The notes under the pieces were generated by a model. The model did not search any database. It saw only the letters and a program-made list of their open reading frames with translations, and was not told where the DNA came from. Positions 1 through 32,004 of a stretch of 32,004 nt of DNA are shown one piece after another. The stretch's first letter is position 1. Every line of letters starts with the position of its first letter. Origin of the DNA: Candidatus Roizmanbacteria bacterium RIFCSPHIGHO2_12_FULL_37_23 (GTDB lineage Bacteria; Patescibacteriota; Microgenomatia; UBA1406; HO2-37-13b); assembly GCA_001788095.1 (NCBI GenBank), contig MFZX01000012.1, positions 1-32,004 on the forward strand, in the 5' to 3' direction. Made by a program: the position numbers and the translations under genes.

Positions 1-1041
1 AACGCGTCAATCATTATGCAACTTCTTACTGTAGTTGTTCCTAAAATGGAAGAACTTAGTAAGGAAGGAGAATATGGTAGAGCAAAAATCAATCAATATA
101 CAAGATTTTTAACGCTGCCAATTACACTTGTTCAAGGTGTGGGCATGTTTGTTCTTTTAAGAAATCAGAATATTATTGGAAATTTAAATTTCATTGAATT
201 TTTATCTTTCATCATCACGCTTACTGCAGGTTCATTTATATTAATGTGGTTGGGTGAACTTATCTCAGAGTTTGGACTCGGTAACGGGATATCAATGCTC
301 ATATTCGTTGGAATTATTGCTCGAGTGCCTGTTGTTGCGGCACAAACCCTCGTCACTATCAACCAGGAATCTCTTTTTAGTACACTGTTTATCGGGATCT
401 TTATTTTATTTGTTGTATTTGCAGTAGTATTCATAAATCAAGCAATTCGGAAGGTCCCTGTCTACTATGCAAAACGGATTAGAGGTAACCGTATGTATCA
501 AGGAGCTTCAAATTACCTTCCTCTTAGATTAAATCAGGCTGGTGTAATTCCTATCATATTTGCGATTTCATTTGTTCTTTTTCCTCAACTTATAGGTAAT
601 TTTTTTGTTGCATCACCAAACGCTAATATTGCACAAGTCGCCCAATTTTTTGTTCGTGTTTTTAATCCCTTAAGTTTTTTCTACAATTTTTTCTACTTTA
701 TTCTTGTGGTTGCTTTTACTTTTTTTTATACAGCAATTGTTTTCAATCCAGAAAAAATTGCTGAGGAGATACAAAAGCATGGAGGTTTTATTCCCGGTAT
801 ACGGCCAGGCGAGGCTACAAAGAAGCACTTACAATCAATTCTATATAAAATAACGAGTGTCGGTGCCATCTTTTTAGGTCTTGTTGCCGTACTCCCTTCG
901 GTTATGTCTGCACTTACTGGTGCACAGCAATTGGTCATTGGCGGAACAGGAGTACTGATCGTCGTATCCGTAGTATTAGAAACATTTAAAGTCATCGAAA
1001 CGCAGATTGCTATGAAAAACTACGATAAGTTCACCAGATAA
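1..1041 (+). CDS. secY: Protein translocase subunit SecY, 5'-truncated
   Basis: Pore subunit of the Sec translocon in the inner membrane, through which secreted and membrane proteins pass. The frame is open from base 1, reading [10 protein letters not shown], a well-known SecY motif, so the true start lies before the window and the ATG at 16 is internal. About 346 codons are visible. Several hydrophobic helices follow, with the cytoplasmic loop motif [11 protein letters not shown] near residue 255 of the visible part and a C-terminus ending in YDKFTR. It sits at its classical place before adk and map in the ribosomal protein operon, 3 bases before rpmG. Identity is secure; the N-terminal portion cannot be judged. 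Confidence 0.97.
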
Positions 1042-1044
1042 TAT

Positions 1045-1218
1045 ATGGCAAAAAAAGGACAACGTACAAAAATTGGATTACAATGTAGCGTATGCGGTAA
1101 AGTAAATTATGTTACTGAACGTAATAAAATCAATACGACCGAAAAACTTGTTATGTCAAAGCATTGTAATAATTGCAACAAGCATAGAGAGCACAAGGAG
1201 GCAAAAAAATTACATTAA
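1045..1218 (+). CDS. rpmG: 50S ribosomal protein L33 (bL33)
   Basis: Small zinc-ribbon protein of the large ribosomal subunit. The 57-residue product begins MAKKGQRTKIGLQCSVCGK and has two CxxC pairs (CSVC at residues 14-17 and CNNC at 41-44), which would bind one zinc ion, followed by a His/Lys-rich tail. The length fits the family (about 50-55 residues plus a short tail). It lies 3 bases after secY and 12 bases before the adenylate kinase gene, so it is part of the operon. Placement between secY and adk is not the usual one in well-studied bacteria, where rpmG is normally elsewhere. No Shine-Dalgarno sequence is visible. Confidence 0.9.
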   Translation: MAKKGQRTKIGLQCSVCGKVNYVTERNKINTTEKLVMSKHCNNCNKHREHKEAKKLH

Positions 1219-1230
1219 ATACACAGAATC

Positions 1231-2361
1231 ATGATGAAACTTATCCTTATAGGTGTTCCCGGAGCAGGTAAATCAACACAGGGTAATCTTTTAGCAAAAC
1301 AGCTCAATGTTCCTTATCTTTCAACGGGACATATATTTAGAAATATTGCAAAAGAAAAGACGAGTTTAGGTCGGTACGTTAAAGAGACAATGAGTGCAGG
1401 CCACTTAATACCGGATGGAAAAACAGTTCCAATAGTTCAGGAATACCTCAGACGGAGGGAATACCAAAGTGGATATATTATTGATGGATTCCCCAGAACA
1501 ATTGAACAAGCAGAAGCGTTTAAAAATGGAATTGATAAAGTTATTTATTTGGAGCTTCCAGATAAAGAGGCTTTATGGAGAATAGCATATAGGAATAAGG
1601 ATATCAGAGAAGATCAGACTATTGCAGCAATGAAGAAAAGGATAGATTTGTTTCATGCAGTTACAAAACCAGTTATTAATTACTATAAAAAAGAAGGTAA
1701 ATTAGCTATTATTGATGGAACGAAATCTATCAAAAGCGTTAATAAGGAGATTTTAAAAAATCTTGGCAAGCAGGTTGTTAAAAACAACATCAAAGAATGG
1801 CAGCCAAAAAATAAAAAAATATTGGCGGTTACCGGGTTAGCAGGGAGCGGGAAAACAGAAGCTACAAATTATTTTGCTGAAAAAGGTTTAATAGTCATTC
1901 ATTTTGGCAATATAGTGAATGAGTATATTAATCGGAACAACCTCGAACATAACAGAACGACGCATCAAAAAATACGAATGGACTTAAGGGAGAAGTATGG
2001 TATGGAAGCTTTTGCTTTTCTCAACAAAGAAAGCATTACTAAAGCATTAGATAAAGCAAATTTTATAGTTATAGATGGATTGAGGTCCTTTGAAGAATAC
2101 CAATACTTACAGAGAGAATTTAAAGATGTTGATATTGTGATCCTATGCTTATGGGCAAGCAAGGAACTTCGATATAAGCGCTTGAGTAAGAGAATATATA
2201 GAGGCAAGCTTAAAGGAGGTAAACGTGATATTGAAGAAGTTACAGAGATTAATAAGGGACCAACAATTGCTCTCGCAGACTATATGATCATTAATGAAGG
2301 AAGTTTTGAAGATCTCCATTCAAAGTTAGATAACGTATATCGAGATGTCCAATTTGCATAA
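1231..2361 (+). CDS. adk: Adenylate kinase fused to a UPF0200 / dephospho-CoA-kinase-like domain
   Basis: Two P-loop kinase domains in one 376-residue chain. The first (about 1-180) is an adenylate kinase, which converts ATP + AMP to 2 ADP: P-loop GVPGAGKST at 8-16, AMP-site motif GFPRT at 86-90, and a very short LID (RNKDIREDQ, 121-129) like that of UMP-CMP kinases. The second (about 195-376) has its own P-loop GLAGSGKT at 202-209, then IDGLRSFEEY and IALADYMIINEGS, which match the archaeal UPF0200 family related to dephospho-CoA kinases; its substrate is unknown to me. The linker is Lys-rich. The position secY-rpmG-adk-map is the usual place for adk. ATG codons at 1231 and 1234 are both possible starts. 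Domain assignments are from recognised motifs; joint function is inference. Confidence 0.88.
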   Translation: MMKLILIGVPGAGKSTQGNLLAKQLNVPYLSTGHIFRNIAKEKTSLGRYVKETMSAGHLIPDGKTVPIVQEYLRRREYQSGYIIDGFPRTIEQAEAFKNGIDKVIYLELPDKEALWRIAYRNKDIREDQTIAAMKKRIDLFHAVTKPVINYYKKEGKLAIIDGTKSIKSVNKEILKNLGKQVVKNNIKEWQPKNKKILAVTGLAGSGKTEATNYFAEKGLIVIHFGNIVNEYINRNNLEHNRTTHQKIRMDLREKYGMEAFAFLNKESITKALDKANFIVIDGLRSFEEYQYLQREFKDVDIVILCLWASKELRYKRLSKRIYRGKLKGGKRDIEEVTEINKGPTIALADYMIINEGSFEDLHSKLDNVYRDVQFA

Positions 2362-2370
2362 ATTTATAGG

Positions 2371-3120
2371 ATGATTGTATACAAGAACATAGATGAGATT
2401 GAACAAATGGAAAGAGCAGGAAAGATTCTAAGCAAAGTACTTGCTAGCGCATTGAAAAAACTGAAACCTGGACTTACAACGAGCTACATTGATCAAGAAA
2501 TTGAAAAGGAAATTATTTTACTAGGAGGTGAACCAGGTTTTAAAAAGGTAAAAGGTTATCATTGGGCATCGTGCATATGTATCAATGAGCAAGTAGTTCA
2601 TACACCACCTTCAAATAGGATAATTAAAAAAAGTGATGTGGTAACTATTGATACAGGTGTCTTTTTAAACGGGTTCCATACAGATTCAGCATGGACTATC
2701 CAGGTTGAAGTAAAAAATCCAGAAATTACACGATTTTTAGAAACAGGTCAGAGAGCTTTGAAAGAAGCGCTCAACGTAGCAAAAAAGGGTAATTATATAG
2801 GTAACATTTCAAAAACGTTTCAGGATGTAATTGAAGGAGCACACTATAGTATAGTTAGAGAATTAACCGGGCATGGTGTAGGCAAAGATCTACATGAAGA
2901 TCCATATATACCATGTTATATAGATAGACCTATAGAAAAGACACTTGAGATACAAGATGGTATGACGCTTGCCTTAGAGGTTATGTATTCTATGGGAGGT
3001 AGAGAAATCATCTATGAGCGCCCAGGTTGGTCAATTGAGATAGCTGATGGCAGTATTTCTGCTTCGTTTGAACATACCATCGCGATCAAACAAGGGAAAA
3101 CTTTGGTTTTAACAAAATAA
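2371..3120 (+). CDS. map: Methionine aminopeptidase, type I
   Basis: Removes the initiator methionine from nascent proteins; a cytosolic metalloprotease acting near the ribosome exit. The 249-residue length is typical of type Ia enzymes. The dinuclear metal ligands are all visible in order: Asp in IDTGVF, Asp in FHTDSAWT, His in GHGVG, Glu in LALEVM and Glu in SFEHTIAI. The substrate-contact His is in the QVVHTPP segment. It lies 9 bases after the adenylate kinase fusion gene and before infA, the conserved order adk-map-infA. The start ATG follows ATAGG, which is not a convincing ribosome-binding site. Confidence 0.96.
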   Translation: MIVYKNIDEIEQMERAGKILSKVLASALKKLKPGLTTSYIDQEIEKEIILLGGEPGFKKVKGYHWASCICINEQVVHTPPSNRIIKKSDVVTIDTGVFLNGFHTDSAWTIQVEVKNPEITRFLETGQRALKEALNVAKKGNYIGNISKTFQDVIEGAHYSIVRELTGHGVGKDLHEDPYIPCYIDRPIEKTLEIQDGMTLALEVMYSMGGREIIYERPGWSIEIADGSISASFEHTIAIKQGKTLVLTK

Positions 3121-3135
3121 TCGAAGCAAAAAACT

Positions 3136-3165
3136 TTGAAATGCACATTAGGTTTATGGTACAAT
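3136..3165 (+). promoter_or_regulatory. Promoter of infA (near-leaderless)
   Basis: TTGAAA at 3136-3141, an 18-base spacer and TACAAT at 3160-3165. The -10 box ends 9 bases before the infA ATG at 3175, so the predicted mRNA starts only 1 to 3 bases before the start codon. This argues that the upstream in-frame TTG at 3136 is the -35 box and not a start codon. It would give infA-rpmJ, and perhaps the rpsM block, their own transcription start within the operon. Confidence 0.7.
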
Positions 3166-3174
3166 ATATGCTTT

Positions 3175-3396
3175 ATGAAAAATGACGTCATTGTTGTTCA
3201 GGGAGAGGTTCTTGAGAACCTTCCTAATACCTTATTTAAGATTCAATTAGACGAGGAGTTTAAGAATAAAATCATAATATGTTACTTATCAGGAAAAATG
3301 AGAAAGAATTATATTAAAATCCTACCAGGAGATAGAGTAAGAGCTGAAGTAACGAAATATGACCCTGCAAGGGGCCGTATAGTCTATAGATTATAG
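3175..3396 (+). CDS. infA: Translation initiation factor IF-1
   Basis: Small OB-fold factor that binds the ribosomal A site during initiation. The 73-residue product begins MKNDVIVVQGEVLENLPN and carries the family signature ISGKMRKNYIRILPGDRV as LSGKMRKNYIKILPGDRV, ending GRIVYRL; length is normal (72-73). The reading frame is open further upstream to a TTG at 3136, but those codons overlap a good promoter and are not IF-1-like, so I chose the ATG at 3175. It lies between map and rpmJ as in many bacteria. Confidence 0.95.
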   Translation: MKNDVIVVQGEVLENLPNTLFKIQLDEEFKNKIIICYLSGKMRKNYIKILPGDRVRAEVTKYDPARGRIVYRL

Positions 3397-3414
3397 GATA
3401 TTATATGTATTGTT

Positions 3415-3528
3415 ATGAAAGTACGATCATCGATTAAAAAAATGTGTAAAAATTGTCAAATCGTGAAAAGAAAAGGGAGCTTATACATTACGTGCATAAA
3501 TCCTAAACATAAACAGAAACAAGGATGA
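3415..3528 (+). CDS. rpmJ: 50S ribosomal protein L36 (bL36)
   Basis: Smallest protein of the large subunit, a zinc-binding protein of 37 residues: [20 protein letters not shown] followed by a short tail. The zinc ligands C11, C14, C27 and H32 are all present (CxxC...C....H). Length matches the family (37-38). It is 18 bases after infA and before rpsM, the conserved infA-rpmJ-rpsM order. Stop codon is TGA, so TGA is a real stop in this genome. Confidence 0.95.
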
Positions 3529-3544
3529 CAAACGTTATAAATGA

Positions 3545-3610
3545 GTTGAAATAAGTTTAAGTAAGTTAAAAATAAGTTAAAAAGGTTCTTATTTCAACCT
3601 GTTTCAACCT
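3545..3610 (+). promoter_or_regulatory. Inverted-repeat leader in front of rpsM (candidate ribosomal-protein regulatory RNA)
   Basis: The 96-base gap between rpmJ and rpsM contains a perfect 11-base inverted repeat: GTTGAAATAAG at 3545-3555 and CTTATTTCAAC at 3588-3598, with a 32-base loop rich in TAAGTTAA-like repeats. TTTCAACCT occurs twice (3592-3600 and 3602-3610), and AGGTT at 3583-3587 could pair with AACCT at 3596-3600 instead, giving two mutually exclusive folds. There is no T-run, so it is not an ordinary terminator. In E. coli, S4 represses the alpha operon (rpsM-rpsK-rpsD-rpoA-rplQ) by binding the leader at this place; a similar role here is inference. Confidence 0.5.
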
Positions 3611-3624
3611 AATTTTATTAAGAT

Positions 3625-4023
3625 ATGGCACGACTTATTGGAGTTAACATACCAGATAATAAGCGCATAAAGTACGCCTTAACTTTTATCTATGGTATTT
3701 CATGGTCACGCGCGGGAAAAATTTTGCTGAGCACATCAATCGATGAAAATGTTCGGGTACAAGATTTAAGCGAGGATGATTTGAAAAAAATTCAAGATTT
3801 TATCGAAACCAACTATAAGGTCGAAGGAGACTTACGAGAAGATGTCAGTCTCAATATTAAGAGGCTTCGTGAAACAGGGACGTATAGAGGAATAAGACAT
3901 ATTAGAGGTTTGCCTGTCCGGGGTCAACGCACGCGTTCGAATGCTCGCACTAAACGTGGCAAGAGGAAAACAGTCGGAGCTCTGAAAAAAGAAGATATGG
4001 CAAAATTACAAAAACAAGATTAA
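3625..4023 (+). CDS. rpsM: 30S ribosomal protein S13
   Basis: Head protein of the small subunit that contacts tRNA and the large subunit. The 132-residue sequence has the N-terminal MARLIGVNIPDNKRIKYALTF, the helical middle with RLRETGTYRGIRHIRGLPVRGQ, and the basic tail RTRSNARTKRGKRKT. It has a short extra C-terminal stretch (GALKKEDMAKLQKQD). The next gene, rpsK, starts at the base after its stop codon, so the two are probably translationally coupled. First gene of the alpha-operon-like block behind an inverted-repeat leader. Confidence 0.97.
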   Translation: MARLIGVNIPDNKRIKYALTFIYGISWSRAGKILLSTSIDENVRVQDLSEDDLKKIQDFIETNYKVEGDLREDVSLNIKRLRETGTYRGIRHIRGLPVRGQRTRSNARTKRGKRKTVGALKKEDMAKLQKQD

Positions 4024-4401
4024 ATGATTAAAAAAACTAACGAAAAAAAGACGATTGAACGAGGACGAGTATATATTACGGCCACGTACAACAACACATT
4101 AGTAACAGTAACAGATGAGAAAGGACAGCCTGTAATATTTGGATCATGTGGAATGCATGGTTTTTCTGGAACGAGAAAATCAACACCTTATGCTGCGACA
4201 GTCACAGTGCAAACAACACTCAAGAAGGCAATGGATCAATATAGTCTCCGTGAGGTAGCAATATTTGTAAAAGGCATTGGGCCAGGAAGGTCGGCTTCTC
4301 TTAAAGCCATTAAAGCGTTGGGACTTGAGGTTAGTAAAATATTAGATATTACTCCTGTTCCACACAATGGAGTTCGTCCTCCAAAGTTAAGAAGAGGATA
4401 A
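4024..4401 (+). CDS. rpsK: 30S ribosomal protein S11
   Basis: Platform protein of the small subunit. The 125-residue sequence shows YITATYNNTLVTVTD, the conserved GFSGTRKSTPYAA region and the invariant C-terminal stretch VPHNGVRPPKLRRG. Length is normal. It begins directly after the rpsM stop codon with no room for a Shine-Dalgarno site, which fits translational coupling, and lies 8 bases before rpsD. Confidence 0.97.
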   Translation: MIKKTNEKKTIERGRVYITATYNNTLVTVTDEKGQPVIFGSCGMHGFSGTRKSTPYAATVTVQTTLKKAMDQYSLREVAIFVKGIGPGRSASLKAIKALGLEVSKILDITPVPHNGVRPPKLRRG

Positions 4402-4409
4402 GAATTATT

Positions 4410-5030
4410 ATGCGCTATACAGGACCACGAAACAGATTAGCTCGTAGAGAAGGACAAGATCTTGGACTCAAAACAATTGCATCAAAAAGCCATGCAAATT
4501 TGTTGAGAAGACTTAATATTCGTCCAGGTCAACGAGCTCACTCTCGTTATCAGAAATATACAGAGTACGGTGAGCAACTTAGGGAAAAGCAAAAATTAAA
4601 AAGAATCTACGGGTTAAGCGAATCTAAACTTAGAAACTATTTTGACAGAGCTAATCGATCTGTTGGAAATAGCGCATATCTACTTGTTCAGCAACTTGAA
4701 ATACGTATAGATAATGTACTCTACAGACTGGGGCTTGCGCCAACACGAGCTGCTGCTCGTCAATTGGTAAATCATGGACACATTTTTGTTAATAATAAAA
4801 AATGCACTATTCCTTCATATGAGATTAAAATTGGCGATGTTATCACGTTCAAAAAAGAAAAAACTACAAAAATTCCTTATATTACAAGTATGATAGAAAA
4901 AAAAGATACTGTTGTCCCAGATTGGCTTGAAAGAAAAGCGACATTAGGAAAAGTAGTAGAAATGCCGAGTCTGGAGGACTTTAGAGATGATATTGATTTG
5001 CAAGCAGTTATTGAATTTTATTCACGATAA
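4410..5030 (+). CDS. rpsD: 30S ribosomal protein S4
   Basis: Primary 16S rRNA-binding protein; in E. coli also the translational repressor of its own operon. The 206-residue sequence begins MRYTGPRNRLARREGQDLGLKT, continues with LRRLNIRPGQRAHSRYQKYTEYG, and has the S4 RNA-binding domain from about 98 (LEIRIDNVLYRLGLAPTRAA through HIFVNNKK). The N-terminal zinc cysteines found in some S4 proteins are absent, so this is the zinc-free form. It follows rpsK by 8 bases. The inverted repeat in front of rpsM is a candidate target for feedback by this protein (inference). Confidence 0.97.
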   Translation: MRYTGPRNRLARREGQDLGLKTIASKSHANLLRRLNIRPGQRAHSRYQKYTEYGEQLREKQKLKRIYGLSESKLRNYFDRANRSVGNSAYLLVQQLEIRIDNVLYRLGLAPTRAAARQLVNHGHIFVNNKKCTIPSYEIKIGDVITFKKEKTTKIPYITSMIEKKDTVVPDWLERKATLGKVVEMPSLEDFRDDIDLQAVIEFYSR

Positions 5031-5059
5031 ACTTATAAATTATTAATTTTTTAAAATTT

Positions 5060-6001
5060 ATGGTATTAAAACCTAATTTTGTAACCAAGAAAACAGATTC
5101 GGGTAAAACGTATAGCGAGTTCGTTCTTACTCCCTTACCAGCAGGATTCGGTCATAGTCTGGGTAATGCGTTGAGGAGAGCGTTACTATCTTCTATAGAA
5201 GGCGCCGCAGTGACATTCGTAAAAATCAACGACGTCGTGCATCCTTTTACTACGCTTGAAGGCGTTAAGGAATCAGGACTTGACATGATCTTGAACTTAA
5301 AGGCATTGAGATTTAAAGTCTCTGGCCAAGGTCCCTTCACCATGAGTTTGAGTAAAAAGGGAAAGGGAGAAATTAAAGCCTCAGAATTAGAAGGAGGAAA
5401 TGTTGAAGTCGTTAATAAAGATCAACACATAGCTGAACTGACATCTCCAAAGGCAAAACTCGATATCGAAATAACAATCGAAAAAGGTCTTGGTTATAGT
5501 CCTTCCGAGGAGAAAGAAAAACAACCTTTTGGCGTTTTAGCTGTTGATTCGGTTTTCTCTCCAGTAACAAAAGTTGTATATAGAATTGAGGACGAGCGAG
5601 TTGGAAGAAAAACAAATTTTGATAAGCTTACGCTTGAGGTATGGACTGATGGTACGGTCCAACCAGATGAAGCTGTTCATCAAGCAGCACAACTTCTCGG
5701 TGAGTACTTTTCATATATTCTTTCAGGAAAAGATGAAGAAAATGCTCAAGAAGTTGGCGGAAATCAAGCTGACGGTGAAAGTAAAGAGATTGATGATAAG
5801 GTTTACGAGATTATCATTGACGAGCTCGACTTACCTACTCGAGTCATCAACGCCCTTTTGAGAGAAAAGATTGAAACTGTTGGCGACCTTGTTAGTCGCG
5901 GAAGAAGCTCGCTAGTAAATCTAAAAGGAGTAGGTAGAAAGTCAATAACTCTTATAGAAAGCGAGCTCGAAAAGTTAGGAATACAACTTGAAGGAGAATG
6001 A
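5060..6001 (+). CDS. rpoA: DNA-directed RNA polymerase subunit alpha
   Basis: Scaffold subunit of RNA polymerase; a dimer that assembles beta and beta'. The 313-residue chain has the N-terminal dimerisation domain (about 1-230, with LPAGFGHSLGNALRRALLSS at 27-46), an acidic linker with KDEENAQEVGG and the C-terminal domain (about 245-313) with the helix-hairpin-helix segment LVNLKGVGRKSITLIE that contacts DNA and activators. Length is normal. The last four bases (ATGA) overlap the start of rplQ, a typical coupling arrangement. Stop codon TGA. Confidence 0.97.
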   Translation: MVLKPNFVTKKTDSGKTYSEFVLTPLPAGFGHSLGNALRRALLSSIEGAAVTFVKINDVVHPFTTLEGVKESGLDMILNLKALRFKVSGQGPFTMSLSKKGKGEIKASELEGGNVEVVNKDQHIAELTSPKAKLDIEITIEKGLGYSPSEEKEKQPFGVLAVDSVFSPVTKVVYRIEDERVGRKTNFDKLTLEVWTDGTVQPDEAVHQAAQLLGEYFSYILSGKDEENAQEVGGNQADGESKEIDDKVYEIIIDELDLPTRVINALLREKIETVGDLVSRGRSSLVNLKGVGRKSITLIESELEKLGIQLEGE

Positions 6002-6453
6002 AACACTCAATTTACAAAGTTAAATTTAGAAGAGGTAAAGACTCTAATGAGTCTGTTATGAGGAAGTTAGTCTTAAACTTTTTGAAACATGGAAAGCTTG
6101 AAACTACTGTGTCAAAAGCAAAAGCCGTTAAGAGTCTCTTGGATAGGTTAGCCTTTAAAGCACGTCGTCAGAGCGAAGCAGATAAGAACGTATTACTCAA
6201 ACATCTAGGAGATAAAAAGGCTGTACAAGACATGTTTGATAAAGTCGAACCAACTTTTAAAAAGAGAACTGGTGGTTTCGTAACTATTATTAGGCTTGGA
6301 ACTCGATTAGGAGACAATGCAGAAATGGCTCGTATTGGATGGGCAAAACCAATAATAACTCTCGAGAAAAAAGTTACACAAAACAAACCATTAACACCAG
6401 AGAAGGAGAAGCAAAAAAATGTTAAAAAAACTAAGCTAAAAAAGCTAGTCTGA
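5998..6453 (+). CDS. rplQ: 50S ribosomal protein L17 (bL17)
   Basis: Large-subunit protein near the exit tunnel. The 151-residue sequence contains FRRGKDSNESVMRKLVLNFLKHGKLETT-type L17 features and the conserved TFKKRTGGFVTIIRLGTRLGDNAEMARI segment. The last 35 or so residues are a Lys-rich extension (EKEKQKNVKKTKLKKLV) beyond the usual end of about 116-130 residues. It overlaps rpoA by four bases and closes the alpha-operon block; rplM follows after 15 bases. Stop codon TGA. Confidence 0.95.
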   Translation: MKHSIYKVKFRRGKDSNESVMRKLVLNFLKHGKLETTVSKAKAVKSLLDRLAFKARRQSEADKNVLLKHLGDKKAVQDMFDKVEPTFKKRTGGFVTIIRLGTRLGDNAEMARIGWAKPIITLEKKVTQNKPLTPEKEKQKNVKKTKLKKLV

Positions 6454-6468
6454 AAATTATAGATTAAT

Positions 6469-6912
6469 ATGGCAAGTCTTACAAAATCAACTCCAACAGT
6501 TCGTGAAAAAGATATACAACGGGAATGGTATGTGTATGATGTTAAAGGTAAGATTTTAGGAAGGTGTGTGACAGATATCAGTAGAAAACTTATTGGGAAA
6601 CACAAGGTACTTTATTCCCCACATATTGATAGTGGTGATTATGTAGTTGTTATTAATGCAAAAAATGTAAAATTGTCTGGTCGAAAAGCACTGCAAAAAA
6701 TATATACTCGTTATTCTGGTTATCCTAGTGGTCTAAGGGAAATCTCCTACGAACGGTTGATGCAAAAAGATCCTCGTAAGATTATTGAGCATGCTGTGTC
6801 TGGTATGCTCCCTAAAAACAAACTAAGATCCCAAAGAATGCGACGTTTATATGTGTTTCCAGACAATAAGCATCCTTATGAAGGTAAGCTGAAAGTTACC
6901 CATTCATCCTAA
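6469..6912 (+). CDS. rplM: 50S ribosomal protein L13
   Basis: Early-assembling large-subunit protein. The 147-residue sequence shows REWYVYDVKGKILGRCVTDI at about 21-40, DYVVVINAKNVKLSGRK at about 58-74 and the C-terminal GMLPKNKLRSQRMRRLYVF. Length is normal (about 142). It is followed after 23 bases by rpsI, the nearly universal rplM-rpsI pair. A -10-like TATAGA lies a few bases before the ATG, but I cannot find a clear -35, so an internal promoter is uncertain. Confidence 0.97.
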   Translation: MASLTKSTPTVREKDIQREWYVYDVKGKILGRCVTDISRKLIGKHKVLYSPHIDSGDYVVVINAKNVKLSGRKALQKIYTRYSGYPSGLREISYERLMQKDPRKIIEHAVSGMLPKNKLRSQRMRRLYVFPDNKHPYEGKLKVTHSS

Positions 6913-6935
6913 ATATAAGAAAAAGGTTTATTGAT

Positions 6936-7388
6936 ATGGCAAGAAAAAGTAAGGGTATAAAATATTACGAAGCAATTGGTAGACGCAAATCAGCTGTAGC
7001 TCGTGTTCGTCTCTATTTAAGTGCAAAAAACAGCGAATTGAATATACCAGATGAGACTATTAGTAAAGGCGATATATTTATAAATCATATCCGATTCAAC
7101 CAATATTTTCCAGGCTCATTATATGAAACGCTGGTTAATGCACCATTAATGTTGACAAACGCTCTTAATCGTTTCGTAGTATCTGTTCGTGTACTAGGAG
7201 GTGGCAAGCGAGGACAGTTAGATGCGGTGATCCTTGGGATATCACGTGCTCTAGAAAAAGTTGATAAAGAAAATCGAGTAAAACTTAAACCTCAAGGATT
7301 ACTCACTCGTGATGCACGAGTTCGTGAGCGTCGCAAGGTAGGAACAGGAGGCAGAGCTCGTCGTAAAAAACAATCTCCAAAGCGATAA
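6936..7388 (+). CDS. rpsI: 30S ribosomal protein S9
   Basis: Small-subunit head protein whose C-terminal tail reaches the P-site tRNA. The 150-residue sequence has EAIGRRKSAVARVRLY near the N-terminus, FVVSVRVLGGGKRGQLDAV in the middle and the expected basic tail RERRKVGTGGRARRKKQSPKR, ending with the conserved KR. It is slightly longer than the usual 130 residues because of an insertion near residues 30-45. Last gene of the ribosomal protein block. Confidence 0.97.
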   Translation: MARKSKGIKYYEAIGRRKSAVARVRLYLSAKNSELNIPDETISKGDIFINHIRFNQYFPGSLYETLVNAPLMLTNALNRFVVSVRVLGGGKRGQLDAVILGISRALEKVDKENRVKLKPQGLLTRDARVRERRKVGTGGRARRKKQSPKR

Positions 7389-7430
7389 TTCTCTAACGCG
7401 GTCTTTATTCCTCTTTATACACATATCGGC

Positions 7431-7436
7431 TATACT
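7431..7436 (+). promoter_or_regulatory. -10 box of gpmI (leaderless)
   Basis: TATACT ends 6 bases before the gpmI ATG at 7443, which places the predicted transcription start on or next to the start codon. No good -35 hexamer is visible at the normal distance (TTCCTC at 7408-7413). The gap between rpsI and gpmI (54 bases) shows no clear terminator hairpin. Confidence 0.5.
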
Positions 7437-7442
7437 ATAAGC

Positions 7443-8975
7443 ATGCGTAAACTAGCCCTTGTTATTCTCGATGGATGGGGTATAGGAAAAAAAGAGCAAA
7501 ATAACGCAATACATGTCGCTCAGACACCTTTCTTTGATCATCTTTGGAACACATATCCAAAGACAGCTCTTCAAGCAAGTGGAGAATATGTTGGTCTACC
7601 AAAAGGCCAAATTGGTGGCAGCGAAGTTGGTCATCTTACCATAGGATCTGGACGAGTAACTCTGCAAGAACTTGAACGCATAAATAAAAGCTTTATCCAA
7701 CCATATAAAGGAGGAGGGGTGGAGACTTTGTCAGTTTTTGAAAAGCTTATTTATCGCGCACAAAAAAAACAACTGCATATCATTGGGCTTGTCTCACCAG
7801 GAGGAGTACATAGTAACGAGACACATCTTTTTGAACTCCTTAAAATTCTTAAAAAGTATAAAGCAAAAAATCCTTATATACATTTCATAAGTGATGGTCG
7901 TGATACCATGCCGAAAAGTAGTCTAAAGAGCGCTTCACGTCTTATACAAATAATTCGTCATATTCGATTTGGTCGCATTGCAACTCTTGTAGGGAGGTTT
8001 TATGCGATGGATCGGGATACAAATTGGGATAGAACCGATATGGCATTTGAGCTTTTTGCCCATGCACAGGGCAAGAGGAAAAACCTAGGCCCTTCCGACC
8101 TAGAGAATCTTACTCAGGCTATTCAAAACTCATATGAAGTCAATATAACAGATGAATTTATAGAACCTACTATTATTGACACAAATTATCAAGGCATACA
8201 TCAAGGAGATCCTATATTATTTTTTAACTTCAGATCTGATCGTATGAAGCAAATTGTTTCAAAATTTCTTGAAAATTTTTCTCACTTAAATATCTTCACA
8301 ATGACACGATATGATGAGAGTTTTGAAGCACAACCATTATTTGAAAAAGAGTATATAAGAGATACGTTTAGTAGTATCATTGACTCGATTGGTTTAACTC
8401 AATTAAAAGCTGCCGAAACTGAAAAAGGTCCTCATGTAACATATTTTTTTCACGGAGGGCGTGATATCCAATTTAAGAAAGAGGTGCGCACAATAGAGCA
8501 AAGCAATAGAGTTCTTCACAATACAGCTCCTGAGATGAAAGTTAAAGAAATAACACGTAATATTATGAATCTTGTCGAACAACAAAACCCTGATTTTATT
8601 TTGGTCAATTTCGCTAATCCAGATATGGTTGGGCACACTGGTGATTTTCAAGCTGTGGTGGACGCAGTTGAGAAAGTAGATAGATATCTAAAATCACTTT
8701 GTTCTTACCTAACAAAACATCATTACATTTGTTGCATAACAGCTGATCATGGTAATGCAGATTTTATGTACGATCTTGGGACAGGCGAAAAACACACAGC
8801 ACATACTTTAAGCCCAGTGCCATTTATAGTCTATGACCCTTATGATAAAAAAAATCAACTCGTAGGCCTGAGTCAGAATGAAGCAAATGGTTTAAGTAAA
8901 ATTACAGGAACGATATTAGATCTTATGGATCTGAAACAATCAGTTTTTGAATTTGAAAGTCTTATAAATAAGTAA
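7443..8975 (+). CDS. gpmI: 2,3-bisphosphoglycerate-independent phosphoglycerate mutase
   Basis: Interconverts 3-phosphoglycerate and 2-phosphoglycerate in glycolysis and gluconeogenesis; cytosolic manganese enzyme of the alkaline phosphatase superfamily. The 510-residue length is typical. Visible motifs: ILDGWG at the N-terminus (first metal Asp), the nucleophile Ser60 in GGSEVGH, FISDGRDT, the substrate loop GRFYAMDRDTNWDR, FNFRSDRMKQI, the metal motifs NPDMVGHTG and TADHGNAD, and HTAHTLSPVPF. It is transcribed from a leaderless-type promoter and converges on the VanW gene with only 5 bases between the stop codons. It links functionally with pgk, fba and fbp further along the window. Confidence 0.97.
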   Translation: MRKLALVILDGWGIGKKEQNNAIHVAQTPFFDHLWNTYPKTALQASGEYVGLPKGQIGGSEVGHLTIGSGRVTLQELERINKSFIQPYKGGGVETLSVFEKLIYRAQKKQLHIIGLVSPGGVHSNETHLFELLKILKKYKAKNPYIHFISDGRDTMPKSSLKSASRLIQIIRHIRFGRIATLVGRFYAMDRDTNWDRTDMAFELFAHAQGKRKNLGPSDLENLTQAIQNSYEVNITDEFIEPTIIDTNYQGIHQGDPILFFNFRSDRMKQIVSKFLENFSHLNIFTMTRYDESFEAQPLFEKEYIRDTFSSIIDSIGLTQLKAAETEKGPHVTYFFHGGRDIQFKKEVRTIEQSNRVLHNTAPEMKVKEITRNIMNLVEQQNPDFILVNFANPDMVGHTGDFQAVVDAVEKVDRYLKSLCSYLTKHHYICCITADHGNADFMYDLGTGEKHTAHTLSPVPFIVYDPYDKKNQLVGLSQNEANGLSKITGTILDLMDLKQSVFEFESLINK

Positions 8976-8980
8976 TATGC

Positions 8981-10390
8981 TCAATCGGACGTGCCTACGA
9001 GAAAAACGGCCTGCCATGGTCGATATGAGGAGTAAAAGGTTTTATCCTGAATTATTGTACCATCAGCAGCAGTTACTTTATATTGAAAAGTAGATTTCCC
9101 ACCGTGAGCAGCCCACTCGATCTGCTTAACAACTCCTCGTTTTAAACCCGGATCGTCCTGATACGCAGGGTCAGGCGGAAGGTGCACATCGTAAACATTT
9201 GCATCAGATAGTTCGATTATACGTCCATCCTTTTTTCCATATAAAGAAAAAGTAAGAGAAGAGTTTGCTCGGTCAACATTTGTTTGTATTAAGATATGAG
9301 AATTTAAATCATTTTTGAATCTTAAATCAATCGATGGGCTATAAATTGTTGCATCAAAACCAGGTTTTCTGTCATATTCATAATATCGAACTCGATATCC
9401 ATGAGCATGTCTCTCTATTATTGGAAGCCCTGCATCTAGTGCGGCCCTGAAAAGCGTTGTTGAATCCTGACATACTCCTCCTCCATCTCCAAGTATTGTT
9501 TTTCCACTTTTAATAATGAGTGATTGTTTATATCCTGTTTCTGCAGAAATATCGCCGAGAGTATTTGTATAGGAAAATTCCTGACCGGGAGATATCAATA
9601 CTCCATGAATACGCGAAGCTGCAAGTTCAATATTATGAATTCGTTCAGGAGAGGATCCTCTAAAAGATGATCTTCCCTCACCTACTTTTTCTACAATACC
9701 AAGATCATTAATATCACTCAGTTTAATTTCTGGATCAATGTCTTCATTTTCGATACGGATTGATAAATCATCTGATGCTTCTCCAGCTCCGATACGTTCG
9801 ATAATGGTTTCAATCTCTGTCATAGCCTCCGCTTTTTTAATACGTGTTCCATATGCTTCTTTTTTAAAAGCTGATACCCGGCCATCCTTGATGGTAAACA
9901 ATGCATTGATAGGTTTTTTAGAATATTTTTTATCTAAACTATCAAAATAATTTACAAGAGGTTCAAGATGGTATTCTGGTGAGAATCTGAATGTATAAAG
10001 TTCAAGATTCAGTATGGTTGAAATTCGCTGATACCATCGTGAGAAGGAATTTGATGATCTCCCAATAGAAAAAGCTCTACTTTCAATAATGTCGATATTA
10101 TATGCAAATTTTAGTGTTTTACCTGAAAAAGTTGCAATAGTATCCTCGTAAATGATGGAGATGCTTGCTTTTTGAAGATTTTTGTTCTGAGATTCGAAGT
10201 AGTTTTTTACATCTTGACGTTTAGCTCCTGAAAAGTCGACATCGTTAACGTATACGTTTGGATAAACAGACTCCTTATATCGTTTATTCTCCTTTATTAT
10301 ATAGCCCGTAAGAGCTAGTAAAAATAATAGAGTAAATAGGAGAGAAAAAAGTAAGGATTTCGTTACAACACGGATGATGCTAATAGACAT
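8981..10390 (-). CDS. VanW family membrane protein
   Basis: 469-residue membrane-anchored envelope protein of unknown biochemical role. A single N-terminal transmembrane helix (about 12-31) is followed by a region resembling the putative peptidoglycan-binding domain seen in YoaR/VanW proteins (about 40-220), then the VanW domain (about 237-370, with SSFRGSSPERIHNIELAA, FSYTNTLGDIS and the GGGVCQDST motif at 303-311), and a C-terminal G5-like beta segment (about 420-466). VanW occurs in some vancomycin-resistance clusters but there is no other van gene here; these proteins are common in CPR genomes. It diverges from the solute-binding protein gene across 39 bases. Confidence 0.88.
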   Translation of the reverse strand: MSISIIRVVTKSLLFSLLFTLLFLLALTGYIIKENKRYKESVYPNVYVNDVDFSGAKRQDVKNYFESQNKNLQKASISIIYEDTIATFSGKTLKFAYNIDIIESRAFSIGRSSNSFSRWYQRISTILNLELYTFRFSPEYHLEPLVNYFDSLDKKYSKKPINALFTIKDGRVSAFKKEAYGTRIKKAEAMTEIETIIERIGAGEASDDLSIRIENEDIDPEIKLSDINDLGIVEKVGEGRSSFRGSSPERIHNIELAASRIHGVLISPGQEFSYTNTLGDISAETGYKQSLIIKSGKTILGDGGGVCQDSTTLFRAALDAGLPIIERHAHGYRVRYYEYDRKPGFDATIYSPSIDLRFKNDLNSHILIQTNVDRANSSLTFSLYGKKDGRIIELSDANVYDVHLPPDPAYQDDPGLKRGVVKQIEWAAHGGKSTFQYKVTAADGTIIQDKTFYSSYRPWQAVFLVGTSD

Positions 10391-10395
10391 TTGTT

Positions 10396-10423
10396 TTGAA
10401 TTTCGAGTTTATTTTGATACTAT
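10396..10423 (+). promoter_or_regulatory. Promoter of the solute-binding protein gene (leaderless)
   Basis: TTGAAT at 10396-10401, a 16-base spacer and TACTAT at 10418-10423; the ATG at 10430 is 6 bases beyond the -10. A 15-base odd palindrome, ATACTAT-T-ATAGTAT (10417-10431), covers the -10 box and runs into the start codon, so it could be an operator; that is inference. The 39-base divergent gap also has to contain the promoter of the VanW gene, for which TAAACT on the other strand (10411-10406) is a weak candidate. Confidence 0.5.
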
Positions 10424-10429
10424 TATAGT

Positions 10430-11926
10430 ATGCCTCAAGATAGTAATGCAAATGAGCAGACCCCCGAATCCGTAGAGCCGACGCCGGTGTTTGAAAGGGA
10501 AAGCCCGAAAGAAGATATAATTCCCGAGGAACTTCCTGAAGAAACACCCGAAGATTTAACTGTTTCTGATATTGAGGGTGGAAGCTCGGGTGACGATTTT
10601 ACTATTCCTCCGCCTGAGAGCGTATCGTTTAGCGAAGGAGGAAGCAAGAAGTATGTTGCGATCGGTATTGGTGTTGTAATTGTAATATTACTTTTTATCG
10701 GAATATTAACTTTTTTATTATCACTGAGAGGTAATAAAAAAGAGATCACTCTTGAGTATTGGGGGCTTTGGGAGGATGAACAGGTATTTGCTCCAATAAT
10801 AGAGGAATACCATCGTAACAATCCTAAGATAACCGTCAAATATGTAAAGCAAGACCCTCAAAGCTACAGGGAAAAGCTTATAGCAAGAGGTAAAGAAGGG
10901 AGAGGTCCTGATATTTTCCGTTTCCATAACACATGGTTACCAAGCATTATTGAAATTGCTGCTCCAATACCAGCAAAAATAATGCCAGCTGCTGAGTTTG
11001 AAAAAACCTTTTACCAGGTAGCGCAAGACGACCTTAAAGTTGATAAATCCTATCATGGACTTCCGCTTGAGATAGATGGTCTTGTTTTAGTCTACAATAA
11101 CGATTTGTTTAAAAAAGCAGGAATCTCGACTGCTCCTCAAACATGGGAAGACGTTGTAAGATCAGCATCTAGCTTGAGAGTGCAGGCGCCTGGTGGAGAC
11201 ATATTAACATCAGGAATTGCGCTAGGAACAGCAGATAATCTTGAACATTTTTCAGATATTCTTGGATGGATGTTCATACAAAATGGAGCTGATATACGGT
11301 CTTTAGACAAACAGGAAGCTGTTGAAGTGCTTCGTAATTATAGACGCTTTGCTGAGCCACCGCTTAATTTTTGGAATCAACATATGTCAAATAATATTCC
11401 TGCGTTTGTTCAGGGTAAGGTAGCAATGATAATCGTACCTTCATGGCGAATTCTAGAGATAAAAGAACAGAATCCAGACCTAGAAATAAAAGTGACAAAA
11501 CTTCCCATTTTGCCAGGTAATCAGCCGGTATCTTTAGCTACGTATTGGGTAGAGGGAGTTTCTCGTACTAGTAAAAATCAAATGGAAGCATGGAAATTTT
11601 TAAAGTATCTGACTCAGAAAGAAACAATGCAAAAACTCTACAAAGAACAGTCCAATACCCGCTTGTTTGGTGAACCATATTCTAGAGTTGACTTACGAGA
11701 TGATCTGATTCAAAATGAATACATAGGACCAGTTCTCGAGCAGGCCCCATTTATGAAGAGTTTACCTCTTGCCTCTCGGACTTTCGATAATGGAATCAAC
11801 GATCAAATAATAAAGTATTTAAAGGACGCAGTAAATGCTACGATCCAGGGAGTATCATATGAGCAAGCTTTAGATACAGCATCTAAGGGCATAGATCAGG
11901 TTTTTAAACAATACAATATAGAATAA
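10430..11926 (+). CDS. Membrane-anchored ABC-type extracellular solute-binding protein (family 1, sugar-type)
   Basis: 498 residues. An acidic, Pro/Glu-rich N-terminal tail (1-74) precedes one transmembrane helix (about 75-98), so the tail should be cytoplasmic and the rest outside. Residues 104-498 form a family-1 solute-binding fold: ITLEYWGLWEDEQVFAPIIEEYHRNNPKI, GPDIFRFHN, GLPLEIDGLVLVYNNDLFKKAGI, FVQGKVAMIIVPSW and a C-terminal helical end, as in maltose-type binding proteins. There is no lipobox; anchoring by a helix with a long cytosolic tail is unusual for this family. No permease or ATPase genes lie nearby, so its transporter partner must be elsewhere or it may act as a sensor. Substrate is unknown. 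Confidence 0.85.
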   Translation: MPQDSNANEQTPESVEPTPVFERESPKEDIIPEELPEETPEDLTVSDIEGGSSGDDFTIPPPESVSFSEGGSKKYVAIGIGVVIVILLFIGILTFLLSLRGNKKEITLEYWGLWEDEQVFAPIIEEYHRNNPKITVKYVKQDPQSYREKLIARGKEGRGPDIFRFHNTWLPSIIEIAAPIPAKIMPAAEFEKTFYQVAQDDLKVDKSYHGLPLEIDGLVLVYNNDLFKKAGISTAPQTWEDVVRSASSLRVQAPGGDILTSGIALGTADNLEHFSDILGWMFIQNGADIRSLDKQEAVEVLRNYRRFAEPPLNFWNQHMSNNIPAFVQGKVAMIIVPSWRILEIKEQNPDLEIKVTKLPILPGNQPVSLATYWVEGVSRTSKNQMEAWKFLKYLTQKETMQKLYKEQSNTRLFGEPYSRVDLRDDLIQNEYIGPVLEQAPFMKSLPLASRTFDNGINDQIIKYLKDAVNATIQGVSYEQALDTASKGIDQVFKQYNIE

Positions 11927-11930
11927 TTTT

Positions 11931-14099
11931 ATGGGACTTTTCAATTCGTCTTCAGAAAAAATAGAATACATAGTTGGCTTAATTTTTAGGCAAAATGAAG
12001 GAGTGGGTTTGCTACTTAAAATTAATTCAAAGACAAAAGAAATCGAGAAAATAGATGAAAGAATGTTTAAATTTTCTAATGCATGGGAGAATCTCGTTTA
12101 TGATGTTGATGAACTTCTTTTTTCAATCGAGAACGATCATAAGATTAAGCTAAAAAAGTCCATATTCTTTGTCTACGCACATCTTGTCGATAGGCAATCA
12201 GGTGAGATATCTCCTTCATACTCAGAAAAATTACAGGAAATCACTAAACAAAATGATCTTGAGTGTCTCGGGTATGCTGAATATAACGAAGTACTAGCTC
12301 GATATCTTCAAGAAAAAGAACAAACCCCACTTACTTCTATAGTTGTAGAAATAGATTCGCCAGCAGTATCTGCTTTCATTTATAAAGGAGGAGAATTAGT
12401 ATTTTCTGATACTGTTGCCAAAACAGGTAATTTGACCTCAGATCTTGAAGAAATATTTAGTCGATCGAACAAAAACACCATTCTACCGGCTAGGATGATA
12501 ATGTATGATTCTTCGGATTTAGAAAAAGAGTCGAGCCAAATTCTTACTCATAATTGGCCCGACAATCTTTTTATACAACTTCCGAAAGTTGAGATTCTTA
12601 ATTCAGATGAGGTTACTGAGGCTCTCGTACTTGAATTCAAAGAGCAACTTTTTGGACAACCTGATTCTAAATTTTTCGGGAAAAATATATTGAATAAATC
12701 CGAAACCCAGGTTCTTGAGGAAGAAAAAACGGATAAGGATGCACTAAAAGGATTTGTCATCGGAGAAGACATAAGAGAACAAAAAGAAAATATTACAGAA
12801 ACTTTAAAAGATGAGCAAGAGATTGAGAGTGAAACAAGCATAGTGGAAGAGCCTGAAGCCGCCTTACCTGCACAAAAATCGCTTATGCCTGCGTGGTTAA
12901 GCTTCGATTTTCTCAAGAGTAAATTTTTCCTCGATAGATTCAAAATTCCACAAATCAACATCTTTAAAGGTGGGGTAGGAAATAAGAAATTATTACTAGC
13001 TCTTGCAGGTTTTGTGCTTATTGGAGTGGCAATATTTTCATTGTTATATTTTTTCCATAAAGCCACGCTTTCAGTCTTTTATGAAAGCAAAAAAATAGAA
13101 AAAAATGTGGATATTTCAGAAGGACTTACTATTGAAAAAAGTACGGAAACCATTACTGAAAAAGCTTCAATCTCAACAACTGGCTCGAAAAATATAGGAG
13201 AAAAAGCAAACGGAGAAATCACTATTTTTAACGCCGGGAATGAAATTGTTTTCGAAAAAGGAACTGAGTTAAAAACTGAAGATAACTTAGTTTTTACTTT
13301 AGATCAAGATGTAACTGCAGCAGGTGCTCAAAAAACGGTAACAGACGAGGGTGACATTTTAACAACCACATCGAAAACAAAAGCACAAATTACAGCAACA
13401 GAAATTGGAACAAAATATAATATCAAAAACGACGTAAAACTCACAATTGAGGAGTCAGATGCAACCACTCATTTCGCTAGAACAAATCAAGCATTTTCAG
13501 GAGGGTCATCGAAAAAAGTTCGAACAGCTTCTCGAGAGGATTTTGATGGCATCGATAAAGAAATAAAATCAAAAATTAATAAGAAGAGTTCAGCATCTTT
13601 AAAAAAGATGAGCGCACAGAAGAATATAATTAAAGATTTAACAGAAATCGAAATAATAGATGAAACATATTCAAAAGAAGTTGCTGAAGAAGCTGATATA
13701 TTGGAGCTCGAAGTTAAAGCTCAAGTAACATATTATTTCTATGATGACAACCAATTAAAAGACATACTTATTAAAGAACTCGAAACAGATGTCCCGAGCA
13801 ATTATAGCTTAAATGGTGAGAATATAAATGCTGCAATTATTCGAGCTGAAAAAGACGATGAAACCGGAGATGTTTCAATGACAGTTGAAGCTGTTGGCGA
13901 ACCAAAATTTAATATTGATGAAGTGGAATTACGTGATGCTGTTCGTGGCAAAAGAGCAGAATCCATAAAGGGAATCGTTAAAGATACCTTTAAGGCGAGT
14001 GGTTACGAGTTATCTGTTGAGTCCAATTTTCCAATAATTAATTCTTATATACCAGTTTTTACGAAAAATATCACGATTAAGGTCGAACCTCTCAAATAA
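11931..14099 (+). CDS. Large membrane protein: N-terminal actin-like-looking domain, C-terminal baseplate-J-like region
   Basis: 722 residues, 4 bases after the solute-binding protein gene. The N-terminal part (about 1-240) has beta-rich segments such as TSIVVEIDSPAVSAFIYKGGEL and resembles degenerate FtsA/PilM-type actin-like folds; no clear ATP site is visible, so this is tentative. A charged linker (about 250-320) leads to a transmembrane helix (about 353-375), then an outer region with a GSKNIGEKANGEITIFNAG repeat-like beta segment and ITATEIGTKYNI, similar to the baseplate-J-like proteins annotated in CPR genomes. Its Glu/Lys-rich composition is like its neighbours. The next gene, a sortase, starts 3 bases after its stop. 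A role in an envelope-spanning surface assembly is inference; I see no phage genes around it. Confidence 0.65.
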   Translation: MGLFNSSSEKIEYIVGLIFRQNEGVGLLLKINSKTKEIEKIDERMFKFSNAWENLVYDVDELLFSIENDHKIKLKKSIFFVYAHLVDRQSGEISPSYSEKLQEITKQNDLECLGYAEYNEVLARYLQEKEQTPLTSIVVEIDSPAVSAFIYKGGELVFSDTVAKTGNLTSDLEEIFSRSNKNTILPARMIMYDSSDLEKESSQILTHNWPDNLFIQLPKVEILNSDEVTEALVLEFKEQLFGQPDSKFFGKNILNKSETQVLEEEKTDKDALKGFVIGEDIREQKENITETLKDEQEIESETSIVEEPEAALPAQKSLMPAWLSFDFLKSKFFLDRFKIPQINIFKGGVGNKKLLLALAGFVLIGVAIFSLLYFFHKATLSVFYESKKIEKNVDISEGLTIEKSTETITEKASISTTGSKNIGEKANGEITIFNAGNEIVFEKGTELKTEDNLVFTLDQDVTAAGAQKTVTDEGDILTTTSKTKAQITATEIGTKYNIKNDVKLTIEESDATTHFARTNQAFSGGSSKKVRTASREDFDGIDKEIKSKINKKSSASLKKMSAQKNIIKDLTEIEIIDETYSKEVAEEADILELEVKAQVTYYFYDDNQLKDILIKELETDVPSNYSLNGENINAAIIRAEKDDETGDVSMTVEAVGEPKFNIDEVELRDAVRGKRAESIKGIVKDTFKASGYELSVESNFPIINSYIPVFTKNITIKVEPLK

Positions 14100-14102
14100 C
14101 CT

Positions 14103-14855
14103 ATGGCACTTTACACATATAAAAGAAAGTCAACAGGGATTAAAAGAAGAATATTTACGGTAATTTCGTATGCGTCAATGACAATTGGTGCACTCTTCCT
14201 CTTTTTTTCTTTTTATCCTGTTATAGCCTCTGAGCTATATTCGCGTATATTTATTTCAAGAGATTTTACAGATCCTATTCCTTATGCACAAGCTACATCT
14301 GTTGATAAAGCAGGTTCAATCCGAGGAACGAGTAACAAATTTTCAACAAACCTTGTTGATTATACAAAGGCATCTAATTGGTTTCTCGATGAAGATAGTG
14401 AAGTTCAACGTGGTATTCGCGCGCGTCCTGATATAAAGGAATATTCCATTAGTATTCCAAAAATTGGTGTTAAAAATGCGAAAGTAATAATTGGTGGTGA
14501 TGACTTATTGGCAGGAATTATCCACTATCGTCCTGATACTCTTCCAGGTGAAAATGGTGTTGTGAATTTGTTTGGGCACTCGTCATTATTATCCTTATAT
14601 AAGGAAAACGATCCAAAGCACATTTTTAGCTATGTTCCGTTTCTTGAAAATAGCGATGTAATATATGTTGTCGTAGATGGTGTGAAATATACATATGAAG
14701 TTTACGATAAAATTGTTGTTAAACCTCAGGAAACCTCTGTTCTTGACCCAAAATATGATGGTGCATACCTAAATCTTATAACATGTCTTCCCCATGGAAC
14801 ATATATAAATAGAGGTATTGTAAAGGCAAAACTGAAGAGTCTTCCTCTGCTATAA
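14103..14855 (+). CDS. Sortase family cysteine transpeptidase
   Basis: Membrane-bound enzyme of the kind that cleaves a C-terminal sorting motif and joins proteins to the cell surface. The 250-residue chain has one N-terminal transmembrane helix (about 18-43) and an outer catalytic domain from about 114 (SISIPKIGVKNAKVIIGGDD). The catalytic triad is visible: His159 in NLFGHSS, Cys228 in LITCLPHGT and Arg237 in INRG. The spacing and the TCLPHGTYxxR end resemble class D/E-like sortases, but I do not assign a class. It begins 3 bases after the baseplate-J-like protein, so that protein or its partners may be substrates. No protein in this window has an obvious LPXTG-type tail. Confidence 0.9.
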   Translation: MALYTYKRKSTGIKRRIFTVISYASMTIGALFLFFSFYPVIASELYSRIFISRDFTDPIPYAQATSVDKAGSIRGTSNKFSTNLVDYTKASNWFLDEDSEVQRGIRARPDIKEYSISIPKIGVKNAKVIIGGDDLLAGIIHYRPDTLPGENGVVNLFGHSSLLSLYKENDPKHIFSYVPFLENSDVIYVVVDGVKYTYEVYDKIVVKPQETSVLDPKYDGAYLNLITCLPHGTYINRGIVKAKLKSLPLL

Positions 14856-14861
14856 TGGATG

Positions 14862-14896
14862 TTGTTTTAGGCCTATAACATATGGTAAAATACTAT
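14862..14896 (+). promoter_or_regulatory. Promoter of the first class A PBP gene
   Basis: Two overlapping -10 candidates precede the ATG at 14905: TAAAAT at 14886-14891 with TTGTTT at 14862-14867 (18-base spacer), and TACTAT at 14891-14896 (8 bases before the ATG). Either choice predicts a leader of 0 to 7 bases. Confidence 0.4.
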
Positions 14897-14904
14897 CATA
14901 CAAA

Positions 14905-17202
14905 ATGCCTAAGGACCAGAATAAACAGCCTGACATCATAAGAATTATAACCCGCATTGGGGTAGATATTCTTTTTTTTGCTGTTTCATTCCTGATTTTC
15001 GTAGGTGACGCACTAATCTTTACTTTAAAGTTTATAGTACATCTCTTCATCTACTCCTTAAAAGGAACGTTTTATGGGTTTAATTCTGTTTCCTTGAAAA
15101 TTAAAAGTGCTATAAAGGCTCTCAATATACCACATCTTGAAAATATAGAAGTCAAACATAAATTAAAAGAGAAAACTATTTTTACTTTTTCAAGATTTTC
15201 GAATAAAACGAAGCTCAAATATTTTTTACTTGGATTGCTATTTGCAATATCAGTTGTATTTATCGAAAGAAGTTACACCTTTATTAAATCACTACCAAAT
15301 CCTAAGCTTATAGGAAACATAAATTATCCTGTTTCAACACAAATCTATGATCGTAATGGAAAGTTATTATATGAAATTTTTCGAGATCAAGACAGAACCC
15401 CAATCGACATAGATGATTTGCCTGATCATGTTATTCAAGCAACAATTGCGATTGAAGATAAAAATTTCCTTAATCACAACGGCATTTCTCCGATTGGAGG
15501 AATTCTTAGAGCGTTGAAAGACATGGCAAAGACAGGGGAATTACAAGGAGGTTCTACGATAACGCAGCAATTAGTAAAATCCGCATTATTAACTCCCGAA
15601 CGAACCATAGAGAGAAAATTAAGGGAAGCCATTTTAGCTCTGTGGACAGAAAGACTTTACACAAAAAAAGAGATTCTAGAAATGTATCTTAATCAAGTTC
15701 CTTATGGGGGTTCAGCCTATGGTATTGAAGAAGCAGCAAAGACATATTTTAACAAATCAGCTGTTAGTTTAACTATCAGCGAAGCCGCTTTTCTTGCTGG
15801 AACTACAAGGGCCCCTACTAAATACTCTCCTTTTTTTAACCCTAGGCTCGCTTTGCAAAGGAAGAATGAGGTTCTAAAGAATATGTATGAGTTAGGTTAT
15901 ATTAAAAAAGATCAATATGAAGAGGAAATTACTCACAAACTCGACGTACAGTCTCCAAAGACGTTTATTAGAGCGCCACATTTTGTTTTTTATGTAACAT
16001 CGCTTCTTGAGAAACAATATGGTATACGTAAAGTAGAAGAAGGTGGATTGCGCGTAATTACTTCGCTTGATGTTGATGCTCAGGAACGAGCTGAAGATAT
16101 TTTGAGTGAGGAACTCTTAAAGATAGAAAATTTAAATGTACACAATGGAGCAGTTTTAGTTACTGTTCCAAGCACAGGAGAGATTCTAACAATGGTCGGA
16201 TCTCGGAATTATTTTGAGGAACCCTATGGGGCATATAATGTAACAACAGCGCCTCGACAACCGGGTTCTTCCATTAAGCCGTTAATGTACTCTCTTGCTT
16301 TGGGAAGACAATACACTGCAGCTAGTATTATTCAAGATAGTCCGGTCGTTTTTCAAATTCCAGGTGGAAAACCATACAGACCTGTAAATTACGATAATAC
16401 ATTTCACGGACCAGTTCCTCTTAGATATGCTTTGGCCAATTCATACAATGTTCCTGCTGTAAAAGTTTTGAACACGCTTGGGGTACATGATTTTATTGAT
16501 CATGCTGAAAAGTTGGGAATAACTACCTGGAATTCACCTGAGAGATTCGGCTTGTCTCTAACGCTTGGTGGAGGTGAAGTTAAGATGATAGATATGGCAG
16601 AAGCATATGGTACCTTTGCAAACTATGGAAACCGAGTACCTTTAAATCCGATTCTTTCCATTAAGGATTTTAGAGGTGAGGAACTCTATGAATTTGAAAA
16701 AAAGTCCTATGAAAATGTCTTATCTCCAGAGATTAGTTTTATTATTTCAGATATTTTATCAGACAATTTTGCTCGTCAGTTCGCTTTCGGCACTAACTCA
16801 GATCTTGTTATTCCCAATCGCAAAGTCGCTGTCAAGACAGGAACAACAAATAGTAAAAGGGACAACTGGACAATCGGATATAATAGAAAATTTCTTACAG
16901 CTGTGTGGGTAGGTAACAATGATAATTCTCCGATGCACCCAACACTAACGTCTGGAATAACTGGGGCATCTCCGATTTGGAATAAGATTATGACCTATGT
17001 ATTAGACACCGATATTAAAGTCCATGAAGAAGTTCAACCACCTTCTGAATTTTCAATTCCAAGTGGTATGGTGACTAAAACGTGTTATTTCAATAAACCC
17101 GAATTCTTTATAACAGGTACAGAGGGTACAAATGGTTGTGGGGATAGTATATTTAATACGTCACCTAGTCCTCAGGTTTCACCTCGATACTTCCCTCAGT
17201 AA
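14905..17202 (+). CDS. Class A penicillin-binding protein (PBP1A type), paralogue 1
   Basis: Bifunctional peptidoglycan synthase: the glycosyltransferase polymerises lipid II and the transpeptidase cross-links the stem peptides outside the cell membrane. The 765-residue chain has a hydrophobic N-terminal stretch (about 20-52), a transmembrane helix (about 105-125), a GT51 domain with catalytic Glu184 in AIEDKNF and GGSTITQQ at 215-222, and a transpeptidase domain with SSIK (Ser455, Lys458), SYN (513-515) and KTGT (644-647). The additional N-terminal hydrophobic stretch is longer than usual and absent from the second paralogue. The 3' end overlaps the convergent DUF5666-like gene by 38 bases. 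Related to the gene at 22082-24400. Confidence 0.95.
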   Translation: MPKDQNKQPDIIRIITRIGVDILFFAVSFLIFVGDALIFTLKFIVHLFIYSLKGTFYGFNSVSLKIKSAIKALNIPHLENIEVKHKLKEKTIFTFSRFSNKTKLKYFLLGLLFAISVVFIERSYTFIKSLPNPKLIGNINYPVSTQIYDRNGKLLYEIFRDQDRTPIDIDDLPDHVIQATIAIEDKNFLNHNGISPIGGILRALKDMAKTGELQGGSTITQQLVKSALLTPERTIERKLREAILALWTERLYTKKEILEMYLNQVPYGGSAYGIEEAAKTYFNKSAVSLTISEAAFLAGTTRAPTKYSPFFNPRLALQRKNEVLKNMYELGYIKKDQYEEEITHKLDVQSPKTFIRAPHFVFYVTSLLEKQYGIRKVEEGGLRVITSLDVDAQERAEDILSEELLKIENLNVHNGAVLVTVPSTGEILTMVGSRNYFEEPYGAYNVTTAPRQPGSSIKPLMYSLALGRQYTAASIIQDSPVVFQIPGGKPYRPVNYDNTFHGPVPLRYALANSYNVPAVKVLNTLGVHDFIDHAEKLGITTWNSPERFGLSLTLGGGEVKMIDMAEAYGTFANYGNRVPLNPILSIKDFRGEELYEFEKKSYENVLSPEISFIISDILSDNFARQFAFGTNSDLVIPNRKVAVKTGTTNSKRDNWTIGYNRKFLTAVWVGNNDNSPMHPTLTSGITGASPIWNKIMTYVLDTDIKVHEEVQPPSEFSIPSGMVTKTCYFNKPEFFITGTEGTNGCGDSIFNTSPSPQVSPRYFPQ

Positions 17203-17896
17203 AAAATTCTTGTGGGATGATGACAGTTCTTAAAGCAATAATTTGTTTCTCTTCTGCTTTTGATGCTTCAGATACAAAATGTATGCTGTCGCCAACTTTA
17301 TATTTTGAAAAACCTGCCTTTTCAATAGCAAGAGTTTTAGCATGCATAATACGCTGAACTGTATTTTTTTCAATACTCAGTGTATACTCATCCTTTTCTG
17401 ATGTTATCACATCAATAGTGAAATTATCTTTATCAATACCAGTAATTTGTCCTTGCGAAACAAGATAGTCGAATTGCTTGTAAATAATATTTGCTGATAT
17501 TTGGCCTTCTAAAATAGGACCTTCTACAATAAGCTTATCATCTTTCTCTAAATCATCAATTGAAATTTCCTCTTTCCCATCGATAGAAGTGGTAAAGATT
17601 TTAGTAATCGTATCGTCGATTGCGACGTTAAAAGACTCATTCGATTCATTCTTTATAACAATTATTGAATCATCAATGGAAATGAATTTTCCAGTAATTA
17701 TTTTTTTATTTTTTTTATTGAGTTGATCAACTTTTTCTTCGATTTTTTCTTTCAAAATTTGTATTGTATCGTCTTGTTTCGTATTGGTTGGACTAGGATT
17801 TGGACTTGGAGTCAGATCTGATTCCTGTGCATATGTAAATGATGAGAGTGAGACAGAGAGAGCAAAAATTAGAATGAAAACTATTTTTTTCCTCAT
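17165..17896 (-). CDS. Secreted protein with DUF5666-like repeats
   Basis: 243 residues with a clear signal peptide (about 1-23: hydrophobic core IVFILIFALSVSLSSF, cleavage near TYAQE), a Pro/Thr/Ser linker (28-42), a short helical stretch rich in Lys/Glu (about 45-65) and then beta-rich modules (KIITGKFISIDDSIIVIKNES, LVSQGQITGIDKDNFTIDV) like the OB-like DUF5666 repeats of CPR and other bacterial surface proteins. No catalytic motif is visible and function is unknown. It sits 6 bases downstream of the small membrane protein gene, so the two form a two-gene operon, and its 3' end overlaps the end of the PBP gene on the other strand. Confidence 0.7.
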   Translation of the reverse strand: MRKKIVFILIFALSVSLSSFTYAQESDLTPSPNPSPTNTKQDDTIQILKEKIEEKVDQLNKKNKKIITGKFISIDDSIIVIKNESNESFNVAIDDTITKIFTTSIDGKEEISIDDLEKDDKLIVEGPILEGQISANIIYKQFDYLVSQGQITGIDKDNFTIDVITSEKDEYTLSIEKNTVQRIMHAKTLAIEKAGFSKYKVGDSIHFVSEASKAEEKQIIALRTVIIPQEFFTEGSIEVKPED

Positions 17897-17902
17897 GAGT
17901 CC

Positions 17903-18319
17903 TTATTCCGGTTGGATGGAGTAAACTGTTAATGATCTGGCATCGATATTTTTACCACTATAAGAAGTAATCTTCATTTTATTTTCTCCTGGTAACAAAT
18001 CTACGTCAAACGTGAATGAATTATTTTTTGTTTTTAATATTTGTTCTCCTTGTGGTGTCTGGAGAACGATTAATGCATTGACTTGACTTGTACCTTTTAT
18101 AGTTACAGACTCCTCTTCAGTAACGAAACCATCATCAGGCTCTTCAATAAGAAGTGGCTCAGTTTTTTTTGTATCAATTGTTATGGTTGGCGTGAGCTGC
18201 TCGAGAATAATATCTGCTGATTTATTACTACTGTCTCTTGAGTTTTTAATAATAAATACAGCAATTGCAATTCCCGCGATGATACCGAGAATGACTGCAA
18301 TAAGTGTCTCCTTTTTCAT
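17903..18319 (-). CDS. Small membrane-anchored protein with an Ig-like domain
   Basis: 138 residues. An N-terminal transmembrane helix (about 5-25, LIAVILGIIAGIAIAVFII) is followed by a Thr/Glu-rich linker and one beta-sandwich-like domain (about 65-135: ESVTIKGTSQVNALIVLQTPQGE, SFTFDVDLLPGENKMKITSYS) resembling the Ig-like domain-B fold often fused to bacterial surface proteins. It is anchored outside the cell membrane; binding partner unknown. It is the first gene of a pair with the secreted DUF5666-like protein and has its own promoter inside the end of nnrD. Confidence 0.65.
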   Translation of the reverse strand: MKKETLIAVILGIIAGIAIAVFIIKNSRDSSNKSADIILEQLTPTITIDTKKTEPLLIEEPDDGFVTEEESVTIKGTSQVNALIVLQTPQGEQILKTKNNSFTFDVDLLPGENKMKITSYSGKNIDARSLTVYSIQPE

Positions 18320-18331
18320 AGAGTGTAGTAA

Positions 18332-18360
18332 ATGTTAAAGGACGTTCAATTAAATGTCAA
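18332..18360 (-). promoter_or_regulatory. Promoter of the small Ig-like protein gene
   Basis: On the minus strand, TTGACA (18360-18355), a 17-base spacer and TAACAT (18337-18332), 12 bases before the ATG at 18319. The -35 box lies inside the last codons of nnrD. The same two hexamers recur at the promoter of the attenuator leader near 29133-29160. Confidence 0.6.
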
Positions 18361-19267
18361 ATAGAACGTTTTTTGAAGTTTTACCTATCTGGATGATAAG
18401 TTCCGAGGTATTGTACATGAGACCTGATTGATTATATAGGTCTTCTGCTGATGTTTTAAGTAGATATGAGGCCATGATGCAGGAACTTACACTGTCGCTT
18501 TTTGTGTAAAAAGCTCCTGTTAATCCAGCTAAAACATCTCCAGTTCCCCCTTTTGCCAAACCAGCATTACCTCCTTCAATAATAAAACTTTGCCCTCCGT
18601 TACTTACATAATCTTTAATATTTTTCATTAATATAACGCAGCTATACTCTTTTGCGTACTGTGTGACAAGCTTTCTTTTTTGAATATCATCATTTTGACT
18701 ACAGCTTATTCCGAAAAGATTTTCGAATTCTAAAATATGAGGAGTAACTATAGCTTTTTCTTTAAGTTTTGTTAACCAATTTTTATCCATCATTTGAAGC
18801 GCTCCAGCGTCAAAAACAAATTTTTTATGAGGAAATGTATGTATAAGAAATTTCGTCAATGCATATGTGTACTCCGGCTCGTTTTTAAGTTTACAAATCG
18901 CATCAAAAGTTAAGTTCGCTGAACGAATTCGATCAGAAATTTCACCGCGTACCATACCAGGACCAACCAGAATGCATTCATCTTCTTCCACGTAATCTAA
19001 AAGATTGTGCTTAGAAACTACAATTCCATCGATAAATTTACTCTTAAGATTGACAAAAATTTCGTGATTCTCTCTTGTTGAAGAATAATGGACCATATCT
19101 ACAACTTTTGAAGCTATGTGCGCTGCCCAAATTGAAGCTGCATGGAAAAGTCGCGATCCACCAATTATCAATAGTTTGCCATTGAGACCTTTATGACTCT
19201 TTGCAGGCGGGATGTAAAGTTTTTTTTTAGCTTCCTCAAGAGCGCTGGGTGGGTCAACACATGCCAT
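18350..19267 (-). CDS. nnrD: ADP-dependent NAD(P)H-hydrate dehydratase
   Basis: Metabolite repair enzyme that returns hydrated NADH or NADPH (NADHX/NADPHX) to the normal cofactor, using ADP; a ribokinase-like cytosolic enzyme. The 305-residue chain shows HKGLNGKLLIIGGSRLFHAA near 25-44, ILVGPGM at 99-105, FVFDAGAL at 150-157, TPHILEFENLFG at 175-186 and the key GLAKGGTGDVLAGL motif (237-249) with catalytic Asp244. The epimerase half (NnrE/YjeF-N) fused in many bacteria is absent. The next in-frame Met is far inside the conserved fold, so 19267 is the only plausible start. It diverges from the EamA gene with only 27 bases between. Confidence 0.9.
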   Translation of the reverse strand: MACVDPPSALEEAKKKLYIPPAKSHKGLNGKLLIIGGSRLFHAASIWAAHIASKVVDMVHYSSTRENHEIFVNLKSKFIDGIVVSKHNLLDYVEEDECILVGPGMVRGEISDRIRSANLTFDAICKLKNEPEYTYALTKFLIHTFPHKKFVFDAGALQMMDKNWLTKLKEKAIVTPHILEFENLFGISCSQNDDIQKRKLVTQYAKEYSCVILMKNIKDYVSNGGQSFIIEGGNAGLAKGGTGDVLAGLTGAFYTKSDSVSSCIMASYLLKTSAEDLYNQSGLMYNTSELIIQIGKTSKNVLFDI

Positions 19268-19273
19268 AAGGAT

Positions 19274-19288
19274 ATTATACTGTATACT
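19274..19288. promoter_or_regulatory. Back-to-back leaderless promoters of nnrD and the EamA gene
   Basis: The divergent gap is 27 bases (19268-19294). It contains TATAAT for nnrD on the minus strand (19279-19274, 6 bases before its ATG) and TATACT for the EamA gene on the plus strand (19283-19288, 6 bases before its ATG). Each -35 element must lie inside the other gene, and the two polymerases cannot bind at the same time, so the promoters should compete. Confidence 0.65.
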
Positions 19289-19294
19289 AATCCT

Positions 19295-20155
19295 ATGTCT
19301 TGGTTGTTTTTTACGCTGGTTAATGTGTTTGCGAATGGTACTGTCGCATTCCTTTTCAAAAGAGAATCTAAGCGCTTAAAAATTACTCATATAGAGATAA
19401 TATTTTACTCATTCTTTATAAGTGTATTATTTTTCACTCCTTTTTTTATCTTCTACTGGTTGTCAAATGGAATAAGCGTTGAAAGAGGTGGTTTCCCTTA
19501 TTTCTTCGTTGCGCAATTATTTGGAATTATTGCAACGATATATTTTGTTAAAGCATATTCAATAGGTGAGATATCAATTATAGGACCTCTTGAAAGTCTT
19601 AGACCTTTTTTTGTTGTAATTTTAGCTATTCTTTTCCTTCAGGAAATTCCCACGTCATCAATGATTCTTGGAACCATATTTATTGTAGTTGGAGCGATGT
19701 TATTGCATTTTCACAAAAATATGAATCTTAGATTAGATAGTGTGCAATTGAAACCAACTTTATATATACTTATATCGACTTTTCTCTATGGATCGAATGC
19801 AATCATTGACAGAAAAGCACTCGCCTATATAGAACCCATTGCATACGCGTATTTTTTATTCATAGCTCTTAGCCTATTTTTTGGATTGTATTTGCGTGCC
19901 AGGGGAAGAAAATTTGATATTAATTTGTTGAAGAATAGAACGATTATCGCAATCGGTGTTCTCGTTGTAATTGGGAATGTTGCTATCTTTTTAGCTCTTA
20001 AAGATGCTTCTCCAAACTTTGTTGTACCAGTACAAATGACGCGCTCGCTTTATCTTGCTTTCTTAGGATTTATTTTCCTTGGAGAAAAGGGGTATATACG
20101 TAAAATTATCGCAGCATTATTAATGCTTACTGGCGTCACCTTGCTTATGCAGTGA
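19295..20155 (+). CDS. EamA/DMT family transporter
   Basis: Integral membrane protein of the drug/metabolite transporter superfamily, 286 residues with about ten hydrophobic helices in two EamA repeats (each about 140 residues; second repeat starting near LKPTLYILISTFLYGSNAII). Typical features include the GPLESLRPFFVVILAILFLQE and MTRSLYLAFLGFIFLGEK segments at the ends of the two repeats. Substrate cannot be told from sequence. The frame is open upstream to 19193 but those codons overlap nnrD and the promoters; the ATG at 19295 directly behind TATACT begins the first membrane helix (MSWLFFTLVNVF), so I chose it. Confidence 0.85.
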   Translation: MSWLFFTLVNVFANGTVAFLFKRESKRLKITHIEIIFYSFFISVLFFTPFFIFYWLSNGISVERGGFPYFFVAQLFGIIATIYFVKAYSIGEISIIGPLESLRPFFVVILAILFLQEIPTSSMILGTIFIVVGAMLLHFHKNMNLRLDSVQLKPTLYILISTFLYGSNAIIDRKALAYIEPIAYAYFLFIALSLFFGLYLRARGRKFDINLLKNRTIIAIGVLVVIGNVAIFLALKDASPNFVVPVQMTRSLYLAFLGFIFLGEKGYIRKIIAALLMLTGVTLLMQ

Positions 20156-20218
20156 TGTGTGAAGTACATCACACACCGCGTGTGTGATGAGGCTCACACA
20201 CCCCTTACACGTCTTTTT
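20152..20218 (+). terminator. Nested hairpins between the EamA gene and alaS (likely terminator)
   Basis: Repeats of GTGTGTGA and TCACACAC alternate: TGTGTGA 20156-20162, CATCACACAC 20167-20176, GTGTGTGATG 20180-20189 and TCACACAC 20194-20201. The strongest pairing is the perfect 10-base stem 20167-20176 with 20180-20189 around a 3-base loop; pairing of the first with the second and of the third with the fourth is the alternative. CGTGT at 20179-20183 can also pair with ACACG at 20207-20211, directly before a run of T (20212-20218, TCTTTTTT region), as in a rho-independent terminator. It begins at the EamA stop codon. Confidence 0.5.
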
Positions 20219-20231
20219 TAATTGTTATAAT
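20205..20231 (+). promoter_or_regulatory. Promoter of alaS
   Basis: TATAAT at 20226-20231, 11 bases before the alaS ATG at 20243, with TTACAC (20205-20210; 15-base spacer) or CTTACA one base earlier (16-base spacer) as -35. The predicted leader is about 5 bases. The -35 overlaps the end of the upstream hairpin region. Confidence 0.6.
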
Positions 20232-20242
20232 AAGAAAATACT

Positions 20243-22024
20243 ATGACACATAAGGATCTGAGGATAAAATTTGTTCAATTTTGGGAGGAAAAGCCGCGAA
20301 ACCATAAATACGTCCCACCAGCCCAACTTGTGTTGTCAAATGATGCAACAACACTTTTTACCAGCTCTGGAATGCAGCCGCTTGTTCCTTACTTGATGGG
20401 AGAAACTCACCAAAAGGGAAACCGTTTATATAATATTCAGCCATGCATAAGAACTCAGGATATTGAGGGTGTTGGCGATAATAGGCACACAACGTTTTTT
20501 GAGATGATGGGTAATTGGTCTCTTGGTGATTATTTTAAAAAAGAACAACTCTCGTGGATGTTCGACTTTTTTTCTAAGAAATTAGGTATGCCCGAAGAAA
20601 AATTATACATAACAGTTTTCAAGGGAGATTATGGCGTGCCTAAGGACGAAGAATCCGCAGAAGCGTGGAAAAAACTCGGCATCCCTAATGAAAGGATATT
20701 TTATTATGGAGCAGATAAAAATTGGTGGTCAAGGTCCGGAAGACCGGATCAGATGCCTGTTGGGGAAATCGGGGGTCCCGATTCTGAAATATTTTATGAC
20801 TTTGGAACGAAGCATGATCCGCAATTTGGAAAAGAATGTCATCCAAACTGTGATTGTGGTAGATTTCTAGAAATTGGAAACTCAGTATTTATCGAGTATC
20901 AAAAAAAGGAGGATGGAAAATTATCGGAGCTTACTCAGAAAAATGTCGACTACGGTGGCGGTCTTGAGAGAATTCTTGCTGCATGTAACAATATACCTGA
21001 TATTTTTCAAATAGATATTTTTGTAAATATTATAAGCGAGATTGAGAAAGAAACAGGATTATTATACTCGGATAAGAAAAATCAAGAAGCCATGCGAGTA
21101 GTTGCTGACCATATGAGGGCTGCAGTATTTATGATTATAGATGGGGTACTACCAGCAAAGAAAGAACATGGATATGTTTTGCGAAGAATGTTACGAAGGA
21201 GTGCGGTAAAAATGCATTTTCTCAAAAGAAATTTGACGCCGAATTTTTATTCCATTATCGGAAGAGAAATTTTACGAATCTATGATAAGGAACAAAATGT
21301 TAATAAAAAAGATCAGCAAGATATAGTTGCTAAAGTTATCTCCCAGGAAATGAACAAATTTTCAGAAACCCTTGATAAGGGATTGAGATTATTTGAGAAA
21401 AAACAGGATATTAATGAGAAAATTGCATTTGATTTATATCAAAGCTATGGTTTTCCGTTTGAGATTACCCAAGAACTCGCTCGACAAAAAGGGTTAGATC
21501 TCAATAAGAGACTTTTTGAAGAAGAACTCGAAAGTCATAAAAGTCTTTCGAGAACAGCATCTGCAGGTAAATTCAAAGGTGGTCTTTCCGATCATTCGGA
21601 TCAAGTTATTAAATACCATACAGCTACACATCTTCTTCACCAGGCGCTTAGAGATGTATTTGGAAATTCCGCCAGGCAGGAAGGATCTAATATTACTCAG
21701 GAGAGACTTCGATTTGACGTTAGACTAGATCATAAACTAACGGAAGAAGATGCTAAAAGAGTAGAGAAAATTATCAACGACAGAATTGATGAAAATCTTG
21801 AGGTGTTTTACAAAATAATGCCAAGAGAAGAAGCTGAGAGAATTGGAGCGGCATCTTTTTTTAAAGAAAAATATGGCGATGAAGTAAAAGTGTATTTTAT
21901 TGGTGATTATTCTAAAGAATTTTGTGGTGGACCACACGTACGTACTACCTCTGAAATAGGGCACATTCATATTAAAAAGGTAAAGAAAATAGGAGAAAAA
22001 CTCGTCAGAATTTACGCAGAATAA
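20243..22024 (+). CDS. alaS: Alanyl-tRNA synthetase, short form without C-Ala domain
   Basis: Class II synthetase that charges tRNA-Ala with alanine in the cytosol. The 593-residue chain has the catalytic core (about 1-245) with SSGMQPLVPYLMG, TQDIEGVGDNRHTTFFEMMGNWSLGDYF and motif 3 GGGLERI (238-244), a Cys cluster CHPNCDCGRFLEIGN (199-213), the tRNA-recognition helices (about 250-440) and the editing domain with the zinc site H459xxxH463 and C561xxxH565 (CGGPH). It ends at GEKLVRIYAE, directly after the editing domain. Most bacterial enzymes are about 870 residues with an oligomerisation/C-Ala end; that part is missing, as is common in CPR genomes. Not a frameshift: the stop is followed at once by the next promoter. 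Confidence 0.95.
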   Translation: MTHKDLRIKFVQFWEEKPRNHKYVPPAQLVLSNDATTLFTSSGMQPLVPYLMGETHQKGNRLYNIQPCIRTQDIEGVGDNRHTTFFEMMGNWSLGDYFKKEQLSWMFDFFSKKLGMPEEKLYITVFKGDYGVPKDEESAEAWKKLGIPNERIFYYGADKNWWSRSGRPDQMPVGEIGGPDSEIFYDFGTKHDPQFGKECHPNCDCGRFLEIGNSVFIEYQKKEDGKLSELTQKNVDYGGGLERILAACNNIPDIFQIDIFVNIISEIEKETGLLYSDKKNQEAMRVVADHMRAAVFMIIDGVLPAKKEHGYVLRRMLRRSAVKMHFLKRNLTPNFYSIIGREILRIYDKEQNVNKKDQQDIVAKVISQEMNKFSETLDKGLRLFEKKQDINEKIAFDLYQSYGFPFEITQELARQKGLDLNKRLFEEELESHKSLSRTASAGKFKGGLSDHSDQVIKYHTATHLLHQALRDVFGNSARQEGSNITQERLRFDVRLDHKLTEEDAKRVEKIINDRIDENLEVFYKIMPREEAERIGAASFFKEKYGDEVKVYFIGDYSKEFCGGPHVRTTSEIGHIHIKKVKKIGEKLVRIYAE

Positions 22025-22067
22025 TCATATCTCTTTATTCCTTTTTACTTAATAATATCTAGTTTGA

Positions 22068-22073
22068 TACAAT
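22068..22073 (+). promoter_or_regulatory. Extended -10 promoter of the second PBP gene
   Basis: TACAAT at 22068-22073 preceded by TG-A, an extended -10 element, 8 bases before the ATG at 22082. It lies inside the extra codons that an upstream TTG (22064) would add, so that TTG is unlikely to be the start. Confidence 0.6.
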
Positions 22074-22081
22074 ATTGTTTT

Positions 22082-24400
22082 ATGGAATCAAAGCTTCAAT
22101 TAAGAAATAAAATTGCATCGTTTACCCTTATTCTAAGAGACAAAATTTCTTTTCTCCCTAAAAAACTTGTTATTATCGTTGTTATTGGATTAATTATTAT
22201 CGTTAGTCTGGTGAGTTATACATATGTCTTAAAAGATTTACCTGATCCGCGAGGCCTTAGGAATTATGGTGTGATTCCCTTGTCTACACAAATTTATGAT
22301 AGAAATGGAAAACTTTTATATGATATTTTTAGAGATCAAAATAGAACTCCAGTAAAACTCAAGAATCTTCCTGTTTATGTTCCACAAGCAACAATAGCTA
22401 TTGAAGATGCAAATTTTTACAAACATAGTGGAATTTCGATTTTCGGTGGCATACTAAGAGCTGTAAAAGATACGTTATTGGGTAATAGTAAGAGAGTCCA
22501 AGGTGGATCCACGATCACGCAACAATTGGTTAAATCAGCACTTCTATCTCCAGAAAGGACTATTCGACGAAAGCTTAAAGAGGTTGTTTTAGCAGTTGAA
22601 ATAGAACAACTCCTATCAAAAGACGAGATACTTGAGCTCTATCTTAATCAAGTTCCCTATGGGGGGGTCTCTTATGGTATTCAGGAAGCAGCTCGTTCTT
22701 ATTTTGATAAAGATGCGAAAGATTTAGGACTTCATGAGGCTGCTTTATTAGCCGGTTTACCGAGAGCACCAACGACATATAATCCTTATACCAATTTTGA
22801 TAGAGCTAAAGCTCGTCAAAAGGAGGTTTTAAAGAGGATGGAGGAGCTTGATTACATTACTAATAAGCAAAGAATTGATGCAGAAAAAAAAGAACTTGAT
22901 ATTCGACCACCAGAGACTTCAATCAAGGCTCCTCATTTTGTTTTCTATGTACGATCGATATTAGAGAAAGAATATGGGAAAGAGCTCGTAGAAGAAGGTG
23001 GATTGAAAGTCGTAACAACACTTGATTACGATCTTCAAGCATCTTCTGAAGCGATTCTTAAAGAGGAGGTAGATGATATACGTCATCTTAAAGTAACTAA
23101 TGGTGCTTTGCTTGCAACACGCCCATCAACTGGAGAAATTCTCACTATGGTTGGTTCTGTAGATTTTTTTGCTGAAGGCTCTGGTTCATACAATGTGACC
23201 ACAGCCAATCGTCAACCCGGGTCCTCTATCAAACCTATCACATACGCATTAGCACTTGAAAAAAAGATTATCAATCCTGCTAGCGTGTTGATTGATGGTC
23301 CGAGTTGTTTTATTGCAGAAGGACAACCAAAAGCTTATTGCCCAGGAAACTACGATGGATCATTTAGAGGTCCGATACAAGTAAGATTTGCACTTGCTAA
23401 CTCGTTGAATATTCCTGCTGTCCGAACGATGGCAAAACTTGGAGTAGAAGAATTCGTTGCATCTTCCCCAGCATTTTTAATTAAGTCCCTTAAGGATCCT
23501 AAAAACTATGGACTTTCACTTACACTTGGAGGTGGTGAAATTCCAATGGTACAAATGGCTCAAGCATTTTCCGCATTTGCAAATGAAGGAGTTCCAAGAG
23601 AGCTTGTGGCTATATTAAAAGTTACTGACAAAAATGGAAAAACTATTTATGAATATAAAGATCCAAACTTTGCGAAAGACATTCATAAGACATTACAATA
23701 TCCAAACTTTCTTGGCATTTCAGGTAAAAGAGCACTATCTAAAGAAACCGCATTTCTTATATCTCACATCTTGCTTGATAATGGTGCTCGATCGCAAGCC
23801 TTTGGAACATCAAGTAATTTGGTGATTAAAGGTAAAACCGTTTCTGTAAAAACTGGGACAACAAATGATTATAGAGATAATTGGACAATTGGTTATACAC
23901 CAAATTTTCTGGTAGCTACATGGGTAGGTAACAATGATAATACTCCAATGTCTTATCTTGCATCTGGAATAACGGGTGCAGCACCTATTTGGAATCGGGT
24001 TATGTCGATTCTTCTCGAGGAGCAACCAGATTTATGGCCCCGTCAGCCAGAAGGCGTAGTAGGTCGACAGGTATGTTCAGTCTCTGGATTAGTTCCAAGT
24101 TCTGCGAGTCCACATGAAGGTGAAGGTGGATGTCCGACGCGGTTTGAATTCATGCTCAGAGGAACAGAAAACGTTGGAGCCGGTGTTATCGCGCGAGAAT
24201 TCATTCCTGTTAATAGAGATACTGGTTTTATGACAAAAGCAGATGATCCTTCTGCTGAAATGCGAGAACAGACAGTTATCAGCGATGGATTGTCGAAGTA
24301 TTGCTTAGACTGCACACACGAGCATGAACCTGCAGTCACAGTAAACGTTTTTAAACAACAAGATACTGGCCGTAATCCAAATGAAAGAAGGATAGAATAA
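22082..24400 (+). CDS. Class A penicillin-binding protein (PBP1A type), paralogue 2
   Basis: Bifunctional peptidoglycan synthase. 772 residues from the ATG at 22082: a single transmembrane helix (about 29-48), a GT51 domain with catalytic Glu108 in AIEDANF and GGSTITQQ at 141-148, and a transpeptidase domain with SSIK (Ser381, Lys384), SLN (441-443) and KTGT (590-593). The tail beyond 660 has several Cys residues (CSVSG, GGCPT, YCLDC) and could form disulfides outside the cell, but that is inference. It is clearly paralogous to the PBP at 14905-17202 over the GT51 and transpeptidase parts. Its stop is 1 base from the convergent end of pgk. Confidence 0.95.
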   Translation: MESKLQLRNKIASFTLILRDKISFLPKKLVIIVVIGLIIIVSLVSYTYVLKDLPDPRGLRNYGVIPLSTQIYDRNGKLLYDIFRDQNRTPVKLKNLPVYVPQATIAIEDANFYKHSGISIFGGILRAVKDTLLGNSKRVQGGSTITQQLVKSALLSPERTIRRKLKEVVLAVEIEQLLSKDEILELYLNQVPYGGVSYGIQEAARSYFDKDAKDLGLHEAALLAGLPRAPTTYNPYTNFDRAKARQKEVLKRMEELDYITNKQRIDAEKKELDIRPPETSIKAPHFVFYVRSILEKEYGKELVEEGGLKVVTTLDYDLQASSEAILKEEVDDIRHLKVTNGALLATRPSTGEILTMVGSVDFFAEGSGSYNVTTANRQPGSSIKPITYALALEKKIINPASVLIDGPSCFIAEGQPKAYCPGNYDGSFRGPIQVRFALANSLNIPAVRTMAKLGVEEFVASSPAFLIKSLKDPKNYGLSLTLGGGEIPMVQMAQAFSAFANEGVPRELVAILKVTDKNGKTIYEYKDPNFAKDIHKTLQYPNFLGISGKRALSKETAFLISHILLDNGARSQAFGTSSNLVIKGKTVSVKTGTTNDYRDNWTIGYTPNFLVATWVGNNDNTPMSYLASGITGAAPIWNRVMSILLEEQPDLWPRQPEGVVGRQVCSVSGLVPSSASPHEGEGGCPTRFEFMLRGTENVGAGVIAREFIPVNRDTGFMTKADDPSAEMREQTVISDGLSKYCLDCTHEHEPAVTVNVFKQQDTGRNPNERRIE

Positions 24401-24401
24401 T

Positions 24402-25616
24402 TTAGATGGAAAATTTTTTCTGAGATGCTTTCAGAGCTTCAAGACCGGGAAGTGTTCCTTTCTCAATAAATTCAAGCATCGCACCTCCTCCTGTAGATAT
24501 ATGCGTTATTTTTTCAGTATTATGTTTACCATTCAGTATTGCCAAAGTATCTCCACCACCGATAAGAGAAGTGGCCTTTTTGTTATGAATGATAGCATGG
24601 TAGATGTGATCCGAACCTTTTGAAAATGCCGGTTTTTCAAACATTCCCATTGGACCATTCCAAATGATTGTATGGGCTTTCCCAATAGCTTCTCCGAATG
24701 CGTCACAAGTCTTTGGTCCGATATCAAGGATATGCATAGCATCTTCCACGTGTTCGATATCAACAATCCTAGGTTTTACATGATTATCTTCCGGATCTCC
24801 GACAACCACATCCTGCGGCAAAATTTGCGTGATTCCCCGCGATCCACCTAGATACAACAGATGCCGTGCCTTCTCAACTTCCTCATATTCATACACGCTT
24901 TTCCCGATGTTATAGCCCTGAGCTGCAATAAACGTATTGGCCAGCCCTCCCCCGATTAACAAAAAGTCACTGATTTGGAGAAGCCTAGAAATAAACGCGA
25001 TTTTTGTTGAAACTTTTATTCCTCCGATAATTGAAACAACGGGTTTTTTTGGGTCGCGAATAGCTTTTGATATATTTTCCACCTCTTTTTTAACAAGAAG
25101 TCCTGCGTATGACGGTAAATACCGGGGGATTCCGATGACGGATGTTTCTATCCGGTGAGCCACAGCAAAGCCGTCCATGACAAAAATATCTCCAAGACTG
25201 GCAAGTTTTTCTGCAAATTGAGGATCTTTCGTTTTATCTTGTGGGTAGTATCGCATATTTTCAAGTACGAATACTTCATTTTCACTCTGATTCTCAAAAG
25301 TAGCACGATCTTCTGTAAGGAAATCGTCGATGAGTTTAAATGAATACCCCGTAATGTATTTCGACAACGCATCTACGACGATTTTTAACGAATGTCTGGG
25401 ATCCCTGACTTTTGGCCGGTTCATTTTTGCTAAACAGATAATTCGGTTACCGTTTTTCAGCAAATGTTTCAACGTTGGAATATTCTGGCGAATGCGCGTA
25501 TCATCGGCGATGGAAAGATCTTCATTTAAGGCAACATCAAAATCAGCTCGAACAAGAACTCTCTTATTTTTAATTTCTACGTCATCGATGGTTTTAATAT
25601 CAAAGCCTTTGATCAT
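24402..25616 (-). CDS. pgk: Phosphoglycerate kinase
   Basis: Cytosolic enzyme that transfers phosphate between 1,3-bisphosphoglycerate and ADP in glycolysis and gluconeogenesis. 404 residues, normal length, with RVLVRADFDVAL (usual RVDFNVP), VLENMRYYP, DGFAVAHRIETSVIG, the hinge IIGGIKVSTKI, WNGPMGMFE, IGGGDT and STGGGAMLEFIE. The substrate motif usually written SHLGRP reads AKMNRP, so the His and Gly are replaced while Arg-Pro remains. Last gene of an fba-fbp-pgk operon, overlapping fbp by four bases (ATGA). Its 5' half looks somewhat more GC-rich than its neighbours. Confidence 0.95.
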   Translation of the reverse strand: MIKGFDIKTIDDVEIKNKRVLVRADFDVALNEDLSIADDTRIRQNIPTLKHLLKNGNRIICLAKMNRPKVRDPRHSLKIVVDALSKYITGYSFKLIDDFLTEDRATFENQSENEVFVLENMRYYPQDKTKDPQFAEKLASLGDIFVMDGFAVAHRIETSVIGIPRYLPSYAGLLVKKEVENISKAIRDPKKPVVSIIGGIKVSTKIAFISRLLQISDFLLIGGGLANTFIAAQGYNIGKSVYEYEEVEKARHLLYLGGSRGITQILPQDVVVGDPEDNHVKPRIVDIEHVEDAMHILDIGPKTCDAFGEAIGKAHTIIWNGPMGMFEKPAFSKGSDHIYHAIIHNKKATSLIGGGDTLAILNGKHNTEKITHISTGGGAMLEFIEKGTLPGLEALKASQKKFSI

Positions 25617-26575
25617 GATAAAAATGATTGATAATGATTAACTTCTTTTTTACTTCCCATTACAATAGAAACTCTTTGATGAAGCTGTTTGGGAGTAATA
25701 TCGAGCGGATTTTTTTTCTCTGAAAAAGCAAGACCGCCAGCTTGCTGAATAATATAAGCAAGGGGATTAACCTCATACATTAGTCTCAAAATTCCATCAG
25801 GTCGTTCTTTGTCAGAAGGATAACCAAATATTCCACCCTTTAATAATGTTCGATGCACATCGACAACCATTGATCCAATATACCGAGATGTATATTTTTT
25901 TTCACTATTTTTAACGTCTTTTAGATATTTGAGTGTATGTTTGTGAAAAATCGGTTCGTAACTTTCATTAAAGGAGTAGATGCCTTTCTCTTCTGGAATG
26001 ATGATATTTGGATGTGAAAGAAGAAATGTCCCAACAGAAGGATCAAGCGTAAATCCATTAACGCCTTGTCCACAAGAATATACAAACATAACGCTTGGTC
26101 CATAAATGATATATCCTGCTGCGACCTGTTTCCTACCTGGCTGCAGAATATTTTTATCATTAAGATATATAGAAAAAATAGTACCTATATTTACATTCAC
26201 TTCGATATTCGAAGACCCGTCTAATGGATCAAAATAAACCATATAATGACCATTGTTTTCAAGGGAAATTGCATCAGCGAGCTCCTCAGAGGCTAAAGTC
26301 TGGGCCTGTCCTGATTGGCTAAGACAATCAACAAGTATTTCATTACTTAAAATATCAAGTTTCTTAACCTCGTCTCCGGAAGCATTTGTACTACCTGTTT
26401 TACCTAAAATATCAACAAGCCCAGATTGTTTTACGTGCGATGCTATGATTTTCACCGCATTTTCAAGAGTAGTCATCAGAAGAGTAAATGATCCTGTAGC
26501 TTTTTCGAATTTTTGTTCTTCTTTGAGAAGATATTCGGTAAGTGTTACAATTTTATTGTACATGTTTTTTGACAA
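25613..26575 (-). CDS. fbp: Fructose-1,6-bisphosphatase, class I
   Basis: Hydrolyses fructose 1,6-bisphosphate to fructose 6-phosphate, the irreversible gluconeogenic step. 320 residues, normal length, with the metal-binding motifs SEE (96-98) and DPLDGSSN (116-123), the nucleotide/AMP-side segment TNASGDEVKKLD (63-74), and the conserved GGIFGYPSD and LRLMYEVNPLAYIIQQAGG regions. A second in-frame Met at 26563 is an alternative start. It overlaps the 3' end of fba by 23 bases and pgk by 4, so the three genes must be co-transcribed. Its presence says this cell makes hexose phosphate from triose units. Confidence 0.95.
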   Translation of the reverse strand: MSKNMYNKIVTLTEYLLKEEQKFEKATGSFTLLMTTLENAVKIIASHVKQSGLVDILGKTGSTNASGDEVKKLDILSNEILVDCLSQSGQAQTLASEELADAISLENNGHYMVYFDPLDGSSNIEVNVNIGTIFSIYLNDKNILQPGRKQVAAGYIIYGPSVMFVYSCGQGVNGFTLDPSVGTFLLSHPNIIIPEEKGIYSFNESYEPIFHKHTLKYLKDVKNSEKKYTSRYIGSMVVDVHRTLLKGGIFGYPSDKERPDGILRLMYEVNPLAYIIQQAGGLAFSEKKNPLDITPKQLHQRVSIVMGSKKEVNHYQSFLS

Positions 26576-27905
26576 TCTCTATTGTATTAAACACGTTTAG
26601 ACGATCAAAAAGTAATTCGAACTTTGATTCAAGACTATCTAATATTGTTTTCTTATTAGAATCGCTAAGCATCCATTGGTCTATTTTAAAGGGTCCATGT
26701 GCTTTCTTCCTGAGTGTATAAATAAATTGTTCATCGGTTTGGCCTTCTAGTCGTTCACTTTGTAAATTTTCTCTGATCCATGTATACATCTTTTGTTTTA
26801 ACGAATCTGGTAAATTGTCGAAAAAAATATTTTGAAATCCAGTAGCAAGATGAATCTCTAATGCTCCATTTTGGGGAAAACTGTTGAATAGATCTTCAGG
26901 CAATGTTGATGCTCCATGCTGCACAGCACCTCCGATATTATACTTTGAATGAGCTACTTCACTAATATCATGCAAAACGCTGAAATCAACATCAACTTGT
27001 TGCATTGTTCCGTCCGGCATTAAAACTCCTCCATGACTTGTTCCAGTTTGAGCACTTGCCTTACTAATTCCTGTTTGCTCTTTATAATTTGGTTGGTTTA
27101 TAAGACCATTCATAAATGCTTCAAAATCGGAAACCGTACTATTGATACCACCTATATGACCTATTTCACCACCGATTGAGATAGTGATTCCTTTAGGTTC
27201 AATAGATCGGATATAATCAACCATAAGACCTGTCATTTCGTAGTTGTTTTTTTGTTGTTCATCAACGGTTCCTTTTCCAAGATCTACAAGTGTCGACCCA
27301 TCTATGTCAATGTTATAAAACTCTGCTTCGACTGAACGCTTTATAAGATCCTTCATCCGATTGATTTCAGAATCCTTGTCTTTTGTAAATATATCACGTT
27401 TAAATTGATAGTGGTCGCCTTGTATAAAAATCGGCCCTTTAAATCGTTCCTTAACAGCAGCTGCAAGGACAGATGCCGAATACTCTGAGGGTTGTTGGTC
27501 AGTATAATTTTGTTCAGTATTCGCAATTTCGAAAACAAATGCTCCTATGTTATGCTTTTGGGCAAGTTTAAATACTCGCCTACAAACATCATATGTAAGC
27601 ATGCGTATATTCATAGCAGGGACAGTAAAACCGTTGATTTCATTTTTACCAATCGCCATATATACATTATGAATTGAAGATGGAATAGCTCCTGAAAATC
27701 TAGCAATTTTTCTGATGAGATTCTGAGCATACTCTCTTACACCTTCAGACTTAGCAAATGCAGATGTATAAACGAGTTTGTCAATATAACTTGCTCGAAG
27801 TTTCTGTTCATCGTGGACCTCGACATCTCCGTCAATATTGCCTATAATATGTACGAGATCTTTTTGAAGATTTTTGATTGTTGAGTAATATTTTTGAAGT
27901 GTCAT
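26553..27905 (-). CDS. fba: Class II fructose-bisphosphate aldolase, extended form
   Basis: Joins or splits fructose 1,6-bisphosphate and two triose phosphates; zinc-dependent TIM-barrel enzyme. Motifs of the class: FTVPAMNIR (93-101), FIQGDHYQF (160-168) with the catalytic Asp164 and zinc ligand His165, IGGEIGHIGG (244-253), TGTSHGG (287-293) and GAVQHGAST (326-334) with zinc ligand His330. At 450 residues it is about 100 longer than usual, with an extra N-terminal helical region (about 1-80) and C-terminal extension. First gene of fba-fbp-pgk. Other ketose-bisphosphate aldolases of the class cannot be excluded, but the operon partners fit fructose bisphosphate. Confidence 0.88.
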   Translation of the reverse strand: MTLQKYYSTIKNLQKDLVHIIGNIDGDVEVHDEQKLRASYIDKLVYTSAFAKSEGVREYAQNLIRKIARFSGAIPSSIHNVYMAIGKNEINGFTVPAMNIRMLTYDVCRRVFKLAQKHNIGAFVFEIANTEQNYTDQQPSEYSASVLAAAVKERFKGPIFIQGDHYQFKRDIFTKDKDSEINRMKDLIKRSVEAEFYNIDIDGSTLVDLGKGTVDEQQKNNYEMTGLMVDYIRSIEPKGITISIGGEIGHIGGINSTVSDFEAFMNGLINQPNYKEQTGISKASAQTGTSHGGVLMPDGTMQQVDVDFSVLHDISEVAHSKYNIGGAVQHGASTLPEDLFNSFPQNGALEIHLATGFQNIFFDNLPDSLKQKMYTWIRENLQSERLEGQTDEQFIYTLRKKAHGPFKIDQWMLSDSNKKTILDSLESKFELLFDRLNVFNTIEIVKKHVQ

Positions 27906-27933
27906 TCTTCAGTCATAAACTATTAAGTATTTC

Positions 27934-27939
27934 ATTATA
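27934..27939 (-). promoter_or_regulatory. Candidate -10 box of the fba-fbp-pgk operon
   Basis: TATAAT on the minus strand (27939-27934), 28 bases before the fba ATG at 27905, predicting a leader of about 22 bases. This is longer than for other genes in the window. No convincing -35 is visible at the normal distance. The 99-base gap up to dtd holds this site and the dtd promoter, nothing else that I can see. Confidence 0.35.
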
Positions 27940-28004
27940 TACCATGTTTTTACTCGGAACCAGACATTATTGCAACGTATAGTTAACAATTTCAAAACAT
28001 AATT

Positions 28005-28451
28005 ATGAAAGCTTTGATTCAAAGGGTTAAAAAAGGGTCTGTAAAAGTTAATAATAAGTTGGTAAGTAAAATTGGATCTGGTTATGTGGTTCTTCTTGGG
28101 ATCTTCGAAGATGATACCGAAAGTGATGTAGAAAAGATTGTTGCTAAACTAGTGAATCTCCGCATCATGTCTGATGATGCACACAAAATGAATCGTTCGA
28201 TTAAAGATATTAAAGGACAAATTCTTGTTGTGTCTCAATTTACACTGTGCGCCGATCTCACTTATGGGAGAAGACCTTCGTTTATAAAAGCCATGGATCC
28301 AACAAGAGCTAAGCATCTATATCTATTTTTCGTAAAAAAATTATCTGAACAAGACATAGATACAAAAACAGGAAAATTTGGCGAATATATGGATGTAGAA
28401 ATTGTAAATGATGGTCCAGTGACGATAATGATGAACAGTAGAAAGATATAA
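28005..28451 (+). CDS. dtd: D-aminoacyl-tRNA deacylase
   Basis: Cytosolic proofreading enzyme that removes D-amino acids and glycine wrongly attached to tRNA. The 148-residue length is typical. Visible motifs are MKALIQRVKKGSV at the N-terminus, VVSQFTLCADLTYGRRPSF (75-93, with SQFTL at 77-81) and the Gly-cisPro motif NDGPVT (135-140), which together form the active site. Possible -10 TATAGT at 27978-27983, uncertain. The stop codon is 5 bases before the -35 of the TrpR-like gene. Confidence 0.95.
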   Translation: MKALIQRVKKGSVKVNNKLVSKIGSGYVVLLGIFEDDTESDVEKIVAKLVNLRIMSDDAHKMNRSIKDIKGQILVVSQFTLCADLTYGRRPSFIKAMDPTRAKHLYLFFVKKLSEQDIDTKTGKFGEYMDVEIVNDGPVTIMMNSRKI

Positions 28452-28456
28452 AGTAC

Positions 28457-28485
28457 TTGACAAGTTATGCCTATACTAGTACACT
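28457..28485 (+). promoter_or_regulatory. Promoter of the TrpR-like gene
   Basis: A consensus TTGACA at 28457-28462, a 17-base spacer and TACACT at 28480-28485. The ATG at 28494 is 8 bases beyond the -10, so the mRNA should start 1 to 2 bases before it. The -10 box lies within the CTAG-type operator at 28475-28488. Confidence 0.75.
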
Positions 28486-28488
28486 AGT
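28475..28488. promoter_or_regulatory. trp-operator-like element (CTAG-N4-CTAG)
   Basis: ACTAGTACACTAGT is nearly symmetric and differs from the core of the E. coli trp operator, ACTAGTTAACTAGT, only at two central positions. The spacing CTAG-TACA-CTAG is the same. It covers the -10 box of the gene for a TrpR-family protein that starts 6 bases later, the arrangement expected for autorepression. Operator function is inference from the match. Confidence 0.65.
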
Positions 28489-28493
28489 AAGTT

Positions 28494-28757
28494 ATGTTAA
28501 CTAAACAGGACCATAAACTACTTCACGAACTCGTCGATTCGCTCTTAAAGATGAATTCTAAGGAAAAAATGACTGATTTTTTATATGGAGTTTTAACGGA
28601 AAAAGAAATTAAAGAGATTTCAAGACGCTTAGAAATTGTTCATTTGATTAAAAAAGGACTTGCTCATAAAAAGATAGCTGAAAGATTAGAAGTTGGAGTT
28701 GCAACAGTTACTCGTGGTTCAAAAGAGTTGCAAAAAGGTCATTTTAAATATGTGTAA
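28494..28757 (+). CDS. TrpR-family transcriptional repressor
   Basis: DNA-binding protein of 87 residues in the TrpR superfamily; the family forms helical dimers with a helix-turn-helix. LTEKEIKEISRRLEIVHLI (34-52) and the helix-turn-helix 57-78 (KIAERLEVGVATVTRGSKEL) align closely with E. coli TrpR. Arg45 and Arg74 correspond to TrpR Arg54 and Arg84, which contact L-tryptophan, and the ATxTRGS recognition segment is kept. It lacks the long TrpR N- and C-terminal arms (E. coli TrpR is 108 residues). The trp-operator-like site across its own promoter suggests autoregulation. A ligand of tryptophan is plausible but not shown. It faces the second TrpR-superfamily gene. Confidence 0.82.
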   Translation: MLTKQDHKLLHELVDSLLKMNSKEKMTDFLYGVLTEKEIKEISRRLEIVHLIKKGLAHKKIAERLEVGVATVTRGSKELQKGHFKYV

Positions 28758-28771
28758 ATTCTTTTATGTCC

Positions 28772-28801
28772 AAAATGGCTCTATTCTTGATGGAGCTTTT
28801 T
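28772..28801. terminator. Weak bidirectional terminator between the two TrpR-superfamily genes
   Basis: GCTC at 28778-28781 and GAGC at 28793-28796 form a short stem with an 11-base loop, flanked by AAAA at 28772-28775 and TTTTT at 28797-28801, so either strand ends in a T-run. The stem is short and overlaps the last codons of the minus-strand gene; the call is tentative. Confidence 0.35.
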
Positions 28802-29116
28802 AAGTGTTTTCCAGTATCCACCACAGCCCTGGAACAGCCAGTGAGCAACCCTTGTTACCGTTGTAGTTGATACGCCGATTTTGTCTGCAACCTCTTGATA
28901 TGAATGTCCCCTTTTGAGTAAGCGAGCCATTTCCAAGCGATTTGCAAATTCAACAATTTCACTAAAAGTCAATAAGTCTCTTAAAAGTGCAGACATTTCC
29001 TTTTCATTTTTACACGATAAAAAAGCTTGCATTAATTTTCTTTCCCTTTCGTTTCGTGCCCTATAACTTTCTTGTTGTATAAAAGTAGCACTTTCAGATC
29101 TTCGAATGTTTGTCAT
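28781..29116 (-). CDS. TrpR-superfamily repressor, YerC/HisR-like
   Basis: 111-residue DNA-binding protein. An Arg/Glu-rich N-terminal extension (1-30) precedes the TrpR-like core: LLTFSEIVEFANRLEMARLLKRG (48-70) and the helix-turn-helix YQEVADKIGVSTTTVTRVAHWL (73-94), then GCGGYW, typical of the YerC/YecD branch. The recognition segment reads TTVTRVAHW, not ATVTRGSKEL as in the other paralogue, so the two should read different operators. From memory, comparative genomics in Firmicutes has linked YerC-type proteins (called HisR) to histidine genes. It is transcribed away from the attenuator leader and shares a 50-base divergent region containing a 20-base palindrome. Confidence 0.82.
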   Translation of the reverse strand: MTNIRRSESATFIQQESYRARNERERKLMQAFLSCKNEKEMSALLRDLLTFSEIVEFANRLEMARLLKRGHSYQEVADKIGVSTTTVTRVAHWLFQGCGGYWKTLKKLHQE

Positions 29117-29122
29117 GCTATT

Positions 29123-29128
29123 ATTATA
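29123..29128 (-). promoter_or_regulatory. Extended -10 promoter of the YerC/HisR-like gene
   Basis: TATAAT on the minus strand (29128-29123) preceded by TG-A gives an extended -10; it is 6 bases before the ATG at 29116, so the mRNA is predicted to be leaderless. No TTGACA-like -35 is present; the position where it would be is occupied by the palindrome at 29146-29165. Confidence 0.65.
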
Positions 29129-29132
29129 TCAC

Positions 29133-29160
29133 TTGACAAATCAAATTACTATGTTAACAT
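29133..29160 (+). promoter_or_regulatory. Promoter of the attenuator leader
   Basis: TTGACA at 29133-29138, a 16-base spacer and TAACAT at 29155-29160, which ends 6 bases before the leader-peptide ATG at 29167. The predicted transcript therefore begins at or beside that ATG. The -10 box is inside the palindrome 29146-29165. Confidence 0.6.
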
Positions 29161-29165
29161 AGTAA
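29146..29165. promoter_or_regulatory. 20-bp perfect palindrome, candidate operator
   Basis: TTACTATGTTAACATAGTAA is a perfect inverted repeat of 20 bases centred between 29155 and 29156. It covers the -10 and part of the spacer of the plus-strand leader promoter and the -35 position of the minus-strand YerC/HisR-like gene. A dimeric repressor bound here would block the leader and could also control its own gene. The ACTA...TAGT ends recall the trp operator but with a wider spacing, in keeping with a different paralogue. Binding is inference. Confidence 0.65.
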
Positions 29166-29166
29166 C

Positions 29167-29232
29167 ATGTTAATAAATAAGACAGATTGGATTTCTACAA
29201 TTAATCATCACTTCCTCGCGAAGGCGGGGTAA
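29167..29232 (+). CDS. Leader peptide with tandem His codons
   Basis: A 21-codon reading frame beginning MLINKTDWISTINHH and ending FLAKAG, stop TAA at 29230-29232. It starts 6 bases after a -10 box, so it is probably read from a leaderless mRNA. Codons 14 and 15 are CAT CAC (29206-29211), two His codons in a row, and there is one Trp codon at position 8 (29188-29190). Attenuator segment 1 starts within the second His codon and segment 2 overlaps the stop codon. This is the arrangement of amino-acid leader peptides such as those of trp and his operons. The peptide itself should have no other role. Confidence 0.7.
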   Translation: MLINKTDWISTINHHFLAKAG

Positions 29233-29279
29233 GTTTTATAGCATTAATTACTTAGACCCGCCACCCGGCGGGTTTTTTT
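29210..29279 (+). promoter_or_regulatory. Four-segment transcription attenuator
   Basis: Three competing hairpins can be drawn. 1:2, 29210-29219 (ACTTCCTCGC) with 29224-29234: 10 pairs, one G-U and one bulged T, loop GAAG. 2:3, the antiterminator: GGCGGG 29223-29228 with CCCGCC 29257-29262, extended by TAAGT 29230-29234 with ACTTA 29250-29254, 11 pairs. 3:4, the terminator. A ribosome stalled at the His codons (29206-29211) would cover segment 1 and free segment 2, allowing the antiterminator; a ribosome reaching the stop codon would cover segment 2 and allow termination. A stall at the Trp codon would leave segment 1 free, which fits less well. Confidence 0.75.
29256..29279 (+). terminator. 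Rho-independent terminator of the attenuator
   Basis: Stem ACCCGCC (29256-29262) with GGCGGGT (29267-29273), loop ACCC, seven pairs, followed by seven T in a row (29273-29279). It lies 21 bases before the ATG of the 431-residue protein, so unless it is prevented from folding, transcription from the leader promoter should stop here. Confidence 0.85.
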
Positions 29280-29300
29280 ATTAGTTTCATATATATAAAA

Positions 29301-30596
29301 ATGAATAATATATTACAAACAGAAAAAATCACATGCAAAGATATTGCAAAATTAATTCCTAACGTCGACGGTGTTATCCCTAGTGGGAGTAGTGAAAAAG
29401 TAATTCGTAAGGAATTTCAAAAGAGAGATTCATTACAGAATGACAAGATTAAAAACGTATATAGTCAATTAGAGTCAATTTTTAAAGCAGCTGAGGTTGT
29501 TGGTTTAGACCTGACTGCTAATGATGCGTCGCGACTAGTTCGAGATGTTTTGGAAGGTTCAAAAAATGGATCACTCTCATTTCCCTCTATGTACAAAGGA
29601 GTGAGTTTTAATCCGAAAACATACGATCAATCTCGAGGCAGGGGAGAATGGATTGTTTTGTTAGATTTTTTTTCTCTTATGCGTTCCTTTGTAAATGAAA
29701 CGACAGTAATGAATCAAGAGAATCCGAAATTTCTTATTCTTGACGCTGGATTATATTGGATTATTAATCTACTTGGCATAGAAGGTATAAAGCTGAAAAA
29801 TCAAACCCCTCGTGGAGCGGCTTCCGAATTGCTTGAAACTATTAAAACATCATTGCAAAAAACTGAGTTTAAAGAAATCGTTGAGTGTAATAGAATTAGA
29901 AATGCATATCTCAGAGCCATCGCACAACAGTTTCCCGCAAACATGGCACCCCAGGTTTTAAGTTTAAAAGATATTTGGTATGACGATTCGTTCACACAGT
30001 TTCTTAGTAAAGCAATAGAGCTATTTTGCACAAGAGGTATTAAAGGGTGGAAAGTGTCAAGGCCCGTATTTTACCAGCGATATATGCCATATAGCCCCTG
30101 GGTGACTCCTTTGGTCGCTGCTGAGCAAATTTTTGTTGGGCAACGATTCGGTTTCTCTGGTATTTTATCACCCACTGCAGAAGCGGGTTGGAATAAAGCC
30201 ATCGATCAATTCAGTCGATATATGAATACAAAAACGTATATTGCTTGGATGTATTCACGCAAAATCGGAAAAAAACTTTCATATGAATGGGTCCCATTCT
30301 TTTCAGATTCAGAAGATAAGCTTAGGAGTAAGATGCAAATGGCTCAGACGGTCGATCCAAGCGCTAATGAACTGGTAATAAAGTTTGTTACGCCATTTGT
30401 AGAACCTGAAATGATAGCAAACATGAATGACGCACTGAAAAAAAGGAATTTGAAAAAACTATCGGAATTTGTATTTAATTTTATGAATAGAATTGAAAAA
30501 CAAGCATGCGAATTTCTCGATTCTGAAAAAGATATTCCACTCACACCTCTTAATCAAATTGGTTGGCTCACAAATTTTCCTCCTGGAATATGTTAG
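29301..30596 (+). CDS. Uncharacterised histidine-free protein under attenuator control
   Basis: 431 residues; I do not recognise the family. No signal peptide or convincing transmembrane helix is visible, so it is probably cytosolic. The N-terminal 110 residues look helical and charged; the middle has FLILDAGLYWIINLLGIEGI (about 145-164); the most motif-like part is FYQRYMPYSPWVTP followed by AAEQIF and SPTAEAGWNKAIDQF (about 255-300). The protein contains no histidine at all, while it has nine Trp and five Cys, so it would not be starved by lack of His. It follows a His-codon leader and attenuator and is next to a YerC/HisR-like repressor gene, which suggests it is made when histidine is short. 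Whether it is an enzyme, a tRNA-related factor or something else is open. Confidence 0.75.
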   Translation: MNNILQTEKITCKDIAKLIPNVDGVIPSGSSEKVIRKEFQKRDSLQNDKIKNVYSQLESIFKAAEVVGLDLTANDASRLVRDVLEGSKNGSLSFPSMYKGVSFNPKTYDQSRGRGEWIVLLDFFSLMRSFVNETTVMNQENPKFLILDAGLYWIINLLGIEGIKLKNQTPRGAASELLETIKTSLQKTEFKEIVECNRIRNAYLRAIAQQFPANMAPQVLSLKDIWYDDSFTQFLSKAIELFCTRGIKGWKVSRPVFYQRYMPYSPWVTPLVAAEQIFVGQRFGFSGILSPTAEAGWNKAIDQFSRYMNTKTYIAWMYSRKIGKKLSYEWVPFFSDSEDKLRSKMQMAQTVDPSANELVIKFVTPFVEPEMIANMNDALKKRNLKKLSEFVFNFMNRIEKQACEFLDSEKDIPLTPLNQIGWLTNFPPGIC

Positions 30597-30608
30597 ATTA
30601 GTTCGTTC

Positions 30609-30637
30609 TTGCGATTCTAGATTCATTTCTTTACAAT
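30609..30637 (+). promoter_or_regulatory. Promoter of sufC
   Basis: TTGCGA at 30609-30614, a 17-base spacer and TACAAT at 30632-30637, 8 bases before the ATG at 30646. The predicted transcript begins 1 to 2 bases before the start codon. This makes the suf genes independent of the attenuated gene upstream. Confidence 0.65.
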
Positions 30638-30645
30638 ACTCCTAC

Positions 30646-31359
30646 ATGTTGGAGCTAAAAAATCTTACTGTTTCCATTGGTCGCAAAAAGATTTTGCACA
30701 ATATTTCCTTTGATTTCAAAAAGGGGAAAACGTATGCTATCATGGGACCAAATGGCTCTGGAAAGTCTACGCTTGCAGCAACAATAATGGGTCACCCTGC
30801 TTATGAACTTAATAAAAAATCAAGGTTACTATTTAACGGAAAGACGATCAATAATGATCCTCCACATAAACGATCAGAAAAAGGGATTTTTCTTTCCTTC
30901 CAAACTCCTCTTTCACTTTCTGGAATAAATATTTATCAACTTATGAGATATGCGCTTGATGGGAAATTAGATCCTCTTGAAATTCGCAAAAAAGTTCAAA
31001 AATACGCCAAACAGCTCAAGATTTCCGAGGAACTTCTCTCCCGATCTCTTAATGAAGGATTTTCAGGTGGAGAAAAAAAGAAGCTGGAAGTAATCCAGGC
31101 AGCCATGCTTGATCCTGAGATCATTTTTTTTGACGAGGTCGATACCGGAGTTGACGTCGACGCAATGAGGATAATTGCTTCGTTCATCAATTCTTTGAAG
31201 AAAAAGGGGAAAACAATAATTCTTATTACTCACTATAATCGGATTTTAAAGCATGTGAAACCTGATGAGGTTATTGTGATGAGGGATGGAAAAATTATTG
31301 TTTCAGGAAAGAAAAATCTAGCTGATCAAATAGAGAAGGAGGGATACGAAGGAGTATAA
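30646..31359 (+). CDS. sufC: Fe-S cluster assembly ATPase SufC
   Basis: Cytosolic ABC-type ATPase of the SUF system; with SufB it forms the scaffold on which Fe-S clusters are built. 237 residues from the ATG at 30646: Walker A GPNGSGKST (34-42), Q-loop SFQTPLSLSG, the signature FSGGEKKKLEV, Walker B IIFFDEVDTGVDVDA and switch His in ITHYNR. Length is slightly shorter than the usual 250. The frame is open upstream to 30493, inside the previous gene, but those codons overlap a good promoter and are not SufC-like, so the ATG behind TACAAT is preferred. sufB follows after 20 bases. Confidence 0.95.
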   Translation: MLELKNLTVSIGRKKILHNISFDFKKGKTYAIMGPNGSGKSTLAATIMGHPAYELNKKSRLLFNGKTINNDPPHKRSEKGIFLSFQTPLSLSGINIYQLMRYALDGKLDPLEIRKKVQKYAKQLKISEELLSRSLNEGFSGGEKKKLEVIQAAMLDPEIIFFDEVDTGVDVDAMRIIASFINSLKKKGKTIILITHYNRILKHVKPDEVIVMRDGKIIVSGKKNLADQIEKEGYEGV

Positions 31360-31379
31360 AAAAAATCCGCCATTGAACT

Positions 31380-32004
31380 ATGACACAACAATACACCGAT
31401 CTTGAGTTCGACTACAAATTCGGCTTTGCGATGCCGGACAAATCACTATTTAAAACCCAGAAGGGGATAAATAATGAAACTGTTCTCGCTATTTCAAAAA
31501 TAAAGAATGAACCACAATGGATGACTGACTTTCGACTCAAAAGTTTTAAGATTTTTCTAGAAAAGAAAATGCCAGAATGGGGAGCGGATTTATCAGGAAT
31601 AGACTTTGATGAAATAGTTTATTTCGCAAAGTCTATAGACAAACAGAAAGGTTCTTGGGAAGACCTTCCAAAAGAAATAAAAGAAACATATGATAAAATT
31701 GGTGTCCCGCAAGCTGAAAGGGATTTTCTCGCTGGAGTATCAGCACAGTATGATTCTGAGGTCGTTTATGAAAGTATTCAAAAAGAATTAGATAAGCAAG
31801 GTGTAATTTTTTGCGATATGGATACCGCAGTTCAAAAGCATTTTGATATAGTAAAAAAATACTTCGGGACATTAATTCCACCGTATGATAATAAATTTGC
31901 AGCACTAAATTCTGCCGCATGGTCAGGTGGATCATTTGTTTATGTACCAAAAGGAGTTCATGTAAAACTTCCCTTACAGGCTTATTTCAGAATCAATTCA
32001 GAAC
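31380..32004 (+). CDS. sufB: Fe-S cluster assembly protein SufB, 3'-truncated by the window
   Basis: Scaffold subunit of the SUF complex. The frame starts at the ATG at 31380 (MTQQYTDLEFDYKFGFAMPD) and stays open to the end of the window, 208 codons. Typical SufB segments are visible: NEPQWMTDFRLKSFKIFLEK, IPPYDNKFAALNSAAWSGGSFVYVPKGVHVKLPLQAYFRINSE near the break. The N-terminal region is shorter than in E. coli SufB (495 residues), as in other small forms. Together with sufC it forms the start of a suf operon; SufD/SufS/SufU genes would be expected next. Confidence 0.94.
   Translation, partial: MTQQYTDLEFDYKFGFAMPDKSLFKTQKGINNETVLAISKIKNEPQWMTDFRLKSFKIFLEKKMPEWGADLSGIDFDEIVYFAKSIDKQKGSWEDLPKEIKETYDKIGVPQAERDFLAGVSAQYDSEVVYESIQKELDKQGVIFCDMDTAVQKHFDIVKKYFGTLIPPYDNKFAALNSAAWSGGSFVYVPKGVHVKLPLQAYFRINSE

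Follow-up and report, generated by a model that had tools for sequence, protein, structure and literature searches.

A gene for an uncharacterised 431-residue protein is preceded, in the window studied here (the whole contig C12, 32,004 bases long, of a 95% complete genome of 1.09 Mb), by a short leader frame with tandem His codons and by three mutually exclusive hairpins that end in an intrinsic terminator. The architecture of the his and trp attenuators is thus present, and the region is very likely to be a ribosome-mediated transcription attenuator that senses histidyl-tRNA; the switching as such is inferred from sequence alone and is not backed by an experiment.

Leader peptide and alternative hairpins

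The leader peptide, MLINKTDWISTINHHFLAKAG, is read on the forward strand from a 21-codon frame at positions 29167-29232, with a predicted start codon. Codons 14 and 15 of this frame are the tandem His control codons CAT CAC (29206-29211, forward strand), which overlap the beginning of segment 1 at position 29210. The first of the hairpins, 1:2 (29210-29234), is found in the minimum-energy fold and is built around the GC core CCTCGC GAAG GCGGGG (29214-29229); its 5' arm shares bases with the CAC codon, and the leader stop codon is located in the 3' arm. In the antiterminator hairpin 2:3 (29223-29262), GGCGGG at 29223-29228 pairs with CCCGCC at 29257-29262. The intrinsic terminator (29254-29279) consists of hairpin 3:4 (29254-29275) and a tract of seven T residues that ends at 29279. 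All three hairpins, like the leader, lie on the forward strand.

The fold of the region 29160-29285 has a predicted energy of -37.7 kcal/mol, 5.1 standard deviations below the energies of 200 shuffled sequences (z = -5.1). Omission of the sequence through 9 nt past the second His codon, the stretch that a ribosome stalled at the His codons would cover, switches the fold to the 2:3 pairing. Two terminator-like sites were found, compared with 0.2 expected by chance. The original prediction, a four-segment attenuator with tandem His codons, held with respect to the leader, the hairpins, and the seven T residues, as did its claims that the control codons overlap segment 1 and the stop codon overlaps segment 2. 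The check that it proposed, folding of the 29160-29285 region, supports the three hairpins through the combination of the minimum-energy fold and the refolding.

In the proposed mechanism, a ribosome supplied with plentiful His-tRNA would pass the CAT CAC codons and reach the stop codon within segment 2, which would leave segment 3 free to pair with segment 4 and end transcription at about position 29279. When His-tRNA is short, the ribosome would stall at the His codons and cover segment 1, segments 2 and 3 would pair, and RNA polymerase would continue into the gene for the 431-residue protein.

This arrangement shares with the enterobacterial his and trp attenuators a leader with tandem codons for the sensed amino acid, the position of the control codons at segment 1 and of the stop codon in segment 2, the alternative 1:2, 2:3, and 3:4 hairpins, and the T tract. 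Unlike those attenuators, it precedes a gene that is no known amino acid biosynthesis gene and is found in CPR genomes, near a gene of the TrpR family; in one of the relatives (L016), the His codons are even located inside the tail of the regulator gene. The difference is also seen in Rfam searches of the leader region, in which no family scored above its gathering cut-off: His_leader (RF00514) gave no match either at the gathering cut-off or at E <= 10, and Trp_leader (RF00513) gave only a subthreshold match of 24.4 of the 41 bits.

Conservation of the leader in bacterial relatives

An alternative explanation is that the window contains an ordinary intrinsic terminator between two divergent genes and that the leader frame arose by chance in a short GC-rich patch, as did the 1:2 and 2:3 pairings. 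In favour of this view, the helices are only 6 to 10 bp long and, taken alone, the window has p values against shuffled sequences of 0.029 for the 2:3 pairing and 0.09 for the 1:2 hairpin. The evidence against it comes from comparison with other genomes.

The gene family is rare and its distribution is patchy. Homologues of the 431-residue protein were not found in 95 genomes of near relatives, and there are 3 in 380 genomes of the same phylum. A scan of 84,980 species genomes yielded 11 loci, three of which were repeats of those from the 380-genome search. There are seven bacterial members, which come from very divergent CPR lineages and display sequence identity down to about 21%. These include, besides the window, distinct loci from Doudnabacteria (L003/L007), another bacterium of the same phylum (L004/L009), Magasanikbacteria (L005/L013), Komeilibacteria (L006), Peregrinibacteria (L015), and Nomurabacteria (L016).

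In all seven bacterial loci (the window, L003, L004, L005, L006, L015, and L016), there are tandem His codons with a terminator behind them. In the nomurabacterial locus, these codons are in-frame within the tail, NHHNPTK, of the trpR-like gene itself. The six separate target leaders, MLINKTDWISTINHHFLAKAG in the window and MQNIFSKLSHHSNSSLEGVG, MNTLPKNIVSHHQVNSS, MKQKTTQKLNHHKICPK, MTVNILQPLHHHQIISP, and MKNNFSQQVNHHNAS in the other loci, all begin with ATG. As a background, among about 80 other genes in these loci, 4 are preceded by His-His leaders, none of which has an ATG start. Such leaders are not a general feature of hisS either, with just two chance-like matches ahead of this gene in the genomes examined.

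The alternative 2:3 pairing is clear in six of the seven homologues. Compared with shuffled leaders, it has p values of <0.001 in L004, 0.001 in L015, 0.003 in L006, 0.087 in L016, and 0.146 in L003, so that the last two are weak; the exception is the magasanikbacterial locus L005, where the pairing is no better than in the shuffles (p = 0.66). The combined p value for all seven loci, including the window, is 6e-7. The segment ends used in this test were picked by hand, and the bacterial sample is limited to seven by the rarity of the family. The leader regions are too divergent to be aligned, so the support comes from shared architecture and not from column-by-column covariation. The original prediction would have been refuted by relatives that lack both the leader frame and the alternative pairings or have the His codons replaced without another tandem codon. 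With tandem His codons and a terminator kept in every bacterial member, it was not refuted.

The tandem His codons in seven of seven divergent homologues and the combined p value of the 2:3 pairing, as well as the link to His in archaeal relatives (see below), make a chance origin of the leader very unlikely, and the comparative data weigh heavily against this explanation.

Promoter region and the TrpR-family neighbour

A consensus scan identified a promoter-like pair on the forward strand at 29133-29160 (10 of 12 matches), with TTGACA at 29133-29138 and, after a 16-nt spacer, TAACAT at 29155-29160; the -10 box is preceded by TG. Its only support is the match to the consensus, and 1.8 matches this good are expected by chance. 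This pair predicts a transcript start at the leader ATG or a few bases away. The suggestion of a leaderless mRNA in the original prediction held in part: it fits the window and, judging by eye, the peregrinibacterial locus, and is not common to the relatives.

The -10 box is overlapped by a perfect 20-bp palindrome, TTACTATGTTAACATAGTAA (29146-29165, not assigned to a strand), the sole perfect palindrome of at least 16 bp in the whole window. It is followed upstream by a gene for a YerC/YecD regulator of the TrpR family (28781-29116, reverse strand), which is divergent from the leader and is recognised by the Pfam Trp_repressor model with an E value of 1.4e-18 and by the NCBIfam yecD_yerC model above its cut-off. 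Neither this adjacent gene nor the palindrome had been mentioned in the original prediction. A TrpR-family gene is adjacent or close to the target gene in six of the seven bacterial loci; in L005, a transposase-like gene lies between the two, and in L015 no TrpR gene is found within the 10.7 kb examined.

We predict that the palindrome is an operator of the TrpR-family protein, for which there are no binding data. In this view, the protein would probably add a second layer of control through the palindrome over the -10 box, with both the binding and the effector being inferred and not supported by experiment. In Gram-positive bacteria, the histidine repressor HisR, which belongs to the TrpR family, binds to 20-bp palindromes (PMC9413887), and the palindrome in the window has the same size as the published HisR consensus and different letters. 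Its 12-bp core is absent from the loci of the relatives. The histidine attenuators of Firmicutes and the HisR/YerC regulons (PMC9413887) resemble the window in their His-rich leaders and in the TrpR-family class of the repressor. However, the Firmicutes attenuators occur in lineages without HisR (PMC9413887), whereas in CPR genomes the leader and the TrpR-family gene occur together; the target genes differ as well, and the palindrome deviates from the HisR consensus.

The same part of the window encodes a second TrpR-family protein (28494-28757, forward strand; Trp_repressor E value of 1e-18), whose gene is located end to end with the YerC-like gene and is itself preceded by a gene for D-aminoacyl-tRNA deacylase (28005-28451).

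The putatively controlled protein

The controlled gene (29301-30596, forward strand) is followed by sufC. Its product had been described in the original prediction as unrecognised, which held in part: it is still without a family name, and structure prediction assigns it to the class Ic aminoacyl-tRNA synthetase-like proteins. Searches of Pfam, NCBIfam, PHROGs, PADLOC, and PDB sequences gave no convincing match; hits to PADLOC HEC-01B (E value of 0.007, 14 bits) and to an F390 synthetase (E value of 0.012) were dismissed as noise. AlphaFold models of the window protein and of its L004 homologue have pLDDT values of 86.8 and 91.6, respectively. With either model, the top 50 Foldseek matches in the PDB are all TyrRS or TrpRS, with E values down to about 1e-6, a probability of 1.00, and TM-scores of 0.4 to 0.5. 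The class Ic synthetase-like fold is thus a model-based prediction that rests on structure alone. The HIGH and KMSKS motifs of TyrRS and TrpRS are unrecognisable by inspection in the family alignments A2 and A5, in which an invariant Glu is found near the HIGH position, and there is neither a Pfam match nor a significant hhalign comparison of the family with TyrRS or TrpRS. Direct sequence homology to these enzymes lacks significant support.

The ordinary class II hisS scores over the cut-off in 11 of the 12 genomes that carry the gene, the twelfth (G475) having only a weak hisS match. Therefore, the family protein is no substitute HisRS. Given a synthetase-like fold without recognisable ATP-activation motifs, its target is probably tRNA or aminoacyl-tRNA under conditions that leave little charged tRNA-His, an activity that is inferred and not shown by experiment; a role in binding tRNA or aminoacyl-tRNA could be accommodated by the predicted fold. 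A viral or plasmid origin of the family was also rejected, as no relatives were found in the phages, plasmids, and viral contigs searched.

Another candidate for the product is a diverged cyclodipeptide synthase that uses His-tRNA. Cyclodipeptide synthases share a class Ic-like fold, and an invariant Ser that follows the first strand and a conserved Glu resemble, by eye, their catalytic residues; this alignment by eye was discounted as evidence. On the other side, neither the family nor the genome of the window yields a match to PF16715, the profile comparison is not significant, the top 50 structural matches in both searches are to TyrRS and TrpRS, and induction at low His-tRNA would be odd for an enzyme that consumes it. 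We regard this candidate as unlikely.

Two further observations concern synthetases in these genomes. The Doudnabacteria genome encodes a second HisRS-like protein (G147:C18:5153-6331; L142 5105-6382), which scores 193 bits against hisS, below the cut-off, and whose gene is not part of a his operon; it is separated from the family gene by about 27 kb. The genome of the window (G000) has one PF00579 (TyrRS/TrpRS-type) match, compared with two in each of six other genomes; its assembly is incomplete.

Archaeal relatives and the CTT-CAY codon pair

Archaeal members of the family include five from Micrarchaeota, found in the scan of species genomes, and more distant ones, which are linked to the family by profile comparison (E value of 1e-15). 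None has a leader of the bacterial type. Instead, in 10 of the 14 archaeal relatives, a Shine-Dalgarno sequence and ATG open a short frame, and the gene, which has no equivalent start of its own, lies in the +1 frame. The genes of four distant members (L028, L029, L030, and L078) open in frame. The overlap of the two frames contains CTT-CAY (Leu-His) in nine of these ten cases and GTT-CAT in the remaining one. In ordinary coding frames, 5 of every 10,000 codon pairs are CTT-CAY, and the overlaps span 8 to 47 pairs. An internal Shine-Dalgarno-like element is found shortly before CTT in 26 of the 34 listed cassettes (a table that includes one mislocated row, L134), compared with 20% of all CTTCAY sequences.

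A mechanical test for the cassette (ATG with a Shine-Dalgarno sequence, a short zero frame, and a long +1 frame) was applied to CTT-NNN pairs in the archaeal loci. It was passed by 27 of 339 CTT-CAY pairs, compared with 28 of 7,920 pairs with other second codons (Fisher p = 1.8e-23, or 2.5e-21 after subtraction of two counts from a duplicated locus). These p values are inflated, since hisD and the family guided the choice of loci and related genomes cannot count as independent; nevertheless, this choice does not account for the preference for a single codon above all the rest. The genome pattern GGNMGNGRNNTNCTTCAY found cassettes along with many ordinary coding matches. Assembly error is an unlikely source of the frameshifts because one and the same pair of codons turns up in many genomes that were assembled independently.

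It is likely, then, that a +1 ribosomal frameshift at CTT-CAY controls the family in Micrarchaeota, with the shift and the slowness of CAY both being inferences from the sequence. The closest parallel is release factor 2, in which a programmed +1 frameshift takes place at CUU UGA with the help of an internal Shine-Dalgarno sequence (PMC5009743). Both systems combine a CUU shift codon, a slow next codon, an internal Shine-Dalgarno-like element upstream, and a short zero-frame open reading frame with the functional domain in the +1 frame. In contrast to release factor 2, the archaeal slow codon (its slowness being inferred) is a sense His codon in place of UGA, and the targets are his biosynthesis genes, AbrB-like regulators, and the TyrRS-like family.

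Cassettes on his genes and AbrB-like genes

A search for hisD found it in 36 of 295 genomes, from which 30 loci were taken. The cassette is present on hisG or hisD in 12 of these 30 archaeal loci: on hisD in L124, L130, L133, L136, L138, and L139; in L114 (with a GTG start), L115, L117, L127, L140, and L141, it is carried by hisG or a hisG-hisD fusion. Here, hisG was identified by its N-terminal sequence and not by a model. By pattern search and reading of upstream regions, cassettes were also found in small AbrB/MazE-like genes (Pfam matches below the cut-off) just upstream of archaeal family genes. The AbrB-like genes of L027 (L088), L031, and L079 would need two successive +1 shifts at His codons to reach the DNA-binding domain. 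In G675, an AbrB-like gene and, after it, hisD each carry the cassette; the genes that follow read as hisC, hisB, hisG, hisH, hisA, hisF, and hisI, with only hisD confirmed by a family model. This locus (L092/L143, G675:C16) looks like a complete micrarchaeal his operon, in which the leading AbrB-like gene and hisD both need a +1 shift at CTT-CAT.

In L010 (4411-4803) and L078 (578-997), the archaeal family gene is preceded by a gene for a MazE/AbrB-ACT fusion. ACT domains bind amino acids, so this fusion may be a histidine-linked regulator. In addition, a short frame, MGIIDLNSAFENSIASHHHTC, is found upstream of the archaeal hisS of G471 (L044), possibly by chance.

Both the bacterial and the archaeal device would raise expression of the family when charged tRNA-His is low. 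The gene therefore most likely belongs to a histidine-shortage response, an inference again made from sequence alone. It remains possible that the switch senses histidyl-tRNA and the role of the protein is unrelated to histidine supply, as in a response to tRNA-His being lost through nuclease attack or synthetase inhibition. Such a role would be in line with the resemblance of the product to a tRNA-handling protein, with HisRS being present and not replaced in 11 of the 12 genomes, and with the rare and patchy occurrence of the gene. Against it, the CTT-CAY cassette of Micrarchaeota is also found on hisG and hisD, which points to histidine supply as the signal. Returning to the shortage response, a bolder reading, which we also consider likely, is that a shortage of histidyl-tRNA induces a family common to CPR bacteria and Micrarchaeota by way of two sensors that are unrelated to each other, attenuation of transcription in the former and a programmed +1 frameshift at a hungry His codon in the latter, and that the archaeal sensor also controls hisG, hisD, and AbrB-like regulators.

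Implications

We found no description of a CTT-CAY frameshift device in the open literature searched, which leaves out most subscription journals. A 2021 review lists for archaea only a single cellular gene with reported frameshifting, and there the shift is -1 (PMC8211752). The archaeal frameshift, if true, would add a new mode of control over amino acid biosynthesis in archaea. "Hungry codon" frameshifting has mostly been studied as an error; if the archaeal half of this analysis is right, its use as a regulatory sensor becomes directly testable. In textbooks, attenuation is mostly linked with operons for amino acid biosynthesis. Its presence on an uncharacterised synthetase-like protein in small CPR genomes hints at a dedicated response to histidine shortage, and the His-linked control offers a handle on the function of this unnamed protein family.

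Follow-up and report, generated by a model that had tools for sequence, protein, structure and literature searches.

A histidine-poor protein family with a predicted class Ic synthetase fold and putative histidine-responsive switches in bacteria and archaea

The gene under study in the window (the whole 32,004-nucleotide stretch of Candidatus Roizmanbacteria DNA that was analysed) encodes a histidine-free member of a protein family that has a predicted class Ic aminoacyl-tRNA synthetase fold without the ATP-handling motifs HIGH and KMSKS, and that appears to be made when charged histidine tRNA is short. We put the probability of this overall reading at about 0.78, the working of the switches and the role of the protein being inferred. 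The leader, the hairpins, the geometry of the frameshift sites, the loss of histidine, the operon with histidyl-tRNA synthetase (HisRS) and the loss of the catalytic motifs can all be read directly from the sequences. A wider claim is favoured with less confidence: that one family is governed by two unrelated ribosome-based histidine sensors, attenuation in bacteria and hungry-codon +1 frameshifting in archaea, and that its pseudo-synthetase has taken on a new role on histidine or His-tRNA.

Leader and repressors in bacteria

The attenuators of the his operon in Escherichia coli and other bacteria consist of a leader peptide with a long run of histidine codons, a pause hairpin, an antiterminator and an intrinsic terminator. 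The same elements stand in the classical order ahead of the gene in the window (Table 1): the histidine codons come before the pause hairpin (29214–29229) and the leader stop codon lies at the hairpin's end, which is the textbook layout. For a transcript ending at the 5′ arm of the terminator, the antiterminator is the minimum-energy fold (−15.5 kcal/mol). Unlike the his operon attenuators, leaders of this type have two or three histidine codons rather than a long run, their target is a single pseudo-synthetase gene in candidate-phyla bacteria without a detected histidine pathway, and a YerC-type repressor is added.

Table 1. Positions of the gene and of the putative control elements around it in the window
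Feature	Position	Strand	Basis
TrpR-family protein of 87 aa, the first of the window's two	28494–28757	+	PF01371, 67.6 bits (gathering 27)
YerC/HisR-type TrpR-family repressor, 111 aa, divergent from the leader	28781–29116	−	PF01371, 67.1 bits
−35-like hexamer TTGACA	29133–29138	+	read from sequence; putative
14-bp palindrome CTATGTTAACATAG, candidate operator over the promoter	29149–29162	.	sequence; no binding data
Proposed −10 element TAACAT	29155–29160	+	read from sequence; spacer 16; putative
Leader peptide MLINKTDWISTINHHFLAKAG, ATG at 29167 to TAA ending at 29232	29167–29232	+	sequence, leader test
Tandem histidine codons CAT CAC, proposed sensor	29206–29211	+	conserved in all 7 bacterial relatives
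Pause hairpin (arms 1:2), CCTCGC-GAAG-GCGGGG	29214–29229	+	leader folded freely
Antiterminator (arms 2:3), GGCGGG paired to CCCGCC, with a further short helix	29223–29262	+	minimum-energy fold
Intrinsic terminator (arms 3:4), ACCCGCC-ACCC-GGCGGGT plus T run	29256–29279	+	fold, −15.3 kcal/mol; hairpin 29256–29273
Histidine-free gene, class Ic synthetase-fold protein, 431 aa	29301–30596	+	ORF listing, composition count, relatives; fold via relative L015

All seven bacterial relatives, the window included, have tandem in-frame histidine codons upstream of the gene, shortly before a terminator-like hairpin. In six they belong to separate ATG leaders, usually of 15–23 residues: MLINKTDWISTINHHFLAKAG in the window, MTVNILQPLHHHQIISP in L012, MEHMQNIFSKLSHHSNSSLEGVG in L013, MNTLPKNIVSHHQVNSS in L015, MKQKTTQKLNHHKICPK in L019 and MKNNFSQQVNHHNAS in L021. 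In the seventh, L022, the upstream YerC-like gene itself encodes the histidine pair (HH) in its C-terminal tail, which gives the look of a fusion between regulator and leader. The peptides share little beyond this pair, and tryptophan occurs only in that of the window. When ATG leaders of 10–30 residues were sought within 300 nt upstream (L022 left out), one containing HH was found in five of the six bacterial regions, shuffled versions giving one in only 7–55 of 2000 each; the single miss was L021, whose leader starts 302 nt upstream. No other doublet was present in more than two of these six regions.

Folding in silico agrees with a switch in most relatives and is less clear in others. With the ribosome masked at the histidine codons, L012, L013, L015 and L022 fold into the antiterminator, and with the ribosome at the stop codon into the terminator. 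L021 forms an antiterminator when the transcript ends at the 5′ arm of the terminator (−17.2 kcal/mol). The full-length transcript of the window prefers the terminator even with the ribosome at the histidine codons, the antiterminator being seen only in the truncated transcript, and L019 folds a pause hairpin and a terminator but yielded no antiterminator in masked or truncated folds. Nothing in the window leader exceeded an Rfam threshold; the best cis-regulatory near-match was Trp_leader (29196–29281, 24.4 bits, gathering 41). In its sequence and its predicted folds the window leader is a well supported histidine attenuator, while its response to histidine limitation is inferred. Control in bacteria would then be by ribosome-mediated transcription attenuation: a ribosome starved at the tandem histidine codons would leave the segment after the pause hairpin free, the antiterminator would form and the gene would be transcribed, whereas with enough histidine the ribosome would reach the leader stop codon and the terminator would form.

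A YerC-type gene of the TrpR family adjoins six of the seven bacterial relatives. The divergent repressor of the window scores 57.4 bits with TIGR02531 (yecD_yerC), above the cut-off of 42.2, and 34.6 with the TrpR model (cut-off 67.25); those of L012, L013, L015, L019 and L022 reach 60.7–92.4 with TIGR02531, again above its cut-off, and with the TrpR model stay far below the cut-off. In the available part of a recent study, YerC is identified as the histidine repressor HisR of Gram-positive bacteria, whose regulons, there and in some other bacteria, comprise genes for the synthesis and transport of histidine (PMC9413887). Two independent lines of evidence, the leader codons and the type of repressor, thus indicate histidine as the input. 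The YerC/HisR-type repressor probably supplies a second, transcriptional histidine input, its binding being inferred from the palindrome over the promoter. An 18-base version of this palindrome (29149–29166), allowing up to three mismatches, has a single match in the window's genome. The arrangement resembles HisR in placing a TIGR02531/PF01371 protein beside a histidine-related gene with a palindrome over the promoter, and differs from what is published in that the target is a new family (PMC9413887); the operator is putative, read from the sequence alone. The other TrpR-family protein of the window (28494–28757) scores 50.5 with TIGR01321 TrpR (cut-off 67.25) and 41.7 with TIGR02531 yerC (cut-off 42.2); it is tied to the family gene by position only.

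Membership and histidine content of the family

Alone, the window protein had no convincing match in Pfam, NCBIfam, PDB sequences, plasmids, phages or viral contigs, and no relatives in a single-sequence search of a species-genome collection. Among 144 related genomes the gene was present only in the window's own. A search of 379 genomes of the phylum gave ten matches, four with E < 1e-14 (the window's own genome, G193, G163 and G412); the other six (E 0.013–0.99) were dropped as chance. An alignment of those four sequences then recovered 11 loci in the species-genome collection. The bacterial ones among these near relatives come from Komeilibacteria (L012), Doudnabacteria (L013), Magasanikbacteria (L019), Peregrinibacteria (L021), Nomurabacteria (L022) and an organism titled only as a bacterium (L015); the archaeal ones are titled Micrarchaeota (L014, L016, L017, L020) or “uncultured archaeon” (L018). 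Searching 301 genomes from the archaeal phylum with a profile added a more distant group, homologous to the near one (hhalign 98.9%, E 4e-17). The bacterial set thus counts seven members from several candidate phyla, window included, and the archaeal set 15, five near and ten distant, of which 12 are poor in histidine and three have normal amounts. Several loci were met more than once: L013, L015 and L019 are also L002, L003 and L004; L090 to L093 are L016, L017, L018 and L014, in that order; and L011, L023–L027, L037–L044 and L047–L051 repeat other members. L052 (G612), a tryptophanyl-tRNA synthetase (TrpRS) preceded by a degenerate domain, was excluded from every count.

The members share an invariant YKGVSxNP segment and, in eight of the 12 alignment rows, a C-terminal FPxGxC. 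A tree of 11 members intermixes bacteria and archaea, with L015 beside L016–L018, several of its branches being poorly supported (0.10–0.50). Family alignments found no match in viral contigs, nor did the family match PHROGs. A weak PADLOC match, to the window protein only (E 0.0073, 14.4 bits), was taken as chance. Without an entry in Pfam, NCBIfam or PHROGs, the family is undescribed; an earlier note, made from the window's sequence alone, had called it unfamiliar.

The same note had counted no histidine, nine tryptophans and five cysteines in the 431 residues, and recounting gave identical figures; the start at ATG 29301, the coordinates, the strand and the length were likewise verified. 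The other 30 listed ORFs of the window contain 184 histidines in 9746 residues (1.89%), hence about 8.1 would be expected in the protein, and the probability of finding none in 431 is 2.7e-4. For one protein alone this is a curiosity, since four of 76 other ORFs of at least 350 residues in the window and 20 related loci are also free of histidine. Three of these four are HisRSs in the archaeal operon of the family, and one, judged by eye from its sequence, is a membrane pyrophosphatase-like protein. The remaining evidence makes the depletion a property of the family. Eight of the 12 near members have no histidine (the window, L014, L016, L017, L018, L019, L020/L036 and L021), the others having two (L015), four (L022) or five (L012 and L013), so that the near family totals 16 in 4762 residues (0.34%). 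None of the 20 residues is as strongly depleted in this group as histidine, at 0.18 times background; in six histidine-poor distant members it falls to about 0.02 times, whereas in the three distant members that have no frameshift site (L095, L096, L097) it stands at 1.33 times. No other residue goes below 0.56 times background, and tryptophan is enriched 2.04-fold.

Conservation of the depletion in orthologues, which the note had asked to be checked, holds as a trend. The note had also held that relatives combining the same attenuator with a normal histidine content would refute its reading. This is mostly not what is found, but L012, L013 and L022 do carry the attenuator together with four or five histidines apiece. 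That is between roughly one half and two thirds of the background level, which makes depletion a tendency of the family and no strict rule. A tendency for amino acid pathways to use little of the cognate amino acid has been published, according to the part of the source available (PMC4209129). We propose that the protein avoids histidine because it must be made during histidine shortage.

Archaeal frameshift sites and gene neighbourhood

The archaeal members lack an HH leader with terminator, and their long open frame usually has no start codon at its beginning. Ahead of it lies a short 0-frame ORF with, in most cases, a good ribosome-binding site (GAGGTG, GGAGGTG) before its ATG. This ORF runs to Leu-His codons, CTT CAC or CTT CAT; by the geometry of the sequence, a +1 slip at CTT (to TTC) opens the long frame. 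Such an in-register site was detected by script in 11 of the 12 histidine-poor archaeal members (L090, L091, L092, L093, L020, L083, L084, L085, L086, L087 and L046), always CTT-CAY except for GTT-CAT in L085. The twelfth, L088 (G529), is histidine-free and has a plain ATG and no site. The site is absent from all three members with normal histidine (L095, L096 and L097), which have a plain ATG start. Seven of the 11 long frames (L091, L093, L020, L084, L085, L087, L046) contain no ATG, GTG or TTG ahead of the site, whereas four do have a start codon there (L090, L092, L083 with TTG, and L086). The conserved N-terminal segment GGGRR..GTEI..QPFL of L093/L014 and L020 lies in the 0 frame and the remainder in the +1 frame, a split that on these sequences would be hard to explain without frameshifting.

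A typical site reads GGAAGGGATTTA-CTT-CAT. By reading, a purine-rich Shine-Dalgarno-like stretch, GGAAGG(G) or AAGGAGG, precedes eight of the 11 sites and is missing in L087, L093 and L020. An 18-base cassette, GGAAGGGATTTACTTCAT, occurs eight times with no or one mismatch in 15 genomes, each time near the family gene on its contig; the reversed pattern, used as a control with up to three mismatches, gave 0–3 matches per strand per genome. Sites also stand before other genes beside the family gene, namely an unnamed gene without histidine in L083 and an AbrB-like gene in L092, and reading of the sequence adds the AbrB-like genes of L091, L085 and L086. Those of L085 and L086 have two successive shift sites each, so two histidine codons must be slipped. 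In the scan of neighbouring genes the opposite-strand control gave three matches, all in the GC-rich L086. AbrB-like genes with an ACT domain lie upstream in L090 and L093, and an AbrB gene in L088; that such an AbrB-like protein with an ACT domain is an amino acid sensor is plausible.

The layout recalls the autoregulatory +1 frameshift of release factor 2 (prfB), which, in the part of the review available, comprises an internal Shine-Dalgarno sequence, CUU, a slow UGA codon in the A site and a long +1 frame (PMC5009743). Common to both are a short 0-frame ORF, a Shine-Dalgarno-like stretch, CUU in the P site, a slow A-site codon and a long +1 frame. Unlike in prfB as described there, the A-site codon is histidine CAY and not UGA, so that His-tRNA would be sensed (PMC5009743), and the archaeal device occurs in AbrB-like neighbours as well as in the family gene itself. 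The match to the release factor 2 layout is well supported as sequence; production of the trans-frame protein in vivo is inferred. Most Micrarchaeota relatives lack the leader and would be gated by programmed +1 frameshifting: a ribosome waiting for His-tRNA at CAY would slip from CUU to UUC and enter the long frame (the re-pairing argument is our own), and without the slip only a dead-end peptide of 12–50 residues would be made. Because the slow A-site codon is that of histidine, frameshifting would increase with a falling supply of His-tRNA.

The family gene, an amino acid racemase and HisRS stand together in L083, L084, L085 and L086, with no more than one histidine per protein (racemase identified by TIGR00035/PF01177 where scanned, in L083 and L084; HisRS by TIGR00442 or PF13393). 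The frame of HisRS could be located by motif and read in 18 of 30 loci: it contains no histidine in 12, one in three, and three, six and eight in the others. It is thus histidine-poor in 15 of the 18 genomes read, including genomes without the family and the window's own (one in 409 residues). The idea that the operon explains the histidine-free HisRS was dropped, since genomes without the family also have a histidine-poor enzyme; this neighbour therefore supports the principle of avoidance and not shared control. Directly downstream in L087 and L088 is a HisC-like aminotransferase, whose best model is TIGR01141 (197.5 and 185.2 bits, cut-off 276.55). HisA and HisF are convincing in one of 19 bearer genomes (G529; 232 and 189 bits), the other 18 giving none or only weak barrel matches. 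Most bearers therefore likely need outside histidine, and the protein does not belong to the known pathway. A gene of L083 (2757–3527) at first taken as HisG-like matched nothing in Pfam or NCBIfam and is left unnamed.

Fold, function and significance

The usable AlphaFold model is that of the L015 protein (pLDDT 91.4, pTM 0.90, from an alignment of 12 family rows); the window protein predicted from its single sequence reaches only pLDDT 36, so its fold is assigned by homology. The best solved match to the L015 model is the archaeal tyrosyl-tRNA synthetase (TyrRS) 2cyb_B (Z 21.6, 258 aligned residues, 3.2 Å, 14% identity), and all 50 matches listed by Foldseek are TyrRS and TrpRS. A class Ic fold is accordingly a well supported prediction, resting on one model and without a sequence link to TyrRS. 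An aminoacyl-tRNA-synthetase-like fold was one of three that the earlier note had named for comparison, and a fold unrelated to amino acids, which it had set as a second refuting condition, is not what the model shows. Unlike TyrRS and TrpRS, the family shows neither HIGH nor KMSKS in a motif search of 21 members, and it has no detectable sequence similarity to them: PF00579 failed to match 12 members at E up to 5 and the family gene in ten genomes at E up to 10, and hhalign gave no link to the seven of 17 class Ic sequences that passed a motif filter. TyrRS/TrpRS genes above cut-off were present elsewhere in all ten bearer genomes examined. With the motifs gone, no class Ic profile match and separate class Ic genes, the usual ATP-dependent activation of an amino acid is unlikely.

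Several other explanations were weighed against sensing of histidine by leader and frameshift site. That the switch senses tryptophan, as a Trp repressor and Trp leader controlling a TyrRS/TrpRS-like protein, has in its favour the PF01371 family name, the single Trp codon of the window leader, the Trp_leader near-match and the enrichment of tryptophan. It is very improbable: Trp is in one leader of seven against HH in all seven, the divergent repressor is YerC-type with a TrpR score far under its cut-off, the Rfam match is sub-threshold, the archaeal sites stall at histidine codons, and enrichment is the opposite of what selection by Trp starvation would be expected to leave. The earlier claim that the attenuator senses histidine and not tryptophan is upheld by the same leaders and repressors and by histidine being the most depleted residue. 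Still harder to sustain is an absence of histidine through chance or composition. Three attenuator-bearing relatives do hold four or five histidines and some unrelated ORFs have none, yet the near family has 16 in 4762 residues, the six distant members are lower still, and histidine is singled out among all residues. The archaeal junctions might instead be overlapping upstream ORFs with translational coupling, internal starts or assembly errors, which is unlikely but not to be neglected. A start codon does precede the site in four of 11 long frames, L018 has a nearby upstream peptide with several histidine codons (MKDMKKHHEKHHGKHG), and L014 and L020 have ones ending in histidine. The same NTT-CAY junction in 11 genomes is, however, no assembly error, seven long frames have no start ahead of the site, L093/L014 and L020 encode the conserved N-terminal segment ahead of it and the remainder behind it, and the cassette is confined to the vicinity of the family gene.

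As for function, a tRNA-dependent enzyme making a small molecule from aminoacyl-tRNA, like the cyclodipeptide synthases, is the least remote of these alternatives, and still doubtful. Those enzymes share the class Ic fold without HIGH or KMSKS; the invariant Gly-x-Ser (in YKGVS, after the first strand) resembles their catalytic serine, a positional match that is inferred and does not come from superposition; the Y-x-x-x-E of the distant group has the spacing of their Y178/E182, as given in the part of the source available (PMC7566563); and an operon with HisRS and a racemase would suit aminoacyl chemistry. Against this, PF16715 went unmatched in three bearer genomes (E up to 10) and 12 members (E up to 5), the near family lacks the Glu of Y-x-x-x-E and with it the full catalytic set, and no oxidase or modification gene was seen by eye to adjoin the family gene. 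No cyclodipeptide synthase is among the 50 PDB matches listed for the L015 model, which is not an exclusion. A missing or alternative enzyme of histidine biosynthesis, suggested by the HisC-like neighbour of L087 and L088, is less likely again: with HisA and HisF convincing in a single bearer of 19, most cannot make histidine by the known route. The company of HisRS, the pseudo-synthetase fold and induction by shortage would fit a partner of HisRS or a His-tRNA factor, and we tentatively consider an accessory or trans-editing role acting on histidine or His-tRNA, a possibility short of even odds whose biochemistry is inferred. Of the earlier suggestion that the protein serves histidine acquisition or a response to histidine shortage, the second part is supported and the first has not been demonstrated.

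Attenuators, HisR and class Ic folds are of known kinds. The family, its combination with attenuator and HisR, and the archaeal device were not found in the literature searched, which was limited to open-licence papers. According to the parts available of two reviews, hungry-codon frameshifting could yield starvation-specific proteins with no examples known in 2016 (PMC5009743), and only one case of −1 programmed frameshifting had been recorded in Archaea by 2021 (PMC8211752). If the archaeal sites work, they would offer an example of hungry-codon frameshifting that yields a starvation-specific protein, and a natural switch that sets off frameshifting when a single charged tRNA runs short; its product and the operon around it (racemase, HisRS) would be nearly free of histidine and hence translatable during the shortage. 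The family adds a pseudo-synthetase without a Pfam, NCBIfam or PHROGs entry, links avoidance of a cognate amino acid to a specific sensor in uncultivated, host-dependent microbes, and suggests that histidine is a limiting nutrient for the organisms that carry it.

Regulators, leaders and candidate operators

In the Nomurabacteria relative (locus L022, 1626-1991), the proposed sensor, tandem His codons, is part of the YerC-like regulator itself: it lies in that protein's C-terminal tail and is directly followed by the terminator, so a single ORF holds both regulator and leader. In Magasanikbacteria (L019, 1917-2486), a transposase-like ORF, identified by eye, separates the YerC-like gene from the His leader.

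Close to the archaeal family-gene promoters, GTGGGAA/TTCCCAC elements recur, often as pairs, and are a candidate operator of the AbrB-like regulators. The short upstream ORFs of three archaeal loci, either His-rich (MKDMKKHHEKHHGKHG) or with His close to their end (..AHCHR, ..AHSHC), are possibly additional leaders. Two AbrB-like genes upstream of family genes contain two successive NTT-CAT sites each; reading them seems to require two successive +1 shifts, as if slipping past two His codons were obligatory.

Candidate control features in archaeal loci
Feature	Locus	Position	Strand
GTGGGAA/TTCCCAC element	L087	6286-6303	
GTGGGAA/TTCCCAC element	L088	2689 and 2753	
GTGGGAA/TTCCCAC element	L090	6134-6151	
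GTGGGAA/TTCCCAC element	L020	2410-2427	
GTGGGAA/TTCCCAC element	L092	8347 and 8425	
GTGGGAA/TTCCCAC element	L093	4639 and 4766	
Short upstream ORF	L018	1463-1513	
Short upstream ORF	L014	2489-2548	
Short upstream ORF	L020	2429-2482	
AbrB-like gene, two NTT-CAT sites	L085	about 6990-7060	
AbrB-like gene, two NTT-CAT sites	L086	about 7750-7790	complement

Neighbouring genes

Just upstream of the family gene in the archaeal locus L083 is an unnamed 254-aa protein without any His (2757-3527, complement), whose gene is preceded by its own CTT-CAC site and which has no match in Pfam or NCBIfam. Another unnamed His-free protein, of 215 aa, is flanked by a racemase and HisRS in L085 (9093-9737). In the window, SufC- and SufB-like genes (30646-32004, recognized by eye) begin on the same strand 50 bases 3′ of the family gene.

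Relations to synthetases

The HisRS of the window genome itself (contig C8, 2604-3797; L111) contains one His in 409 aa. A genome of the same phylum bearing the family gene, G193, has a second, weaker HisRS-like gene (C18, 5153-6331; 193 bits, below the cut-off) about 27 kb from that gene. In genome G612, a TrpRS-like protein (L052, 1378-3345) has in front of it a synthetase-like domain that is degenerate and of the same type as in the distant group; the superfamily may act as an accessory domain in synthetases.
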